From NCBI GenBank assembly GCA_035559535.1, contig DATMBG010000012.1, positions 124,001 through 188,000 on the forward strand: 64,000 nucleotides of DNA, written 5' to 3'. Made by a program: the position numbers and the translations under genes. Positions 1-64,000 of the stretch are shown here, piece by piece. Under the pieces are notes generated by a model that did no database searches, was not told the DNA's origin, and saw only the letters and a list, made by a program, of their open reading frames with translations. Positions within the stretch are counted from its first letter, which is position 1, and every line of letters starts with the position of its first letter. Origin of the DNA: Candidatus Limnocylindrales bacterium (GTDB taxonomy: Bacteria > Moduliflexota > Moduliflexia > Moduliflexales > JAUQPW01).

Positions 1-73
1 GCCCTTCCCAGACAAAGAGGCTTCCAACAAAGAGGCCGATTTGATAAAGATGGAGTTTAGAGATTTTGGGCAT
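1..73 (-). CDS. ABC transporter permease, N-terminal fragment (cut by window edge)
   Basis: An ATG at 73-71 opens a minus-strand frame that runs off the window with no stop. It encodes 24 residues, with a short basic start (MPKISKLH) followed by a hydrophobic stretch (LYQIGLFVGSLFVWEG). It overlaps the last codons of the ATPase gene by 17 bases, the usual ATPase-permease coupling in NitT/TauT/SsuCB-type operons. The permease assignment rests on that context and on the hydrophobic start; the fragment is too short for a family call. Confidence 0.6.
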   Translation of the reverse strand, partial: MPKISKLHLYQIGLFVGSLFVWEG

Positions 74-848
74 AACTTTTAAGTACCTCGCCTCGCAAAA
101 TATGCCATATTTCACGGTGAATTTCCAGGAATTTATCCGTCAATCGAATTTCGGCTACATCCCGAGGACGGGATAAGGGGATGGTAAACTCACCCATAAG
201 CTTTGATGCCGGTCCGGCGGATAGTACGATCACGCGATCTGCCAGGGCTACAGCTTCTTCCAGGTCGTGGGTAACGAAAAGAACCGATTTCCGGTCTTCT
301 TGCCACAGTCGAAGCAACTCGTTCTCCATCAGGTTCCGAGTCTGAACATCCAAAGCCGAGAAAGGTTCATCCATTAATAAAATTTTGGGATTGAGAATCA
401 AAATCTGGGCCAGTCCAACCCGCTTCTTCATGCCACCTGATAATTGATGGGGGTAATAGTTCTCAAATCCTTTAAGCCCTACCTTTGCCAGCCATTCCCT
501 GGCCCGTTGGCGGGCTTCTTGAACAGGAACCTGTCGAAAGATCAACCCAAGGGCGACGTTGTCCAAAGCGGTTTTCCAGGGCAGAAGGGCATCTTGCTGA
601 AAGAGATATCCAACCCATCGGTTTAATCCTTTCGTCGGCTCTTTGAAGGTTCGGATCTCACCTGAAGTAGGCAGGAGGAGACCTGCAACCACGCTTAAAA
701 GCGTGCTTTTACCACAGCCCGTAGGTCCAACAATGGCTACAAACTCGCCCTCTCCTACCTCAAAGCTTATATTTTCTACAGCCGTATAGCCTCCAAAACG
801 GACGGTGATTCCTTCGAGCTGAACAGCAGATTTGTTAAGACTGATCAT
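57..848 (-). CDS. ABC transporter ATP-binding protein, nitrate/sulfonate/taurine (NitT/TauT) type
   Basis: 263 aa, normal length for SsuB/TauB-like importer ATPases. It shows Walker A GPTGCGKST (about residues 41-49), a Q-loop (YLFQQDALLPW), signature LSGGMKKR (about 137), Walker B ILLMDEPFSAL and the switch histidine in FVTHDLEEA. The DALLPWKTALDNVALGL stretch is typical of the NitT/TauT branch. It should energise uptake of a small organic anion, sulfonate, nitrate or thiamine-precursor-like solute; the substrate cannot be read because no solute-binding protein is in view. Its ATG overlaps the stop of the upstream kinase-RapZ gene (ATGA, 845-848), and the permease start overlaps its own end, so all three are probably one transcript. 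Confidence 0.92.
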   Translation of the reverse strand: MISLNKSAVQLEGITVRFGGYTAVENISFEVGEGEFVAIVGPTGCGKSTLLSVVAGLLLPTSGEIRTFKEPTKGLNRWVGYLFQQDALLPWKTALDNVALGLIFRQVPVQEARQRAREWLAKVGLKGFENYYPHQLSGGMKKRVGLAQILILNPKILLMDEPFSALDVQTRNLMENELLRLWQEDRKSVLFVTHDLEEAVALADRVIVLSAGPASKLMGEFTIPLSRPRDVAEIRLTDKFLEIHREIWHILRGEVLKSYAQNL

Positions 849-2308
849 CCGATTTTTTCCAACTCTCGATGCCGTAGCTCTACATTTATATCGTATTTTT
901 CCCTCAGGTGTTTAGCCAGGCATTCGGCCGAGTATACAGAACGATGCTGTCCCCCGGTACATCCGAAGCAGACCGTCAAACTGGTGAAATTTCGAGAGAT
1001 AAAGGTCTCTACGGCGGCGTCTACCAGAGCAAAACAGTGTTTCAGAAACTCCTCTACTGCCGGAATATTTTTCAAATAGGCGATAACTTCGGCATCTCGA
1101 CCGGTCTTTTGTTGATAAGCTGCTTCACGCCCGGGATTTGGAAGATATCGACAATCAAAAACAAATCCCCCACCGGTCCCCGTTTCATCCAAAGGAATAC
1201 CGGAAGATAGGTACGAGAAGCTAAAAATTCGAACGGTCAGCCTGTTTTCCGAAGGATTCTTTTTGTCTTTGTCCAGGGTAGAAACGATAGAATGAAGGAC
1301 TGTTGTTAGTTCTGGCAAATCAACGGGGAGTTGATGGGTGTAAAGGAAATGTTTAAGATTTTGTACAGCCTCCGGGATACTCAGGAGAAACCCGGATTTT
1401 CGCTGGTAGAGTCCTCGAAACCCATAAGCCCCCAGGGTTTGCATCATTCTGATTAAAACAAAACCGTGATAGTATCGGATGAAGGCGTTCCGATCCACGG
1501 GGATATAGCTTTCCAGGGCACTTAGATATTCCGTGAGTAGTCGTTGACGTACTTCTTCAGGGATTTGAGCTCTGGCCTGATTCAGGAGCGAGGCAATATC
1601 GTATTGCAAGGCTCCCCGACGTCCTCCCTGGTAATCGATGAAAAACGGCTCGTAGGGGGTGCCTGAATGATCTTTTGGGTCCGGTGTTCCAGCTCTTAGC
1701 AGGATATTTCTAGATTGAAAATCCCGGTATAAAAAATAGGGACCCCCGGCTTCCACAAGGAAATCGGCCAGTTTTTGGAAGTCATCTTCAAGCTTTTGTT
1801 CGTTAAAGGGGATCCCTGCCAGTTTCAGGAAATGGTACTTGAAGTAGTTAAGATCCCAGATCATGGACTGGCGATCATAGGTAGATCGAGGGTAACAGAC
1901 TTCGTAATTAAGATCTTTTCCTCCTTCGATTTGAAATTTAGGTAGAATTCGAACAACTTTTTTATAAATTGCTTCAATTTCAACGGGAAAATCGTCCGGT
2001 CCCCTTCGGGCCCTGGCCAATGCATCGAAGAGCGTTAAATCGCCCAGGTCTTCTTCTAGATAAATCCCATGGTCAAGATCTTCTGTATAGATTTCAGGAA
2101 CCGGTAAGCCTATTTTCTTAAAATGCCGGGAGAATTCCAGAAAAGCGATATTCTCGGCCCGATCGGCGTTAGCAACTCCGATAGCAGAACGGGTCACACC
2201 GGCTAATCGGTAAATTTTTCGATCCGAGCCGTGGGCCTTGAGCGGGGTAACGATCCTGACCATCTCTTTGAAATAAGACTGAAATAGTTCGATCAGTTTC
2301 TTTTCCAC
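845..2308 (-). CDS. Fusion of an APH/AmgK-like kinase with a RapZ C-terminal domain
   Basis: 487 aa in two parts. Residues 1 to about 350 are an aminoglycoside-phosphotransferase-fold kinase of the COG3178/AmgK type: a catalytic-loop motif YRDFQSRNILL near 196 (Brenner Asp and Asn present, the usual first His replaced by Tyr) and metal-binding FIDYQGG followed by YDIASLL. Residues about 358-487 match the RapZ C-terminal domain, with FVFDCRYLPNP, TGRD and the GCTGGQHRSV loop near 451 that binds glucosamine-6-phosphate in E. coli RapZ. The RapZ N-terminal P-loop domain is absent. AmgK phosphorylates N-acetylmuramate/GlcNAc in wall recycling, so a role in amino-sugar sensing or phosphorylation is a reasonable inference, not shown. 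It overlaps the downstream ABC ATPase by 4 bases. Confidence 0.85.
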   Translation of the reverse strand: MEKKLIELFQSYFKEMVRIVTPLKAHGSDRKIYRLAGVTRSAIGVANADRAENIAFLEFSRHFKKIGLPVPEIYTEDLDHGIYLEEDLGDLTLFDALARARRGPDDFPVEIEAIYKKVVRILPKFQIEGGKDLNYEVCYPRSTYDRQSMIWDLNYFKYHFLKLAGIPFNEQKLEDDFQKLADFLVEAGGPYFLYRDFQSRNILLRAGTPDPKDHSGTPYEPFFIDYQGGRRGALQYDIASLLNQARAQIPEEVRQRLLTEYLSALESYIPVDRNAFIRYYHGFVLIRMMQTLGAYGFRGLYQRKSGFLLSIPEAVQNLKHFLYTHQLPVDLPELTTVLHSIVSTLDKDKKNPSENRLTVRIFSFSYLSSGIPLDETGTGGGFVFDCRYLPNPGREAAYQQKTGRDAEVIAYLKNIPAVEEFLKHCFALVDAAVETFISRNFTSLTVCFGCTGGQHRSVYSAECLAKHLREKYDINVELRHRELEKIG

Positions 2309-2671
2309 TTACTTTTCAAATAACTTACCCGTCTAAAGAACCAACCAGAGAGTTAAAGATTTTTATCATTTGACCTCCATATCCTTTACCTGCTTTATAG
2401 AATCATGATAAAAGAAATTATCTTCAAAAGCAAGGAAAAAGCAGAATGGGTATCTGTATCGATTTAGTAGGCGGAAAAAGAAACATCCCCCTGGCCCCCC
2501 TCCAGGGGGGACTGACAGGGAGTTGCTGCTGCTGAATCCCCCCTGGAGGGGGGCCAGGGGGATGTTCAGACAGAAAAAGTGACACCTACTAAAGGGTTAC
2601 AGTTACGCAGAATGGTTTTAAGTTTACCCCGCCCTATCTTTAAGTAGAAGATTCTCCCCTCAACAGGGGTT
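2309..2671. other. Intergenic region holding a MITE-like element
   Basis: These 363 bp separate two minus-strand genes and contain no convincing ORF. The middle is the small palindromic element at 2450-2606; the rest is AT-rich DNA with no recognised promoter or RNA. Confidence 0.7.
2450..2606. mobile_element. MITE-like element, family A, complete copy
   Basis: 157 bp. The ends form inverted repeats of 22 bp (2450-2471 and 2585-2606, 18 of 22 matching, ending in the shared core TTTAGTAGG). A 9-bp direct repeat GCAGAATGG flanks it exactly (2441-2449 and 2607-2615), as a target-site duplication would. Inside lies a perfect 28-bp inverted repeat (2483-2510 and 2538-2565), rich in C and G, around a 27-base loop. 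No coding capacity. Related copies lie at 57218-57326, 57337-57416 and about 15256-15307. Any mobilising transposase must be elsewhere. Confidence 0.8.
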
Positions 2672-2959
2672 TTAAACCCCTTCAACCATAATCACATTAC
2701 CTGTTGAGGCCTTTTGGCGGATCTCTCTGGCTTTGGTATACTCGGGTGAGTTATACCACTGTTTAGCCCGCTCCACACTTTCAAATTCTAGCACAACCAG
2801 ACGCTGAGGTTGCCAATTCCCCTCCAGGGTTTCGACTTTACCTCCGCGTATGATAAATCTGCCTCCATATTTTTCAAGGGTTGGCGGAACAAGTTTTCGG
2901 TATTCTTCGTACAATGTGGGATCGGTAATATGGATTTGTGCAATTACATAGGCTGCCAT
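2672..2959 (-). CDS. DUF1330 domain protein
   Basis: 95 aa, the full length of this dimeric alpha-beta (ferredoxin-like) family. Family features visible are the start AAYVIAQIHITDP, the YGGRFIIRGGKVE segment and the LVVLEFESVERAKQWYNSPEY segment that is close to diagnostic. A purine-rich ribosome site (AAGGAGG) precedes the ATG. The biochemical function of DUF1330 proteins is not established. It stands alone between two repeat-containing intergenic regions, so the context suggests no pathway. Confidence 0.9.
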   Translation of the reverse strand: MAAYVIAQIHITDPTLYEEYRKLVPPTLEKYGGRFIIRGGKVETLEGNWQPQRLVVLEFESVERAKQWYNSPEYTKAREIRQKASTGNVIMVEGV

Positions 2960-3006
2960 TTTAACCTCCTTGCTGTTCGGTTACAAAAAAACAAGGTTAT
3001 ACCTTT

Positions 3007-3160
3007 AGTACACTGTTTACTTGGTTTTGCTTGACTTTTAACGGCCCTCACCCTCCCCCCTTCCATCCCCCCGTGGACAGGGGGGGACTTGGGAAGTTAA
3101 CCCGGAGATCCTCCAACTCCCCTCTCCCACAGCGTGGGAGAAGCCTCCCTGGTTTTATTA
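3007..3160. repeat. Intergenic repeat cluster: truncated family B end plus GC-rich palindromes
   Basis: It begins with a 16-bp sequence, AGTACACTGTTTACTT, also found exactly at 7830-7845, where it ends a small inverted-repeat element. A C/G palindrome follows near 3067-3087 around GTGGAC, a core seen again at 17070, 24430 and 42210, then a second hairpin (CTCTCCCACAGCGTGGGAGA) near 3122-3141. No ORF with coding character; it looks like a pile-up of decayed extragenic palindromes. Confidence 0.55.
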
Positions 3161-3176
3161 TTGGCCCCATGTTTTG

Positions 3177-4127
3177 TCAGGACCTCCAGGGTAATCGATC
3201 CAGATCCACGTTTCCCCCCGATAGAATAATACCGATACGTTTGCCGGTAAGGTCTATTTTTCTTTCAAACAGGGCTCCTACAGGGACTGCCGCAGAAGGT
3301 TCAATGATGATTTTCATACGTTCCCAGACATGCCGCATACCCATGATAATAGCCTTTTCACTGACCGTTACAATTTTTTGGACGTATTTCTGAAGGATAG
3401 CGAAAGTCAGATCACCCAGGGAGGTAAGTAAACCATCGGCTATGGTGTGGGGTTGGACCGAGGGAACGATTCGGCCTTCCTGGAGGGATCGGTAAGCGTC
3501 GTCTGCACCTTCCGGCTCGGCACCTATCACTTGAGTGGTTGGAGAAAGCTCCGATACGACAATGGCCGTTCCGCTTAAAAGTCCTCCACCTCCTACGGGA
3601 GTCATGATAACATCCAATTTTGGGACTTCAGCCAATAGCTCCAGTGCGGCTGTTCCTTGACCGGCTATAACCCGGGGATCGTTATATGGATGTATAAAGG
3701 TCGCACCTGTTTCTTCAACGATCTTAGTCAGGGTAGCTTCCCGGGCAGCCAGAGTTGGTTCACAGAAGACAATTTTTCCTCCATAACCTGCCACGGCAGC
3801 TTTTTTAACTTCAGGAGCGGTCCTCGGCATCACAATAAAGGCGGGGATTCCACGCCTTTGAGCAGCCAGTGCAAGTGCAGCCGCATGGTTCCCCGAAGAG
3901 TGGGTAGCAACTCCTCGCCGTGCTTCGCTTTCAGATAAAGATAAAACCGCATTACAGGCACCTCGAAACTTAAAAGCTCCTGCCTTTTGAAAATTTTCAC
4001 ATTTGAAAAACAGATCTGCCTGGACCATATGATTCAGGCTAGAAGAAGTAAACACCGGAGTTCGGTGTATGTAAGGCTTAATACGTTCGGCGGCCTGCTG
4101 AATTTCGATTAAAGTTGGATAAGTCAT
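3177..4127 (-). CDS. PLP-dependent serine/threonine dehydratase (or racemase) family protein
   Basis: 316 aa, a single fold-type II PLP domain with no ACT regulatory tail, so the catabolic/serine-racemase-like length rather than biosynthetic IlvA. Visible motifs: the Schiff-base lysine in GAFKFRGA (about 53), the substrate loop SSGNHAAALA, the phosphate-binding glycine loop PVGGGGLLSG, and EPEGADDAYRSL, common in serine racemase and threo-3-hydroxyaspartate ammonia-lyase relatives. The reaction would be deamination of L-Ser/L-Thr or a beta-hydroxy amino acid to a 2-oxo acid and ammonia. The exact substrate is not decidable. It stands alone. Confidence 0.88.
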   Translation of the reverse strand: MTYPTLIEIQQAAERIKPYIHRTPVFTSSSLNHMVQADLFFKCENFQKAGAFKFRGACNAVLSLSESEARRGVATHSSGNHAAALALAAQRRGIPAFIVMPRTAPEVKKAAVAGYGGKIVFCEPTLAAREATLTKIVEETGATFIHPYNDPRVIAGQGTAALELLAEVPKLDVIMTPVGGGGLLSGTAIVVSELSPTTQVIGAEPEGADDAYRSLQEGRIVPSVQPHTIADGLLTSLGDLTFAILQKYVQKIVTVSEKAIIMGMRHVWERMKIIIEPSAAVPVGALFERKIDLTGKRIGIILSGGNVDLDRLPWRS

Positions 4128-4548
4128 TTTATCACGAATTAAGGGTTCAGATCCAGAACAAAATCAAACCATCGGTAAAAAATAAAATATCAATCCGTAA
4201 AACTACCGGTAGGTTTACTATAAGATAGGCGTTTACGTCAAGAAAAATCCCCTTTTCTCCCGGATTTACCCTCAAGCGATCCTTTCATCTTTTGAGTTCC
4301 CAGAGTTTCTTCCGGTTTTGGAATAGGATGGTGGAAGGATTTATAGCTACCCCGCCGGGTCTAAAAGATCTGAAACGGTGTCTCCAACTTATGGAGGAAA
4401 TTCAAGGAACAATCTTCCTTGACACAGATAGGAAGTTTAGTAAACTTCTTATAGATCGGGGAACCCTTTTAAACCCCCTAGATGTTGAGATTTTCAAAAC
4501 CTCAGCGGGTTTATGCATTTTGAAAGATTCTCTAAACCGACTAACCTT
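4128..4548. other. Intergenic region, no clear feature
   Basis: 421 bp between the divergent dehydratase and exported-protein genes, so it should hold both promoters. The dehydratase side is AT-rich. A TTG- or ATG-initiated frame at 4292/4328-4642 exists but overlaps the signal peptide of the next gene and lacks family resemblance, so I do not annotate it. Confidence 0.5.
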
Positions 4549-5244
4549 ATGTTTAAATCGTGGATTCTTCTGTTCCTTGTGGGAAGTCTGGTTTTTCTCA
4601 ATCCATTTTTCACCTACCCGGAAGTCTTTTCGGAGGATCTGATAACTTCCCTGCCCAAAATCCTGGATGGATTAAGCGAGTCGATACGGAAAGTCCGTTG
4701 TGATACAGCCATCCGGCGGGAAGAGGTTTTATATGCAACCGTTGAAAACCCCGAAGAGTTTAAGTGTCTAGAACTTTATCTGGAAATGTTTGGGGGGATG
4801 AAAGCTGAGGAATATCTGGGATATATTCTGGAAATTCAAGGAAAGCGCTACGGCCAGGAAATGACGATAGGCTTCAAGGAAGGAGATTTATTTCTCGGGC
4901 GGAAGACTCCCAAGCTGTTCCCCCAACTCTATGCCTTACGCATCCGCTTCTCCCCCTCTGGCAAAGAGGTGATCCAACACTTAAGTGATAAATATATTGA
5001 GCTTATGGCCTTCCGCTTTGATCAGGTTCCTAAGCGGATCAAACAAGAATCATTAGGAGAAAGTCTCTTGTACGAACAATTTCTCCAATATGAAGATGTC
5101 TTCTCAGAAGATGGAAAGACCACCTATACGAATTCTATTGTTCGGATTTCAACCGAAGATACCGTTATGATTCTGAGTGGAATTGATCTGAGTGAAGAGG
5201 TCTGGAAGGAAATTCTGACTGGGGTTATGAAATCTAAAAGGTAA
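4549..5244 (+). CDS. Hypothetical exported protein
   Basis: I place the start at the ATG at 4549, which gives 231 aa opening with a classical signal peptide (MFKSWILLFLVGSLVFL). An in-frame ATG at 4513 would put 12 polar residues before it. The mature part is acidic/amphipathic with alternating short strands (YILEIQGKRYGQEMTIGF, LYALRIRFSPSGKEVIQHL) and no cysteine motif or catalytic signature that I recognise. It is convergent with the DUF4416 gene, with a 17-bp gap. Function unknown; probably periplasmic. Confidence 0.7.
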   Translation: MFKSWILLFLVGSLVFLNPFFTYPEVFSEDLITSLPKILDGLSESIRKVRCDTAIRREEVLYATVENPEEFKCLELYLEMFGGMKAEEYLGYILEIQGKRYGQEMTIGFKEGDLFLGRKTPKLFPQLYALRIRFSPSGKEVIQHLSDKYIELMAFRFDQVPKRIKQESLGESLLYEQFLQYEDVFSEDGKTTYTNSIVRISTEDTVMILSGIDLSEEVWKEILTGVMKSKR

Positions 5245-5261
5245 GACCACTGGGCTTGCCA

Positions 5262-5807
5262 TCAAAGTTCGGAAAACCTTTCCACAGCCAGTCGCTCGCG
5301 CTTGTAAAGGTCTCTCATTTTGATGAGAAAATGATCATAAAGCCCGAGTTTAAAATCCGGAAAGCTCCATTCAAAGGAAAGAAATTGCCCTTTGTAATAG
5401 TAGAGGGTGATATCCGCATAAACCCCTTGGGACAAGTAAATTTTCTGACCACCGAATTTCCATGAAGCCAGAACCACCTTATGATAATCCAGATAACCCG
5501 GATCGAGGTTAATTAATCGTTTCCCCTCCTGTCGAAATTGGTCTTCAACCTGGGTGGTAAAATGTTTAACCTCTACGATGCAATCGGGAGAAATAAGCCT
5601 GGAGAAAGAAAGGAAAAAGCGCTGAAGACCGGTTCCCATTTCGGCTTCGTAGTAATCTGTTATAGTAAAAGGCACACCAGGACTGGAAAAGTCAAGGGGA
5701 CCGTATTGAGTTTGAAGAATCGAAGAGACTGGCTGAACCAGCGCAGGCTGCCCGGTGAGGATGGCGATAAAAAGCTTGACCGGATGGGGGGGTTGTACGG
5801 TTGCCAT
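5262..5807 (-). CDS. DUF4416 family protein
   Basis: 181 aa, normal for DUF4416. Family hallmarks are the PVKLFIAILTGQP start, FTITDYYEAEMG, the LNLDPGYLD-like segment (LINLDPGYLDYHKVVLAS), IYLSQGVYADITLYY, and FPDFKLGLYDHFLIKMRDLYK near the C-terminus. The family occurs in thermodesulfobacterial, deltaproteobacterial and related lineages and has no established function. Start at the ATG 5807. No operon partner. Confidence 0.88.
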   Translation of the reverse strand: MATVQPPHPVKLFIAILTGQPALVQPVSSILQTQYGPLDFSSPGVPFTITDYYEAEMGTGLQRFFLSFSRLISPDCIVEVKHFTTQVEDQFRQEGKRLINLDPGYLDYHKVVLASWKFGGQKIYLSQGVYADITLYYYKGQFLSFEWSFPDFKLGLYDHFLIKMRDLYKRERLAVERFSEL

Positions 5808-5973
5808 GATTTTTAATGAAGTCGTCCATGTCCGTTAGGGTGAAGATAGGTTTAAAAACCCTATATGGCTCACCCCTACTTCGATCCCTCTTCCAGACTG
5901 TGGGAAAAAAGAGAAGGTAAGAGGTGAAGAGGGATTAAGGGCTGGAACCTAAGTTTTTAGGAGCCCTAATAAA

Positions 5974-6807
5974 TTACGGACTACGAACAACGGATAATCT
6001 TTGCTGTTTCACGATCTGTTGAGCTTCTAGAATAATCTCCTCAGGAATTCCAAAAATTTCAGAGATAGCCCGAGCATAATCCGATCGAATCTTCCGCTGA
6101 TTACGCTGGCCCTCTGAGGTGACTTGTAAATAATTATCTCGCAGGTAAAGTTGAGTTTCATGGGTTACCCGGGTCACAAGCAGTGAATTCATCATATTCC
6201 AGGAAAAGGACTTGAGCCAGTGTTCTCGAAACTCTTCTACACTTACCGGTCGATCTTTGAGAGTATAACGCCACTTTTTCACCGATTTATTCAACGTATA
6301 AACCCGATAACCGGAGACGGTACCTATCAAGTTCCCAGCTTCGAGTCTCTCGAGCTGGATAAAGTTCATAGGAAATTTATGTACAGCTACAGGTTCATGG
6401 GTCAGAGGAAGAGGTCTGGAAAGTAGAAAACCTGGATCTACAAGAAATTTTTGCCTTTGGAGGAGAACGATTAAGGCACAGTGGGTATCTGGTCCGTAAC
6501 TTCGATCTGCCATAACCGGATAGCAATCAAACCCACATCCTTCGAGGATTTGCCAGAGGGTAAAGGTCAGAGAAAAACAAGTACCTCCCGTTCCATATCG
6601 GATATGATCTTCAATAACCTCATCGGGCATCCGGAGTTTACTTGTAGGATCTCCTGTGCGATAGTTTTTAAGGATCTTTGTCAGATTTTCATAGGGAAGC
6701 TGAGCAAATGCATAGACCAATTGGGACAAATACTCAAGATCCGGTCGTCTTGATCTCAGATCAAAATGGGTTAAGAACCGTTGAGTTACAGACTGGTAAG
6801 ACATCAC
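5974..6807 (-). CDS. Arylamine N-acetyltransferase family protein
   Basis: 277 aa. The NAT catalytic triad is visible: Cys in GTGGTCFSLT (about residue 76), His in DTHCALIV (about 108) and Asp in FLVDPGF (about 122), in the usual order and spacing. The opening LPYENLTKIL corresponds to the NAT LPFENLxxxL segment. Classical NATs transfer acetyl from acetyl-CoA to arylamines or hydrazines. The C-terminal 120 residues diverge from standard NATs (LRDNYLQVTSEGQ then a helical tail), so the acyl donor or acceptor may differ. The last codons overlap a short repeat also seen near 17110. Confidence 0.82.
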   Translation of the reverse strand: MMSYQSVTQRFLTHFDLRSRRPDLEYLSQLVYAFAQLPYENLTKILKNYRTGDPTSKLRMPDEVIEDHIRYGTGGTCFSLTFTLWQILEGCGFDCYPVMADRSYGPDTHCALIVLLQRQKFLVDPGFLLSRPLPLTHEPVAVHKFPMNFIQLERLEAGNLIGTVSGYRVYTLNKSVKKWRYTLKDRPVSVEEFREHWLKSFSWNMMNSLLVTRVTHETQLYLRDNYLQVTSEGQRNQRKIRSDYARAISEIFGIPEEIILEAQQIVKQQRLSVVRSP

Positions 6808-6874
6808 ATTCTCCTCTATTTAATCTTAAAAAGATAAGGCTACCCTGTCAAGGGAAGGCAAGCTTCGACCGATT

Positions 6875-7633
6875 CTACGGCCCAAGTCTTTGCTCCAGCC
6901 AGGCAAAAATATCCTCTTGAGCCTCTGGATTCCCGTACAAAATAGCAATTCCATGGGCTTTTCCCCGATAGATTTTGGTCTCCTTAGGATCTTCTGTCAT
7001 ATTGGCGAGGCCTTCGGCAGCGACAGAGCTGGCTCCTTGACCATCCCCCAGTGTGGCCATAAACAGAATGGATTTAGGGTTAAATTTTTTAACTTCGACG
7101 CCGATGAGCCTGTCAATCCCAGGGGATAAAGCAACTGCTGCACGGATCTCCTTAAAAGTACCTGCGCTCACAAAGGCCACATTGGCTCCCAAATCCCCGC
7201 CGATGATTCCTATTTTCTTACCTTCGATCTGAGGCTGCGTTTTCAACCATTTAATGGCTGCCTTGATATCCCATACCATGTTTCCGGCTTCCTGTTGTAG
7301 AAAATCAGGGGCCTTTGCGTTCAGAACTGTTTTTCCCTTTGAAATACTCTTTCCATGACCTCGCAAATCAATGGCCAGAACGGCATATCCTTTTTCCAAA
7401 AAGGCCGGTGTAAAAGCATCCCATTGGACGCGGCTTCCACCGAAATGGTGGACTAAAATAAGGGGTATTTTTTTCCCTTTCTTTTCCCCGGCAGGGACGG
7501 TCCAAGAAGCCGAAATTTTCACCTCATCATCGGTTGTAAACCAGACCTCAATACTTCCTGGAAGATCTGCCCAGGCACCGGAGAACGACAAAATCCAGAA
7601 CAGACTAAAGAATAAAACTAAAATTTTTCTCAT
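6875..7633 (-). CDS. Exported alpha/beta hydrolase, dienelactone-hydrolase-like
   Basis: 252 aa with an N-terminal signal peptide (ILVLFFSLFWILSFSGAWA). The fold is clear: oxyanion region LILVHHFGGSRVQWDAF, then YAVLAIDLRGHGKS, with the nucleophile-elbow position in GIIGGDLGANVA. The usual Gly-x-Ser-x-Gly/Gly-x-Cys-x-Gly nucleophile appears as GGDLGAN, with Asp in its place, so catalysis is uncertain. The acid (ATLGDGQG) and His (YRGKAHGIAIL) positions are present. A periplasmic esterase-like or dehalogenase-like role is possible; substrate unknown. Confidence 0.8.
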   Translation of the reverse strand: MRKILVLFFSLFWILSFSGAWADLPGSIEVWFTTDDEVKISASWTVPAGEKKGKKIPLILVHHFGGSRVQWDAFTPAFLEKGYAVLAIDLRGHGKSISKGKTVLNAKAPDFLQQEAGNMVWDIKAAIKWLKTQPQIEGKKIGIIGGDLGANVAFVSAGTFKEIRAAVALSPGIDRLIGVEVKKFNPKSILFMATLGDGQGASSVAAEGLANMTEDPKETKIYRGKAHGIAILYGNPEAQEDIFAWLEQRLGP

Positions 7634-7990
7634 AAAGACTCATTCTCATATCCCTCACCCTTCCCTCTAACCCTTTCTTCATATTACTAAGGAGGAATGA
7701 GAAGGGAGGACAAGCTTTGAATAAGACATTCCCGGGGAATAGGAAAGTTCCCGGAGTTGGTACGCTTTTATTTTTTTCTATTTTTAGGGCCTGAAGGGTT
7801 TTGAGGCTAAATGACCCCAAGTATGGAGTAGTACACTGTTTACTTAATTTTGACCTCATAGGGCTACTTTCACTCCCCAGCTCCCCTCTCCCGTCGCTAC
7901 GGGAGAAGGGCCGGGGGTGATGGTCACTTAAACATTAAGCAAAATTAAAGTAACAAAGCAGTAGGAGCGATGACCTGACAACAAAAAATT
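7634..7990. other. Intergenic region with a repeat element
   Basis: 357 bp between two minus-strand genes. The distal half is the small inverted-repeat element at 7830-7964. A minus-strand frame at 7605-7859 runs through part of the region but overlaps the start of the hydrolase gene and has no coding character. Confidence 0.6.
7830..7964. mobile_element. MITE-like element, family B
   Basis: The ends are imperfect inverted repeats: TGTTTACTTAATTTTG at 7837-7852 against CAAAATTAAAGTAACA at 7940-7955, which pair with one small shift. The interior has a C-rich hairpin around CTCCCGTCGCTACGGGAG (about 7888-7905). AGTAG occurs at both edges (7827-7831, 7960-7964) and could be a short target duplication. 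The left end recurs at 3007-3022. No coding capacity. Confidence 0.55.
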
Positions 7991-8929
7991 TTAAATTTTT
8001 AAGATTTCCCGTGCATTTTCATAAAGAATCCTTTTTCTGAGCGCAAGATCCTTTCCCGTTGCATCCCAAACAGCCTTCAAAGGATGGATAGGATCCCACA
8101 GGGGCCAGTCGCTCCCGAATAAAATTTTATCACCACCTACCGATTCAATAGCCTGTCGGATATGGGCGGTGGGCTGTCCACTGGTTTCCAGATAAATATT
8201 TTGATACCGCTGAGCCAATCGGATAGCCTGCCTGTACTGGGAAATTCCCATATGGCCTAAAATAAAGGTGGTTTGGGGAAACATAGGGAAGATACTTTCA
8301 AAGTTTTCCAGGTTAGAAGGAATCTGCTCAGGATGAGACTCGGTACCCTTCGTTCCGGTATGAAAAATAATAGGTAGAGAATACCGGGAAGCTTCTTCAC
8401 AAATCTCCAAACAAATTGGATCGGAGGGCTTGAAACGTTGTAAATTCGGATGCAGTTTAAGTCCCCGGGCTCCTTGTATCAGATAGTATTTGAGACGATC
8501 TTTCGCCTTTGGATCTCGGGGATCCACCGAACAGAAGGGGATTATTTCTCGATATTTCCCGCATACCCGGATCAACTCCAGAACCGAAGTCTCCTCTTTT
8601 TCAGAGGTATATTCAATGGGAAGAGCGACACTTTGATAAATCCCATATTTCTTCATACTCTTTTGTAAATTGGGAATTGTGGCGCCCTGAATCATTTTTC
8701 TTTTCCAATAAAGGACCCGAAGACCGTGCTTCAGATAGTTGAACGAAAAAGGCTGGAGGCGATTTCGATAAAACAGTTCTCTGGGATTAATCATATCCGG
8801 TGAAGTTATCATTAAAGAAGGAGGAGAGCCGGTTTCGGCCTCCAGGTCAACTCGGGTTTTCATAGGAAAAATATTCCCCAGATGGGTATGAAAATCGATG
8901 ATGGGAATTTCTAGAAGACTTGTGAACAT
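7991..8929 (-). CDS. Amidohydrolase family (TIM-barrel metal-dependent hydrolase, COG2159-like)
   Basis: 312 aa. It begins near the first metal motif IIDFHTHLGN (H-x-H), followed by a conserved lysine/histidine pair in GARGLKLHPNLQ, IIFHTGTKG, ILGHMG and the C-terminal catalytic Asp in ILFGSDWPLWDP. The set matches the ACMSD/2-pyrone-4,6-dicarboxylate hydrolase clade, which hydrolyses or decarboxylates small cyclic or acidic substrates. The substrate is not inferable and no adjacent genes form an obvious pathway. Confidence 0.88.
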   Translation of the reverse strand: MFTSLLEIPIIDFHTHLGNIFPMKTRVDLEAETGSPPSLMITSPDMINPRELFYRNRLQPFSFNYLKHGLRVLYWKRKMIQGATIPNLQKSMKKYGIYQSVALPIEYTSEKEETSVLELIRVCGKYREIIPFCSVDPRDPKAKDRLKYYLIQGARGLKLHPNLQRFKPSDPICLEICEEASRYSLPIIFHTGTKGTESHPEQIPSNLENFESIFPMFPQTTFILGHMGISQYRQAIRLAQRYQNIYLETSGQPTAHIRQAIESVGGDKILFGSDWPLWDPIHPLKAVWDATGKDLALRKRILYENAREILKI

Positions 8930-9313
8930 ATTTCACAGAATAAACGAAAGAGAGTTATCAATCAAGGAAATTATATTGACTCAGGTCTTTTTATCTTATA
9001 ACTTGAAGGAGTATTCACAGGTTTCTCAAAATCCACAGAAGGTTTAAGTGCAGGCCCGGTGTACCGTGCCCCTTACCTGGAAGAAAATGGTGGTGTTATT
9101 TTCTCATGAGACCAATATTCCACACTACGGATAAGATACCGCCGTGTTCCTATAGCTTTACAACCACCGAAGTGGTATTGGGTGGGTTTAGGAAGGAAGA
9201 AATTACCTTGATACTGTGTTCATGGGAAATGACTTATAACCATGTTCCATTGGAAAACTTTATGGAGTTCCCTTATTTGAACCCATTGAAAGTATAATTT
9301 CAGGAGGTGTTAC
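8930..9313. other. Intergenic region between divergent genes
   Basis: 384 bp. It should carry promoters for the amidohydrolase (minus) and the CitE-like gene (plus). The only firm signal is a strong ribosome site, CAGGAGGTG, at 9301-9309 just before the GTG start at 9314. The short frame at 9106-9297 has no recognisable protein features. Confidence 0.6.
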
Positions 9314-10183
9314 GTGAATATCAATGAACATCCTGTCCGACCCCGGCGCAGTTTATTATTTGTTCCGGGTCTCCGACCTGATCGTTTTCCCAAGGCTCTG
9401 GATTCTGGTGCAGATATGGTTTGCGTGGATTTAGAAGATGCAGTTGCTTTAGATCGAAAAGCAGAAGCCCGGGCTCTTACCCTACCTTTATTTCGGAACC
9501 CAACCCATAGCCATGTGGAGCAACTGGTTCGGATCAACAGCCTCAGTACTATCAATGGGCTGAAAGATATTCAGGCCATTACGGAGAGTGACACTCCCCC
9601 TCCTGCTCTTATGATTCCTAAAGTTAAATCTGCAGAAGAAATTCAACTTCTGGAAGAGCTGTTGAGTGGTCCCTGTAAGCATATCCGATTCCACGTGATC
9701 ATCGAAACCAATCAAGGCTTAAAGAGGGTCCATGAAATTGCCCAGGCATCCCCTCGGGTTGACTCCTTAATTCTCGGTGCGGTGGACATGTCGGCAGATT
9801 TACGTTGCTCAAAAACCTGGGAAGCTCTGCTTTATACCCGCTCCCGTATGGTCCATGCTGCCGCAAGTGCCGGCATTGATCTTCTGGATGTACCTTATTT
9901 AAACCTCGAAGATGAAGCCGGTCTACGTCAGGAAGCTACCGCCAGTGCCAGTCTCGGTTTTACCGGTAAAGCTGCCATTCACCCCAAACAACTGGCTATT
10001 ATCCACGAGGCGTTTTCTCCAAGTGAAGCCCTGATAGCCCGGGCTCGAAAAATCATTGAAGCTTTTAACAAAAACCCCGAGGGTCTTCTGGTTGTAGAGG
10101 GTGAACTGATCGAGCTACCTGTTATCCGATCCATGTATCGGATACTTGCCATTGCAGAGCGGATTTCCAGGAAATCAACCTGA
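9314..10183 (+). CDS. HpcH/HpaI aldolase / citrate lyase beta-subunit (CitE)-like protein
   Basis: 289 aa from a GTG start preceded by AGGAGG. The CitE-like fold is evident: RRSLLFVPGLRPDRFPKAL, the acidic metal motif MVCVDLEDAVA, MIPKVKSAEEI, IIETNQGL with the conserved Glu, LGAVDMSADL and FTGKAAIHPKQL near the C-terminus. Family members cleave or form malyl-CoA, citramalyl-CoA or beta-methylmalyl-CoA, or act as thioesterases on them. There are no citD/citF partners, so this is a stand-alone CoA-ester lyase rather than a citrate lyase subunit. The exact substrate is open. Confidence 0.88.
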   Translation: MNINEHPVRPRRSLLFVPGLRPDRFPKALDSGADMVCVDLEDAVALDRKAEARALTLPLFRNPTHSHVEQLVRINSLSTINGLKDIQAITESDTPPPALMIPKVKSAEEIQLLEELLSGPCKHIRFHVIIETNQGLKRVHEIAQASPRVDSLILGAVDMSADLRCSKTWEALLYTRSRMVHAAASAGIDLLDVPYLNLEDEAGLRQEATASASLGFTGKAAIHPKQLAIIHEAFSPSEALIARARKIIEAFNKNPEGLLVVEGELIELPVIRSMYRILAIAERISRKST

Positions 10184-10304
10184 TCGGCCCCAAGAGCTCT
10201 GTTTGAGGATAGGGTTTTCCCGGAACAGGAGGAAAGGGTTAGAATAAAGAGCTACTCTTGTATAAGAAAGAGCCCTGGAAGGCCACCCCGATACTTATTT
10301 TCTT

Positions 10305-10333
10305 AGTAGGGCGAGACATCGCTTCGCCCTACT
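10305..10333. repeat. Hairpin between convergent genes
   Basis: Perfect 10-bp arms (AGTAGGGCGA and TCGCCCTACT) around a 9-base loop, just past the stop of the epoxide-hydrolase-like gene and downstream of the CitE-like gene. No T-run follows on either side, so intrinsic termination is doubtful. The right arm recurs near 11745-11752, which suggests a dispersed extragenic palindrome. Confidence 0.6.
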
Positions 10334-10339
10334 TGGGGG

Positions 10340-11227
10340 TCATGTCCGCAGGCCCGAGAAAAAAGAAATAATCTCTCGATTTGCCAGTTCGGGTTGTTCG
10401 TAGTGTACGAAATGCCCGGCCTCTTCAGCAGGGTCAAAGCGATAATTCATAAAGTAATCTCCAAGACGATCGGCCCATTCCACTTTAAGCACTTTATCAC
10501 TGACCCCCCAAAGTACCCGGGTTGGAGTCTCGATTTTCGGTAGTTTGGGTGGGCCATGGCGGATAATCTCTGTTCTGGCTTTATGGGCACTGATATACCA
10601 GTTGAATCCACCCTGGAGGTTACCCGGTCTCATAAAGTTATCGATCCAGGCATCGAAGTCTTCATCAAAGGAACCAGCTTTATGGGCCCAATGATCCAGG
10701 AAGTGGCGAAAGTAGATTTCGCAGGTTTGTCTGCTGAAACCGACTAAAGAAGCTGCCCAGGGTTGTTGATGGAAGGATTGATACCAGATTTCTTTGAGAT
10801 GATCTGGATCCGCCCAACGCTGGCCGATTCCCGGATAAGGGCAGTTGAAAAAGAATAGCCCCAGGAGACGGTTCGAATATTTCCGGGCAAAAGCCTGAGC
10901 CACATAAGCGCCCACGTCGTGGCTGACAATTCCGAATTTATCTAAACCCAGGGCATCCGCCAACCCCTGCAGGTCTTCAACTAAAACTTCCAGTCCATAA
11001 AGATTGAGGTTTCGCACATCCGGTTTCTCGGTATCTCCAAATCCCCGTAAATCTGGAACGATTACATCAAAATGCTCTGCCAGGGGTAAGATGTTCTTCC
11101 GCCAGGTTAACCAGAATTCTGGCCAGCCATGCAGAAGCACAAGGGAGATCCCTGAACCGTGGCGAACATAGTGAATTTTAATGCCGTTTGCCTGAATATA
11201 ATGGTGGTTCCAGGCGGATTCTCTCAT
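10340..11227 (-). CDS. Alpha/beta hydrolase, epoxide hydrolase / haloacetate dehalogenase-like
   Basis: 295 aa. Features in order: oxyanion HGWPEFWLTWRK (the HGxP motif of this clade), VPDLRGFGDTEKP, the nucleophile Asp in IVSHDVGAYVAQA (about 110), a cap domain with aromatic residues, the acid position near VLWGVSDKVL, and the catalytic His in EEAGHFVHYEQP. An Asp nucleophile with HGWP points to soluble epoxide hydrolase or haloacetate dehalogenase chemistry: a covalent ester intermediate, then a water attack. The two cannot be separated by eye. A ribosome site AAGGAG precedes the start. Confidence 0.87.
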   Translation of the reverse strand: MRESAWNHHYIQANGIKIHYVRHGSGISLVLLHGWPEFWLTWRKNILPLAEHFDVIVPDLRGFGDTEKPDVRNLNLYGLEVLVEDLQGLADALGLDKFGIVSHDVGAYVAQAFARKYSNRLLGLFFFNCPYPGIGQRWADPDHLKEIWYQSFHQQPWAASLVGFSRQTCEIYFRHFLDHWAHKAGSFDEDFDAWIDNFMRPGNLQGGFNWYISAHKARTEIIRHGPPKLPKIETPTRVLWGVSDKVLKVEWADRLGDYFMNYRFDPAEEAGHFVHYEQPELANREIISFFSGLRT

Positions 11228-11544
11228 GGTTAATCTCCTTTTTTTATTTATTGTTTTTTACTGTAAATATCATCCTCTTTACCCACTCCTTTCTTCAAGG
11301 ATGAAGGATAGACCAAAGAGGGTCAAGGGAAAATTCAGGGAAAAGGAGGTTTTTCTTGGGATGGGTGGAGCTATTTGACCCCTTAATATTTCTCTTCTCC
11401 ATACCGGCTTAGGGTTATGAAATACTTCAAATATAGTGATTTTTTATAATGACATGGCTAAGGTTCAGAAGTATTTTACAGAATAACAAAAATGGAAGAA
11501 GGTAGTAAGGATACTCAACCAAATACTAGATAGAAAGGACTCAT
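11228..11544. other. Intergenic region between divergent genes
   Basis: 317 bp, AT-rich, holding the promoter regions of the hydrolase (minus) and the small protein (plus). A ribosome-site-like AGAAAGGA lies about 6 bases before the ATG at 11545. I see no defined operator or RNA. Confidence 0.5.
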
Positions 11545-11754
11545 ATGTTTAGTAATGAAGAATTTGAAAACCAAATAAAACTATATCAGGAGTGGTGTGA
11601 AGAGCGTAACATTACAGAGGAAGAACAGGATATGATCTGGAACACGATGGCGATGATTTGCTTCAGGCATATTGTAAATAAACAAGGTGCATTTTACGAA
11701 GCTGTTAAGAACTTATTACCAGAAAATGAGGAAGATGACTTTGCTTCGCCCTAA
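11545..11754 (+). CDS. Small hypothetical protein
   Basis: 69 aa, acidic and helical (NEEFENQIKLYQEWCEERNITEEEQDMIWNT split by a mixed region), with an AGAAAGGA ribosome site at suitable spacing. The composition looks coding rather than random, and no other-strand gene explains it. The final residues FASP come from a short dispersed repeat (GCTTCGCCCTA) shared with the hairpin at 10305-10333, so its stop may have been supplied by a repeat insertion. Function unknown. Confidence 0.55.
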   Translation: MFSNEEFENQIKLYQEWCEERNITEEEQDMIWNTMAMICFRHIVNKQGAFYEAVKNLLPENEEDDFASP

Positions 11755-11932
11755 TCGCACTTCTGAGGTCTTGAAGGTTTTCGATCTGCATGGGAGCGGA
11801 ACGTCATCCGAAAGGAAAAGTATCTGGATGACCGGCAGGCACCTGGGCTATGGCCTTACGGCATAATTCCTATAAGGGAAAAGAGCAAGTTTTAAGCCAG
11901 TTTCTGATACCCATTTACCTTTCATGAAATGG

Positions 11933-11953
11933 GGGCAGGTTTCAAACCTGCCC
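11933..11953. repeat. Extragenic palindrome, family D
   Basis: A 21-bp perfect palindrome, GGGCAGGTTT then AAACCTGCCC around one central base. The same core is at 46945-46967. It lies downstream of the tctA gene and of the small CDS, in the gap between these converging transcripts, so it could help end both, though no T-run follows it. Confidence 0.65.
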
Positions 11954-12016
11954 TCACATGGAAACTCTGGGATGGCTCATGGGTATGAGATAGCGAAGGG
12001 GTATGGAGGGAAGATT

Positions 12017-13510
12017 TTAGCCTTCCGAAGGTTTTCTCTGGAGTAAGGATATAAACAGGGGGAACAGCCAAACGAGGATGGTGAGAACTCCCAGGATGGC
12101 ACTGATGGGGCGGGAGAAGAAGAGGGTTAAGTCCCATCCGGTTTTAATCATGCTGATCATAAAGTTTTGTTCGACTATCGGGCCCAGGACCAAACCGAGA
12201 ACCACCGGTGCTACGGGGATTCCATTAGCCTCCAGGAAATATCCCACAAGTCCCATAACCAACATAACTCCCACATCAAACAGGCTATTATTAATGGCAA
12301 AAGAACCTACAATAGAGAACAACAAGATCAGGGGCATCAAAATATTTCGGGAAGCCCGGAGCATCTGGCTGCTGAATTTTATGGCCAGGTATCCAAAGGG
12401 GATCATGAGGAGGTTGGCCAGGATGAAAGTAATATAAACTGCGTAGATGATCTCCGGTTGCCTTTCAAAGATCGTGGGACCCGGGCGAAAACCCTTCATG
12501 AAGAGAACGCCGATGACGATGGCGGTGATAGAATCCCCTGGAATTCCAAAGACGAGGGCAGGGACCCAGGCTCCTGCCAGGCAGGAATTATTAGCGGTTC
12601 CCGCATCGATGATCGGTTCAATATGTCCTTTCCCGAACTTCTCCGGCTCTTTGGAGAACTTTTGGCTGACCGCATAGGCAATCCAGGCTGCAATATCCGC
12701 CCCGGCTCCAGGGAGAATCCCGATAAAAGTACCGATCAATCCAGAACGGATCGTGTTTATTTTATATTTCTTTAAAAGCGTCCCCATCCCTTTGAAAATA
12801 CCTTTCACTTTAACTCTTACAATGGGATAGTCTATTTCCCCCTGAAGGACATTTCGAATGACTTCGGAAACTCCAAAGAGGCCGATCATGGCCGGAATGA
12901 AGTTGACTCCGTTGAGGAGTTCCACATTACCGAAGGTAAAACGGGGATAACCTAACGTGATATCTACTCCGACGGTGGAGAGAAAAAGGCCGAGAAGGAG
13001 AGCTATGGCCCCCTTTAACTGAGATCCTCGGGAAACCATGACGCTGGCGCTCAGTCCCAGAACACCTAACCAGAAGTACTCATAGGAGGTGAAGTTAAGG
13101 GCAAATTCGGCCAGGAGCGGGGCAGCGATCATGAGGATGAAAGCCCCTATTAATCCCCCAATGACGGAAAATACGACATCTGCCCCGAGAACCTGCTCCG
13201 CTTTCCCCTGTTTAGTAAGCTCATAGGAGTCGTCTGTATAAGCCGCTGAAGAAGGGGTTCCCGGCATACGAACCAGTGCCGCCGGAATATCCCCGGCAAA
13301 AATAGCCATCGCTTCCATAGTGACAATCGCTCCCAGGGCAGGAACTGGATCCATGAAGAAGGTGAAGGGAATCAGAAGCGCAGTAGCCATAGTGGCCGTA
13401 AGACCCGGCATCGCTCCGATGAACAGACCGTAAACAGCCGAAAGTATCATGACCATGAGAACATAAGGACTTGATAATAACAAAAGCGCTTGAAGAATAT
13501 GGTCAAGCAT
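12017..13510 (-). CDS. tctA: Tripartite tricarboxylate transporter, large membrane subunit TctA
   Basis: 497 aa, strongly hydrophobic with about 11-12 membrane segments, the usual TctA length. Conserved blocks are visible: GLFIGAMPGLTATMATALLIPFTF near the N-terminus, AYTDDSYELTKQGKA, GILPGAGADIAAWIAY, NNSCLAGAWVPALVFGIPGDSITAIVIG, and the VLGPIVEQNF loop. It is the transport channel that works with TctB and the periplasmic binder TctC for citrate or related carboxylates and aromatic acids. It is last in the minus-strand order tctC-tctB-tctA, separated from tctB by a short inverted repeat. Confidence 0.95.
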   Translation of the reverse strand: MLDHILQALLLLSSPYVLMVMILSAVYGLFIGAMPGLTATMATALLIPFTFFMDPVPALGAIVTMEAMAIFAGDIPAALVRMPGTPSSAAYTDDSYELTKQGKAEQVLGADVVFSVIGGLIGAFILMIAAPLLAEFALNFTSYEYFWLGVLGLSASVMVSRGSQLKGAIALLLGLFLSTVGVDITLGYPRFTFGNVELLNGVNFIPAMIGLFGVSEVIRNVLQGEIDYPIVRVKVKGIFKGMGTLLKKYKINTIRSGLIGTFIGILPGAGADIAAWIAYAVSQKFSKEPEKFGKGHIEPIIDAGTANNSCLAGAWVPALVFGIPGDSITAIVIGVLFMKGFRPGPTIFERQPEIIYAVYITFILANLLMIPFGYLAIKFSSQMLRASRNILMPLILLFSIVGSFAINNSLFDVGVMLVMGLVGYFLEANGIPVAPVVLGLVLGPIVEQNFMISMIKTGWDLTLFFSRPISAILGVLTILVWLFPLFISLLQRKPSEG

Positions 13511-13529
13511 AATTCACATCATTTAATGG

Positions 13530-13597
13530 TAAATTGCAAATCGTAAATGAGGGGTTACCCACCAACAATAGATCTTCAATATACAATTTGCAATTTT
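13530..13597. repeat. Inverted repeat between tctB and tctA
   Basis: Arms AAATTGCAAATCGTAAAT (13531-13548) and ATACAATTTGCAATTTT (13581-13597) pair with few mismatches around about 32 bases. It belongs to the class of intergenic hairpins built from 7-base units described in the findings. Inside an operon it could tune tctA relative to tctB expression, but this is only inference. Confidence 0.6.
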
Positions 13598-13607
13598 CGG
13601 TTGTGTC

Positions 13608-14108
13608 CTACCAGCCTAAAAGGCCCCATGGGAGAGGAACTCTGAGGATCTTGGCAAATAGTATGTAAACCCCAACTGTCGATAAAAGGGAAACAATGCT
13701 GCTTTTCCAGATCGGAACTTTTAACTTTATCATCAATAAAGTTAGAAGAAGGAATCCTGTAATGAGAAATCCCAGGATCTCAACGAAAAAAATGTAAAAC
13801 GCAATGGCTGCAACCACACAAAGGGCATTGAGGAAACCTTGAGGAGAATAAGTTCTCTGCAACGGCAGGTCTTTGCCTTTATCTTGAGATGAGGCAAGAG
13901 GGTCTGTCCCCGAACGGCTTCGGGCTCTCAAGCTTTGGATCAAGAGAAAAGCTCCAAAAGCAATAAATAATCCGGCTAAGATGCCGGGAAACAGAGCCGG
14001 ACCCGGGTGTCCGTCATCCAATCTGGGAAAGTCTCGAATAAGGAAGAAAACAACACCTCCCCAAAGTATGGTTCCTATCCCAATCAAGATATTATTGTTA
14101 GCACCCAT
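13608..14108 (-). CDS. tctB: Tripartite tricarboxylate transporter, small membrane subunit TctB
   Basis: 166 aa with four hydrophobic segments (ILIGIGTILWGGVVFFLI, ALFPGILAGLFIAFGAFLLI, ALCVVAAIAFYIFFVEILGF, IVSLLSTVGVYILFAKILRV). The motif GPALFPGILA is typical of TctB, and the ending LPWGLLGW is common in the family. It is the small integral subunit of the TctABC carboxylate importer. It lies 43 bp after tctC and about 100 bp before tctA on the minus strand. Confidence 0.92.
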   Translation of the reverse strand: MGANNNILIGIGTILWGGVVFFLIRDFPRLDDGHPGPALFPGILAGLFIAFGAFLLIQSLRARSRSGTDPLASSQDKGKDLPLQRTYSPQGFLNALCVVAAIAFYIFFVEILGFLITGFLLLTLLMIKLKVPIWKSSIVSLLSTVGVYILFAKILRVPLPWGLLGW

Positions 14109-14151
14109 ACCTCAGCACCCATAAAAGAAGTATGATAGGGACATGGCCTCT

Positions 14152-15132
14152 TTACTTTATAATCCCTACGTCTTTCATAAGCTGGCCCATAGTTTTGTCC
14201 TGTTCGACAAGGAAAGGACCAAACTCACGGGCAGGTTTAAAGAGAATACCAAAACCGTTCTTGTTCATGAAATCGATAAATTCTTTATCCTGTACAATTT
14301 TCTCCAGGGACTTTTCCAGTACAGCCACGATCTCATCGGGAGTATCCTTTGGGACCATAATTCCTCTCCAGGCACCGATGGACCAATCAATCCCTTGTTC
14401 CTTCAACGTTGGCACATCGGGAAACGTGGGATTACGCGTTTCAGCCATAACCGCAAGGGCTTTAACTTTTCCAGCATCAATCAACGAGGCGGCCTCTGGG
14501 AGGCTACAGGGAACGACATCCACGCCTCCGGCGACCAACTCTTGTAAACCTGTAGCAGCACCGGTACTGGGAACCCACTGGACAGCATCCACTGGCAGCC
14601 CCATGGCTTTTTGCCACCCGGCCCTGGCCAAATCCCATATCCCACCTTTACCGGTCCCGGAAGCTTTCAACTTGCCCGGATTATTTTTGATGTATTCTCC
14701 CAACTCCTGGACACTTTTCCAGGGAGCATCAGCCCGTACGTTGATCGCCGCCGGATCGATATTCAGCAAGGCAACGGCTTTAAAGTCTTTATAGGTAACC
14801 TGGGCGAGGCCCATCCAATGCATCATGGTAAGCTCTGAAGTTACCATGGTGAGGGTGTAGCCATCAGGCCGAGCCGTAGCCCCTGCTGTGTGCCCTACGG
14901 CACCTCCTCCTCCCGTTCGATTGACCACCGTGACAGGCTGACCTAATTCCTTTTCCAGAAGAACGGCGATCATCCTGGCAACTCGGTCGGTTCCTCCTCC
15001 GGCAGCCCACGGGCAAATTAACGTGATAGGTCTCTCGGGATATGCCGCAAACGTGAATGGAACAGTAAGTATAAAACTTATGAGAAAAATAATCCAGAAA
15101 AACCAAATTTGTTTGATTTTTGTCATAAGCAT
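14152..15132 (-). CDS. tctC: Tripartite tricarboxylate transporter, periplasmic binding subunit TctC (Bug family)
   Basis: 326 aa with a signal peptide (IWFFWIIFLISFILTVPFTFA). The mature protein has the Bug/TctC hallmarks: YPERPITLICPWAAGGGTDRVAR at the start of lobe 1, VVNRTGGGGAVG, PDGYTLTMVTSE, GTGKGGIWD in the ligand-binding loop, and the C-terminal WRGIMVPKDTP. An Asp/Glu that often fixes amine-containing ligands is not evident, so the ligand is probably a carboxylate. First gene of the tctCBA operon; an alternative start is the ATG two codons downstream. Confidence 0.95.
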   Translation of the reverse strand: MLMTKIKQIWFFWIIFLISFILTVPFTFAAYPERPITLICPWAAGGGTDRVARMIAVLLEKELGQPVTVVNRTGGGGAVGHTAGATARPDGYTLTMVTSELTMMHWMGLAQVTYKDFKAVALLNIDPAAINVRADAPWKSVQELGEYIKNNPGKLKASGTGKGGIWDLARAGWQKAMGLPVDAVQWVPSTGAATGLQELVAGGVDVVPCSLPEAASLIDAGKVKALAVMAETRNPTFPDVPTLKEQGIDWSIGAWRGIMVPKDTPDEIVAVLEKSLEKIVQDKEFIDFMNKNGFGILFKPAREFGPFLVEQDKTMGQLMKDVGIIK

Positions 15133-15255
15133 CTCTCCTCAGTCTTAGTATTTTTTCTTCCCTTTTTTGAATCTCCTTACCGCGGTTTTGGTTCTGAGAC
15201 TTAAGCTATCTAATAGCAACATCCCTCCAAACTGTCAAGGCTATAAGAATCCGGT

Positions 15256-15307
15256 ATCTGATCTGTATCCATTTAGTATGGGGAAGAGGATATTCCCCCC
15301 CTGGCCC
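15256..15307. mobile_element. Family A MITE-like element, truncated left part
   Basis: The left terminus ATCTGTATCCATTTAGTA matches the family A inverted end, followed by a GGGGAAGAGGATATTCCCC-like stretch and CTGGCCC as in the other copies. The match stops where a sequence related to the family C ends (CATACGCACCGGGTTAA) begins, so a second event appears to have cut this copy. Confidence 0.6.
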
Positions 15308-15412
15308 TCATACGCACCGGGTTAAACTGAAGAGTCCGGTCAGGGGCGAACTGTCGGTAGCCCCCAACACAAGTCGGAGGTTTCAGTCATTCAGAATTTT
15401 TTCAAGCTCAAA

Positions 15413-15573
15413 CAGGTCACCCCGCTAGGGCTAACCTTCTTATCCTGGCGCGTAGGTCCTTGAGTGGGAGACTTCAGTAAGAACAATCCCTCCCCCCCCC
15501 TAACCTCTCTCCCAAGTTGGGGTTAGGGGCATAGGTGCCAGAATAAGAAGGTTGGCTCCAGCGGGGTAACCTG
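15413..15573. mobile_element. MITE-like element, family C
   Basis: 161 bp bounded by inverted repeats of about 44 bp (15413-15456 and 15530-15573) that differ at roughly eight positions; shared blocks include ACCCCGCT and AACCTTCTTAT. The inner ends CTTATCCTGGCGCGTAGG are also the ends of the element at 24378-24547, so the two are related. The centre is C-rich with no ORF. Confidence 0.7.
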
Positions 15574-15680
15574 GGGATAGCCTCTGGTACTCATTGCTCT
15601 TTATCTATTGACAGAGAGGACCCTCCCCTTTTAAAATTTATTTTTAGTTTCTCTTAAAAAACGTTGAGGTACCTTGGATT

Positions 15681-16109
15681 ATGTTACTTACATCACAAAC
15701 CCCAATCATCATAAAGTTAACTAACCGAGAGACCTTGAGCGGTCTCTTTTTAAAACTGGATGAAAATAGTCTTTATATTCGGGATCAGGGACAGATCCGG
15801 GCTATTCCTTTCCTGGATATTCAGTATGGCTATCTTGTTCAAGAGCAAGAACTCGTCCAGAGAGCCCTTCGCCATATGAAGAACCTGGAAGGGGTTGATT
15901 TCAAACCCGGTAGCCTCAAAGTTCCCGACGGCTTTCTTCAAGATGCTATTATAAAGGGTTACCCCATTGGATTAACAACCCTGGATGGAACGGTCATCTC
16001 AGGGAAACTCCTTCAGTTCGATCCCCTCTGTCTCTTTTTGGAATTACGTAAGGGTGGTAAAATTTGGGTTTTCCGTTGCGCGCTCACGAGCTTTTATAAA
16101 ATTTTATGA
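15681..16109 (+). CDS. Tandem Sm-fold (Hfq-like) small protein
   Basis: 142 aa, not Hfq itself. Residues about 90-142 follow the Hfq layout: a FLQD helix end, GYPIGLTTLDGTVISGKLLQFD (split Sm1 strands with the Gly and FD positions of Hfq), then LFLELRKGGKIWVFRCALTS at Sm2, with Arg-Cys where Hfq has Lys-His. Residues about 5-55 look like a second Sm unit (IIIKLTNRETLSGLFLKLDEN, then IRAIPFLDI). Sm proteins bind RNA or act as scaffolds. Its TGA overlaps the ATG of the downstream DNA methyltransferase (ATGA at 16106-16109), a strong sign of coupled expression. The Sm call is by eye; a structure search would settle it. Confidence 0.6.
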   Translation: MLLTSQTPIIIKLTNRETLSGLFLKLDENSLYIRDQGQIRAIPFLDIQYGYLVQEQELVQRALRHMKNLEGVDFKPGSLKVPDGFLQDAIIKGYPIGLTTLDGTVISGKLLQFDPLCLFLELRKGGKIWVFRCALTSFYKIL

Positions 16110-18394
16110 ATCTTAAATCCCTGCGATCCCTGGTTCAGACTTGTAAAGGGTACCTGGAAGAAGATTTGAGCCGTCAGTTGGTAGGAACATGGAAAGATAG
16201 AGACCAGCAGATGCAGAGACGCAGGGACCCGGAGACATGGAACCATGCAAAGGGACTAATTCTTCCTTTGGCTCCGGAAGATTCCTGCCGGGCGGTCGAC
16301 CCGGCTGTTAAGACCTATGTGAAGGAACTTGCCCTGAGTTTTTTCCTTCAGCAGGTTATCTCCCATGTTTGGGAACAGATTTCTCTATCTCCGGGTTCCT
16401 GTATTTCTACCGTTTTGCCTTCTTCAATTACTCCTTCTGAGTCTACCTTAAAAAAGGTTCAGACCTGTCTGAGAGAAGGAATCTCATCTGCCGATTGGCA
16501 TCTTCCGGATATATTGGGCTGGATTTATCAATTCTTCATGGAGGAGACTGAGGAACAGATCCAAAAAGGCCAGTTTTATACCTATCCCTGGATAGGGAGT
16601 TATCTGGTCGAAAAAACTTTGAAAACTTTTTGGGAAGAAATCAAAGCGGGGCAACGGGATTTGAAGCGGGTTAAGGAAATCAAACTTTTAGATCCTGCTT
16701 GTGGTTGTGGAAGTTTGTTAATTCAAGCTTTTGAGGTATTTTATCAAATGTATCAAGAGGAAGGGGAAATTTCTGAAGGGGAGATACCTCGATATATTTT
16801 AAAGTACAATCTCTATGGAATCGACATAGATCCACTGGCCTGTCAATTGGCAACCCTGAACCTTTACCTCAAAGCTAAAGAAAAAGATCCTGGGTTTTCC
16901 ATGGAGACCCTCCCTATCCTTTGTGCGGATACTTTACTGGGAGAAGAGAGTCGGAGGGGAAGAATCCCTGAAATCGCCTATCAGATTGGAAGTTATATCC
17001 ATCAACTTTGCCAGGACTTTTCCTTTTCTACCCTTTGTTTCTCCCCCCCTCCCCTGCTCGCGGGGGAGCCCTCCCGTGGACGGGGGGAAGGGGGGCTTCT
17101 ACCGCAGATCCGGGGCAACGGACTACAGACCACGGATAGTGACCCACATGCTTTTTTCCGGCAGCGTTATGAGTGTATTGTTGGAAATCCTCCCTATGTG
17201 GTTATCAATCAGCTCAAAACTCCACCGGAGGTGGTTGCCAGATATAAACGGTATCGGTCTGCAACTTTCAAGATCAACACCTTTGCCCTCTTCCTCGAAC
17301 GGGGAATCGAACTTTTAGCTCCCAAGGGGCTCCTCAGCTATGTGGTCCCAAATACCCTATTCACCCAGGTTTACTTTGAAGCGTTGAGAAAATATCTTCT
17401 GGAGAAGACCCGAATTCTAGAAATCATGGATACCAAAGGTCTTTTTCAAAATGCCTTTGTAGAGAATTGTATTATTTCCCTGGAGCGAGAATCTCAAGAA
17501 GAACAGAGGAAAAATCAGGAAGTCCAGATCAAAGTCCCTCCTGCTGAGAATTTACGAATCCTCCAAGGTCCTGGAAACCCTGTTTTTTCCTGTTACCAGA
17601 CCCACACGATTCGGCAGAGTCAATTCTATAGGACTCCCGGTGCCCTGTTCAACATCTATCTTAAAGGTGCGGAGATTCAACTCATGGATAAAATCGAAGC
17701 CGGATGCTGGGCTCTGGGAGAAATCTGCGAAAGCCATGATGGGATCAATCCGGGAAATGTAAAACGAAAGTTGATTTCTACCCGGAAACTAACCGAACAT
17801 CATAAAAAGGTTTTAAATGGAAAGGATATCTGGCGATATGGGCTTCGGTGGAGCGGCCTGTACATTTGGTATGATCGGCGTATTCTGGAACCTGGAGATA
17901 ATATGCGATGGGGATCTGAGAGGGCTTTAAAGTCTGCAAAAATTCTTACCCGGCAAACAGCCGATCGAATCATCGGAACTTTCGATGAAGGGATCTATTA
18001 TGTTACAAATACCATTCACACCACCATTCTTCGAGAAGGGGTTCAGGGAGTTGATCTGAAATACATCCTGGCCCTGTTGAACTCCAAACTTCTTTCTTTC
18101 TACTATCGAAAATTGATTCCAGAAACCGGCCAGCTTTTTTCCCAGGTTAAGCTGGTTCATCTCAGAAAGTTACCTATCAAAAAGGTAGAACTCCAGGTTC
18201 AGAAGGAATTCGTAACGCTGGTAGACGCCCTTATGTCTGCCCATCAGGTTCCGATTAATCAGAGGAGTAGAGAAGAAATCCACCAGATTGACCTGTTGTT
18301 GGATCGGAAAGTTTATGAACTTTATGAATTAGAAGAAAGTGAAATTCAGCGCATAGAAGCAGCAGGGAAGATATCCCATAGCGAAGGGCAATAA
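16106..18394 (+). CDS. Eco57I/TaqI-type DNA adenine methyltransferase with specificity domain, no visible nuclease
   Basis: 762 aa. In order: a helical N-terminal domain (1-150), motif X GQFYTYPWIGSYLVEKTL (about 155), SAM motif I LLDPACGCGS (about 193), GIDIDPLACQLA, motif IV VGNPPYVV (about 360), KGLLSYVVPNTLF, and a TaqI-like specificity domain (about 545-690; NGKDIWRYG, TNTIHTTIL, LNSKLLSFYYRK). It should methylate adenine N6. No PD-(D/E)xK nuclease is evident in the N-terminal part, so it may be an orphan or need a partner. In-frame repeats occur at codons 32-45 and 312-350. The usual family ending (ELEESEIQRIE) is followed by 11 residues encoded by a decayed antisense EamA gene. The gene overlaps the upstream Hfq-like gene by 4 bases. 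Confidence 0.88.
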   Translation: MNLKSLRSLVQTCKGYLEEDLSRQLVGTWKDRDQQMQRRRDPETWNHAKGLILPLAPEDSCRAVDPAVKTYVKELALSFFLQQVISHVWEQISLSPGSCISTVLPSSITPSESTLKKVQTCLREGISSADWHLPDILGWIYQFFMEETEEQIQKGQFYTYPWIGSYLVEKTLKTFWEEIKAGQRDLKRVKEIKLLDPACGCGSLLIQAFEVFYQMYQEEGEISEGEIPRYILKYNLYGIDIDPLACQLATLNLYLKAKEKDPGFSMETLPILCADTLLGEESRRGRIPEIAYQIGSYIHQLCQDFSFSTLCFSPPPLLAGEPSRGRGEGGLLPQIRGNGLQTTDSDPHAFFRQRYECIVGNPPYVVINQLKTPPEVVARYKRYRSATFKINTFALFLERGIELLAPKGLLSYVVPNTLFTQVYFEALRKYLLEKTRILEIMDTKGLFQNAFVENCIISLERESQEEQRKNQEVQIKVPPAENLRILQGPGNPVFSCYQTHTIRQSQFYRTPGALFNIYLKGAEIQLMDKIEAGCWALGEICESHDGINPGNVKRKLISTRKLTEHHKKVLNGKDIWRYGLRWSGLYIWYDRRILEPGDNMRWGSERALKSAKILTRQTADRIIGTFDEGIYYVTNTIHTTILREGVQGVDLKYILALLNSKLLSFYYRKLIPETGQLFSQVKLVHLRKLPIKKVELQVQKEFVTLVDALMSAHQVPINQRSREEIHQIDLLLDRKVYELYELEESEIQRIEAAGKISHSEGQ
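16206..16243 (+). repeat. Heptamer-type repeat inside the methyltransferase gene
   Basis: The purine-rich units GCAGAGA, CGCAGGG, ACCCGGA and GACATGG follow each other in phase, encoding QQMQRRRDPETW. The same units form intergenic hairpins, for example at 30021-30106, and appear inside the histidine kinase gene (about 42155-42180). It is read through in frame. Confidence 0.5.
17041..17140 (+). repeat. In-frame palindromic repeat inside the methyltransferase gene
   Basis: A C/G palindrome (CTCGCGGGGGAG and CTCCCGTGGACGGGGGGAAG) followed by a piece related to the end of the NAT gene near 5978-5997 (ACGGACTAC..ACGGATA). It encodes SPPPLLAGEPSRGRGEGG and a linker, in a loop just before motif IV. 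The GTGGAC core matches intergenic palindromes near 3075 and 24430 and the insert at 42199-42222. The reading frame stays open. Confidence 0.7.
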
Positions 18395-18518
18395 AGCTAA
18401 AAGGGAAGAATTCAGCTATGGCCGATTTAGCAATACTGTTGTTAATCCCCCACACGAAAGCCACGAAGATCAGGAATATATCTGCCAGTAAGTGTTTTTT
18501 TCCCATACGACTGCCCAT
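18359..18518 (-). pseudogene. Remnant of an EamA/DMT-family transporter (N-terminal part only)
   Basis: A minus-strand frame opening with MGKKHLLADIFLIFVAFVWG (ATG at 18506) continues NNSIAKSAIAEF, then FSFIALRYGISSLLLLC: the first membrane helix and the start of the second, with the loop and Arg typical of EamA/DMT exporters. Homology stops at about 18359, where the methyltransferase gene lies on the other strand; the remaining eight or so helices are missing. The methyltransferase stop codon lies within this remnant. It is probably not functional. Confidence 0.65.
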
Positions 18519-18818
18519 CCTTTATATAATAAGCCGCCCTTTGGCTTAAGGATGAAAATTTTATTAAAATTTCCTTGCCAGAAACTGGGATTTTTTAATA
18601 AAATCGAAGAATCTAAAGCATATCCATTCGTCATGAAAAGGAGGTATCCTTGCATAGGAACGAAATATGAAGTTCGTATAACTTATCTAATTTAATAGAG
18701 GAATATCATTACGAGGAGCGGAAGTGACAAAGTTATCTGTTTGAGAGAAATAAAATCCGGCAGATGAGGTTGTTTCTTTCGTCCCCTGTAATGTCCGGGA
18801 TAAGAAGATTCCATTACC
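18519..18818. other. Intergenic region upstream of the Tat solute-binding protein
   Basis: 300 bp. It contains a palindrome-like GAACGAAATATGAAGTTCG (about 18659-18677) and a ribosome-like AAGGAGGT at 18638-18645 with no usable ORF after it. The promoter of the 18819 gene should lie here; no confident -35/-10 pair was found. Confidence 0.4.
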
Positions 18819-20162
18819 ATGAAGGTGTTACAGAATGATCATCTAAATCAGGAAAAAGTCCCTCCGGCCTCTGAGGTCAGCCGAAGAGACTTTATTAAAA
18901 TAACCGGTACGGCAGCTCTCAGTGTGACGCTGGCCGAGATTCTTTCCTCTAAGAAAGCTCCGGCTGCCCTCAAGGGAGGGAAACTTTATATCTTAAAAAC
19001 TCCTAGTTTTGCTGTGGGAACCGATGAAGAATTGAAAAAACAGGCTGAGGAATGGGGAAAGCAGAACAGATATGAGATTACCATTGAAATGATTAATGGA
19101 AATGATCTCCAGGCCAAAACGGCGGCTTCTATCCAGAATAATACAGGCCCGGATATAATTGAAGTACTCCATAACTGGCCTCATCTCTATGCCAGTGGTT
19201 GCGTGGATGTCGATGACATTTGTGAAGAGCTGGGTCAGAAATTTGGGGGATTTTACGATCAAATTGTAGGTCACTGTAAGGTAGAAGGGCGATGGAAAGC
19301 AATTCCCAACGTTTTTATTAACAATGCCCAAACTTATCGGGTGGATTGGTTTGAAGAAATAGGTGTTAAAGAATTTCCAGATACCTGGGAAGAATATCAT
19401 AAAGTTGGAAAAATCTTAAAAGCAAAGGGTCGGCCCTTCGGACAAACCTTTGGTCATACTTATGTAGATGGCTACTCCATTCACTATCCCTATTTGTGGA
19501 GTTTTGGTGCTAAAGAGGTAGAAGCTGATGGGAAAACCGTAGCTCTGGATAGTCCTGAGACGCTTCAAGCCGTAGAAATGGTCATTCAATTATGGAAAGA
19601 TTGTTATGATGAAACCGGCTTGTCTTGGGATGATACCAGTAACAATCGGGCTTTTCTGGCCGAGCAAATTTCCTGTACGCTCAATGCCGCCAGTATTTAT
19701 GTAGCGGCTAAAAAAGATAATCCGGAATTAGCTTCCAAAATTCGCCATGCAGCAAATCCCCGGGGTCCTGCCGGCAGGTTCCACTTCCACAATACCTTTG
19801 AATACGCCATCATGAAGTATTCCAAACAGGTCGATGCAGCTTTGGACTTGATTCGCTGGTTCATGGAACGAGAGAACTTTTATAAATGGTTATCCATCGG
19901 TGGGGGTTTCTATACCGCAGCAACCCGGGCGTATGAAAATGACCCCATGTGGGAACGGGATCCGATAGTCCTTCCTTATAGAGATTTAGCCCAGTATGGT
20001 CGATCTCCCGGGTATGCCGGTCCTCCCAGCCGGAAGGCTTCTGAAGTCCTCTCCAAATACATTATTACCGATATGTTTGCCTTTGCTATCCAGGGTTTAA
20101 AGTCTCCCCAGGATTCCATCAAGTGGGCCACGGAAGAATTACGGCGGATTTATGAAACTTAG
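18819..20162 (+). CDS. Tat-exported ABC-type solute-binding protein (sugar-binding family 1 type)
   Basis: 447 aa. The N-terminus has a twin-arginine signal (SRRDFIKITGTAALSVTLAEI). The mature protein follows family 1 binding proteins: LKKQAEEWGKQN, NTGPDIIEVLHNWPHLYASG, WKAIPNVFINNAQTYRVDWFEE, IGVKEFPDTWEEYHKVGKIL and the hinge region AFLAEQISCTLNAASIY. It should bind a sugar or similar polar solute in the periplasm. No permease or ATPase is adjacent, so it must use components encoded elsewhere or be a sensor subunit. The ATG at 18819 is the natural start. Confidence 0.88.
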   Translation: MKVLQNDHLNQEKVPPASEVSRRDFIKITGTAALSVTLAEILSSKKAPAALKGGKLYILKTPSFAVGTDEELKKQAEEWGKQNRYEITIEMINGNDLQAKTAASIQNNTGPDIIEVLHNWPHLYASGCVDVDDICEELGQKFGGFYDQIVGHCKVEGRWKAIPNVFINNAQTYRVDWFEEIGVKEFPDTWEEYHKVGKILKAKGRPFGQTFGHTYVDGYSIHYPYLWSFGAKEVEADGKTVALDSPETLQAVEMVIQLWKDCYDETGLSWDDTSNNRAFLAEQISCTLNAASIYVAAKKDNPELASKIRHAANPRGPAGRFHFHNTFEYAIMKYSKQVDAALDLIRWFMERENFYKWLSIGGGFYTAATRAYENDPMWERDPIVLPYRDLAQYGRSPGYAGPPSRKASEVLSKYIITDMFAFAIQGLKSPQDSIKWATEELRRIYET

Positions 20163-20266
20163 CTTTATCCGTTGTCCATCGTCCATTGTTGTTGGTAAGA
20201 AACTTTATGACCGTCTTGGGGGAGACTTTAAAATACTCTGTGACCAACAAAGGACAAGGGATAAAG
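20163..20266. repeat. Intergenic heptamer-type inverted repeat
   Basis: CTTTATCCGTTGTCC...GTTGTTGGT (20163-20196) pairs with ACCAACAAAGGACAAGGGATAAAG (20243-20266). The left arm is built from repeats of GTCCATY. It follows the stop of the solute-binding gene directly and could act as a transcript end or stabiliser. Confidence 0.6.
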
Positions 20267-20282
20267 AATAAAGGACCATTTC

Positions 20283-21161
20283 GTGATAAGGTGGTTGTTT
20301 AGAGAGTTGGTTTTCTTTATCCTGGGTCTCATTAAGAATATAATCGTGACCCTGGTGCTTCTGGCAGTTCTTTTTGTGGGAATTAAGTACCTGGCAGGAT
20401 ATTTATTTCCTTCTAGCCTGGGGATCTTTTCCCGAGAAGTTCCTTCTTCGGTGAGTGGTCCACGATGGTGGGAGTTCTGGAAGAAAATTCCAGAATTGGG
20501 TCGATCCCCCGATAAGGAGGAGATGGATCCCCGGGCCGCCAGGGAAATAGCCAGAAATCTTCTGGAAAACGGTGAGTTTAAAAATCATTGGTCTAAGGGA
20601 TGGCGTAAGGAAACCCAATTTGATCCAGAAGCTGTCATTCAAGCCGGAGTTAAGGATGGGATTTTATCTGTTACTTTTCAGTGTAAATTTTGTGCGCTCT
20701 CTCAGTCTGTTTCTGTAAATACCCTGAGAAATCTTTATTTTGATGGTAGGGTCAAGTTAAAGGGTAAGCGTCCAGATGGATTAGGAAGTGTCTTCAGTAT
20801 GGCTGAGGTCGCTGTGGATATAGAGTTGTTCCATGGTAACACCCTGCTGGGCCGATTTTGGATTACGAACCGGCAACCTTCTGTCCTGGAGCAACTCCCT
20901 CTAAGAGGAATTCCTCGAACAGTCCAAAATCAAAAGCAGATACGGGTAATCTCCATCGAAGATCAGTGGCAACGGATTCATCTTAACCTTTACCAGGAAG
21001 CTTTAGATTATTTGGTTTTAGACCCTGATAAGGTAGATGGCGTGGTAGTGAGTTTGGTTACAAAAACCTCCGGTCAAGGAGCCAGTGCAGAGGCCTGGGT
21101 GGATTATCTGCGCCTTTATTATAAAGAGAATCCTCTTTCGGAGGATCGTAAGGATTCTTGA
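20283..21161 (+). CDS. Membrane-anchored hypothetical protein
   Basis: 292 aa. One N-terminal membrane helix (residues about 8-37: FFILGLIKNIIVTLVLLAVL then FVGIKYLAGYLF), then a Pro/Trp-rich linker and a mostly beta domain (about 95-280). The NGEFKNHWSKGWRKE stretch and the alternating strands (ILSVTFQCKFCALSQSV, AEVAVDIELFHGNTLLGRFWI, VDGVVVSLVTKTSG) resemble carbohydrate-binding jelly-roll modules, but I cannot name a family. The bulk should be periplasmic. Starts at a GTG (20283). Convergent with the DUF983 gene, with a 20-bp gap. Confidence 0.72.
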   Translation: MIRWLFRELVFFILGLIKNIIVTLVLLAVLFVGIKYLAGYLFPSSLGIFSREVPSSVSGPRWWEFWKKIPELGRSPDKEEMDPRAAREIARNLLENGEFKNHWSKGWRKETQFDPEAVIQAGVKDGILSVTFQCKFCALSQSVSVNTLRNLYFDGRVKLKGKRPDGLGSVFSMAEVAVDIELFHGNTLLGRFWITNRQPSVLEQLPLRGIPRTVQNQKQIRVISIEDQWQRIHLNLYQEALDYLVLDPDKVDGVVVSLVTKTSGQGASAEAWVDYLRLYYKENPLSEDRKDS

Positions 21162-21181
21162 GGATAGAGAAACAGGGGGTA

Positions 21182-21619
21182 TTAGAGATTCCATCGATCT
21201 CCAGAATTCGTAGAGGGGGGTAAAGTAGACTCCCCGGAAAAGACATCTATCAAATAATCCACAGATACCCAGATGGCTTTTGAATAAGGAAGAAACCAGA
21301 AACTAAAAAGTGCGGCCAGGGGAGCACAGATAGCGATGGAAAAAGTCGGCGACCAATCGGTAAACACCCAGACCGAAACAATAAGCAGAATGGCAAAGGC
21401 CTGGGTAATGGCTGCACTGACATACATACCGCCTATCATAGCTCCCCCTTCGCGGGAAAATTCCTGCTTGCAGATGGGGCAGACGATATTCATTTTAAAT
21501 AGAGAGTGAAATATCTGTCCCTGCCCACAACGAGGACAATACTTGCGAAGCCCCCTCCAGAGAACTGTTTTTATAAATTGAGTTTTATTCATACCTCTAA
21601 AAATTAAGGGTAAAGTCAT
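21182..21619 (-). CDS. DUF983 family zinc-ribbon membrane protein
   Basis: 145 aa from the ATG at 21619, with an equally plausible start nine codons on (MNKTQF). A two-knuckle zinc ribbon (CPRCGQGQIF ... CPICKQEF, residues about 29-52) is followed by two membrane helices (AAITQAFAILLIVSVWVFT; FSIAICAPLAALFSFWFLPY) and SKAIWVSVDYL. This is the DUF983 layout. The function is unknown; some members lie near cytochrome oxidase genes, but not here. Confidence 0.88.
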   Translation of the reverse strand: MTLPLIFRGMNKTQFIKTVLWRGLRKYCPRCGQGQIFHSLFKMNIVCPICKQEFSREGGAMIGGMYVSAAITQAFAILLIVSVWVFTDWSPTFSIAICAPLAALFSFWFLPYSKAIWVSVDYLIDVFSGESTLPPSTNSGDRWNL

Positions 21620-21788
21620 AAGCTTTACCCTTACTTTCCCTCTATTTAATAAAAATAGCTCCTGTTAATAAAAATAACTCCTGCCCAGGTCTTCACAAGG
21701 AGTTCTGTTTAGGATCTCTGAATTATTCAGATTGAGAGAGTAAAAGCCTCCTCTGAGAAAGGGCAAACCCGGATCTACCCTGTATTTT

Positions 21789-22736
21789 TTATCCTTTGGG
21801 AACCAGGGGCATAACTTCCCTGGCAAACCGCTCTACCCCTTCCAGGATGGCTTCCATACTCCCCAGCATAAAGTCCACAATCAGGTGACGAACTCCTAAG
21901 TTTCGATAGTGTACAATGTCCGCAACAATATCTTCAGGCTTACCCGTGAAAGGTTTCCTGGGAGAACCTGGATTATCGGTAAATTGGAGAGGCACCCGGA
22001 AAGAGATGGTGATCATATCCGGATTACGACCGGCTTCAAGGGCACAATCCCGAAGGTATTTGACACGGTTCGCGAAATCATCGGGGGATAAATCGGCCGG
22101 TGGTCTTAATCCGATGGGATGCCAGCCGTCGCCCAAAGTAGCCGCCCGACGGATGGCCGGTTTGGTATGACCACCGATCCAGATAGGAGGACAGGGTTTT
22201 TGAACGGGTTTAGGAGAGAATCCAATATTGGAGACCTGATAGTATTTACCCTTAAAACTGGGATTCTCTTTAGTCCAAAGCTCTCGAAAGAGTTGAATGT
22301 ACTCATCGGTTACCGCGCCCCTTTCCTGATAGGTATTAAGCCCTAAGGCCTTGAACTCTTCCTCCATCCAACCTATTCCCGCTCCAACAATAACCCTTCC
22401 ATTGGAAAGGTAATCCAGGGTAGCAATAATCTTGGCCGCAAAAACCGGATTTCGATAAGGAATGATAAGTACCGAACTTCCCAAACTTATCCGTTGGGTA
22501 CAGGCTGCCAGATAAGTCATCAAAGTCAGGGGTTCCACATAAGGCTCTGTAGGTTTGGCAGGAAATTCTCCCCCAACACTGTAAGGATATTTGGAGTAAA
22601 TCTCCGTAGGGACCACAATATGGTCTGAAATCCAGACAGAATCAAAATTCAACTCCTCTGCTTTTTGGGCCAATCGAACCATGTTGTCTCGTGTCGCTAA
22701 AGGACCTCGATTTACAATAGAAGTACCGAATTTCAT
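21789..22736 (-). CDS. LLM-class (F420-dependent type) oxidoreductase
   Basis: 315 aa, a luciferase-like TIM barrel. Family marks: MKFGTSIVNRGPLA, LNFDSVWISDHIVVP, RISLGSSVLIIPYRNPV, LSNGRVIVGAGIGWMEEEFKALG, GRPIW-type PPIWIGGHTKPAIRRAA, and GDGWHPIG. The set resembles Rv2161c/F420-dependent LLM enzymes rather than FMN-dependent luciferases, though cofactor choice is inferred. The next upstream gene is a PPOX-type putative F420 protein, about 100 bp away on the same strand, which supports F420 use. Confidence 0.88.
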   Translation of the reverse strand: MKFGTSIVNRGPLATRDNMVRLAQKAEELNFDSVWISDHIVVPTEIYSKYPYSVGGEFPAKPTEPYVEPLTLMTYLAACTQRISLGSSVLIIPYRNPVFAAKIIATLDYLSNGRVIVGAGIGWMEEEFKALGLNTYQERGAVTDEYIQLFRELWTKENPSFKGKYYQVSNIGFSPKPVQKPCPPIWIGGHTKPAIRRAATLGDGWHPIGLRPPADLSPDDFANRVKYLRDCALEAGRNPDMITISFRVPLQFTDNPGSPRKPFTGKPEDIVADIVHYRNLGVRHLIVDFMLGSMEAILEGVERFAREVMPLVPKG

Positions 22737-22755
22737 GAAACCTCCTTATAAATAA

Positions 22756-22818
22756 TGAACCCTGAACTATTCCTGATAGCCGATAAATCAAAAACCAAAT
22801 TCATGGCTCAGGGTTCAG
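22756..22818. repeat. Heptamer-type inverted repeat between the F420 genes
   Basis: TGAACCCTGAAC (22756-22767) pairs with the near complement in CTCAGGGTTCAGGA (22807-22820). It separates the two minus-strand F420-type genes and may attenuate the downstream LLM gene or mark a transcript end. Confidence 0.5.
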
Positions 22819-22834
22819 GATGAAAGGTTGTAAT

Positions 22835-23254
22835 TTATACGGCTCCCCAACTTTTTACACTGATCGGCGTAATCTTGATGACAGGCTTATCTTCCAGGGC
22901 CATAGTTTGGTATTGCGGGTATTTTTCCCGCAAAAGTTTAATGGCCCTTTGTTGTTCGGTTCCCATGGATAAAATCTGCGCATTTCCCTGAATCAATACA
23001 AATCCTAACCGACTCCAATCCTCATTATAGTCATCGATAACCAGAGCTACTTGAGGATTAATTTCAATGTTACGGACCCGTCTGAGCTTATAGGGAGCTA
23101 CTTTTTTGGGTTTTTCATCAATAACCGAATATAAAAATCCCCCTTCGTAAGCATAACAGATGGGAACCACATGGGGTTTGCCGGTTTGGTCTGCCGTTGC
23201 CATGTGGGCAATCCGATGGGAACGAATAAAATTTTCTTCCCTTTCCGTTAGCAT
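22835..23254 (-). CDS. PPOX-class probable F420-dependent protein
   Basis: 139 aa, a split-beta-barrel flavin/F420-binding fold. It opens LTEREENFIRSHRIAHMATA, then GKPHVVPICYAYEGG, LYSVIDEKPKK, LRRVRNIEINPQVALVIDDY, and LGFVLIQGNAQIL, all in the order of the Rv1155-like (TIGR03668-type) PPOX subgroup. These reduce small substrates with F420H2 or bind F420. It is adjacent to an LLM-class oxidoreductase on the same strand. No F420 biosynthesis genes are in view, so cofactor supply is assumed from elsewhere. Confidence 0.88.
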   Translation of the reverse strand: MLTEREENFIRSHRIAHMATADQTGKPHVVPICYAYEGGFLYSVIDEKPKKVAPYKLRRVRNIEINPQVALVIDDYNEDWSRLGFVLIQGNAQILSMGTEQQRAIKLLREKYPQYQTMALEDKPVIKITPISVKSWGAV

Positions 23255-23477
23255 AGGAGATAATTTTTCAATACCGTTCCAATTTAATAAATCACCTTCA
23301 TGAATCGGTTATCGGTATAACAGGCAGGACGAATCCGCTATTCGTCCCGGACAAGATGGTATTTCCCTCTATGGTCCTAAGTCAACCCCGTTAAGGTGAC
23401 CTCTGGAATAGACTGAAACGGGAACGAAAATTTATAAAGTGCCGCCAAGAGTTTAATGCCTTACTTTAAACTAAAAG

Positions 23478-24236
23478 TCAATAGTTAAAACAGGTCAGTA
23501 AATTTTGATGGAAAAGACGCACCTGTTGATTAATCCATTCGGCAACTTCCTCTTCAGGATACTGAGAAGTATCGATTTCGATTACCTTGAAGGGCGCCAT
23601 TTTTTGGGCAACCATCAGGGTTTCCCGGAATCTCTCACTCAAATGGTTTAGGATGGTTTCTTGTTCATGGAGGTGCAACCAGTATTCTCGGGACTGTGAC
23701 TCATAACCAGGTTCCCTGGCAATACGCTTGTAGATGCGTTCCATGGCTATCTGAGCGGGAGTATTTAAAAAAATATACAGATCCCGAAAGGGAAGTCGGG
23801 AAAGGGATCGTGCGATCCGGAGTTTCTGTTTGAGGCTTAAGCGGTTACCTAACCGGGGGTAATAAAGGTGGCTATAAATAGCCGGGTCGATAATCATGCA
23901 TCGAGTATTTATAACCAGGTCCGGCTGATACTTACGGATCATATAGGGTTCTAACCATCCCTGATAAAGTACGAAGAGGATACGACTCATGCCGATCCAG
24001 GATCTTTTTTTGGTGGCATCCACAGATTTAAAGAAGGACTCGAAGAACCGGGAAATCCTGGGCAAGCAATAGGTAATCTGACCACCCTGGAGGGCAAAAG
24101 GATCCCGACCCGGTTTACAGATGGAAAAGTCGGAGCCCAACTGGAGAATGGCTCGAAGGGTCGTAGAACTTTTCCCGGAACCGTCAATACCGATTACGGA
24201 AACCCGCAAGGGTTTTTTCTGAAGGGAAGTGACCAT
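23478..24236 (-). CDS. Thymidylate-kinase-like P-loop kinase
   Basis: 252 aa. Walker A VIGIDGSGKSSTT (about 14-26) and LFVLYQGWLEPYMIRKYQPDLVINTRCMIIDP carries the DR-like motif of dTMP-kinase-type enzymes with a base-binding arginine. A LID region follows in IAMERIYKRIAREPGYESQSREYW. True Tmk is about 210 aa with DRY and LID motifs; this protein is longer and divergent, so it may be a related nucleoside or polyphosphate-acceptor kinase. Alone on the minus strand. Not assumed to be tmk. Confidence 0.75.
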   Translation of the reverse strand: MVTSLQKKPLRVSVIGIDGSGKSSTTLRAILQLGSDFSICKPGRDPFALQGGQITYCLPRISRFFESFFKSVDATKKRSWIGMSRILFVLYQGWLEPYMIRKYQPDLVINTRCMIIDPAIYSHLYYPRLGNRLSLKQKLRIARSLSRLPFRDLYIFLNTPAQIAMERIYKRIAREPGYESQSREYWLHLHEQETILNHLSERFRETLMVAQKMAPFKVIEIDTSQYPEEEVAEWINQQVRLFHQNLLTCFNY

Positions 24237-24626
24237 AGCTATTTTTTAAGTATAATCTTAGTTCCTATGACTCTGTCAAGGGAAAGGTATAGGTTGAAAG
24301 GTGTATCAAGATATTACTTAAGCATAACATTTCGGTCCATAGCTTCATTAAAAGCCTCTTCAAAGGGGGAATGAGGGCCTAGGCGCCAGGTTAAGGCGCC
24401 CTCCACTCTGCCTCCCTGTGGTCCCCCCGTCCACGGGAGGAGTAGGGGGGGAGGCAGGGGATGGAACTTCGCTTCAAAGTTCCTTCCCCTGCAAAGCGGG
24501 GGAAGGGGGCCCTCCCCATGGACCTCACTCCTTATCCTGGTGCGTATGGGAATGAGGGATGTTAGGAGTGATAAAGTGCTTACAACGGTGTTGAGGCTGG
24601 AACCTGAAAACGAGGTATGGACGAAA
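24237..24626. other. Intergenic region with an inserted family C element
   Basis: 390 bp between divergent genes. The family C element at 24378-24547 fills most of it. The remaining flank 24237-24366 is AT-rich; on its minus strand an apparent peptide SPFEEAFNEAMDRNVMLK can be read, but its frame runs into the element and I do not call it a gene. An ACGAGGTATGGACGAAAATG motif sits at 24610-24629, overlapping the proposed start. Confidence 0.55.
24378..24547. mobile_element. MITE-like element, family C, with target duplication
   Basis: 170 bp. The ends CCTAGGCGCCAGGTTAAGG (24378-24396) and CCTTATCCTGGTGCGTAT (24530-24547) are imperfect inverted repeats and match the inner ends of the 15413-15573 element. 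An exact 11-bp direct repeat GGGAATGAGGG flanks it (24367-24377, 24548-24558). Inside are a GTCCACGG palindrome (24421-24440) and GGAACTT...AAAGTTCC (24463-24483). No ORF. It sits immediately upstream of the methyltransferase gene and may have changed its promoter. Confidence 0.75.
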
Positions 24627-25370
24627 ATGTTCGGCAAGGATATGTTACCCCGGGTTACTATTTCAATTACCTCATACGCCCAACAACAGGGGCGTATACA
24701 TTCTCACAAGCCGAGCCCGACTTTGATTGGCTTAATCCTGGAGGAAAATATTCAAAATAAATGGCTTTTAGATATAGGCTGCGGAAGTGGTGGTTTAACC
24801 TTTGAGCTGGCTCCCTATGCCCAATATATTGTAGGCGTGGATATTTCCCAGGAGGAAATCCATCGAGCAAGGGGACTGGCAGATCAGAAGGCCTTGGCCC
24901 ATGTAAAGTTTGTCCAGGGAGATGCCGAGAAAACTCCTTATCAGGAATTTCTCCAGGGAAGAAGACCGGATCTGGTCGTGGCTAACCTCTGTCTGTCAAA
25001 TGAAATTATTCACAAGTCCTTTGAAGCTTTGGAAGAGGGATCTTGCCTGATTTTTGCATGCTTTCATCATGATCAGTGGCTTGAATTAGGTATTCCTTCT
25101 CGATTTGCCTATACAGAGGAGCGTTTAAAAGAGGTTTTGGAAAAGACCGGCTTTACCCTAGAATTCTTCCAAATTGAAAAGGAAGTTATAAAATTTGAAA
25201 GCCCGGAGGAAATGATCGACTTATATTTTAAGAATAGTCCCTTAAAAGTAAAGTGGATGAAAGACGGACGGTGGGATCGGTGGGTCCAGTATGTTCAACA
25301 AGGAGGGCGCTTTTTGACGGTAAAAAGTCATCATATTGTTAAGGCGAGGAAAAAGGGGAAAAATCCATGA
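24627..25370 (+). CDS. Class I SAM-dependent methyltransferase
   Basis: I start at the ATG 24627, giving 247 aa; an upstream frame to 24540 begins inside a repeat element, and the ATG at 24642 is a close alternative. SAM motif I WLLDIGCGSGGLTFELAPYAQ is followed by GVDISQEEIHRARG, KFVQGDAEKTPY and the VANLCLSNEII post-II motif. The acceptor is not identifiable. Its stop overlaps the ATG of the metallophosphoesterase (25367-25370), so the two are co-expressed with the third gene of the cluster. Confidence 0.82.
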   Translation: MFGKDMLPRVTISITSYAQQQGRIHSHKPSPTLIGLILEENIQNKWLLDIGCGSGGLTFELAPYAQYIVGVDISQEEIHRARGLADQKALAHVKFVQGDAEKTPYQEFLQGRRPDLVVANLCLSNEIIHKSFEALEEGSCLIFACFHHDQWLELGIPSRFAYTEERLKEVLEKTGFTLEFFQIEKEVIKFESPEEMIDLYFKNSPLKVKWMKDGRWDRWVQYVQQGGRFLTVKSHHIVKARKKGKNP

Positions 25371-26266
25371 AAATCATTGCACTTTCCGATCTTCATTACC
25401 CCAGACATAAGGACCATCTGGAAAAGATTGTCAAAAGGATATGTGACTCCGAGGCAGAGGTTTTAATTCTAGGTGGGGATATCTCAGAGATTCAGGAAGA
25501 GCGTTACCACCGGTGTTTGGGACTTTTTGAGAAGTTTAGAGGGCTTAAAATAGCGACCGTAGGGAACCATGATCTCTGGGTCTTGAAGGGAGGAGACTCT
25601 TATCAGCGGTATAAGCAGTGGTTCCCTGAGCTTTTTAAAGATTATGGCTTTCATTATCTGGATCAGCAGATTACCCCTTTTATCTACAAAAACATCGCCT
25701 TTGTAGGCAATATAGGATGGTACGATTACTCCTTTCGGCAAACTAAAATTCCTTTTTCAGATGAAGTTTTCGTCGGTTACCTGGATAAAGAAAAAGGAAA
25801 GCGGATCTACAAACCATGGTCTCAACTGAATGACGAAGACTATGCCCGAAAGGTTCTTCTCTATATCAGGGATAAAAAACTAGGTGTGGTGACCTGGAAC
25901 GATGTAGTGGGTATTTCCTGGAGGTACTCCGATGATACCTTCTGCAATCTCATGCTGGAACATCTAAAGGCCCAATTAAACTGGTGTCAGCAGAATCCGA
26001 CTGTTGAAAAAATTATCTGTATTACCCACCATGTTCCCTTTAAAGAAGGAATCAAAGAACGACCGGATCCCGGACTCGCCTTTAGTAATGCTTACATGGG
26101 AAGTCATCGGATGGGTGAGTTGCTTTTAAATTATCCTAAGGTCAAAGTGGCCCTTTGGGGACACAGCCACAACTGGATAGATCGGAATTTCACTATTCAG
26201 CATATTCAAGGGATCAATATGAGCCTGAGTCCGGTTCTGGAAGAAGTTGTTCAATTAGAGATTTAA
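25367..26266 (+). CDS. Calcineurin-type metallophosphoesterase
   Basis: 299 aa. The five metal motifs are in order: DLHYPRH, GGDISE, GNHDLW, THHVPF and GHSHNW. It should hydrolyse a phosphomonoester or diester using two metals. Middle residues about 115-200 carry an unusual YDYSFRQT / WSQLNDEDYARKVLL insert not in standard UshA or CapA proteins. The start overlaps the methyltransferase stop (ATGA) and the downstream TPR/HEAT protein begins 78 bp later. Substrate unknown. Confidence 0.86.
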   Translation: MKIIALSDLHYPRHKDHLEKIVKRICDSEAEVLILGGDISEIQEERYHRCLGLFEKFRGLKIATVGNHDLWVLKGGDSYQRYKQWFPELFKDYGFHYLDQQITPFIYKNIAFVGNIGWYDYSFRQTKIPFSDEVFVGYLDKEKGKRIYKPWSQLNDEDYARKVLLYIRDKKLGVVTWNDVVGISWRYSDDTFCNLMLEHLKAQLNWCQQNPTVEKIICITHHVPFKEGIKERPDPGLAFSNAYMGSHRMGELLLNYPKVKVALWGHSHNWIDRNFTIQHIQGINMSLSPVLEEVVQLEI

Positions 26267-26344
26267 TCCACTGTCTCTTGTTAGTTGTCCTGACTCAGGG
26301 TTAGCAAACAATAGGCAACAGGCAGCGGATAACCAATAGTCAAG

Positions 26345-28033
26345 GTGTTTGAACACATTAAACAAGAACGAGATCCCTTTTATCACTACGTATCTCTGGC
26401 TTTAGCTCATCAATCTAAAGGAGATTATAATCTGGCACTGATCTATTGGGACCATGCCGTTAAATATACTCCTCCAGGCCTTTCCTTAAAGCCTCAGATC
26501 GTTCGAGAATATAACCGAGTTATTCAAGACCTTTTGAACCGTCAGAATCATGCAGAGGCTGAAAAGATCAGGAATCAACTGGCTAAGTTTGCGCCGAACC
26601 TTGAAGGACTCTCTGAGAAGCCAGAGTGGATCCCTCTCCAGCAATATCTTTACTTAGGAATCCTTCATCAGTGTCAGGGTAATTATCCCCTTTCTTTTGC
26701 CTACTGGAAACAGGTTATGGCTCATTCTTCATTGGAATCCATGGATAGTGAACTCTCCGAATTGATACGTAGAGCTATTAAAGATTATTGCTGGATTGCA
26801 GATCAGCACTGGAAGAAAGGGGAGATCCGTAAAGCTAAGGAGATCTATCGGGGTCTCATCGAGGTCTATCCTCAATTTCTGGAGGGTTATATTAACCTGA
26901 GCCTGATTTATTATAATAGCGGAGAAAGCCAGAATGCCATCAGTCTTTTGGAGAGATTCGAAATGGAACATCGAGAAAATCTCCTGATTTCCAGGTATCT
27001 GGAACTCTATAAAACCATTGAGGAATTAAAGAACCAATTTGATGGCGTTCCTTACGCCGCTATTGAAAAGCTTGTGGAGCAAATTCGAGTTGAAAACATC
27101 TTTTATCCCTTCGTGCAGGAAGCTTATCTGAACCTTTTGGTGAATCATCTCATAGAAAAGGAGAAGAAAAGTTTTGAACAGAGAAGACTGGAGGTTCAGG
27201 AGAAAGCTATTCTGGGTACCAGCAAAGTCCTGGCCAAGGAGGGGATCTCCCTGGGTGAGCGTATCACCATGGCCCGGAATGCCACAAAAGCAGAGATTCC
27301 GAAATTTCTCCATGATAACGACCCAAAAATCATTGAAGCCCTTTTGGTTAATCCCCATTTAACGGAAGAAGACGTATTGATTATCGCTCAGACCAGCAAG
27401 GTTTCAGAAATACTCAACCTCATCGCCCATCACTCTCGATGGTCCCATCGCCATGAGATTCTGCTGGCTATCGTTTGCAACCCCCAAATGGATCCCACCT
27501 CCTTAAAGAAAATTTTGCCTTCCCTGCGATTGAAGGATCTCGCCGTCGTTTTCCATAGAAAGAAAATAGCCGCAGAGGTTCGTCTGGAAGCTAAGAAAAT
27601 AGCCCGAGAGATTTTTATCCATCTCTCACTATCCGATCAGATAGCAGTCATGGAGGCTTCTTCCGGGGATATTCTCAGGATGCTGGATCAGTTACCTCCG
27701 GAGAGCCTTACCTTCTTAGATTTTATTCTGAAGCGGTTCTTTGACGATGCCGATATGATTCTAAATCTTTCCAGGTGGTTGGAAACTCCCAGCCACATTC
27801 TAAATAAAATCGGAGAAAATCCTCAATGGCAGAACCATCCCCAAATTCGCTTTGCGCTTCTTAACAACCCTCGAACCCCCCCCCATCTTATTTTAAAGTT
27901 GTTGGAAGGTTTCGAGCCGGATGAACTTAAGTGGATGTTGGAAAACAAGGTCATGCTTCCCTATGTGAAAGGGGTGATTGAGAAAAAGATTCACGGCTTT
28001 CCGGTGGCGCGTTCTGATTCCGAGTCCGGGTAA
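26345..28033 (+). CDS. TPR plus HEAT-like helical-repeat protein
   Basis: 562 aa from a GTG start. Residues 15 to about 240 contain degenerate TPR units (LALAHQSKGDYNLALIYWDHAV; WKKGEIRKAKEIYRGLIEVYP; GYINLSLIYYNSGESQNAIS). From about 300 the protein changes to paired helices with repeated NP motifs (NPHLTEEDVLII, NPQMDPTSLKKILPSL, NNPRTPPHLILKLLEGF), a pattern known in uncharacterised myxobacterial and deltaproteobacterial proteins. Probable scaffold or regulator; no catalytic motif. Third gene after a methyltransferase and a phosphoesterase. Confidence 0.75.
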   Translation: MFEHIKQERDPFYHYVSLALAHQSKGDYNLALIYWDHAVKYTPPGLSLKPQIVREYNRVIQDLLNRQNHAEAEKIRNQLAKFAPNLEGLSEKPEWIPLQQYLYLGILHQCQGNYPLSFAYWKQVMAHSSLESMDSELSELIRRAIKDYCWIADQHWKKGEIRKAKEIYRGLIEVYPQFLEGYINLSLIYYNSGESQNAISLLERFEMEHRENLLISRYLELYKTIEELKNQFDGVPYAAIEKLVEQIRVENIFYPFVQEAYLNLLVNHLIEKEKKSFEQRRLEVQEKAILGTSKVLAKEGISLGERITMARNATKAEIPKFLHDNDPKIIEALLVNPHLTEEDVLIIAQTSKVSEILNLIAHHSRWSHRHEILLAIVCNPQMDPTSLKKILPSLRLKDLAVVFHRKKIAAEVRLEAKKIAREIFIHLSLSDQIAVMEASSGDILRMLDQLPPESLTFLDFILKRFFDDADMILNLSRWLETPSHILNKIGENPQWQNHPQIRFALLNNPRTPPHLILKLLEGFEPDELKWMLENKVMLPYVKGVIEKKIHGFPVARSDSESG

Positions 28034-28148
28034 TTTTATCGGTATAATCCTTGAGGTTTTCATGAGTTCGATAAAATTTGCTTCCCCATCCCCTATTTAA
28101 GAAACCAAAACCGATGCCCTCAACTTCAAAAATGCTACCAGGCCCATC

Positions 28149-28565
28149 CTATTCTCCCAGCGCAATACTCAGCGGCCAAGGCCTTGGAATGGCCAGAAAC
28201 ATCAAGGCGGCTCCCACCAGGGCCATGTTCTTTGTGAAATTAATCATGTCTGCCATCTTCATTTGTTGATCTTCAACTGCCCAAAAATTATGCATTATGA
28301 AGGAGACAGGAACCAAAAAAGCTATGATCAAGATAATACCCACAACAGGATATGTCCCAAGAAGTATGCTCAACCCGCCCAGCAGGATCATAATACCTGA
28401 AACTATCACTGCTGCTGAGGGAGCTGGAGTGCCCTTCGATTGAGCATAGCCCGATAACATGGGAAGATTTTTAAAATGGTTTAAACCACTTAAAATGAAA
28501 TATCCCCCGAAAATAATTCTTCCTAGGAGAAACAAAAGGTTCATGGTTGCTCCTCCTTTCTCCAA
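28149..28565 (-). CDS. DoxX family membrane protein
   Basis: 138 aa with four hydrophobic helices. DoxX signs: LGRIIFGGYFILSGLNHFKN at the start, YAQSKGTPAPSAAVIVSGIMILLGGLSILLGTYP, and a C-terminal MINFTKNMALVGAALMF. DoxX-type proteins are small quinone- or redox-associated membrane proteins of mostly unknown role. Convergent with the helical-repeat gene. Confidence 0.88.
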   Translation of the reverse strand: MEKGGATMNLLFLLGRIIFGGYFILSGLNHFKNLPMLSGYAQSKGTPAPSAAVIVSGIMILLGGLSILLGTYPVVGIILIIAFLVPVSFIMHNFWAVEDQQMKMADMINFTKNMALVGAALMFLAIPRPWPLSIALGE

Positions 28566-28750
28566 AAGCGAGCAGGCTTTCAGAGGTGACTACTCTATTT
28601 GCAACACCTGGTTGGTCCCTGCAGATAACGTATTCCCTACCGTCTACCGTCTAGCGGGATCAAGATTGCCCCTGTCCCGCAGACAGGTCTGTGATGCTAA
28701 GTCGAGTGGATCACCTCTGTGAGAATTTCCCTGATTTACGGTCAGGTGTT

Positions 28751-29935
28751 TTATATTCCAAATTCTTTTTTGACTTCGGCAAACATTTCTACGGCAAAAT
28801 CCAAATCTTTCCGGGAGTGGGCTGCCGAGATCTGAACCCGAATTCTGGCCATTCCTTTAGGCACCACGGGATAAAAGAAGCCGATAACATAGATTCCTTT
28901 TTCTAGTAATCTGGCGGCCATATTTTGGGCCAACACCGCATCACCCAGCATGATCGGTACAATGGGGTGGATACCGGGCTTAATGTTGAGTCCAATTTTG
29001 GATATTTTTTCTCGAAAGTAGCGTGTATTTTCCTCGAGCTGATCCCGTAAAGTGGTTGAAGTCGAGATCATCTCTAGGGCTTTGAGGGATGCGCACACGA
29101 TGGCGGGTGCAAGGGTATTGGAGAAAAGGTAGGGTCGTGAGCGCTGGCGCAACAGTTCCACGATCTCCTTTCTTCCACTGGTATAACCACCACTGGCTCC
29201 ACCCAGAGCCTTTCCGAGAGTACCTGTAATGATATCTACCCGATCCATGACTCCCCAGTATTCATGGGTACCCCTTCCTCCCTTGCCGAGGACTCCTACG
29301 GCATGGGAATCATCGATCATGACCAATGCTTTGTATTTATCTGCCAGATCGCAGATCTCCGGTAATCTGGCGATGGTTCCGTCCATGGAAAATACCCCAT
29401 CGGTGGCTATGAGGCGGAAACGGCAGTCGGCGGCTTCCTTGAGTTTAGCCTCGAGGTCCTCCATATCGCAGTTCCTGAAACGAAATCTTCTGGCTTTACA
29501 GAGCCTTATACCATCGATAATGCTGGCATGGTTAAGTTCATCGCTGATGACTGCATCTTCTTCGGAGAGCAGAGTTTCAAAAAGTCCTCCATTGGCATCA
29601 AAACAGGAAGTATAGAGGATGGTATCTTCTGTACCTAAAAATTCGGAGATTTTTTGCTCTAAAATTTTGTGAATCTCTTGAGTTCCACAGATGAAACGGA
29701 CCGATGAGAGTCCGTAACCCCATTTGTCCAGTCCTGCTTTAGCCGCTTCGATAATCTCAGGATGATCGGCCAGGCCCAAATAGTTATTGGCACACATATT
29801 TAGAACACTCTGGCCTGTCTTCACACGGATGTTGGCCTGTTGGGGGCTGATGAGGATCCGTTCGACTTTATAGAGTCCACTTTCCTCAATTTGCTGGAGT
29901 TGTTGCCTCAGGTAAGGTTTCATGGTCTCAAACAT
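28751..29935 (-). CDS. kbl: 2-amino-3-ketobutyrate CoA ligase (glycine C-acetyltransferase)
   Basis: 394 aa, standard Kbl length. PLP-fold type I motifs: [12 protein letters not shown] near the N-terminus, [42 protein letters not shown], and the Schiff-base lysine in [13 protein letters not shown]. It splits 2-amino-3-ketobutyrate with CoA to glycine and acetyl-CoA, the second step of threonine catabolism. tdh is just upstream on the same strand, so the pair supplies the pathway. Start ATG at 29935; a hairpin lies between the two genes. Confidence 0.96.
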
Positions 29936-30020
29936 GGGTATTTTCCTCCTTTTTAGGAGTTACTGACCAACAGGGATTAATCCCAAGGATATAAAAGCAC
30001 CAGTAAGATACGAGGACTCC

Positions 30021-30106
30021 TGAGACACTGGGACGCGGGGACATGGAGACGGGGGGAATTCTCACGTCTCCGTATCCCCATTTCCTCCTGTCCCAGAACC
30101 GTGTCA
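30021..30106. repeat. Heptamer-type hairpin between tdh and kbl
   Basis: TGAGACACTGGGAC...GGAGAC (30021-30050) pairs with CGTCTCCGTATCCCC...GTCCCAG...GTGTCA (30065-30106) in several blocks. The left arm consists of GGGACGC/GGGGACA/TGGAGAC units. It lies in the 220-bp gap between two genes of one pathway, so it could reduce kbl readthrough or protect the tdh message. Confidence 0.6.
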
Positions 30107-30157
30107 GAGAGCCGTATTTCAATATCCCAAAGCCATATTCCAGAAGTCCTCCCTCTC

Positions 30158-31204
30158 CTAGTCGATCCAATTAAGAATAACCTTTCCGGATTTACCGGAG
30201 CGCATGACTTCAAAGCCTTCTTGAAAAAATTGATATCGAAACCGGTGGGTGATGACCGGAGAGACATCCAGGCCTGTCTGGATCATACTAGTCATTTTAT
30301 ACCAGGTTTCGTACATTTCCCGTCCATAGATACCTTTAATTGTTAATCCGTTAAAAATGATCTGGTTCCAATCAATGGCGAAGTTGTTTTTATGGATTCC
30401 CAGCATGGCGATTTTACCACCATGGCACATATTGGCCAGCATACTTTTGAAAGCTTCCTCATTTCCAGACATTTCAAGCCCCACGTCGAAGCCTTCTTTC
30501 ATTCCCAGCTCTTTTACCACATCTTCGATATGCTCTTTGGTGACGTTGACCACCCGGGTAGGCTTCACTTTTTTAGCCAGCTCCAGTCTATAGGGATTAA
30601 CATCGGTTATCACTACATAGCGGGCACCGGCATGTTTGGCGATAGCTGCGGCCATGATGCCGATAGGACCAGCTCCGGTTATCAGCACGTCCTCACCCAG
30701 CAGATCAAAAGATAAGGCCGTATGGGTAGCGTTGCCCAGGGGATCGAAGAAGGCAAGGATATCGGTCGGGATGCTGGGATCGCAATACCATACATTGGTT
30801 ACAGGAATACAGATATACTCTGCAAAGGCTCCATCTCGATCCACTCCCACCCCCCGGGTCTTCCTACACAGGTGTCGGCGTCCGGCCAGGCAGTTTCGGC
30901 AGCGCCCACAAACAATATGCCCTTCACCGCTTACCAGATCCCCTTTGTTAAAATCGTGGACATTACTTCCCACTTCTTCCACGGTTCCCACAAACTCATG
31001 ACCTATGATCAAGGGAATCGAGATGGTCTTTTGGGCCCATTCATCCCAATTGTAGATATGAACATCTGTACCACAAATAGAAGTTTTATGAACCCTTATC
31101 AGGACGTCATTAATGCCAACTTCCGGAACCGGCACTTCTTCCAACCACAGGCCGGGTTCGGCACGTTTCTTAACCAGGGCTTTCATTTTTTTCATAGGAA
31201 TCAT
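30158..31204 (-). CDS. tdh: L-threonine 3-dehydrogenase
   Basis: I use the ATG at 31204 (348 aa) rather than the longer open frame to 31312, because it leaves a 4-bp gap after the upstream stop and matches Tdh length; ATGs three and six codons on are close alternatives. Zn-dependent MDR motifs: [18 protein letters not shown] and [12 protein letters not shown] (catalytic Cys/His), the four-cysteine structural site [15 protein letters not shown], and the NAD fold [14 protein letters not shown]. It oxidises threonine to 2-amino-3-ketobutyrate for the adjacent kbl product. Confidence 0.95.
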
Positions 31205-31208
31205 TACC

Positions 31209-31988
31209 TTAATGCCCGAATTTTTCAGGATCCGGTTTCCGCTTTTCCTGGAACGAAGCCCCCAGCTCTTTGGACTCGGCCGTATCCAGGTAAAGTCGGA
31301 GTAGCAGATCATGGGATAGCCGGGCTAAACCGGATACTCCCCCATGTCGAGCATTGAAGGCCGCCTTGATGGAAGCCAGGGCAAAGGATCCTCGCTCTGC
31401 AATTTCCAGAGCCATTTTCCTGGTTTCTGCGACAAGTTGATCATCCGGGACCACTTTATTAATCAGGCCCATTTCAAGAGCTTCCCGAGCCGTTATTTTG
31501 GCATTTCGAAACCAGATTTCCTTGGCCCGTTTTTTCCCCACCAGGTCTTCCAAATACCAGGTTCCATACCCGGCATCGAAGCTTCCCATGGCTGGACCTA
31601 CCTGGCGAAAGATGGCACTTTCTTTGGCAATGGTGAGATCACAGACCATTTGTAAGACGTTACCACCCCCAACGGCATAACCATTAACCGAAGCAATCAC
31701 AGGCTTTTGCAACTTTTCGATGCTTTCGTATACTTCCAAAGTAGGTAAGACTCCGGCATATAAAAGGGAATCCTCTAACTCTTCTTTCCTTCCTCCAAGA
31801 CAGAAAAATTTATCTCCGGCTCCTGTGATAACCAGAACCCGGGTTCTGGTTTCTCGACGAATCTGGTTAATGCAATCCCTTATTTCATGGCACATTTCGG
31901 GATTGAACATGTTCCCATCGTGGGGACGATTTAAAGTTAAAGTGCCGACGGGACCGTCTTCAGAATATAAAATTGTGTTATAAGCCAT
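31209..31988 (-). CDS. Enoyl-CoA hydratase/isomerase family, MenB/BadI-like
   Basis: 259 aa, crotonase fold. The oxyanion hole lies in [14 protein letters not shown], and [26 protein letters not shown] matches the block found in naphthoyl-CoA synthase (MenB) and 2-ketocyclohexanecarboxyl-CoA hydrolase (BadI). It may close or open a ring on an aliphatic or alicyclic CoA ester. No men or bad partners are in view. It precedes tdh by 4 bp, so it is likely co-transcribed, although the pathway link is unclear. Confidence 0.86.
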
Positions 31989-31992
31989 GGGA

Positions 31993-32093
31993 AATCAGAA
32001 GTCAGAAGTCAGAACAGCGAGAGAGGATCTTTATACAAAGGGTGGATAGATAAAGTTTAGAACGACCCCTTCATTCTGACTTCTGGATTCTGG
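31993..32093. repeat. Heptamer-type inverted repeat upstream of the MenB-like gene
   Basis: The left arm is AATCAGAAGTCAGAAGTCAG (31993-32012; unit CAGAAGT repeated) and the right arm TTCTGACTTCTGGATTCTGG (32074-32093). It fills the gap between the aldo/keto reductase and MenB-like genes on the minus strand. Confidence 0.65.
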
Positions 32094-32123
32094 TGATTAA
32101 TCTTGAGCAGTTCCGATAAAGTT

Positions 32124-32939
32124 CTAAATAACCTTTCTGGCCAGATAACAGACCCGTTCCCGGTCTTCTTCGCTGAACCAGGGTGGATTTCCGGCCTGGG
32201 CATTTTCGGTCATTCGTCCGATTTTTGAAGTAGCCGGGATGGCTACATGGACCCGAGGATCACTGAGAATCCACTTTAATAAAATTTGGGGCCAGGTCTC
32301 GACTCCGTATTTCTTAAAGGGCTCCAGCTCCGTAACCCCGGGTTGACGCCTGACCAGCATCCCTTCTCCTAAAGGGCGCATCACAATGACCCCAAGTTTT
32401 AGGGATTCGGCCAGGGGCAGGATTTCTCGTTCGACTGTACGTTCCAGGGCATGGTAGGGAATCTGAATGGCCTCAATCCTTCCGGTCTCCATAACTTGCC
32501 GAAGTGCTCCAAAGGCCGAAGGACTGTAATGGGTAGCCCCGATTACCTGAATTTTTTTCTCAGCTTTTAACTCTTCCAATACCGGTAGATGTTCCTGCCA
32601 GGCAAGCAAGTTATGGATCTGGTAAACCTCCACACGTCCTTGAAAAAACCGAAGCGCACGCTGAATTTGATTTTTTCCTTCCCGAAGGGAATTGGCCCAT
32701 ACCTTGGTGGCCACCAAAGCCCGGTCTCGAGACTCTCGAAGGGCTTCTCCCAGAACCCGTTCCGCCTCCCCATACATGGGGGAAGAATCAAAAAAATTTG
32801 CTCCGACCCTTAAGGCCTCGTCAACAATCTGGTAGCGCCGTCGTTCTTCTTCCCCTCCCCGCACATCAAAGGTTCGCCAGGTTCCCATTCCGATGGTGGG
32901 AACCCTTAAGCCGGTCTTACCAAAAATTCGCTTTTCCAT
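32124..32939 (-). CDS. Aldo/keto reductase
   Basis: 271 aa, a TIM-barrel NADPH oxidoreductase. The tetrad is visible: Asp in GANFFDSSPMYGEAERVLGEAL, with its Tyr, Lys in VATKVWANS, His in EVYQIHNL. C-terminal NADPH site ILSDPRVHVAIPATSKIGRMTENAQA. It reduces aldehydes or ketones; substrate unknown. It is upstream of the MenB-like/tdh/kbl genes on the same strand, separated by the hairpin. Confidence 0.9.
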   Translation of the reverse strand: MEKRIFGKTGLRVPTIGMGTWRTFDVRGGEEERRRYQIVDEALRVGANFFDSSPMYGEAERVLGEALRESRDRALVATKVWANSLREGKNQIQRALRFFQGRVEVYQIHNLLAWQEHLPVLEELKAEKKIQVIGATHYSPSAFGALRQVMETGRIEAIQIPYHALERTVEREILPLAESLKLGVIVMRPLGEGMLVRRQPGVTELEPFKKYGVETWPQILLKWILSDPRVHVAIPATSKIGRMTENAQAGNPPWFSEEDRERVCYLARKVI

Positions 32940-33050
32940 ATTTTTATCCCGTTCCTAAAAATAAAATGATTGACTTTCCCTCATAATGCAAGTTAAAACA
33001 AATTAAAATCAGTCTCTAGATTTTGGATTAATGAGGAAGGAACCGTTTTT

Positions 33051-34112
33051 ATGATTCCAGTATCTAAACTTAAACTATCTCCTACGCTGGTAACTCTTTT
33101 TTTTATCTTTATGGGAGGAGTCCTTTTTTATTTCTTCTCTTCCCCCCTCCGCCCCTTTTTAGCCGCTATGGTGGTGGCTTATCTGCTCAATGAACCGGTA
33201 ACGCGTTTGGAGCTTCTGGGGATCCCCAGGATCTTAGCCATTACCCTGGTTTTTATCCTTATTATAGGGTTTTTGATCATTGTCCTATTCTGGCTCCTCC
33301 CCCTATTTATCGAGCAACTGACCAATCTCCTCCAGGATATCCCCTTTTATACCCGGGAGGTCCGACAGTATATCCTTGATTTCCAGGCAAGACATCAAGA
33401 GGTTATTAATACCACCTATGGCCAGCAAGTTTTAGATCGCATATCGGCTGAAACCGAAAAGGTTATAGCTAATTTTATCTCGCTGGTTCTGGCGGCTATT
33501 ACCGGAGCTATTACCAATGTGGTTGATCAACTGGTCATTATGTTTCTGGTTTTTTTCTTTTTGAAGGACAAGGATCTCTTCTGGACCTGGCTCACACGAC
33601 ATTTACCGGGGAATCAAGAGCTAGTTCTCAATATTTTATATGATATCGACCGGCAAATGGGTAATTTTGTTAGAGGTAAGCTCGCCGTGATTATGATACT
33701 TTGGGGATTTACCACCGTGGCTTTTTCTCTGAGCGGTCTTAACTATTCTCTTTTCTGGGGGTTTTTAACCGGACTTTCTACCCTGGTCCCTTATTTCGGT
33801 CCCATTATCGTGAGTATACCCATTTTCCTGGTAGCATTTTTGCAATTCGGAACCTGGTGGGGATTTGTTAAAATCGGCCTGATTTACATCGGCTTTCAAA
33901 CCATTGAAGGAAACATTTTAACCCCTTTTATTACAGGTAAAACAACGCATATTCATCCAGCCATTATTATCTTATCCATCTTAATCTGTAATTACCTGTG
34001 GGGATTCTGGGGAGTTGTATTTTCAGTGCCCCTGACTATCTTTATCAAAAGTGTTTTAACCCAGGTGATAGCAACATGGGAGGTGGAAAAAAATTCTCTC
34101 ACCTATAGGTAA
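33051..34112 (+). CDS. AI-2E family transporter
   Basis: 353 aa with seven to eight hydrophobic segments. AI-2E/PerM signs: FFIFMGGVLFYFFSSPLRPF, MVVAYLLNEPVTRLE, FFFLKDKDLFWTWLTRHLPG, the GLSTLVPYFGPIIVSIPIF motif, and the C-terminal LILSILICNYLWGFWGVVFSVPL. Members export small molecules, peptides or autoinducer-2 or exchange sodium; the substrate is unknown. Divergent from the aldo/keto reductase. Confidence 0.92.
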   Translation: MIPVSKLKLSPTLVTLFFIFMGGVLFYFFSSPLRPFLAAMVVAYLLNEPVTRLELLGIPRILAITLVFILIIGFLIIVLFWLLPLFIEQLTNLLQDIPFYTREVRQYILDFQARHQEVINTTYGQQVLDRISAETEKVIANFISLVLAAITGAITNVVDQLVIMFLVFFFLKDKDLFWTWLTRHLPGNQELVLNILYDIDRQMGNFVRGKLAVIMILWGFTTVAFSLSGLNYSLFWGFLTGLSTLVPYFGPIIVSIPIFLVAFLQFGTWWGFVKIGLIYIGFQTIEGNILTPFITGKTTHIHPAIIILSILICNYLWGFWGVVFSVPLTIFIKSVLTQVIATWEVEKNSLTYR

Positions 34113-34184
34113 TACGAACCGCCGTCGAGGTATAAATATGGTGATTCGCTTTACCATGGCACCTCCGATTTTGCAACCATTTCT

Positions 34185-35960
34185 ATGCAAATCCTTATCG
34201 TCTTGGCTATTTTGCTTGCTTCGGTGGTGTTATTTGTAACAGAACTGGTGCCCGCCGATCTCGTTGCTTTGGGGATTATGATCGGTTTGATCCTCACCGG
34301 TATTCTAACCCCCGAGGAAGCGATCGCCGGGTTCAGTAATCCGGCCCTCATTACCGTAGCAGCCATGTTTGTTTTAAGTGCCGGTCTCCTCCGAACCGGA
34401 GCCGTGGGATTTATTGGGAAGAAGATTATACAGATCTCCGGAAAGGATGAAAAAAAGCTTCTCTTATCCATCCTGCTGGTCGTTACCTTTATCTCGGCCT
34501 TCATTAACAACACTCCGGTTATGATGGTATTTCTTCCCATCATTTTAGGTATTTCTTATCAGACCGAGATAAGTCCCTCGAAGCTTCTCATCCCAACTTC
34601 CTATGCAACGATTATTGGAGGAACCTGCACCCTGATCGGAACTTCCACCAATGTCCTGGTCAGCTTTTTGATTAAAAAATATGGATTCCCTGAGTTGAAG
34701 ATGTTTGAATTTACCCAATTGGGAATCATTTTCGCCGTAGCCGGTATTCTCTATATCTTTTTTATCGGTTATCATCTGCTACCCCGACGGGCCAGTGTAA
34801 CGGGTTATATCTCCGGTAACTATATCAAGGAATACCTGACCGAGATGGAAATCATTAAGGGGTCTTCACTGGCCGGAAAGACACTGTCCGAAGCCATCCT
34901 AAAAAAATACCCCGACATTAAAATCCTTCAACTCATTCGAGGAGAAGAAATCCTCTGGACCCCCCTTCCTTCCCTGGTATTAAAAGAAGGGGATGTTCTC
35001 TTGGTTCGGGGCAGTGTTACAGATATTGTCTCCCTTTATAACAAAGATGATGTAGAATTACTTCCAGATTTATCTCCCGGAGAGATTAAATTTAAAGAAC
35101 AAAACAGTACTCTGGCCGAACTGGTTATTACCCCTAATTCCTCTCTTATTGGCCGCACCACACGGGGAGTCGGATTTAGAAACCGATATGGCGTGACCGT
35201 GGTAGCTATCCAGCGTCACGGAATTCACATTCGGGAGAAAATCTCACAGATCCGGCTTCGACTCGGAGATACCCTCCTCGTTTTGGGAGATGTGGATTCC
35301 ATTGTAAAACTTCGGGATTGTGAGGATTTCCTCTTATTAGAAGGTATTGAAGAGACCGTCATCTATAAAGATAAGGCCCCTATTGCCATTGGAATCATGT
35401 TGATGGTTATTGTTCTGGCTGCTTTGGATTTTATGTCTATCCTGGTTTTATCCCTCCTAGGGGTCATGCTGATGATTTTAACCCGATGTATCCCCCTCAA
35501 GGCTGCTTATCGCTCCGTAGATATGTCGGTAATGATCTTAATTGCAGGAACTATTGCCCTTGGAACGGCTATGGAAAAAACCCATGCAGCGGAATTAATT
35601 GCCCATCACCTGATCTCTATGGTCGGATTTCTAGGCCCTACAGCGGTCCTGTCTGCTTTTTATCTTCTAACCAGTTTCCTTACCGCCGTGATGTCCAATA
35701 ACGCTACAGCGGTACTTCTGATTCCTATTGCGATTTCCACCGCTACCTCCCTGGGAGTAAATCCTAAACCCTTCATTCTGGCCGTTATGTTCGGAGCCTC
35801 CGCCGATTTCTCCACTCCTATCGGATATCAAACCAACACCATGGTCTACGGACCTGGAGGATATAAGTTCATCGACTATGTGAAGGTGGGAACGCCTTTA
35901 AATGTTCTATTCTGGATTTTGGCCACTCTATTTCTTCCGTATTTTTGGCCTTTAAAATAA
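34185..35960 (+). CDS. SLC13/DASS-family permease with two TrkA-C domains
   Basis: 591 aa. Two membrane halves (about 1-200 and 395-591) contain the DASS hairpin motifs FINNTPVMMVFLPI...IGTSTNVLVS and SNNATAVLLIPI...GYQTNTMVYGPGGY. Between them lie two RCK/TrkA-C domains (about 215-300 and 305-390; GSSLAGKTLSEAILKKYPDI; NSSLIGRTTRGVGFRNRYGV). Such proteins carry sulfate, dicarboxylates or other anions with Na+. The 72-bp gap after the AI-2E gene suggests possible co-transcription. Substrate not readable. Confidence 0.92.
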   Translation: MQILIVLAILLASVVLFVTELVPADLVALGIMIGLILTGILTPEEAIAGFSNPALITVAAMFVLSAGLLRTGAVGFIGKKIIQISGKDEKKLLLSILLVVTFISAFINNTPVMMVFLPIILGISYQTEISPSKLLIPTSYATIIGGTCTLIGTSTNVLVSFLIKKYGFPELKMFEFTQLGIIFAVAGILYIFFIGYHLLPRRASVTGYISGNYIKEYLTEMEIIKGSSLAGKTLSEAILKKYPDIKILQLIRGEEILWTPLPSLVLKEGDVLLVRGSVTDIVSLYNKDDVELLPDLSPGEIKFKEQNSTLAELVITPNSSLIGRTTRGVGFRNRYGVTVVAIQRHGIHIREKISQIRLRLGDTLLVLGDVDSIVKLRDCEDFLLLEGIEETVIYKDKAPIAIGIMLMVIVLAALDFMSILVLSLLGVMLMILTRCIPLKAAYRSVDMSVMILIAGTIALGTAMEKTHAAELIAHHLISMVGFLGPTAVLSAFYLLTSFLTAVMSNNATAVLLIPIAISTATSLGVNPKPFILAVMFGASADFSTPIGYQTNTMVYGPGGYKFIDYVKVGTPLNVLFWILATLFLPYFWPLK

Positions 35961-36420
35961 AATTTATAAAACGTCAGTTACTCCCCTGCCGGATTTTTAT
36001 GTTTTACGTTTTACTTTTGCTAAACCTTTTTATGGCTCTATATGTCTAAAAATTGACAGATATTCTTTATAGTTTACCCTGGGTTCTGTCTCTTCTACGG
36101 TAAAACCGGGCTTTAAGGTCGTTGACTTAAAGTTTAAGTAGACCCCATGGGGCATCCTGATGATAGCCATTAGAGAATCTGAAAATCTCTCAGCTCCAGC
36201 AGGAGTAACCTGTTGGAACAGGCTGCTTCTCCTGGAACTAAGAGGTTTTTAGGCGTTAGTTTTTGCCATAAATAGATTGCTCCCGGTGGAGCTAAAAAGA
36301 GATTAGACTTTTTTGCTCGTTTTTAAGTCAATGGCAGGGGGACAGGGCCTGGAAACGAGGTAGGGACGGAAGTATTAGATAGAATTTTAACCTTCTTAGA
36401 TTTAGGAGAATGGTTCCTTT
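35961..36420. other. Intergenic region with a hairpin and a shared upstream motif
   Basis: 460 bp. A strong hairpin, AGGAGTAACCTGTT/AACAGG...CTTCTCCT, sits at 36201-36234. Just before the TPR gene is CCTGGAAACGAGGTAGGGAC (36348-36367), which resembles sequence before the methyltransferase (24602-24630). No ORF and no clear terminator after the permease gene. Confidence 0.5.
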
Positions 36421-39400
36421 ATGAACTTGGATTTAGGCGGACTTTTCTCAGGGGGAGGTAAAAAGAAGCTGGTGAAAAAGATAGCTCAGTATAAGGATCA
36501 GTTGAACAAGGATCCTTATAACCCAACCCTTCATGTTGAGCTGGGGGATCTTTTAGTAAAACTAGATCAGCCTCAAGCAGCTATAGAACATTACCACCGG
36601 GCGGCTAACCTTCTTACCCAACAGCATAATCCTTCTAAAGTCAGTACCCATCTCATTGAGATCTACAAAAAGATTTTATCTCTTGCTCCAGATGATCAGG
36701 CCTGTGAAAATCTGGGTGCAGAATATAATCGCATCGGAAAACATACCAAAGCTTATGAACTTTATCTTTCCGTAGCAGAAAAACTATACCAACAGGGCTT
36801 TTATGAGAAAGCCCTCAGGCTTTATCAATCTGCTCTCATTCTGGTCTATAACAGTGCTATTGCTCATACCCGATGCGCTGAAATTTATCAGCATCTGGGG
36901 CAGTTGGAAAAAAGTGCCTTTGAATATTTCACGTTAGGAGAGTTAAGCTCAAAACGGCAGAAGCCGGCAGAGGCCCTGGAGTATTACCAGAAAGCTCTAA
37001 ATCTACTTCCTTCTAACCTCGATATAAGGGCTAAAATGGCCGAAACCTATCAACAGCTAGGTAAAAGGGAAGAGGCACTGAATGAATACTTAAACCTGGC
37101 AAAAATCTGTTTGGAAAAAGAAGAGGCGGCCAAGGCTTTAACCTATTATCAACGGTGTCTGGCCATCTACCCCGATCATCCTCAAGCCTTGGAAGGAAAA
37201 AAGAAAGCCATTGAGTTATATACCCCGACATGGGAAGGGGAAAAATCCTCAGAACCCCAACCCACTGGATCTTCGAAAAACATATCGGGTTCCCAGGGAG
37301 AGGATGACCTTTCTCCTCAGGCCGAAACCTTTTCTCCAAATTCAAATCAGGCCCCTGAAATGGAAGAGAGCCTGGACCTGTATGCACCCTTAACATTCCC
37401 TCTGGTGGAAGAAAAAGAGGCTAAATCTACCAGAAATATTTCTTCCAGATCTGAAGACAACCCCCTGGAAGAGTCCAGTAAAGTCCAGGCCCTTATTCAG
37501 GAAAAAGCACTCCTCGAAGCTGAAGTTAGAGAACATCTGAGAAATCAGGAACTTCTGAAAGAAAAAATGGAAAAGATCCTGGAGAGCAAAAGACGACTTC
37601 AACAGGAATTTCAAGAACAGCTCTCCCAATTGGAAGAAGAAAGAAATAATCTGGTCGGTAAATCCAGGCGAGTCGCCGAATCTGAAGCCTATTCGATTAA
37701 TGATTTAAAGTCTCTTCAAGATAAAATACGGATTTTACAAGAAAAGCTCTCTCAGGCCGGATATGAAAAAACAGAAATTCAGCAAAAATTCTCCAGGCAA
37801 ATTGAGGAATTGAAACTGAAAGAAAAATCCCTCAAAGCCGAATTGTCTCAAATCTCCCGGGAAAAAAAGGAACTTGAGGAAAAACTGGAAGCTCTTACGG
37901 TGACCTACCAAGAACTTCAGGAGGCTAAACGCGTCAGCGAGGAACAGTTTAAAGAAGCTATTGCAAAACTCCAAGCCAATCAGCAGGAGCTTCAAGATCA
38001 ACTCGACACTTTACTTAAAGAGAAAATTATAGCCAACCAGAAGTTAAAGTTGCAAGGAGATAAGCTTAAGGTTGCAGCTAAATTATTAAAAGAAAAGCTA
38101 GATCAGGTCAATGAGCTTAAACGGCAACTGGAGCTGAGGTTCAGTAAGCCGGATAAAAAAGGAGGACGAAGCCAGGAGGAACTTGTAACGGAAATAGCCC
38201 GATTAACCGAAGAAAAAACTCAGCTTCAGAATCGGCTTCAGGCCATTATCGATGCTAAGGAACACATTGAAAGGGAATTTGCAACCTTAAAGAATGAGCT
38301 GAATAGTCTCCAGCAGACTAAAAAGAAAGATCATCTCAAATTTGCGGAACTCGCCCGGAAACATATCCAACGTGGAAAAGCTTTGGTACGTTTGGATCAG
38401 GAAAGAAAGAAATTAGCCCAACAGCTTGCCGACGAGGAGGCCCAGAAGAGGCGAATTGCCCGGGAGCTTGAACAGGTAAAACAGGCCGAGCAGCAACTTC
38501 AAAAGACCATCTGGGAAAAATTAGAGTCCGAAAAGGCGCTGAAAGAAGAATTGACCAGATTTCAAACCCGGGGGGCGAATTTAAGCAAACAGCTTGAAGA
38601 ACATCAGAAAAAAGAGGCCGAGCTGGAAACTCAACTTGCTGAGCTGCTCGTCAAAGGCCGAGAAGTTGATGCGTTAAGAAATCAACTTAACGAGCATCTT
38701 AGAAAAGAAGAGGAATTAAATCAGAAGTTGAATTCTATTCAAGTCCAATATAAGCAAACCGAAGCCCAGATGCTGGAAGAAAAGGCTCAGCTTATGGAGA
38801 GGGTTCAACAGCTACAGGCCGAGATGGATCAAACCAAGGCTCTAAGCGCTCAGCAGTTGGCCCAGATCAAAGCAGAGCTGGAAGAAAGGACTAAAAAAGA
38901 GAAACTTCTCATCGGAAAGTTGAAACAGCTCGTTAAAGCCAAAGCCGCTGCAGATAAGTCCCTCTCGGAGGAAACTAGAAAAAAACTGGCCCTCTATGAA
39001 AAACAAATCTCTGCTTTGCAAACAGACCTGGAAGAATCCCGAATTAAAAATCAGCAGTTGCAGGAAGAAATTCAAGTCCTGGAAAGTAATTATAAAAAAG
39101 AACTGGCTTCCAGGCAAAAGGAGATTGAAGAACTCAAGAAACTCAGGACGTCGAGTCCTGCTATGATAACCGATGGGATCGTTCAGCGCCTGGAGAAAAA
39201 ACTGGAAGAGATTCAAGAAGCCGACAGAAAAATGGAAGCCCTTTTAAAGGAAGCACGAATTCTGGAAGAAGAGAAGAATCTTCAACTAAAGAAGGGACTG
39301 ACCCAGGTCCTGGCCGGGATAGAAAGGCTGGAAAGAGATTTCAAGGAGAGAATCTCTTCCCTGGAAGATAAGAATCTTCAAACAGAGACCTGGCTTAAGG

Positions 39401-40332
39401 AAGTTCTCAATCCTCAAAGCCTCAAAACCCTCTTAAAACAAGGGCTCAGCTCCACTCTAACTTCCGGTAAAAATCGTTCCACCAAATGGTTGAGAGGAAT
39501 TCGCTTCTTATCTGTGGGTGTAATTATTCTCTTAACAGTTCTTTTCCTTCTCAGACATATATCCTACAATGAAGAATTATCCCTCCGTCTGGATAATTTG
39601 GATCCCATTGTCCTTCAATCGGAAAGCGCGGTTGCCGAACCTTCGGGGCTGATTCCTTCTTCATCCCCTGCAATCGAACCCGGGACAGACTCCAGTAAGC
39701 CTAAAACCTCATCTGCCCCCCTAACTAAGAAAGGATCTCCCTCTAGAACTTTGAACAAATCCCAGAATTTACCTGCCACATCCGAATTCGATGATGGGGT
39801 AAACCTCGATAAACAGCCTGTTGAATCCCATTCACCGGGTCCAGAGCTAAAAACCGCTCAAATTGAGAATAAGCCGGAGGTTAATTTACTTCCTCGAAAA
39901 AGGGAAAAGAATCTAAAAAAAGAGACCTACAGATCCGAATCTTACGGGGAGAGAAAAAGAGTTAAGCCTCCTGTTCAATCCCCCGAATCTCCCCAATCTG
40001 ATTCCCAATGGATTTCGATGAACTCGGAACCCCAGACTTCTGACAGGATTTCACTCCCATTGGATTCCAACCCTTATTCAGAAATAGATATCCCGTCCCG
40101 TGGACCTGATTATTCTCAACTCAGGGCCTATCGGACGTATTTATTACGTTATCGGAATCAAAACCCCCAGACTTTTATCCGCTACAATCCCTTAGAAAAC
40201 CTCTACCATTATGAATTATACCCGTTTGAGGGAAGGGGTTTTCGCCGGCCGGAACGACCTTTTCGTTTCCAGGACTTCCGGGGACCTATTCGATACCCGG
40301 GGGGATACCGGCCAGAACGACCTTTTCATTAA
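36421..40332 (+). CDS. Large TPR / coiled-coil / transmembrane protein
   Basis: 1303 aa. Residues about 15-275 form TPR units (DPYNPTLHVELGDLLVKLDQPQAAIEHY; AHTRCAEIYQHLGQLEKSAFEYF; RAKMAETYQQLGKREEALNEYL). Residues about 340-1000 are an almost unbroken Glu/Lys/Gln coiled coil. A membrane helix (VGVIILLTVLFLLRHI) sits at about 1035, followed by a polar Pro/Ser tail ending in repeats of RPERPF. A cytoplasmic coiled-coil anchored near its C-terminus would suit a scaffold for cell shape, motility or polysaccharide export; no known family name applies. It is convergent with the next gene, 15 bp apart. Confidence 0.85.
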   Translation: MNLDLGGLFSGGGKKKLVKKIAQYKDQLNKDPYNPTLHVELGDLLVKLDQPQAAIEHYHRAANLLTQQHNPSKVSTHLIEIYKKILSLAPDDQACENLGAEYNRIGKHTKAYELYLSVAEKLYQQGFYEKALRLYQSALILVYNSAIAHTRCAEIYQHLGQLEKSAFEYFTLGELSSKRQKPAEALEYYQKALNLLPSNLDIRAKMAETYQQLGKREEALNEYLNLAKICLEKEEAAKALTYYQRCLAIYPDHPQALEGKKKAIELYTPTWEGEKSSEPQPTGSSKNISGSQGEDDLSPQAETFSPNSNQAPEMEESLDLYAPLTFPLVEEKEAKSTRNISSRSEDNPLEESSKVQALIQEKALLEAEVREHLRNQELLKEKMEKILESKRRLQQEFQEQLSQLEEERNNLVGKSRRVAESEAYSINDLKSLQDKIRILQEKLSQAGYEKTEIQQKFSRQIEELKLKEKSLKAELSQISREKKELEEKLEALTVTYQELQEAKRVSEEQFKEAIAKLQANQQELQDQLDTLLKEKIIANQKLKLQGDKLKVAAKLLKEKLDQVNELKRQLELRFSKPDKKGGRSQEELVTEIARLTEEKTQLQNRLQAIIDAKEHIEREFATLKNELNSLQQTKKKDHLKFAELARKHIQRGKALVRLDQERKKLAQQLADEEAQKRRIARELEQVKQAEQQLQKTIWEKLESEKALKEELTRFQTRGANLSKQLEEHQKKEAELETQLAELLVKGREVDALRNQLNEHLRKEEELNQKLNSIQVQYKQTEAQMLEEKAQLMERVQQLQAEMDQTKALSAQQLAQIKAELEERTKKEKLLIGKLKQLVKAKAAADKSLSEETRKKLALYEKQISALQTDLEESRIKNQQLQEEIQVLESNYKKELASRQKEIEELKKLRTSSPAMITDGIVQRLEKKLEEIQEADRKMEALLKEARILEEEKNLQLKKGLTQVLAGIERLERDFKERISSLEDKNLQTETWLKEVLNPQSLKTLLKQGLSSTLTSGKNRSTKWLRGIRFLSVGVIILLTVLFLLRHISYNEELSLRLDNLDPIVLQSESAVAEPSGLIPSSSPAIEPGTDSSKPKTSSAPLTKKGSPSRTLNKSQNLPATSEFDDGVNLDKQPVESHSPGPELKTAQIENKPEVNLLPRKREKNLKKETYRSESYGERKRVKPPVQSPESPQSDSQWISMNSEPQTSDRISLPLDSNPYSEIDIPSRGPDYSQLRAYRTYLLRYRNQNPQTFIRYNPLENLYHYELYPFEGRGFRRPERPFRFQDFRGPIRYPGGYRPERPFH

Positions 40333-40347
40333 GGTTCGGTTACAGAT

Positions 40348-41448
40348 CTATCTAAGTACCTGGATTGTGTTTCGCTGGATCAGATCCCAGTCGATTTCAT
40401 ACCCCAGTCCAGGACCTTCCGGCGCATGGACCATTCCTTTATCATCTACTTCGATATCCTTCACTAAACCGTATTTATTGGCGCCTGTGGCTGGAAAAAA
40501 CTCGTAATAATCACAGTTGGGAATAGCCATGGTGACATGGAGATTGGCCACGTTATTGAGGGAATTACCTCCGTGATGGATCTCACACTTCATATGAAAC
40601 GCATCGGCCAGATGAGCTATCCTTACCAGGGGAGTGATACCCCCCACCACCGCCACATCACCCCTTAACATATCGGTGGCTTGTTGCTGTACCCACTGGG
40701 CCATACCGTAGAATCCACCCGGGGCATATTCCGTGCATAAGAGGGGGATATCCAACTTTTGGCGGAGTTTAACGTAGTTGTAGAGGTCTTCTTCAGAGAG
40801 AGGATCTTCATACCAAAAGTAATTTAATTCTTCGATGGCCCTCCCCACCCGAACCGCATCTTCATAACCGTAAGCCCACATGGCATCCAACATCAGGACC
40901 ATATCCTCGCCTACCGCTTCACGAACAGCCTGGCAGATCTCTATATCTTTTTGGGGTATGCCATGGGGATGGATCTTGTAGGCAGTCCAGCCCAAGGACT
41001 TAAAATGTAGGGCCTCTTGGCCATACGCTTCTGGTGTCGGAAGCCAGGCAGAACTGGCATAAGCCGGAACCTGGCTTTTACAGGAACCGAGTAACCGATG
41101 GATGGGCAAACCCGCAGCTTTGCCTGCTAAATCCCAAAGGGCCACATCTACTGCCCCTATCGCCCTTAAAGATACCCATCGGTGTATCCCCCACATCTGT
41201 TGCCATAGGGCACCGATATCCAATGGGTTCCGACCTATCAGCATGGGTTTTATCAAGGTCATCAACGGACCGACATAAGCATCGGCTCCTTGGCCCGAAG
41301 AGCCCAAAAAGGAATGTCCTTCCAGCCCTTCATCGGTCTGAACGGTTACCACCCCGAGCTGAATATTTCCCCCAAATCGCATTTTCCCGGCTTTCCACGG
41401 TTCAATAAGCCATTTGAATAAGGTTGCGGTTAGATTGGTAATTTTCAT
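40348..41448 (-). CDS. Enolase-superfamily (mandelate racemase/muconate lactonizing type) enzyme
   Basis: 366 aa. Capping domain then barrel. Lys-x-His in AYKIHPHG at strand 2; metal ligands in MLDAMWAYG, WYEDPLSEED and LLCTEYAPGG; a possible general-base His in KCEIHHGGNS; C-terminal LGYEIDWDLI. This set fits acid-sugar dehydratase/racemase-type enzymes that abstract a proton alpha to a carboxylate. The exact substrate is unknown. A ribosome site GGAGGC lies upstream of the ATG. Confidence 0.9.
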   Translation of the reverse strand: MKITNLTATLFKWLIEPWKAGKMRFGGNIQLGVVTVQTDEGLEGHSFLGSSGQGADAYVGPLMTLIKPMLIGRNPLDIGALWQQMWGIHRWVSLRAIGAVDVALWDLAGKAAGLPIHRLLGSCKSQVPAYASSAWLPTPEAYGQEALHFKSLGWTAYKIHPHGIPQKDIEICQAVREAVGEDMVLMLDAMWAYGYEDAVRVGRAIEELNYFWYEDPLSEEDLYNYVKLRQKLDIPLLCTEYAPGGFYGMAQWVQQQATDMLRGDVAVVGGITPLVRIAHLADAFHMKCEIHHGGNSLNNVANLHVTMAIPNCDYYEFFPATGANKYGLVKDIEVDDKGMVHAPEGPGLGYEIDWDLIQRNTIQVLR

Positions 41449-41496
41449 AGTTGCCTCCTTGCTTGGTGAGAGGGCGAGGTTTAAGGTCTCCCTCCG

Positions 41497-41748
41497 TTAA
41501 GATTCTCCCCGTAGATAATAAAGCAGGCCAATTCCAATACCGACTATGAAAAAAAACGGGAAACTGATGATAATCACTTTAATTAATTCCACGGCACTGG
41601 CGTAAAAAGCTTCCTCTACACTAAACTGGTGGGGATAAAATGACTTTAAGTAGTGGATCTCTTCAACCGAGTGCCAACAAACAGCCGAAACAACCAGAAT
41701 GCTTATTCCCATTGTAGATAAAATCAATACCTGGTAGGTTCGCTTCAT
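41497..41748 (-). CDS. Small two-helix membrane protein
   Basis: 83 aa. A first helix (VLILSTMGISILVVSAVCW), a central periplasmic/cytoplasmic loop with EEIHYLKSFYPHQFSVEEAF, then a second helix (IIISFPFFFIVGIGIGLLYYL). It directly follows the hybrid kinase gene (17-bp gap), so it may be the kinase's membrane partner, but this is inference. No family recognised. Confidence 0.65.
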   Translation of the reverse strand: MKRTYQVLILSTMGISILVVSAVCWHSVEEIHYLKSFYPHQFSVEEAFYASAVELIKVIIISFPFFFIVGIGIGLLYYLRGES

Positions 41749-41765
41749 GATCAGACCTTTCTCCG

Positions 41766-44495
41766 TTAGTTCAGGATATCCAGTATGCCGCGTAAAGCGG
41801 CGGGATCTAGGGGTTTGGTAAAGTGGTAATCAAATCCTACCTCCCGAAATTGATCTGGATCTTCTCTCTGTCCGTATCCTGTGAGGGCTATAAGGATGGT
41901 TTGGGATAAGCCGGCTTCTTGTCGAAGTTTTCGGGCTACTTCATATCCGTTCATCCCCGGTAAACCAATGTCCAGTAAGATAACATTTGGTTGGTAGATG
42001 GGAACAGTCTCTAAGGCTGCCAGGCCATCGTATACCACTCTGACGTCGTACCCCCACATCTTTAACAATTCACTGAGTGTCGTTGCAGCATCCACATTAT
42101 CATCCACAATCAGGATGCGGCGAGAGGAGGGCCGGGTGGTACGGTGATTTTCTCTTTCCTGGGTCTCTGCGTCTGTGTGCCCCCCACCCCCCACCCCTTC
42201 CCTCCCCATGGACGGGGAGGGAGAGAGGGAGGGGGTGGGAAGACGCACCGTAAACTCACTTCCCTGACCCAGGCCTGCACTATAGGCCGATACCTTTCCC
42301 CCATGCATCTCCACCAGACTGCGTACCAGGGTTAATCCAATTCCAAGTCCCCCTCGGGATCGAGCAAGGGATTGATCTATTTGGGTGAATAGATCAAAGA
42401 TTTGATCTAACATTTCCGGTGGGATACCTATGCCGGTGTCCCGTACACGAATGACTACCTCTTCTCCTTCCGGTTCACAGGTCACCCAGATGCGCCCCCC
42501 CGGATCTGTATACTTTGCTGCATTAGTGAGAAGGTTAACAACCACTTGTTCTAACCGAATGGGATCGGCTTCCACATAAACAGGTCTTTCGGGCAGGGAG
42601 ACTAAAAGTTCATGTCTGTGGATTTCAACCAGTGAACGGCTTGTTTCAACGGCATGGGTCAGGAGGGTTCCGAGTTCTACAAGCTCCTTTCGAAGGGTGA
42701 TTTTACCCCGGGTGATTCGGGATATATCCAGCAAATCATCCACTAATCGGGTTATGTGCTGAACTTGTCGAGCCATTATATCCAGGGACCGTTTTAAGAC
42801 TGGATCCTGGGTGCCTCGAAGCTGCATGAGTTTTAAGGTATTACTGATAGGAGCAAGGGGGTTACGGAGTTCGTGGGCCAGCATGGCCAGGAATTCATCC
42901 TTACGGCGGTTTGCTTCCTTTAGGGCTTCTTCTGCCTTCTTACGATCGGTGATATCTTGAATGATGCCTATAGCCGATTGAGGATGACCCTGCGGATCCT
43001 TTATCACCGACATACTACTGCTCACCCACACGTAGGAACCATCGGGGCGAACATATCGTTTCTCTGTAACGAAAGTCGGTCCTCCGGCTACCATACGTTC
43101 AAACAAAGCAAGTGTATTGGGAAGATCATCAGGATGGGTTAAATCCCGCATCCTCAAGTTTAACACTTCCACCATCGGGCGACCTACAATCTCACAATAC
43201 CGTTGGTTTACAAGTAAAAATCGACCCGTCAGATCAGTTTGGGCAATTCCCACCGTCGTTTGGTTGAAGATGGCTCTCAACTGCTCCTCACTCCTGCGAA
43301 GCTCCTCCTCAGCTCGCTTACGTTCGGTGATGTCTCTGGCAATCTTAGAAGCCCCGATAATTTGGCCGGTAGCATCACGAATTGGAGAAACCGTGAGTGA
43401 AATCATGATTCTCTGACCATCTTTTCTTCGACGTACGGTCTCATAATGGTCGACCCGTTCTCCGGATCTGATCCTTTCCAGAATTTTAGGTATTTCGTCA
43501 ACACGCTCGGGCGGTGCCAGGATAGAGATATGCCGACCTATCACCTCTTCCGCAGAATAGCCAAAAATCCTTTCTGCACCTGCGTTCCAACTCATGATAA
43601 TTCCATCCAGGGTCTTACCGATGATCGCATCGTCTGAAGATTCAACAATAGCCGCCAAACGGAGATTTGCTTCTTCTGCCTGTCTACGCTCGGTTACATC
43701 GCGAAAAATCAAAATCACCCCCAAAATATTTCCATGGTTATCTTGAATGGGGGCAGCACTGTCATCGATCGGTCGCTCTGTTCCATCCCTTGCAATGAGC
43801 ACCGTATGGTTGGCCAATCCTATGATAACACCCTCTTGGAGTACTTTAGCTACCGGGTCTTCAATCGGTTTCCGTGTTTCCTCGTTTATGATTTTGAAAA
43901 TATCCTTCAAGGGCCTCCTTAAAGCCTCTTCTTGCCTCCATCCGGTTAATTCCTCGGCCACAGGGTTCATAAAAGTCACCTGACCTTCTCGATCCGTACT
44001 AATTACGGCGTCACCGATACTGGCAAGTGTAACCCGCAGCGATTCACGTTGCTCGTATAACATAGCTTCTATTCGCTTGCGTTCGGTAATTTCCCTGGTC
44101 AAATCGGTTATCTTCTGATCCAATAGGGTAAATCGATGGATGGCCTCTTCTTTGGGACGACAGCGTAAGAGAATACACGCGGCCGTATCACCGGATCTCG
44201 GTTGAAGAACGGCACCTTCGCAGCGATAAGGGAGAAGTTGACCATCGCAGGTACGCCAGGTTAGCGAACCGGGTATCAACTCCCGGCTTCTGGAACAGAC
44301 TTTGAGGTAGCGGGCAACTTTATCGGCGGGGTCGGAGACAAGCTCATCAAGCCGTACACCCCGAAGATCTTGATAGTTTAGTTTCAGAAGATCGGCGGCT
44401 GCCGGATTGGCTACCAGGATGACCCCATTTCCGGAAACAAGGAACATAGGCTCTGGTAAAGGTCGGGTAATCTGCAGAAAATCTTCGGAGTCCAT
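41766..44495 (-). CDS. Hybrid histidine kinase with four PAS domains and a receiver
   Basis: 909 aa, soluble. PAS units at about 10-110, 150-270, 275-395 and 400-520; HisKA with the phosphoacceptor His in AHELRNPLAP (about 538); HATPase with NAAKYTDPGG, DTGIGIPPE and GGLGIGLTLV; an in-frame repeat insert (about 752-785); and a receiver (RILIVDDNVDAA, phospho-Asp in LLDIGLPGMNGYE near 841). No membrane segment, so cytoplasmic signals are sensed. It is 8 bp after a MetOD1-type gene on the same strand, its likely input partner. No response regulator with an output domain is adjacent. Confidence 0.93.
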   Translation of the reverse strand: MDSEDFLQITRPLPEPMFLVSGNGVILVANPAAADLLKLNYQDLRGVRLDELVSDPADKVARYLKVCSRSRELIPGSLTWRTCDGQLLPYRCEGAVLQPRSGDTAACILLRCRPKEEAIHRFTLLDQKITDLTREITERKRIEAMLYEQRESLRVTLASIGDAVISTDREGQVTFMNPVAEELTGWRQEEALRRPLKDIFKIINEETRKPIEDPVAKVLQEGVIIGLANHTVLIARDGTERPIDDSAAPIQDNHGNILGVILIFRDVTERRQAEEANLRLAAIVESSDDAIIGKTLDGIIMSWNAGAERIFGYSAEEVIGRHISILAPPERVDEIPKILERIRSGERVDHYETVRRRKDGQRIMISLTVSPIRDATGQIIGASKIARDITERKRAEEELRRSEEQLRAIFNQTTVGIAQTDLTGRFLLVNQRYCEIVGRPMVEVLNLRMRDLTHPDDLPNTLALFERMVAGGPTFVTEKRYVRPDGSYVWVSSSMSVIKDPQGHPQSAIGIIQDITDRKKAEEALKEANRRKDEFLAMLAHELRNPLAPISNTLKLMQLRGTQDPVLKRSLDIMARQVQHITRLVDDLLDISRITRGKITLRKELVELGTLLTHAVETSRSLVEIHRHELLVSLPERPVYVEADPIRLEQVVVNLLTNAAKYTDPGGRIWVTCEPEGEEVVIRVRDTGIGIPPEMLDQIFDLFTQIDQSLARSRGGLGIGLTLVRSLVEMHGGKVSAYSAGLGQGSEFTVRLPTPSLSPSPSMGREGVGGGGHTDAETQERENHRTTRPSSRRILIVDDNVDAATTLSELLKMWGYDVRVVYDGLAALETVPIYQPNVILLDIGLPGMNGYEVARKLRQEAGLSQTILIALTGYGQREDPDQFREVGFDYHFTKPLDPAALRGILDILN
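42178..42241 (-). repeat. In-frame palindromic repeat inside the hybrid kinase gene
   Basis: CCCTCCCCATGGACGGGGAGGG (42200-42221) is a near-perfect palindrome with C-rich and G-rich flanks, read through as PTPSLSPSPSMGREGVGGGG between the ATPase and receiver. Next to it are CTGGGTCTCTGCGTCTGTG units (42159-42177) of the heptamer class. Related cores occur at 17041-17100, 24421-24440 and 3067-3087. Confidence 0.72.
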
Positions 44496-44503
44496 AATAA
44501 TTT

Positions 44504-45037
44504 TTAACTTTTGAAGTATTCTCTCCCTTCACATGTCTGGGTTTGTGGGGTTTGTCTTAAATAGATGACCACTCGACAATGGGGATATCCTTTGGCAATG
44601 GTTTCTTTTAACTCCACTTTGGCATAACCTAAATTCTCGGCAGCAATGGCTCCAAATACATTGGAAGTCATCATGCACATGGAAGTACGACCTAGTACTT
44701 TATCTCCAAACGGACAAGCCCGATTCCCCAAAACAATCTTCTCATCATCCTGCTCAATAATGTAAAAATCACCTTGAATGCGGCGCTTCAAATCGACCAT
44801 TACGTCAGCTACTTGCTCCCGGGTCAGTTGAGAAACCGACAGGGCTTCCTTGTAATCTTTATCAATCTGCTCACCTATAGCCTGACCGACTACACTGATA
44901 AATCCAGAAGCCTCCTTGACTCCTACGACCTCTTCCAATGTTCCGGCCAGTTCCCGAATGAGGGAACGCAGGAAAAGGTCCCGATCTAAAGGTATCAGTA
45001 AGTTTTTAATATCTTCAGAGGTAGAAGAGTTCTCCAT
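44504..45037 (-). CDS. MetOD1 (methanogen output domain 1) family sensor protein
   Basis: 177 aa. The core is helical ([18 protein letters not shown]) followed by [18 protein letters not shown] and a Cys-containing domain: [56 protein letters not shown], split here by ordinary residues, with three cysteines (about 123, 133 and 165). This pattern fits MetOD1 proteins, which are found next to histidine kinases. It lies directly before the hybrid kinase (8-bp gap). A cofactor or redox role for the cysteines is inference. Confidence 0.75.
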
Positions 45038-45235
45038 AGTTACTCCTTCAAGATTATTCCCTTTAACTCATGGTAACAACCCTAACATAGCGAAGACCGT
45101 GGAAGGATCAGGTTGGAAAATACAAATAGTTACTCGGTTCCTTAAGCATCAGATCATGAAGTTTATCAACTATACGAAAAAAAATATTCTTCAACCTGTA
45201 ACACCGAAAATGAGAATTTAAACATTTCGGGGTTT

Positions 45236-46003
45236 CTAGAGCCTGGCCGTGTATCCTCCATCGATGATTAAGTCAATGCCCGTTACCCAGGAAGCATCAT
45301 CTGATGCCAGATAGAGAATACCTTTGGCAATATCCTCTGGAGTTCCAAGTCGTTTCAACGGGTAGAGGGGGATCCAGTATTTTTCGGCCATTTCCTGCCA
45401 CGTCTGACCCGGTTTCAATCGGGTTCGTGAAATTTCCGTTTCAACCAGTCCCGGTAGAACTGCATTGACCCGAATATTATAAGGTGCATAATCTACGGCC
45501 ATTGCCCTGGTTAAATTACAGACGGCTGCCTTGGCTGCAGAATAGGAGTGGGCATCGGATTGTCCTCTCAGGGCCGATATGGAAGATACATTGATAATAC
45601 ACCCGCCTCCCTGCTTGATCATCTGAGGAATAGCATACTTAGAGGTCAAAAAGATAGCCTTGACATTAACAGCCATAATCCGATCCCAATCCTCTTCCGT
45701 AGAATCGACCAGTTTGGTTCGATCTATGGCCCCTGCATTATTGACCAGAATATCTAATCGTCCCCAGCGTGCTATGGTTTCCATTACCATCTGCCGGGCA
45801 TCTTCATGCCGACTCACATCTCCTGGAATAGCCAGAGCCTCTCCACCTTGAGAGGTGATAGCAGCAACGGTTTCTTCTAACTTTTCTTTACGTCGTCCAC
45901 TCACCGCTACCTTAGCCCTTTCCCTGGCAAACAATTCGGCAGTAGCTCTTCCCATTCCGGTGCCACCTCCGGTAATTAAGGCAACTTTATCTTTTAGTCT
46001 CAT
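45236..46003 (-). CDS. Short-chain dehydrogenase/reductase, FabG-like
   Basis: 255 aa. Classic SDR motifs: TGxxxGxG as GGGTGMGRATAELFA, NNAGAIDRT, catalytic Ser in INVSSISALRG and Tyr/Lys in YSAAKAAVCNL; a C-terminal DGGYTARL ending. It oxidises or reduces an alcohol/ketone with NAD(P). Substrate unknown, and it is not in a fatty-acid operon, so it is not assumed to be FabG. Confidence 0.92.
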   Translation of the reverse strand: MRLKDKVALITGGGTGMGRATAELFARERAKVAVSGRRKEKLEETVAAITSQGGEALAIPGDVSRHEDARQMVMETIARWGRLDILVNNAGAIDRTKLVDSTEEDWDRIMAVNVKAIFLTSKYAIPQMIKQGGGCIINVSSISALRGQSDAHSYSAAKAAVCNLTRAMAVDYAPYNIRVNAVLPGLVETEISRTRLKPGQTWQEMAEKYWIPLYPLKRLGTPEDIAKGILYLASDDASWVTGIDLIIDGGYTARL

Positions 46004-46482
46004 TCTGCCTCCCTTATGAAAATCTGGTTGGTTTAAGATGCCATCTCTTTACGAGGGAATTATCTTATTTAAGGATCAGGTGTCTGTCAAGATTAAACCA
46101 CCTTCTAAGATCTGAGGGCTTGAAGGAATGTGGGAACCAATTGGTTTCCACGGGGATCCGGATTGCCTTCCAGAAGAATGGGTCCTGTCGGAATCTGGAT
46201 CGGAATTTGAATCCCCCCACTGCTTCTTCGCTTCCTCTTGACAGGTTCTTCATAGTTCTATCCTTCCCATTTCATAGCCGATTAAGATTTGATCTCTCCT
46301 AAGATTTTAATATCTGTAAAACTTATATCCATCGCCAATATAAAAGTATTAAAATCTTATCAGCTTGCACCTTCTATAATTGGGGTTCATATTATGAATA
46401 GGTATTCAAGAGGTATTTCTGGCCGATTGATAAGTAATAAGATAAAAAACCGTTAAAATGTTAAGTGTGAGGAGTGTTAATC
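46004..46482. other. Intergenic region with a perfect inverted repeat
   Basis: 479 bp between divergent SDR and BON genes. TAAGATTTTAATA (46302-46314) is exactly complementary to TATTAAAATCTTA (46348-46360), 33 bases apart, about 125-180 bp before the BON start; it could be a regulator site or a transcript hairpin. No ORF or RNA otherwise. Confidence 0.55.
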
Positions 46483-46851
46483 ATGTATTTAGGGAAGAAA
46501 CTTAAGCTCTGGATGGTTATTTTAGTAGTTTGGGTGATGGGTGTAAGTTGTGGGCTACCTCAACGTACTTCTCAGCAGGTTACTGCAGATGAGTTAATTA
46601 CAAAGAGGGTTCAGGCAAAACTGGCAGAAGTTCCTTTGAGACCTCCTCCTCAAGATTATTTAATTGTAACGACTCATCTGGGTGTCGTACACCTGAGGGG
46701 AGTGGTTGAAGACCAATTCACGCGGAACAAAATTCTTGAACTGGCCAAGAGCGTTGAAGGTGTCAAAGAGGTGACCGAGAATATACGAATTGAGCCGGAA
46801 AGAGGTGGTGGAGGTGGAGCCTCTACCCAGCAAGCTGCCAAGACTCGATAG
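46483..46851 (+). CDS. BON-domain lipoprotein
   Basis: 122 aa from the ATG at 46483, preceded by GAGGA at the right distance; a GTG three codons earlier (46474) is possible. A lipoprotein signal (LWMVILVVWVMGVSCGLPQ, lipobox ending GVSC) leads into a BON domain (about 40-105; ELITKRVQAKLAEVP, VVTTHLGVVHLRGVVEDQFTRNK-like text with GVKEVTENIRIEP). BON domains bind phospholipid at the outer membrane and matter for envelope stress. A Gly-rich tail follows. It sits alone. Confidence 0.88.
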   Translation: MYLGKKLKLWMVILVVWVMGVSCGLPQRTSQQVTADELITKRVQAKLAEVPLRPPPQDYLIVTTHLGVVHLRGVVEDQFTRNKILELAKSVEGVKEVTENIRIEPERGGGGGASTQQAAKTR

Positions 46852-47224
46852 GGGATTTATGAAACGGTCAACCCTGGGTTTAAGCTTCCAGAGTTAGCTT
46901 GAACAGAAGGAGATTCCAACTCCTTAGGTAGAAACTTCCCTATAGGGGCAGGTTTTAAACCTGCCCCGTCCATTCGGGTGAGTTTCAAAATAAAATAATA
47001 CCCCCTCTGTGGGAATGAAACAACAGGTAAGGGACTTCCCACAACCGTTTCCATGCATTCCAAGGGACGTTTTTTATTTTCATAACTTTTAACGCTTTCC
47101 CTTCAAAAGAAGAGGACTAATCCCTTATCACCGGATAAAGATCCTGTCTGGTCGGTGGGAGCCTTGTCGATGAAGTGATAGATCTGGATAAGGAAGGACG
47201 GATTGGAGGATAACGAGAAAAGGG
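46852..47224. other. Intergenic region with a family D palindrome
   Basis: 373 bp between co-oriented genes. It contains the 23-bp perfect palindrome GGGGCAGGTTTTAAACCTGCCCC-like core (46945-46967, given here as two arms GGGGCAGGTTT and AAACCTGCCCC), the same family as 11933-11953. No ORF; the promoter of the methyltransferase gene should lie in the last 100 bp. Confidence 0.55.
46945..46967. repeat. Extragenic palindrome, family D
   Basis: A perfect palindrome with arms GGGGCAGGTTT and AAACCTGCCCC. It shares its core with 11933-11953 and lies just after the BON gene, so it may help end that transcript. Confidence 0.7.
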
Positions 47225-48892
47225 ATGCCGAAAAAATCTTTACAAGAATATTTTACCACCAGTTCTCGGATTGTGAATTGTATGGTTTCATTGCTTCAAC
47301 TTCCTCCTGGAAGTTTAATCCTCGAGCCGTGTGCAGGTACCGGTCACTTTATTCGGGCCCTTCTAAAAAAAGCTTATCGGGTTTTTGCCGTAGAGCTCTC
47401 CCGGGATCATTACCTTTCTCTCCATCGCCGGTGGGGAGATTGTTTGTCGCTTCTTCAAGGCGATTTTCTGGAAATGGCCCTTCCTTCGACTTCCCACCCT
47501 GTGATTTTTCAAAACGTAGCCTTCGATGGAATCATCGCCAATCCACCTTACGGTATGTATCTGGAACCGGTACGAAGAAGACAATTCAAGAAGGTTTTGG
47601 GCCCTTTTTATACCCGGGAAACCTATGGACTCTTCCTCAAGCTTTCTGCCCCTTTACTTCGTGAGGGAGGGAGGCTGGTTTATATCATTCCAGATACGTT
47701 TCTTAGCGTTCGTATGCATTTCCCTTTAAGAAGGTACTTATTTAAAGAAATGAAAGTAACCCATCTGATTACCTTTCCTTCCCATTTCTTCCCGGGAGTG
47801 GATTTTGGATATGCCAGACTTTGTATTCTGGGGGCTACCCGCGTGAAACCAAAGCCGGAAGATGTTATTGAGTGGATCCAGCTCCATTCCTCAGATGGTC
47901 CGGAATCCCTCGTTTCGCTGGATTCCCTTCCTTCTAGGAAACACCTTCCCATTTTTTATAAAGACTTATGGCTTTCGGAGGATTTGAATATAAACTATGT
48001 CCGAAGCTACCTTACGGCTATGCCCCTGCGTTCCTATTTCAGTGTCCTGTTAAAGGATAAAGAAAACCCAAGAGAAAGTAAATCCCCTTCAGACTTCCCT
48101 TTCTTAAAGAAAAAACCGGAAGTTTCTCCCTTCCTGCCGGAGGGATTTGTTATGAACTGGTCTCCAGGTTTGGAATTGAGAAGGATTGACGGGCTACAGA
48201 GATGGGTCCCTCTGGGTGAGCTGGCCACCTGCAAGACAGGGATTTACACGGGGGATAACTCGAGATTTCACTACTGGAATCGGGATCATCCTCCAAGGAA
48301 AAAATCGGGTCAACCCCTGGATTGGAGGCTGGTCCAAGATCCCAGGACTTTATCTACCGAGGAAAAGACCTTTGGAATCGAAGGGGATCGGCATTTCGTC
48401 CCTTTAATCAAGGGGGGACATTATCCCCCGGTGGGAGAAACCCGCTGGGCCATCGACTGGTCCCGAGAAGCTCTCCGATTCTATCAAACAGATAAGAAAG
48501 CCCGATTTCAAAATAGTTCCTGGTACTTTAAAAAAGGATTGGCCGTTCCTATGGTCACGTCGGGCCGATTATCTGCTTCCTTAATGGAACATAGTGTATT
48601 CGATCAGGGTGTAGTAGGAGTTTTTCCTTATGAGGCACATCTTATCCCGTTTTTATTACTTTATCTCAATACTTCCTTAGCTACTCAATGGATGAAGGAA
48701 GTCATTAACCCCTCAGCCAATAATTCCGCCAATTATGTTAAGAAACTTCCCGTACCTGTTCCGAAAGATCAACAGGTTGAAGCCTGCCGAATTAAGCTGG
48801 CCGAATTAACTACCCAAATCGTAGATACCCCTGAAAAGGTTATTCGGGGCTGGATAGATAAATTCTTTCAGGAAATGTTTCAACAGATCTGA
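47225..48892 (+). CDS. TaqI-like DNA adenine methyltransferase (orphan)
   Basis: 555 aa. SAM motif I LILEPCAGTGHFIRALL (about 33-49), the acidic residue in VFAVELSRDH, motif IV IIANPPYGMYLEP (about 104), then GGRLVYIIPDTFLS. The C-terminal half looks like a TaqI-type specificity domain (LGELATCKTGIYTGDNSRF; SGRLSASLMEHSVFDQGVVG; LNTSLATQWMKEVINPSANNSANYVKKLP). It should methylate adenine N6. No restriction nuclease is encoded nearby, and it shares only the family with the 16106-18394 enzyme. It ends 2 bp from the convergent M16 gene. Confidence 0.88.
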   Translation: MPKKSLQEYFTTSSRIVNCMVSLLQLPPGSLILEPCAGTGHFIRALLKKAYRVFAVELSRDHYLSLHRRWGDCLSLLQGDFLEMALPSTSHPVIFQNVAFDGIIANPPYGMYLEPVRRRQFKKVLGPFYTRETYGLFLKLSAPLLREGGRLVYIIPDTFLSVRMHFPLRRYLFKEMKVTHLITFPSHFFPGVDFGYARLCILGATRVKPKPEDVIEWIQLHSSDGPESLVSLDSLPSRKHLPIFYKDLWLSEDLNINYVRSYLTAMPLRSYFSVLLKDKENPRESKSPSDFPFLKKKPEVSPFLPEGFVMNWSPGLELRRIDGLQRWVPLGELATCKTGIYTGDNSRFHYWNRDHPPRKKSGQPLDWRLVQDPRTLSTEEKTFGIEGDRHFVPLIKGGHYPPVGETRWAIDWSREALRFYQTDKKARFQNSSWYFKKGLAVPMVTSGRLSASLMEHSVFDQGVVGVFPYEAHLIPFLLLYLNTSLATQWMKEVINPSANNSANYVKKLPVPVPKDQQVEACRIKLAELTTQIVDTPEKVIRGWIDKFFQEMFQQI

Positions 48893-48894
48893 GT

Positions 48895-50352
48895 TTAAAA
48901 GATCTGTTTCAACAAAAATCCCAATTTTCCTATTAAACCGAAAGGTCTCAGTACGATAAGATTATAGTGGGTTTCCTGGATATATTGGATTGCAACCCGA
49001 TGGACCTCTTCAAGGGTAACCGAATTTATTTTCGAAAAATACGCCCCCTCACTCTCCAGGCTGTTGAACAAGGCCCTTTCACCTAAATAGGAAGCCAGAT
49101 CCCGATTCGTTTCTAGCACTCTGGCCAGCCGCCCTTTTAAATAATCTTTAGCTTCCTCTACTTCCTCTTCTAAAGAAGAACCCTTATCAACCGTTCGGAT
49201 TTTTTTTAATTCCTCAAAGAGAACCTGTCTGGTTCGATTCTCTTCTTTTCCTTGAACTTCGATATAAATCTTCCAGATTCCTGTATCGGAGAGAGGTACG
49301 TAATCTGAGTTGACCACATAAGCAAGTCCGTGGGTTTCTCGAATGGAGTCAAAAAGCCGAAGCTGAATTATACCGGTCAGAACTTCCATGGCCGGACGAT
49401 CGGCGTCCTGCAGACCCATAACCCTGATAGCCAGGAGGATTTTGGCCTGTTGAAGGAGGATGCTTCCCAAAGAAATCTCGCGGAGTTGAGATTGTTCGGG
49501 ATACCCAGAGGAGGAGGGGAAATGAGAAGAGCCCGGCTCATTCTGCCATTGCTCCACTCTTCCATTTCCCCATTTTTCTATTTTCTCACTTATCGCTTCC
49601 GTTACTTCTTCCGTTTTTACATTTCCCACGGCAACAATAACCATATGGGTTGGAAGATAATGGGATTGATAATGGGCGATAAGGGCATCCCGGCTAATTT
49701 TTTTCAGATCCTCTTCTTTACCTCTGATGGGATTCCCCATGGGATGACCCTTGAACACTTCTCGAAGAGCTAGTTCATCGACGTAGGACTCTGGAATATC
49801 CTTCAATCGACCTATTTCGGTCAAAACGACCTGCCGTTCTTTGGCAAGGTCTTCTTCCCGCAACGCCGGACGGGTCACCATTTCTACCAATAGTTTCAAC
49901 ATTTCCCGATAGTTTGTAGCGGGTACCTCGGCATAGTACTGACTATATTCCTGAGATGTTCCTCCCCCTATTTGTCCTCCCAAAGAGGCTACCTTCTGGG
50001 CTAACTCCGGGGCCGGGAGGTCTTCTGTTCCTTTAAGGATCAGATGGGCTAACAGGTGAGAAATCCCAAACTGGCCTTCCCGTTCATCTCGGGAGCCAAC
50101 CCTGACCCAAACTTGTAAGGCCGCAGTTTGGGTCTCCGGGCGTTCCCTCACAATCAGCCGAAGCCCATTTTTTAAGGTAATTAAAGAGGTCGTCTGAAGG
50201 TCTTTAATCCCCGCCGGTGGTTTATTACCCATACCCATGGTTGATTGTTCACTGCCCACCGTCGATTGTTTCTGGAGGCTAACTGCCTCTGACTGCATCG
50301 TAACGAAACCAATCAAGATAAGAACGCTTAAAAGACTCAGGGGGATCTTCAT
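48895..50352 (-). CDS. M16-family peptidase, catalytically degenerate subunit
   Basis: 485 aa with a signal peptide (MKIPLSLLSVLILIGFVTMQS). The zinc motif HxxEH reads SHLLAHLIL, with Ala for the catalytic Glu, so this chain should not cut peptide bonds; the rest of the M16 fold (LVEMVTRPALREEDLAKERQVVLTEI; HYQSHYLPTHMVIVAVGNV) is kept. Such pairs form heterodimers in which one chain holds the zinc. It follows the active M16 gene directly (31-bp gap) on the same strand. Confidence 0.88.
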   Translation of the reverse strand: MKIPLSLLSVLILIGFVTMQSEAVSLQKQSTVGSEQSTMGMGNKPPAGIKDLQTTSLITLKNGLRLIVRERPETQTAALQVWVRVGSRDEREGQFGISHLLAHLILKGTEDLPAPELAQKVASLGGQIGGGTSQEYSQYYAEVPATNYREMLKLLVEMVTRPALREEDLAKERQVVLTEIGRLKDIPESYVDELALREVFKGHPMGNPIRGKEEDLKKISRDALIAHYQSHYLPTHMVIVAVGNVKTEEVTEAISEKIEKWGNGRVEQWQNEPGSSHFPSSSGYPEQSQLREISLGSILLQQAKILLAIRVMGLQDADRPAMEVLTGIIQLRLFDSIRETHGLAYVVNSDYVPLSDTGIWKIYIEVQGKEENRTRQVLFEELKKIRTVDKGSSLEEEVEEAKDYLKGRLARVLETNRDLASYLGERALFNSLESEGAYFSKINSVTLEEVHRVAIQYIQETHYNLIVLRPFGLIGKLGFLLKQIF

Positions 50353-50383
50353 GTTGGGTCCTTTTTCTCTACTCCTTTGACGG

Positions 50384-51964
50384 TTAAAACAAATATCCCA
50401 AACCGGCTAAAACTTTCTTGATTCCACTTACCGGTTTTACAATAAATAGATTATATTTGTTTGGCTGGAAGTACCGACGAGCGACTCGTTGAACATCTTC
50501 TTGAGAGATACTATGAATTTTCTCCAGATACTCTTCCATGCTTTCTGCATGATGGATCGTTTCGAACCATCCGTAAAAATCCGCCTGGCTAAGATTATCC
50601 TCCCGTTCAATGAGAAAATTACCGGCCAGGGTTTGCCTGGCAGTTTCCAGTTCTTTATCAGATAAGGGCCTATTTTTAAGAGTTTCAAACTCTTGGAAGA
50701 TAAGCTCTTTGACCCGTTCGATGTATTTGGGAGAAGTTCCTACATAAATTCCCCAGGCCCCAATATCCGATAAAGGTAAGTAAATCGAATCGATTTCGTC
50801 GGATAAACCCTCCTGTTCTTTGATACGCTGATAGATCCGGGAGTTTTTTCCCGACCCCAGGATAACATTGATCAGATCCATGACGTAACGATCTGGATCC
50901 TTTACTCCCAGGGTAGGAATTCCGATGGCTACATAAGCCTGAAACAAAAGCCGCTCGATGGTTACACTACGAAAAGCCTGCTGGGGTGGAGGAGGTTGGA
51001 GTTGGATTTTTGCACCAGGGTCTGAACGCAAAGTGGAAAACTTCCGGCTGACAAGTTGAATAATCTGTTCGGGATGAAGATCTCCCACAATAACCAGGAT
51101 GAGGTTAGGGGCCGTATAATGAGCCTGATAAAAGTTGACCAGTTGAGAGTGGGTTATTTTCTTAACTATTTTTTCGGTACCTATTACGGGTCTTCCTAAA
51201 GGATGTCCAGGAAAAAGGGTTCGGGTCACGATATTTAAGGCAAACAATCGAGGATCATCCTGGAATCGCTTAATTTCCTCGAGAATGACCTTCCTTTCAG
51301 TGGCGACATCTTCCGGTCGAAGGAGGGGATTCATCACCATTTCTCCTATTATCTCAATGGCTGTATCCACATGATCGGCTGGAACAATCGTATAATATTT
51401 AGTATATTCCCAGAAGGTCTCTCCATTCAGGTAACCTCCTACCCTTCGTATTTTTCTACGAATTTCTTCCCCTGTATACTTCGACGAACCCTTAAATAAC
51501 ATATGTTCCAGGAAATGAGAAATACCGTTCAAAGATTCCGTCTCATATCGAGAACCTACCCGAATCCAGGCTTCAACGGCTACAGTTCCAGTTCCCGAAC
51601 GCTTCTGGGTTATCAGGGTAAAGCCATTGGAGAATATTGTTTTTTGTAAGGTAGGAGAAAGCGAAATGTCCTTTACGGGGATTAGCCCCTCTGTCCCCTT
51701 CCCTTCAAGGGAAGGGGAAGGAAAGGTCCCTGGCCGGTCATCCTTTTCGCTATACCTATGGGGAGAGTCCGGGGAAAGATTTCTTTCGGACAGAGAACCT
51801 GGGAGGGGGCAGCTACAGGTAACGACCACAGAGAGAAAAAGGAAGATGGAAAACCCAAGCTTGAACTTTCGGGTTGTTGGGGAGCGAAACAGGTAGTTTA
51901 GGAGTGTGTTCGCCACTGTCTGTAAAGAAGGGGATGCGCAAACTGTTCGTATCTGGCTGCCCAT
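50384..51964 (-). CDS. M16-family zinc peptidase, catalytic subunit
   Basis: The longest frame is 526 aa, but its first 22 codons overlap a small gene that ends at 51898, and no other ATG precedes a signal-like helix (FKLGFSIFLFLSVVVTCSC). A non-ATG start downstream of about 51898 is likely. The zinc site is intact: HFLEHMLFKG with the Glu ligand further on (ATERKVILEEI). C-terminal M16 domain also present. The inactive M16 partner follows. A palindromic repeat is translated in frame at 51695-51717 (FPSPSLEGKG). Confidence 0.88.
   Translation of the reverse strand: MGSQIRTVCASPSLQTVANTLLNYLFRSPTTRKFKLGFSIFLFLSVVVTCSCPLPGSLSERNLSPDSPHRYSEKDDRPGTFPSPSLEGKGTEGLIPVKDISLSPTLQKTIFSNGFTLITQKRSGTGTVAVEAWIRVGSRYETESLNGISHFLEHMLFKGSSKYTGEEIRRKIRRVGGYLNGETFWEYTKYYTIVPADHVDTAIEIIGEMVMNPLLRPEDVATERKVILEEIKRFQDDPRLFALNIVTRTLFPGHPLGRPVIGTEKIVKKITHSQLVNFYQAHYTAPNLILVIVGDLHPEQIIQLVSRKFSTLRSDPGAKIQLQPPPPQQAFRSVTIERLLFQAYVAIGIPTLGVKDPDRYVMDLINVILGSGKNSRIYQRIKEQEGLSDEIDSIYLPLSDIGAWGIYVGTSPKYIERVKELIFQEFETLKNRPLSDKELETARQTLAGNFLIEREDNLSQADFYGWFETIHHAESMEEYLEKIHSISQEDVQRVARRYFQPNKYNLFIVKPVSGIKKVLAGLGYLF
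51695..51717 (-). repeat. In-frame palindrome inside the M16 gene
   Basis: A perfect palindrome with arms CCCCTTCCCTT and AAGGGAAGGGG around one base. Read on the minus strand it encodes PSPSLEGKG in a linker between the signal region and the peptidase domain. Sequence of this style, C-rich tract then mirror G-rich tract, is scattered between genes in the window. Confidence 0.7.
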
Positions 51965-52059
51965 ACTTTGGCAGTAGCTCGATTAACACCTATCTTTACG
52001 AGGAAGCAGTGTACATGTAGCGCATTTAGACGATGTTGTAACCTTTGCACTATTTTCAT
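51898..52059 (-). CDS. Small conserved-looking protein (53 aa)
   Basis: ATG at 52059 with a strong ribosome site GAGGAGGAGAAC about 7 bases upstream. It encodes a basic protein with HRLNALHVHCFLVKIGVNR then ATAKVWAARYEQFAHPLLY; this resembles short proteins of about 50-70 aa in deltaproteobacteria (pattern LNPLHVYCRL ... YERxxxRxLL) that I recall but cannot verify. It overlaps the longest frame of the M16 gene by 67 bp in another reading frame, which argues that the M16 start is later. Function unknown. Confidence 0.65.
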   Translation of the reverse strand: MKIVQRLQHRLNALHVHCFLVKIGVNRATAKVWAARYEQFAHPLLYRQWRTHS

Positions 52060-52323
52060 ATCGTTCTCCTCCTCAGTAATAATATGCAAACTTCATACCG
52101 CTTTACGCAACCCCTCGGAAGGTTGTTCCTTCAGTTAGGGATATTATTAATCCACCTATCAAAGTCTGGGAGTATGGGGGTATGGGAGTGTGAAAGTATT
52201 TGCACTTATACTTCCCTACTTCCCTACCCCCACACTCCCATACCCCCATACTCCCAGACTTCTCTACTCTCCAGAAAAACTACGCATACAGTTCACTTTA
52301 AAAAAGCGAGAATCGTCTGAAAA
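52060..52323. other. Intergenic region with a long perfect hairpin
   Basis: 264 bp between the small protein gene and the end of the next minus-strand gene, dominated by the hairpin 52162-52261. No ORF. Confidence 0.6.
52162..52261. repeat. Long perfect inverted repeat
   Basis: 31-bp arms (52162-52192 and 52231-52261) are exact complements, separated by 38 bases. The arm is built from short units such as GGGAGTAT, GGGGGTAT and GGGAGTGT. It lies just downstream of the spermidine-synthase-like gene and could terminate or protect its transcript; there is no T-run directly after it. Confidence 0.7.
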
Positions 52324-54723
52324 TTAGATCATTTTTAGAGCTATCAGATAGAGCAAAAGGGCCAATCCGATAACCACATGAAAGCCCCAGGAAATCGCCA
52401 AAGTGGTGGCCAGGATTGAACTGATGACCGAGGCGTATCCGTTAATTCCCCAGGCCCATGGGATCAACTCCGGAGCTTTAAGAGATACCTTGCTAAGGCC
52501 TATTGGAAAAGGCATTCCCATAAAGAAAGCCAGAGGTGCGACCAGCAAGATCGTTATGGCAATTCTAACTCCACTACCATACGCCATAAAATACTGGAAA
52601 ATGAATTTTAAAGTCAAAAAATATACCAACGAAATTCCAACCATGGCCAAAATAGGAAGGGAGGGTCTGGAGAACTTCTTCGAATAAAAACTTCCCAGGC
52701 CTGAAAAGAATAAGAAAGAGAAGATGATGACAGAAATTGCATAAATAGGATTCGCCAAAAACAGAATAAACTTTTGAATATAAACCATTTCCAGAAATAG
52801 AAATCCAAGTCCCAAACAACCGAAGTAAATGAATACTCTCAACTTATAGATCCCCCATGTGGAACTTGTGGGTAGCCGGAGTAAGGGAAGGATGATCAGA
52901 ATGAGACTTACCGGGATACTCTGGATTAAAGCTGCAATGAGGATGATATAGCCCCATTCTATAAAGGGTATCCACTCCCTGCCCATGGAGGCTATTAAGG
53001 TAGGCAAAGCCTTCCATTTAAAGAAATGGAAAAAATAGGGTTGATTGTCGGTTGCAGGCTTTATGTTAAAAAGATAATCCTGATAAAACTTCTGCCGATC
53101 TCCAAACAGAATTTTTTGAACCCCATGATAGTGATGGGGCGAAGGAAGCTGGTTGTATTTGTTATCATCCGCCTCGGTGATACCGGGAAAATAAACCGTA
53201 TCGAAAAGCCGGGTTCGACAGAATTCTTTGACCCTGGCTATTTCTTCCCCGGAGAAAGGCAACAGGCTGACCAGAAGGGTGGCCGTAGCCCAGCTTCGGA
53301 TTAAAATGAGATGTCTGGGGATTTCCGGAGTCCCTATCTCCTCTAAAGCCTGTACGGCGGTGGCAAAGACTTTTAGATTATCCCTGGGAGGGAGTTTAAT
53401 CCAGCGGGTTATAGACAAAATTCCGTTGGGAGTGAGTCGTTCTAGATATTTTTTAAAGGCTTCAACCGTATAAATATAGCTTTCATTCAGTGCATAAACG
53501 CCGGCCGATGAGGCACTAAAAGCATCCAGGAGGGTTACTTGAATAAGATCGTAGGCGTCCGAGGTCGACTCCACATAACTACGGGCTTCAGCTATTTTTA
53601 CCTGAACCTGGGGTAAGGTATAGATCCCTCGGGTAAAATCTTTAAAGGGTCCATTTACCAGATCCACAATCTGTCGGTTAAGTTCAACGGCATGGATTTG
53701 CCCGGATTGGTGGTAAAGGGCTGTTAGAACATCGGTTCCTCCGCCCGCTCCCAGTATCAAAACTTTATCGGGAGAACGAACATGATAAGCCAGGGCAGAA
53801 GAAATATAATCCAGATATTGCAGGTCGGAGAGATCTTCCTTAAAGTGTGTCATAGCTCCTGCTTCAGAGGCATCTATGTAAAGTCCCAATTGGGGCGGAG
53901 GAGCCTGGGTATATTTAAGACTGAGTCCTGGAGCATAGCGAATGGCAGGACTTTTGACCACATCTATTAAACCCAAAGGCCCATGGGTCTCTTGAACGAT
54001 TTCGGCGTGGGGAAGATTCAGGGCTATACTAAGACCTTTATACTGGGAAATACGTAATCGAAGTGGAACGGTATATAAAAGGCCAGTGGTTCCCAGGAGA
54101 AGTAAAACAATCAGAACAGGGAGGAGGGAGGTGTGCAGCCATGGGAGCGTTATTTCCCTTTCTTTTTTCCCTTCTCCTTTTAGAGGAAAGGAAAAAGCTG
54201 CAGCCAGAAGCGCTGACCCGGAGATCACGTAAAGAATACGGAGGGGATGCAAAAGATAGAGGAGCCAGACCGAGGTAAAAGCGCCTGCTCCAGAACCCAA
54301 CAGATTATAAAAGTAAATCTGACTGATCTTTCCAGGATATTTAGAAAAAGCCAGTCCGATGCAGGTAGCTCCAAAGAAGAAGGGAATAAACAGGATCAGG
54401 TAGTACGCCAGCAGGTAGAGATACTGCCTTTTATCCCAAACGATAAGGAAGGGATCGAAAGGAATTTTCTGACTCATCCAGAAACCCAAGGGCAGGGAAA
54501 GGGAAAAGAGGTAAGCAAAGACAAAGTAATAGATGGAAAAAGCCTTCTTCAACCGATTTTGAAAGAGGGAGATAAAACTTCCGCTGGCCCCAAATCCAAG
54601 CAGGGCAATACTCATCACCAGGTAAGCAAAATGATGCCATTGGGTAATGGAGAAAATCCGCATGAAAATTATTTCATATGTTAAAATGGAGAGGGAAATA
54701 AGGAAGATAGTGGGGTACAACAT
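52324..54723 (-). CDS. Spermidine-synthase-like domain in a large polytopic membrane protein
   Basis: 799 aa. Membrane segments at the N-terminus (about 1-215; seven to eight helices) and C-terminus (about 560-799; six to seven) flank a SAM/aminopropyltransferase-like domain (about 215-545) with VLILGAGGGTDVLTALYHQSGQIHAVELNRQI, the SpeE-type motif I and acidic loop, and QVTLLDAFSASSAG. Related fusions exist in diverse bacteria, function unproven; the methyltransferase- or aminopropyl-like domain should face the cytoplasm. It is upstream of the small protein and the M16 pair. Confidence 0.82.
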   Translation of the reverse strand: MLYPTIFLISLSILTYEIIFMRIFSITQWHHFAYLVMSIALLGFGASGSFISLFQNRLKKAFSIYYFVFAYLFSLSLPLGFWMSQKIPFDPFLIVWDKRQYLYLLAYYLILFIPFFFGATCIGLAFSKYPGKISQIYFYNLLGSGAGAFTSVWLLYLLHPLRILYVISGSALLAAAFSFPLKGEGKKEREITLPWLHTSLLPVLIVLLLLGTTGLLYTVPLRLRISQYKGLSIALNLPHAEIVQETHGPLGLIDVVKSPAIRYAPGLSLKYTQAPPPQLGLYIDASEAGAMTHFKEDLSDLQYLDYISSALAYHVRSPDKVLILGAGGGTDVLTALYHQSGQIHAVELNRQIVDLVNGPFKDFTRGIYTLPQVQVKIAEARSYVESTSDAYDLIQVTLLDAFSASSAGVYALNESYIYTVEAFKKYLERLTPNGILSITRWIKLPPRDNLKVFATAVQALEEIGTPEIPRHLILIRSWATATLLVSLLPFSGEEIARVKEFCRTRLFDTVYFPGITEADDNKYNQLPSPHHYHGVQKILFGDRQKFYQDYLFNIKPATDNQPYFFHFFKWKALPTLIASMGREWIPFIEWGYIILIAALIQSIPVSLILIILPLLRLPTSSTWGIYKLRVFIYFGCLGLGFLFLEMVYIQKFILFLANPIYAISVIIFSFLFFSGLGSFYSKKFSRPSLPILAMVGISLVYFLTLKFIFQYFMAYGSGVRIAITILLVAPLAFFMGMPFPIGLSKVSLKAPELIPWAWGINGYASVISSILATTLAISWGFHVVIGLALLLYLIALKMI

Positions 54724-54776
54724 AATTTGGATATCCTATTTGTGATTTAGATGGCCTTAATCCTTCTCTATCCCGC

Positions 54777-55544
54777 CTAATGCGGTCCTAATAGAGGTAC
54801 AAACATGACCGGTAGAATATTTTTAACGGTAATCTCTCCATTCTCCAATTTTCGCACCAGCATTAAGTTTTGGGTTTGAAAAGGGTTTCCCACTGGAATA
54901 ACCATCCGACCACCGGGTTTGAGTTGCTGGATTAGAGGAGGAGGAATATGATTAACGGCTGCTGTAACTACGATCGCGTCGAAGGGGGCATGTTCTTCCC
55001 AACCGTAGTAACCATCCCCTATTTTAACTTCCACCTGGTTATAACCCAGTCTTTTCAAGCGATCTCGAGCTTTTTCCCCGAGTTCCTGAAAGATCTCGAT
55101 GGTGTAGACTTGCGTATCAAGTTCTGCCAGAACGGCGGCTTGATAGCCAGAGCCGGTTCCGACTTCCAAAACAACATCCCCGGGTTTTACTTCCAGAAGC
55201 TGGGTCATTAGGCCTACAATATAGGGTTGAGAGATCGTTTGTCCCTGCCCAATAGGTAAGGGTCGGTCTTCGTAAGCTTCCTCCCAAAGATCCCGGGACA
55301 CAAACAGGTGACGGGGAACTTTGCGCAGAGCCTTTAGAACCTCTTCATTCCGTATACCCCGCTCGAATAGCTGTTCCCGAACCATCTTTTCCCTCCTTGT
55401 TTGGAACTCTTCATTTTCTTGTTCCTGATAGGGTTCTGAGCCATCTGGGGATGGCTCTGAAAGAAAAGCGTTTGCAGGAGGTTCTTCGACATGCTGGACG
55501 GCCAGGAACAAAACAAGATTGAAGATCGTTAAAAATCTTTTCAT
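54777..55544 (-). CDS. pcm: Exported protein-L-isoaspartate O-methyltransferase (PCMT)-like
   Basis: 255 aa. A hydrophobic start (MKRFLTIFNLVLFLAVQHV) suggests export or anchoring, unlike cytoplasmic E. coli Pcm. The catalytic core has REQLFERGIRNEEVLKALRKVPRHLFV, IGQGQTISQPYIVG, VLEVGTGSGYQAAVLAEL (SAM motif I) and DAIVVTAAVNHIPP. It repairs isoaspartyl residues with SAM; a periplasmic form would need SAM there, so cytoplasmic retention is possible. Its TAA overlaps nothing; the upstream gene's stop (TAA) abuts its ATG. Confidence 0.9.
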   Translation of the reverse strand: MKRFLTIFNLVLFLAVQHVEEPPANAFLSEPSPDGSEPYQEQENEEFQTRREKMVREQLFERGIRNEEVLKALRKVPRHLFVSRDLWEEAYEDRPLPIGQGQTISQPYIVGLMTQLLEVKPGDVVLEVGTGSGYQAAVLAELDTQVYTIEIFQELGEKARDRLKRLGYNQVEVKIGDGYYGWEEHAPFDAIVVTAAVNHIPPPLIQQLKPGGRMVIPVGNPFQTQNLMLVRKLENGEITVKNILPVMFVPLLGPH

Positions 55545-57104
55545 TTAAGGACTCCTCAGTGTTACCTCGGGAAGGTACCATCCCTCCCATTCACGCCGCC
55601 ACCAGGTACCTTCGGTGCGCCGGGTAATAAAATCGGTAAAGTGGTAGTTATAAAGTGCAGCCCGAACATACCGGGGTGGTGCGTCAGGGAAAGGATTTTT
55701 ATCTAAAAGCGCAAGCACTTCAGGAGAACCCCGTAGCAATTGCGCCATGAAATTCGTGAACCAGGGATTATGGGTATAGCTTCCCAATGCTGCAAACCAC
55801 ATCTGCCAATCCAGACGGGGCTGATGAGGTGCTACCCAAAGCGGCGCGCGCTTTACCTCTCCGGGCTTGTATTTAAATTCATAAGGAAACCATTTCTCTC
55901 CATCCTGACTTCCTTCCACGATAATCTCGGGCCGTGATGTGGTCATAACGGCAAACAATCCATAGGGATTTACCAGGCGGAGTGGGGCCACCTCCATAAG
56001 AATTTCTGCAACCGGTTCCGGTAAGTTTCCCCGGGGTAGAAACAGGCCTATCATTTGAAGTCCGCTTATGAAAAGAATCCCAATGGCAAGGATAACCCTC
56101 AGAAAGTCTTTGAAGGAAGATTTTTTCACCGTCCTGCCGGAAGGATCCGTCGTGTTGATGGTCGGAACAGATGGGACAGTTGATGGACCCATAACTCGCC
56201 TGGGAAGAAATCGACCTAAGAAGGTATCATCCACTAATAACAGGCATAGAGTCAGGGTGAGAAGATTAAAAAAAGCATAGTTTCCGGTCAACAGAATGCA
56301 TACCTGTAGAAAAGCCAGCAATCCGGCCCCTATAAGTCGTAATCGCCGGGATGCAAAGATTAAAAAAGGAACTATCAGCTCGATGATAAACATAACCATA
56401 ACTGAAATTTTTTGAAACCAGGCAGGTAACTGATGCATATACCAGGCAACAGGGGTAGGCAAGGGTTGAGTCTCGTAATGATATTGAAGGGCTGTCAGAT
56501 TACGCCAGGTCGGATCCCCACTGGCCAGCTTTACAACCCCAGAAGAAAACATCAGGCGAAACAAGAGCCATCTCAATAACCATAACACGATAAGAGGGGG
56601 AGGGGATTCACGGGAAAAGTCAGGTAAGATTTGAAGCGGTGCAAAAAAAATAGCCAGGAAACCGGTTTCCAGAAGTAAAATATCCCACTGAAAAGACAAA
56701 AAATCTTGACCAACAGTTACGAGCGATAGATAAAACATCCAACATAACACCAGCGCAGGAACTGTTAAAATTCCCATAACCACAAAGATCGAAAAAACGG
56801 CCCCTCCCAGACATAAAAATTTTAAAAAGGAATCACTTCCATTCAACCAGACCAGGGTCGGAAAAAACCAGTAGCCTGAGAGGCCGATCTGTTTCTTGAC
56901 CTCCTGTAAAAAGAGATAGGCCGGTAAAATTCCCTGGCTACCTATCAATCCGGTTACCTGCGTCCAAAGGGATATAAAGGCGATGAAGTAGATGATACCC
57001 AACAATCTTAAAAATAACCAGCGGGTAAATAGGTAAGAAGTAGGTTCTACAGGCTTTTTCCGGGGAGTTTTTTTTACCTTATGGAAAAGGCGTAAGAATA
57101 ACAT
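55545..57104 (-). CDS. Lipase maturation factor family membrane protein
   Basis: 519 aa with eight to nine membrane helices and a polar C-terminal domain. LMF1-like marks: YFIAFISLWTQVTGLIGSQGILPA near the N-terminus, FLSFQWDILLLETGFLAIFFAPL, RWLLFRLMFSSGVVKLASGDPTWRNLTALQYHYETQPLPTP, and late HQPRLDWQMWFAALGS. LMF1 in animals folds lipases; the bacterial role is unknown. It abuts the PCMT gene (stop followed at once by the next ATG). Confidence 0.9.
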   Translation of the reverse strand: MLFLRLFHKVKKTPRKKPVEPTSYLFTRWLFLRLLGIIYFIAFISLWTQVTGLIGSQGILPAYLFLQEVKKQIGLSGYWFFPTLVWLNGSDSFLKFLCLGGAVFSIFVVMGILTVPALVLCWMFYLSLVTVGQDFLSFQWDILLLETGFLAIFFAPLQILPDFSRESPPPLIVLWLLRWLLFRLMFSSGVVKLASGDPTWRNLTALQYHYETQPLPTPVAWYMHQLPAWFQKISVMVMFIIELIVPFLIFASRRLRLIGAGLLAFLQVCILLTGNYAFFNLLTLTLCLLLVDDTFLGRFLPRRVMGPSTVPSVPTINTTDPSGRTVKKSSFKDFLRVILAIGILFISGLQMIGLFLPRGNLPEPVAEILMEVAPLRLVNPYGLFAVMTTSRPEIIVEGSQDGEKWFPYEFKYKPGEVKRAPLWVAPHQPRLDWQMWFAALGSYTHNPWFTNFMAQLLRGSPEVLALLDKNPFPDAPPRYVRAALYNYHFTDFITRRTEGTWWRREWEGWYLPEVTLRSP

Positions 57105-57217
57105 AACCTAAATAAGGTTTTTTAAAAAACAACCTGAAAACAATCCAACGTGTCAAAGATTATGATTTTCATGGTAAACCCTAAAGGATAAATTAGTCAA
57201 ATGATATATTTTGGGAG

Positions 57218-57326
57218 GTATCCGTATCCATTTAGTAGGTGGAAAAAGAAACACCCCCCTGGAGGGGGGCCAGGGGAGGGTTCAGACAGAAAAAATGACA
57301 CCTACCAACTAAATTATTATAGTTAC
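57218..57326. mobile_element. MITE-like element, family A, complete copy
   Basis: 109 bp. Left end GTATCCGTATCCATTTAGTAGG and right end CCTACCAACTAAATTATTATAGTTAC are the family A inverted termini, with a central C/G hairpin. It is flanked by the 10-bp direct repeat ATTTTGGGAG (57208-57217 and 57327-57336), the signature of insertion. Shorter than the 2450 copy because the central stem is smaller. Confidence 0.75.
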
Positions 57327-57336
57327 ATTTTGGGAG

Positions 57337-57416
57337 GTCTCTGTATTTATGTAGGGGGTGGGAGAAGAAACATCCTCTGCCCCCCTTGAGGGGGGAAGGG
57401 AGGTGTTCAGATCGAG
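57337..57416. mobile_element. MITE-like element, family A, second adjacent copy
   Basis: Begins at once after the right-hand direct repeat of the copy at 57218, with GTCTCTGTATTTATGTAGGGGG; a C/G hairpin follows. The right end is decayed. This placement fits the copy at 57218 having inserted at the edge of an older copy. Confidence 0.6.
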
Positions 57417-57546
57417 CATGAGGCTTTTCTCCTTCTTAGCTTGATGCATGTGGGATGGCTTCACAGAGTTTATCCGGAGATGATATCGAAGGGTTTACCA
57501 TGGCCCTCGGACGAAAATGTTAGCTTCTGAAATAATACTTTTTACT

Positions 57547-57574
57547 TTGACAACCTTCAGAGATATGATATATC
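57547..57574 (+). promoter_or_regulatory. Predicted sigma-70-type promoter for tex
   Basis: TTGACA (57547-57552), a 16-base spacer and TATATC (57569-57574), about 105 bp before the tex ATG. The -35 matches consensus perfectly; the spacing is one base short of the ideal 17. Confidence 0.45.
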
Positions 57575-57680
57575 AACTTCGGCACGGTTCAGAGAGCTTT
57601 ATATTATCCTAAAGGACATGTCATTGCGGAAAAGCTTCCATGAAGCAATAACACGATCCCTTCTGAAGATTTGAAACTAT

Positions 57681-59858
57681 ATGGTATTGGATATTGCCCA
57701 AAAAATTGCAACAGAACTTAATCTCAAATCGCACCAAGTTGAGAATGTAATCCAATTACTGGACGAGGAAAATACCATTCCTTTCATCGCCCGGTATCGG
57801 AAGGAAATGACCGGAGAGCTGGACGAAGTGCAATTGCGTCAGATTGACAAGCTCTTAAAATACCTTCGTCATCTTCAGGTCCGGAAGGAAGAAGTTATTC
57901 GCCTTATCCAGGAACAGGGAAAACTGACCCCGGAACTGAAAGAGGCAATTGAGAAAGCGGAGAAGCTTCAAGAAGTCGAAGATCTTTACCTGCCTTACAA
58001 GCCTAAACGGCGGACCCGGGCAACGATTGCTAAGGAGAAAGGGTTGGAACCGTTAGCTCAACTGATTTTACAGCAAGAATTAGAGACGGGGACTCCGGAA
58101 GTCGTTGCCGAGTCTTTTGTTAATCCCGAGAAAGGGGTTCCAGATTCCGAAGAGGCGCTCAAGGGTGCTATGGATATTGTAGCCGAGATTATTTCAGATG
58201 ATGCGGAAGTTCGAAAGCAGGTCCGGGCGATTACAAAAAGTAAGGGAGTTCTCAGATCGACCCGAAAGGAAAAGGTCGAACCAGAAGATTCAGTAGAAGC
58301 AGATGTTTATCAACTGTACTTTGATTATCAAGAACCTGTTAAGACGATCCCACCCCATCGCCTTCTGGCCATTAATCGAGGAGAAAAGCGTGGGGTTCTC
58401 CGGGTAACTCTTCAAGTACCGGTTGAAGACGTTCTTCAAGCTATAGAGGCCTTGTATGTAAAAAATCGCAAAAGTATTTTTACCCCTTACCTTTTAAACG
58501 CCATTCAGGATAGCTACAAACGACTGATTGCCGGTTCCATAGAGACCGACATTCGAGCTGAAGCTACCCTGATGGCCGAAGAGCATGCCCTTAAAATTTT
58601 TTCTTCCAACTTAAAAAACCTGCTTCTTCAACCGCCGGTTCGGGATAAAGTGGTTTTGGGGATCGATCCAGGGTATCGCACAGGTTGCAAAGTGGCCGTA
58701 GTCGATGAAACTGGAAAACTTCTTGCTACCGCCACTATTTATCCCCATCCCCCCCAATCAAAGGTCGAAGAAGCCAGGAAGACTTTGGAAGCTTTGATTG
58801 AACACCATAAGGTGGATATCATTGCCATTGGGAATGGTACGGCTAGTCGGGAGACCGAGGTTTTTGTTGCCGGCCTTATCAAAAGTCTTCAACGTCCGGT
58901 TAAGTATATCATTGTGGATGAAGCGGGAGCCTCTGTGTATTCAGCCTCGGAAGTCGCTGCAGAGGAATTTCCGGATTTAGATGTAAGTTTACGGGGTACC
59001 GTCTCTATTTGTCGGCGGTTACAAGATCCTCTGGCGGAGTTAGTTAAAATTGATCCCAAATCTATCGGAGTGGGCCAGTATCAACACGATGTGGATCAAC
59101 GGCTTCTTTCCGAGGCTCTGGACGCCGTTGTAGAGTCTTGTGTGAATTATGTGGGAGTGGATGTCAATACGGCTTCTGTTTCTCTCCTGAAGTATGTTTC
59201 AGGTATCACCGCTGCCGTTGCTAAGAATATCGTGCAGTATCGAAATACCCATGGAAAATTTACTTCCCGGGAGGAACTGAAACAGGTCCCTCGTTTGGGA
59301 GAGCAAACCTTTGTTCAGGCCGCCGGATTTTTACGTATTGCCGGTGGAACCAATCCTCTAGATAATACTCCCATCCACCCGGAGTCTTATGAAGCCGCCC
59401 GGGGGCTTTTAAAACACCTGGGTTTGAAACTGGAAGATCTTAATAATAAGGCCCATCTCATTGCTTTGGCCACCAACCGAAGAGGTTTGGATTTAGTCAA
59501 GATTGCCCATCAACTCCATGTCGGACTTCCTACCCTGAAGGATATCCTGACTGCTCTGGAAAGACCCGGACGCGATCCTCGAAGCGATCTGCCTTTGCCC
59601 GTATTCCGGAGCGATGTCATGGAGATAAGCCAGTTGAAAGTGGGTATGGTGTTAAAAGGAATCGTAAGGAATGTGGTGGATTTTGGGGTTTTTGTCGACA
59701 TTGGAGTCAAGCAAGATGGACTCATTCATATTTCGGAACTATCCCACAAATATATCAAACATCCCATGGATGTAGTCTCTGTAGGGCAGGTGGTCGATGT
59801 AAAGGTGATTAACATCGATGAGCGGCGAGGTCGGATTGGCTTAAGTATGAAATTTTGA
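57681..59858 (+). CDS. tex: Tex family RNA-binding transcription factor
   Basis: 725 aa, normal Tex length. N-terminal helical domain (TELNLKSHQVENVIQLLDEENTIPFIARYRKEMTGELDEVQLRQI, shown split), a YqgF/RNase-H-like core (VVLGIDPGYRTGCKVAVVDETGKLL, about 330), helix-hairpin-helix motifs (YRNTHGKFTSREELKQVPRLGEQTFVQAAGFL) and a C-terminal S1 domain (about 645-720; GMVLKGIVRNVVDFGVFVDIGVKQDGLIH). It binds RNA and affects transcription and stress survival. Confidence 0.95.
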   Translation: MVLDIAQKIATELNLKSHQVENVIQLLDEENTIPFIARYRKEMTGELDEVQLRQIDKLLKYLRHLQVRKEEVIRLIQEQGKLTPELKEAIEKAEKLQEVEDLYLPYKPKRRTRATIAKEKGLEPLAQLILQQELETGTPEVVAESFVNPEKGVPDSEEALKGAMDIVAEIISDDAEVRKQVRAITKSKGVLRSTRKEKVEPEDSVEADVYQLYFDYQEPVKTIPPHRLLAINRGEKRGVLRVTLQVPVEDVLQAIEALYVKNRKSIFTPYLLNAIQDSYKRLIAGSIETDIRAEATLMAEEHALKIFSSNLKNLLLQPPVRDKVVLGIDPGYRTGCKVAVVDETGKLLATATIYPHPPQSKVEEARKTLEALIEHHKVDIIAIGNGTASRETEVFVAGLIKSLQRPVKYIIVDEAGASVYSASEVAAEEFPDLDVSLRGTVSICRRLQDPLAELVKIDPKSIGVGQYQHDVDQRLLSEALDAVVESCVNYVGVDVNTASVSLLKYVSGITAAVAKNIVQYRNTHGKFTSREELKQVPRLGEQTFVQAAGFLRIAGGTNPLDNTPIHPESYEAARGLLKHLGLKLEDLNNKAHLIALATNRRGLDLVKIAHQLHVGLPTLKDILTALERPGRDPRSDLPLPVFRSDVMEISQLKVGMVLKGIVRNVVDFGVFVDIGVKQDGLIHISELSHKYIKHPMDVVSVGQVVDVKVINIDERRGRIGLSMKF

Positions 59859-59929
59859 TACGTACAGGGTAGAGAAGGATGGAGGGAAGGGGATCATACT
59901 TCTTCCCCCATTTTCCTGTATCCCTTTTC

Positions 59930-60961
59930 TTAGTAACTGGAAATCTGAGCTCCTTTTATTTTTAAACTGGTAGTCTGATTTTCTTTTATAATCACCTCGG
60001 TAGATATCGGAAAACCCGGAAGGTTTTCAGGACTGGTTTCAATCTGAAGTCGATATCTACCTGGAGAGAGATTATGGAGTATAAGGGTTCCGGCACGAAT
60101 AGACTGCCGGGCTACTACTTCGTTTTGGGTATTATAGAGGGTATAAATATAGGAGGCAAAAGGGGAGTGGAATGCAATCTTCTTAGGACCTTCTCTTTGC
60201 ATCTTTCTAAGAGATCCTTTAGCCGTCAAATTAGCCACGCATTCCAGTTGTTTTCGAGTTTTATCGTCGGGTAAGGGGCCCACCACCCGAATTAAAGGTT
60301 TTTCAATCCCGCTGGCCATGACCTGAGAGATGACCTGGCAGAGATTTCCCGAACAGGTTTCTTTTCCATCTGTGATCAACAGGATGAGTTTACGCCCTTC
60401 CAATTTTTCCAGGTCTTCTTTGGCTTTCATAATTGAAAAAGCCACAGGGGCCATTCCGCCTCGGGTCTTGAGGGATCGAACCTTCTCCCGGAGGGTTGCC
60501 ATATCCGCTTTCCCCATGGGAATCAGGAGTTCTGTATCCTGACAGTTTTTGGCTTTCTGGGAAAATCGGGAACCATAAATACGTAATCCAAAGATTGGAT
60601 TTTGGAACCGCTTGTTTATTTCCTGGATGGCCCTCAAGGTTTCTTTCTTGGCTTCTTGAAACTGGGTTTTTCCCTTTTCATCTTTTGTCAGCATGCTTCC
60701 TGATGCCCCCACAATAACTTCAACGTTCACCTTGGGCGGAGAACCTGTCTTCTTTTCCAGGGTCTTAGGCCTTTTTATTCCCCTTAGCTCCTCCTCACTA
60801 GTCTGGAAGGAGAGGGATAATTTACCAGAAGGAGGTACCTTACTGAAGAGGGGAGGTTTACCAGTTGGAAAGGTTTGAGTACAGCCTATCAGGAGGAACA
60901 GGATAAAACTTGTCAGGCATACCGTGACTCTGAAAGAATCTGCCCATCTCCACCATTCCAT
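59930..60961 (-). CDS. VWA-domain lipoprotein with altered MIDAS
   Basis: 343 aa. A signal (VCLTSFILFLLIGC, lipobox LIGC) then a von Willebrand A domain (about 75-260). The usual metal motif DxSxS reads GASGS (about 84), losing its first Asp, and the TPxA element reads APVA; LILLITDGKETC keeps the third site. Metal binding is probably weak or absent. The C-terminal 80 residues form a beta domain (VVARQSIRAGTLILHNLSPGRYRLQIE) like the carbohydrate/PEGA-style repeats. It follows the coiled-coil gene by 17 bp. Confidence 0.86.
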   Translation of the reverse strand: MEWWRWADSFRVTVCLTSFILFLLIGCTQTFPTGKPPLFSKVPPSGKLSLSFQTSEEELRGIKRPKTLEKKTGSPPKVNVEVIVGASGSMLTKDEKGKTQFQEAKKETLRAIQEINKRFQNPIFGLRIYGSRFSQKAKNCQDTELLIPMGKADMATLREKVRSLKTRGGMAPVAFSIMKAKEDLEKLEGRKLILLITDGKETCSGNLCQVISQVMASGIEKPLIRVVGPLPDDKTRKQLECVANLTAKGSLRKMQREGPKKIAFHSPFASYIYTLYNTQNEVVARQSIRAGTLILHNLSPGRYRLQIETSPENLPGFPISTEVIIKENQTTSLKIKGAQISSY

Positions 60962-60978
60962 AGACTTTTCATTCTATA

Positions 60979-62016
60979 TTAGAGTCCGGCTAGATCGTTT
61001 CTAATGATTCTGGTCAGGTCTTCTACTTTAGTTTCCCAGGATTTCCCATCCATATCTTTATTTTTCGCACAAGGAAGGGCAGGTATTCGGCTGATAATCA
61101 ACAATGCTTTTTGCTCGTCTCCGCTCAACCTGGCCTTAAGTCCAGAGGTCCATAAACTTCGACATTTATCCAAAGTAGATGATCTGGATATTCCGACTTC
61201 TTCTACAGGATTTGCAGAGTTAAGGCCCAGGGACGATACCCTTGCACCGGCCTCAGATTTAGTCATTTTAATCGATTCCGCAGATTTATTTCCTTGGAGG
61301 GTTGGCTGGGTCTCAGGTCGTAGGGGTGAAGTCATTTCATTCTTGCTCTCTTTGCCAGGATATTCCGCAGGAGCTTGTTCTTCTGAAGCTGAAAATATCT
61401 CAGATTCCTTTTCCTTTGAAGTGAAGGATTGAAGTTGTTCTGGGGGAACCTGTACCAGTTTGCTATTTAAAGGATCATCCTTCAACGGCAGGATGGGGGG
61501 TGAGGACGGAGCTATTTTCAGTTTATCTTCTCCATTTTTGGGGGGAAATTGTTCCTTTAGATCAATAAAGCCTTTGGTTTCAGGGAGATTCTGGTTAAGA
61601 AATTCTACCCTTCCCTGAATCTGTTTAATCTGGTCTTTCAACTTGAGGGAGACGGCTCCGGTTATAAAATACAGAACAATAACCAATCCTATCATCAGGT
61701 TTTGCTTGGAGTGGAGAGACTTTTTAAGACCCTCGATTTGATCGGTTACCTTCTCCAACGGGTCCGGTTCAGAGGGAAACAAAAAATCCTCTTCTGTTTC
61801 CCCCTCGGAATTTGAAAAACCTCCGGCAGCTAATTCAGAGTGGAAAAGTTCTGACTTGATTTTCAGGGTATTCAATTTACTCTCAAACTTGTTGATCTGA
61901 CTTTTTAGCTGGGTAATTAATTGGTCTTTAGCCAGGATTTCGGCTTTGAGCCTTTCTATCTCGGTAGGAGGTCCATTTGATTTCATGGCTTCTTCTCCTC
62001 GTCTATTCTCTCTCAC
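60979..62016 (-). CDS. Coiled-coil membrane protein paired with the VWA lipoprotein
   Basis: 345 aa. Residues about 15-60 form a coiled coil (IERLKAEILAKDQLITQLKSQINKFESKL), then a polar linker and one membrane helix (LMIGLVIVLYFITGAV, about 105). A disordered Pro/Ser/Glu stretch follows, then a globular end (LDKCRSLWTSGLKARLSGDEQKALLIISRIPALPC) with two cysteines. No family name. It is 17 bp upstream of the VWA gene, so the two probably form a complex; function unknown. Confidence 0.72.
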   Translation of the reverse strand: MRENRRGEEAMKSNGPPTEIERLKAEILAKDQLITQLKSQINKFESKLNTLKIKSELFHSELAAGGFSNSEGETEEDFLFPSEPDPLEKVTDQIEGLKKSLHSKQNLMIGLVIVLYFITGAVSLKLKDQIKQIQGRVEFLNQNLPETKGFIDLKEQFPPKNGEDKLKIAPSSPPILPLKDDPLNSKLVQVPPEQLQSFTSKEKESEIFSASEEQAPAEYPGKESKNEMTSPLRPETQPTLQGNKSAESIKMTKSEAGARVSSLGLNSANPVEEVGISRSSTLDKCRSLWTSGLKARLSGDEQKALLIISRIPALPCAKNKDMDGKSWETKVEDLTRIIRNDLAGL

Positions 62017-62161
62017 CTGCTTCCAGATAAGCAGTGTTCATGATTTTTCCTTATTTAGCTCTTTAAACTAATCGAGCGATAATGTCAACTTGAAATTTTC
62101 GAATAAATTAACAAAAAACCTCTTGAGGGAACTTTGAAAAAGGAATTTAGTCTAATTAGAC

Positions 62162-63031
62162 ATGAAAGGCTTAAAACCCCGTAAACTTTCTTCAGAAGCA
62201 CCTACAGATAAAATGTTAAAACGTTATCTTCAAGAAATTGGGAATATCCCTTTAACAACCCGAGAGGAGGAAAAAAAACTCGCCGAGGAAATCAAAAAAG
62301 GTAATCAGCAAGCCCTCAACCGTTTGGTTGAAGGTAATCTCCGATTCGTTGTCAAAGTAGCCCAGGACTATATGGGATATGGACTGTCTTTCGCAGACTT
62401 AATTACCGAGGGAAATTTAGGTTTAATTGAAGCAGCTAAACGTTTTGATCCTTCCCGAGGAGTTAAGTTTGTTTCCTATGGAGTTTGGTGGATTCGGCAG
62501 TCCATTTTGCGGGGCTTGTCTGAGCAAAGCCGGACGATCCGGTTACCTATCAAGCAGGGAGATCTCCTTGCTAAATTGAATCGGATTTATCATGAATATA
62601 TCCAGGAGAAAGGAGGTCAGGAACCTTCCCTAGAAGATCTGGCGGATCGGTTGGGAATGAAAGAAGAACAACTCCGACAAATCTTGGAAGTTGCCAGAGA
62701 ACCTTTATCCCTTGATGCTCCCATGATGGAGGATGATAATGCCACGCTCTTGAATATCATCAGCAGCAAGAATAACCTGGGACCTGAAGAAACTTTAGTC
62801 AATCTTACCTTAATTGAGGAGCTTGACAAACTCCTGAATGAGATGAATCCCCGGGAAGCCCTGATTCTAAGATTAAGATACGGAATCGGGGAAGAGGGTC
62901 CTATGACATTGGAACAGATAGGGAAAAGGTTAAATCTGAGTCGGGAACGAATCCGCCAGATAGAGCAGCAAGCCAAAGCAAAGCTAAAAAAACGTGCCTG
63001 CGCTAAGAGCCTGGGAGATTACTTAAACTAA
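62162..63031 (+). CDS. Sigma-70 family sigma factor (group 1/2 type)
   Basis: 289 aa without a region 1.1 domain, so shorter than RpoD. Region 1.2/2: LKRYLQEIGNIPLTTREEEKKLAEEI; region 2 core NLRFVVKVAQDY, LITEGNLGLIEAAKRFDPSRGVKFVSYGVWWIRQSI; region 4 MTLEQIGKRLNLSRERIRQIEQQAKAKL. Conserved determinants for consensus -10 and -35 recognition are present. It may be a general or stationary-phase sigma; RpoS, RpoH or a second RpoD cannot be told apart here. Just downstream is a strong promoter and 6S-like RNA. Confidence 0.9.
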   Translation: MKGLKPRKLSSEAPTDKMLKRYLQEIGNIPLTTREEEKKLAEEIKKGNQQALNRLVEGNLRFVVKVAQDYMGYGLSFADLITEGNLGLIEAAKRFDPSRGVKFVSYGVWWIRQSILRGLSEQSRTIRLPIKQGDLLAKLNRIYHEYIQEKGGQEPSLEDLADRLGMKEEQLRQILEVAREPLSLDAPMMEDDNATLLNIISSKNNLGPEETLVNLTLIEELDKLLNEMNPREALILRLRYGIGEEGPMTLEQIGKRLNLSRERIRQIEQQAKAKLKKRACAKSLGDYLN

Positions 63032-63073
63032 GATAAATAATAAATTTTCAGAAAAATTTATAAACTTCAAGAG

Positions 63074-63103
63074 TTGACAGTTGAGAAGTCTTGATAGTAT
63101 ATT
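63074..63103 (+). promoter_or_regulatory. Strong sigma-70-type promoter for the 6S-like RNA
   Basis: TTGACA at 63074-63079, 18-base spacer, TATATT at 63098-63103. Both hexamers match or nearly match consensus. Predicted start about 63110. It drives the structured RNA and possibly queG beyond it. Confidence 0.65.
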
Positions 63104-63106
63104 CTT

Positions 63107-63316
63107 CTTGAGAAGAGAAAGCTAAAAGTATGCCCTCCTGAAAAGGGGCTTACAGGGCTGACTGTCCTGTTCGCCAACGGGTTCCCCTAAGCTGACCAAG
63201 AGGGAAAGTCCAGCGGCAGGTACGGTTAGCCCTTTGATTTTTGCCGGTATCCCCCTGCCAAGGTTGATGAAACCATTCTTACCTGTTTCTGATTGCTTTG
63301 TCAAGTTTATTTTTTC
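63107..63316 (+). ncRNA. ssrS: Structured RNA, probable 6S RNA
   Basis: About 205 nt from a strong promoter, with no ORF. The ends pair: CTTGA (63107-63111) with TCAAG (63301-63305) and GAAAGC with GCTTTG (63117-63122, 63295-63300), followed by TTTATTTTTT (63306-63315). Within, GCTGACC (63191-63197) pairs with GGTTAGC (63224-63230), and TGTTCGCCAACGGGTTCCCC followed by TAAGCTGACC resembles the conserved TGTTCGYCAG...TCCCTGAGCCGATA region of proteobacterial 6S RNA as I recall it. A long irregular closed hairpin is the 6S architecture. 6S binds RNA polymerase holoenzyme. A covariance-model search would decide. Confidence 0.55.
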
Positions 63317-63330
63317 GTCTCCATTCAAAT

Positions 63331-64000
63331 ATGTCCTTTACGGAGAAAATTAAGAGCTATGCAGAGTCTTTAGGTTTCGATCTTGTGGGAGTTTCTCCTG
63401 TAGAAGTTCCTTCCCCGGATCGCAAGAAATTTTTTTTACAATGGTTGGAGGAAGGATCTGCAGGAGAAATGGGCTATTTAAAAAAAAATGCAGAGAAACG
63501 TATAGATCCGAGATTAGTTTTACCTCGCGCTCAGTCGATTATCTCCGTAGGCATGAACTATTTTACCGATATTCCCCTCCGGGCCACCTTTTTGGAGAAA
63601 GGAAAGGGATGGATCTCTCGTTATGCCTGGGGAGAGGATTATCATGACCATCTCAAGGAGAAATTGCTGAAGTTATTGGCTTTTATTAAAGCTGAGTCCC
63701 GAAAGCCGGTAGAGGGAAAAGTCTATGTAGATACAGGCCCTGTTTTAGAACGTGAGGTAGGAAGTCAGGCAGGCCTGGGGTGGCAGGGTAAGAATACCAA
63801 CCTGATCTCTCGAAAAATAGGTTCCTGGTTTTTTCTGGGTGAAATTCTCCTGGATGTGGAGCTTACTTACGATGAACCCATCCCAGATTTTTGTGGAACC
63901 TGTAACCGGTGCATCGAAGCCTGTCCCACAGGCGCCATTACCAAACCCTACGTTTTGGATCCTCGTCGTTGCATTTCTTATCTGACCATTGAAGTTAAAG
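63331..64000 (+). CDS. queG: Epoxyqueuosine reductase (cut by window end)
   Basis: The ATG at 63331 opens a frame of at least 223 residues with no stop. It matches QueG: FTEKIKSYAESLGFDLVGVSP, GEMGYLKKNAEKRIDPRLVLPRAQSIISVGMNYF, the cobalamin region YVDTGPVLEREVGSQAGLGWQGKNTNLI, and the first [4Fe-4S] site CGTCNRCIEACPTGAI near residue 190. It reduces epoxyqueuosine to queuosine in tRNA. The second cluster site lies past the window end. It may share the promoter of the upstream 6S-like RNA. Confidence 0.95.
   Translation, partial: MSFTEKIKSYAESLGFDLVGVSPVEVPSPDRKKFFLQWLEEGSAGEMGYLKKNAEKRIDPRLVLPRAQSIISVGMNYFTDIPLRATFLEKGKGWISRYAWGEDYHDHLKEKLLKLLAFIKAESRKPVEGKVYVDTGPVLEREVGSQAGLGWQGKNTNLISRKIGSWFFLGEILLDVELTYDEPIPDFCGTCNRCIEACPTGAITKPYVLDPRRCISYLTIEVK

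Follow-up and report, generated by a model that had tools for sequence, protein, structure and literature searches.

A 142-aa open reading frame in the bacterial genome studied here is well supported, by sequence profiles and a partial structural model, as a tandem Sm protein of the Hfq superfamily, and its gene overlaps that of a solitary N6-adenine DNA methyltransferase (MTase). The same kind of double-Sm domain is reused in restriction and defence enzymes elsewhere. For the gene pair itself, coupled control of expression would fit the sequence and ranks as slightly the most likely reading: we tentatively propose a two-gene operon in which an RNA-binding double-Sm protein is followed by an MTase translated mainly by coupling, the dose of MTase tracking the translation of the Sm gene. 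About as likely is that the two are bystanders, an unrelated solitary MTase having come to sit in one operon with an RNA-binding Sm protein in this genus without any functional link between them.

Both genes lie on the forward strand of the window (the whole 64-kb stretch of DNA that was analysed, from a 5.6-Mb assembly in 58 contigs), the Sm gene at 15681..16109, stop included, and the MTase gene at 16106..18394. As originally predicted, they share an ATGA (16106..16109) that contains the stop of the first and the start of the second. A Shine-Dalgarno-like sequence, GTTGAGGTA (15661..15680, same strand), precedes the Sm gene with a duplex energy of -6.9 kcal/mol, whereas the MTase's own ribosome site, at -2.2 kcal/mol, is unconvincing. 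This contrast favours coupled control and weighs against a bystander relationship. Given ATGA coupling and a weak site of its own, the MTase would depend for most of its translation on ribosomes that have just completed the Sm gene, so that its dose would follow Sm translation. The first gene would yield a stand-alone double-Sm protein, probably RNA-binding, that may control the expression of its own operon, possibly by feedback on its own mRNA; Hfq regulates its own mRNA. The overlap was rejected as proof of function and is not specific, because other tandem-Sm genes share 4-bp overlaps with unrelated metabolic genes that are sulfatase-like (L057), dehydrogenase-like (L154) and peptidase-like (L160), a finding that favours bystanders over coupled control.

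The assignment of the first protein to the Hfq superfamily, which the coupled-control reading draws on, comes from several lines of comparison. The Pfam family Hfq_1 (PF21979) matches residues 86-136 with 27.1 bits, where the cut-off is 27 (E 4.7e-6), while the canonical Hfq model (PF17209) stays below its cut-off (15.1 bits versus 27), so the protein is best regarded as a divergent Hfq relative. A family profile built from ten members matches the Hfq crystal structures 3ahu (E 4.3e-7), 6gwk and 1kq1. When the two halves were aligned with 12 Hfqs in hhalign, the C-terminal half scored 98.4% (E 6e-15) and the N-terminal half 95.0% (E 4e-8), and the halves matched each other at 87.7%; these matches bear out the suggestion that the N-terminal half is a second Sm unit. 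We place a degenerate Sm domain at residues 1-55 (15681..15845, forward strand) by its profile-profile match to Hfq, and an Hfq-type Sm domain at approximately residues 80-142 (15918..16106, forward strand). A model of the isolated C-terminal half (residues 78-142; pLDDT 73) folds into one helix and four strands, and the top 25 Foldseek matches to it are all Hfq chains, with probabilities of 0.84-1.0, yet with E values of 0.03 or worse. The single-sequence AlphaFold model of the full-length protein (pLDDT 46) was unusable, and its Foldseek result is meaningless.

Hfq-type Sm domains act as sRNA chaperones, and RNA binding by the window protein may be supposed from its family. Whereas canonical Hfq assembles single Sm domains into an RNA-binding hexamer, the window protein carries both of its Sm units on one chain. 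The Sm2 motif reads F131-R132-C133 where Hfq has Y-K-H, and this FRC is common to the sister species; the Arg-Cys noted in place of Lys-His is real. In the hhalign alignment Pro, Leu and Arg-Cys stand where Hfq has the residues Gln8, Phe42 and Lys56-His57, and the protein lacks both the Y-K-H motif and the proximal-face Gln8 and Phe42 of canonical Hfq; most of the tandem-Sm family, unlike the window protein, retains Arg/Lys-His. Because these Hfq residues are replaced, RNA binding by the window protein is plausible but not assured, and the loss of the RNA-contacting Gln8, Phe42 and His57 (now Pro, Leu and Cys) counts against the coupled-control reading.

The second protein, METHYLTRANSFERASE (762 aa), matches the Pfam families Eco57I (E 3.8e-27), TaqI_C (8e-22) and N6_Mtase. 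It has the features of an N6-adenine MTase, with an S-adenosylmethionine motif I, LDPACGCG (16688..16711), a motif IV, NPPY (17186..17197), and a TaqI_C-like specificity domain at residues 568-691 (17807..18178), all on the forward strand. On the same strand, an in-frame insertion of 42 bp (17042..17083), missing from the sister species in tblastn alignments, is specific to this lineage. No nuclease family was found within the 762-aa chain by Pfam and none was recognised among the neighbouring open reading frames, as the original prediction of a solitary Eco57I-type enzyme had it. The same-chain nuclease of a Type IIG enzyme is thus absent, and the enzyme is probably epigenetic rather than linked to restriction. 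The lack of a nuclease in or beside the MTase accords with coupled control. BREX and DISARM genes were not recognised by reading the open reading frames alone between 8 and 27 kb of the window, and no relatives of the MTase were found in viral contigs.

The nearest solved relatives of the MTase include BrxX-type enzymes, the 578-aa 7lni, which we take to be CamA of C. difficile, and TaqI (1g38). Solitary Eco57I/TaqI-type MTases such as 7lni and TaqI share with it the catalytic motifs, a TaqI_C-like region and the lack of a nuclease; the window enzyme differs in its length (762 aa, including an additional stretch at the N terminus) and in the Sm gene upstream. BREX PglX, DISARM DrmMI and Type IIG enzymes have a related MTase core, and the DrmMI and IIG models also match the window MTase. 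The BREX-1 PglX model does so with an E value of 5e-52, yet at 176.9 bits against a cut-off of 500 it falls far short of PglX membership, and the window enzyme again has no nuclease.

The reach of the pair bears directly on the choice between coupled control and bystanders. G001, the one further member of the genus available for comparison, is syntenic in this neighbourhood at approximately 90-92% nucleotide identity, and the order and the overlap of the two genes are conserved there, in favour of coupling and against chance neighbours. Both genes are constrained relative to the sister species, with dN/dS of 0.12 for the Sm gene (codon 56, a stop in G001, omitted), indicating purifying selection, and 0.20 for the MTase gene. 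On the other hand, the G001 Sm gene carries an in-frame change of CAA to TAA at codon 56 that leaves a 77-aa C-terminal Sm open reading frame; the MTase of G001 is intact, with 746 aa and 87% identity to that of the window. An interrupted Sm gene beside an intact MTase counts for bystanders, although the contig coverage of 1.48 means that the TAA may be an error.

Beyond the genus the partnership dissolves. UASB270 is Candidatus Vecturithrix granuli, of the phylum KSB3/Modulibacteria (PMC4312070), and belongs to the same order as the window genome. Its orthologue of the MTase (42%, tblastn) is preceded by a metallophosphoesterase-like gene and has no Sm partner, and a profile search found no tandem-Sm protein in the genome. 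A scan of genome records, based on two short conserved patterns from which distant orthologues could escape, detected relatives of the MTase in a metagenome bin, evidently that of G001, and in UASB270. The pair is confined to one genus, seen in the window genome and in G001, a restriction that weakens the coupled-control reading. Since the Vecturithrix MTase exists without an Sm gene, a widespread two-gene system is not what we observe, and the original prediction of the pair as a system fails the test of co-occurrence outside the genus; the Sm-free orthologue is what bystanders would lead one to expect.

Tandem-Sm proteins themselves extend much further, and apparently constitute a broad family without description so far. 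A profile search seeded with four divergent relatives detected them in approximately 12 of 385 diverse genomes, several with a cold-shock domain (CSD) in front, and recovered through the C-terminal half ordinary Hfqs as well, including one whose gene comes immediately after miaA. In the phylum of genome G319, whose phyH-, sulfatase- and LamG-like neighbouring genes suggest Poribacteria as its putative identity, tandem-Sm proteins occur in 79 of 85 genomes, in up to five copies each and mostly as a CSD-type protein of 310-345 aa. The recurrence of double-Sm domains alongside the RNA-binding CSD and S1 domains is consistent with an RNA-related role such as coupled control assumes. When a CSD-Sm query was compared with viral contigs, the cold-shock part alone was matched.

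This distribution raises the alternative that the Sm protein is the lineage's replacement for Hfq, a general RNA chaperone to which the MTase is incidental. Its near-universal presence in the G319 phylum would suit such a role, as would the finding that Hfq exceeds the Pfam cut-off in none of 15 genomes (the window genome, G001 and the other tandem-Sm genomes tested). The mutual exclusion of tandem-Sm proteins and canonical Hfq is suggestive but not significant, as Hfq was found in 62 of the 385 genomes and its absence from 13 tandem-Sm genomes has a probability of (1-62/385)^13, or approximately 0.10. Moreover, the proximal-face residues of Hfq are not conserved, and a second tandem-Sm protein in the window genome, which has no MTase neighbour and matches ParB_N weakly, is larger (537 aa) and better suited to a chaperone role. 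We therefore regard a replacement of Hfq as improbable. A possible third Sm protein of this genome, on contig C44, was discarded as a chance match, its frame reading as a cytochrome-c-type protein.

In the G319 phylum, fusions and a repeated cluster order provide strong evidence, at the level of sequence, that tandem-Sm domains belong with restriction and defence enzymes. All ten open reading frames of this phylum with frames of more than 800 aa were retrieved, and the ten Sm fusions comprise six GmrSD nucleases, three TmtA/sacsin-like ATPases and one UvrD-GrpE-S1 chain; a further tandem-Sm protein (L112) carries a fused RNase-H-like exonuclease domain. A recurrent cluster arranges a DrmD-like helicase, a TmtA-like ATPase, a tandem-Sm protein and a Type ISP restriction enzyme in that order. 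It is complete at three loci, with the Sm domain fused to the TmtA-like protein in two (L101 and L106) and encoded by a separate gene in the third (L117), and is found in part at others (L102, L113, L114, L115, L118, L119, L121-L123, L144 and L145). In genome G416, an Sm gene overlaps by ATGA a gene whose product combines an N6_N4 MTase and an Mrr-like domain. The phylum-wide search thus overturned the idea that the link between Sm and restriction is purely local, and these fusions, clusters and the G416 overlap, arising independently elsewhere, lend weight to coupled control and detract from the bystander reading.

Some of this evidence must be read with care. Adjacency to Type ISP genes is weak alone as statistical proof, because Type ISP genes (0-21 per genome in those genomes) and GmrSD genes (0-7 per genome) are abundant and many of the Type ISP-adjacent cases represent one shared syntenic site behind an export-protein-like gene; among GmrSD proteins, the Sm fusion is a minority architecture. 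In a tree of Sm domains, the fused and cluster-associated domains form one clade of 25 rows (support 100/97), which also takes in a few Sm copies lacking any such gene right beside them. The Sm of G416 belongs to another clade, and the window Sm to a third, in which it groups on a long branch with the CSD/ParB-type clade; both lie outside the defence clade. Of 44 other tandem-Sm loci outside that clade, a single one has an MTase next to it, roughly the number that chance might produce, which together with the position of the window Sm favours bystanders. The connection between Sm proteins and restriction that was originally proposed accordingly holds in part: it is recurrent in another phylum, as fusions and clusters, while the pairing in the window could be chance. 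The window pair was singled out for looking odd, and the evidence for the pair itself is thin.

A more general reading, which we consider possible but rather unlikely, is that tandem Hfq-type Sm domains serve bacterial restriction, modification and defence enzymes in general as an RNA-binding accessory and were recruited to them on several independent occasions; the window operon would then represent a minimal case that evolved separately, its Sm protein sensing or binding RNA and thereby controlling or aiming the enzyme. Far less probable is a physical complex of the two window proteins, with RNA on an Sm ring guiding or scaffolding methylation. The fusions of double-Sm domains to GmrSD, TmtA-like, UvrD and exonuclease-like proteins in the other phylum illustrate that such domains can be part of an enzyme. 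The window MTase, however, has its own TaqI_C specificity domain, and its orthologue in Ca. Vecturithrix lives without an Sm protein. The guide or scaffold that had been suggested for the MTase found no evidence in our analysis, an Rfam scan across the 64-kb window having matched no RNA family.

Neither tandem Hfq proteins nor solitary MTases are new as kinds. The cyanobacterial Hfq-related proteins of the Hfq_1 family (PF21979; Asl2047, 3hfn) are close to the C-terminal Sm domain, which scores at the curated cut-off, and 3hfn is the only PDB match of the Sm protein by single sequence. Asl2047-type proteins are short and single-domain (72 aa in 3hfn), whereas the window protein consists of two Sm units beside an MTase. 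The tandem Hfq family NF010691 (PRK14091) is of similar length and weakly matches residues 3-134 (E 0.0066), but the window protein, with 16 bits where 270 are required, is not a member. For the association with defence, the nearest published concept is that of the CoCoNuT Type IV restriction systems, which are McrBC-based and whose restriction enzymes bear RNA-binding domains such as CSD and YTH-like ones (PMC11090510), an idea akin to the GmrSD-Sm-CSD fusions described above; the terms 'Hfq' and 'Sm domain' are absent from the main text of that paper. A search of the open-access literature for any connection of tandem Hfq domains to restriction enzymes or methyltransferases found nothing.

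Joined Sm domains on restriction nucleases and defence ATPases, or beside MTases, would link RNA binding to enzymes that distinguish self from foreign DNA. Such a link would serve either to sense RNA or to keep dangerous enzymes under post-transcriptional control. By itself the window pair is of modest weight in this regard, and the tandem-Sm family is the more interesting result: it offers several independent test cases, and its single-chain fusions make a functional link hard to dismiss.

Two sequence changes affect the solitary adenine methyltransferase gene of the window (16106-18394), which overlaps the upstream tandem Hfq-like Sm gene. An in-frame 42-bp insertion at window positions 17042-17083, missing from the sister species, contains inverted C/G runs and lies shortly upstream of methyltransferase motif IV. 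Furthermore, a deletion of approximately 740 bp reduced an EamA-type transporter gene, which encodes 299 aa in the sister species, to a remnant on the reverse strand (window 18255-18518), and this deletion also altered the methyltransferase C-terminus. Upstream of the Sm gene, the window carries an inverted repeat with 47-nt arms that are 81% complementary (15413-15573). The sequence 5' of the sister-species Sm gene is similar to parts of the window around 2457-2607 and 57225-57326, indicating that dispersed repeats occur in this genus.

Tandem-Sm architectures are also found outside this gene pair. The window's genome encodes a second tandem-Sm protein of 537 aa on another contig (L002:601-2214; coordinates within each locus here and below), with a weak ParB_N match at its C-terminus and a histidinol-dehydrogenase-like gene immediately upstream. 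In genomes G113, G250 and G377, short proteins that each match the Hfq model twice, in frames of 173-188 aa, apparently represent another kind of tandem Hfq. At L143, an N6_N4 methyltransferase with an Mrr-like domain (6287-8322) shares an ATGA overlap with a tandem-Sm gene, the gene order being the reverse of that in the window pair.

In loci from a different phylum, the tandem Hfq-like Sm domain lies towards the C-terminus of six GmrSD (Type IV-like) restriction enzymes (L103:6221-8875, L105:6234-8930, L107:3715-7095, L108:428-3250, L109:3886-6564 and L110:4006-6429), five of which additionally contain a cold-shock domain; some of these genes are located in arrays of several GmrSD genes. A single 1338-aa chain from the same phylum combines UvrD helicase, GrpE, tandem-Sm and S1 domains (L104:3063-7079).

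Sm proteins with a DrmD-like N-terminal segment are encoded at L121:5829-6668, L122:5803-6642, L144:6014-6847 and L145:7017-7907, this segment being similar to the beginning of DrmD-like helicases (1e-15 to 1e-20 by phmmer), and a Type ISP enzyme or fragments thereof follow downstream. Three clusters (L101:8-10884, L106:7108-17001 and L117:112-10953) unite a DrmD-like helicase, a TmtA-like ATPase, a tandem Hfq-like Sm and a Type ISP restriction enzyme, with the Sm encoded either as a separate gene or joined to the TmtA-like protein at its C- or N-terminus. This arrangement appears to be a previously undescribed defence cluster that includes a putative RNA-binding component.
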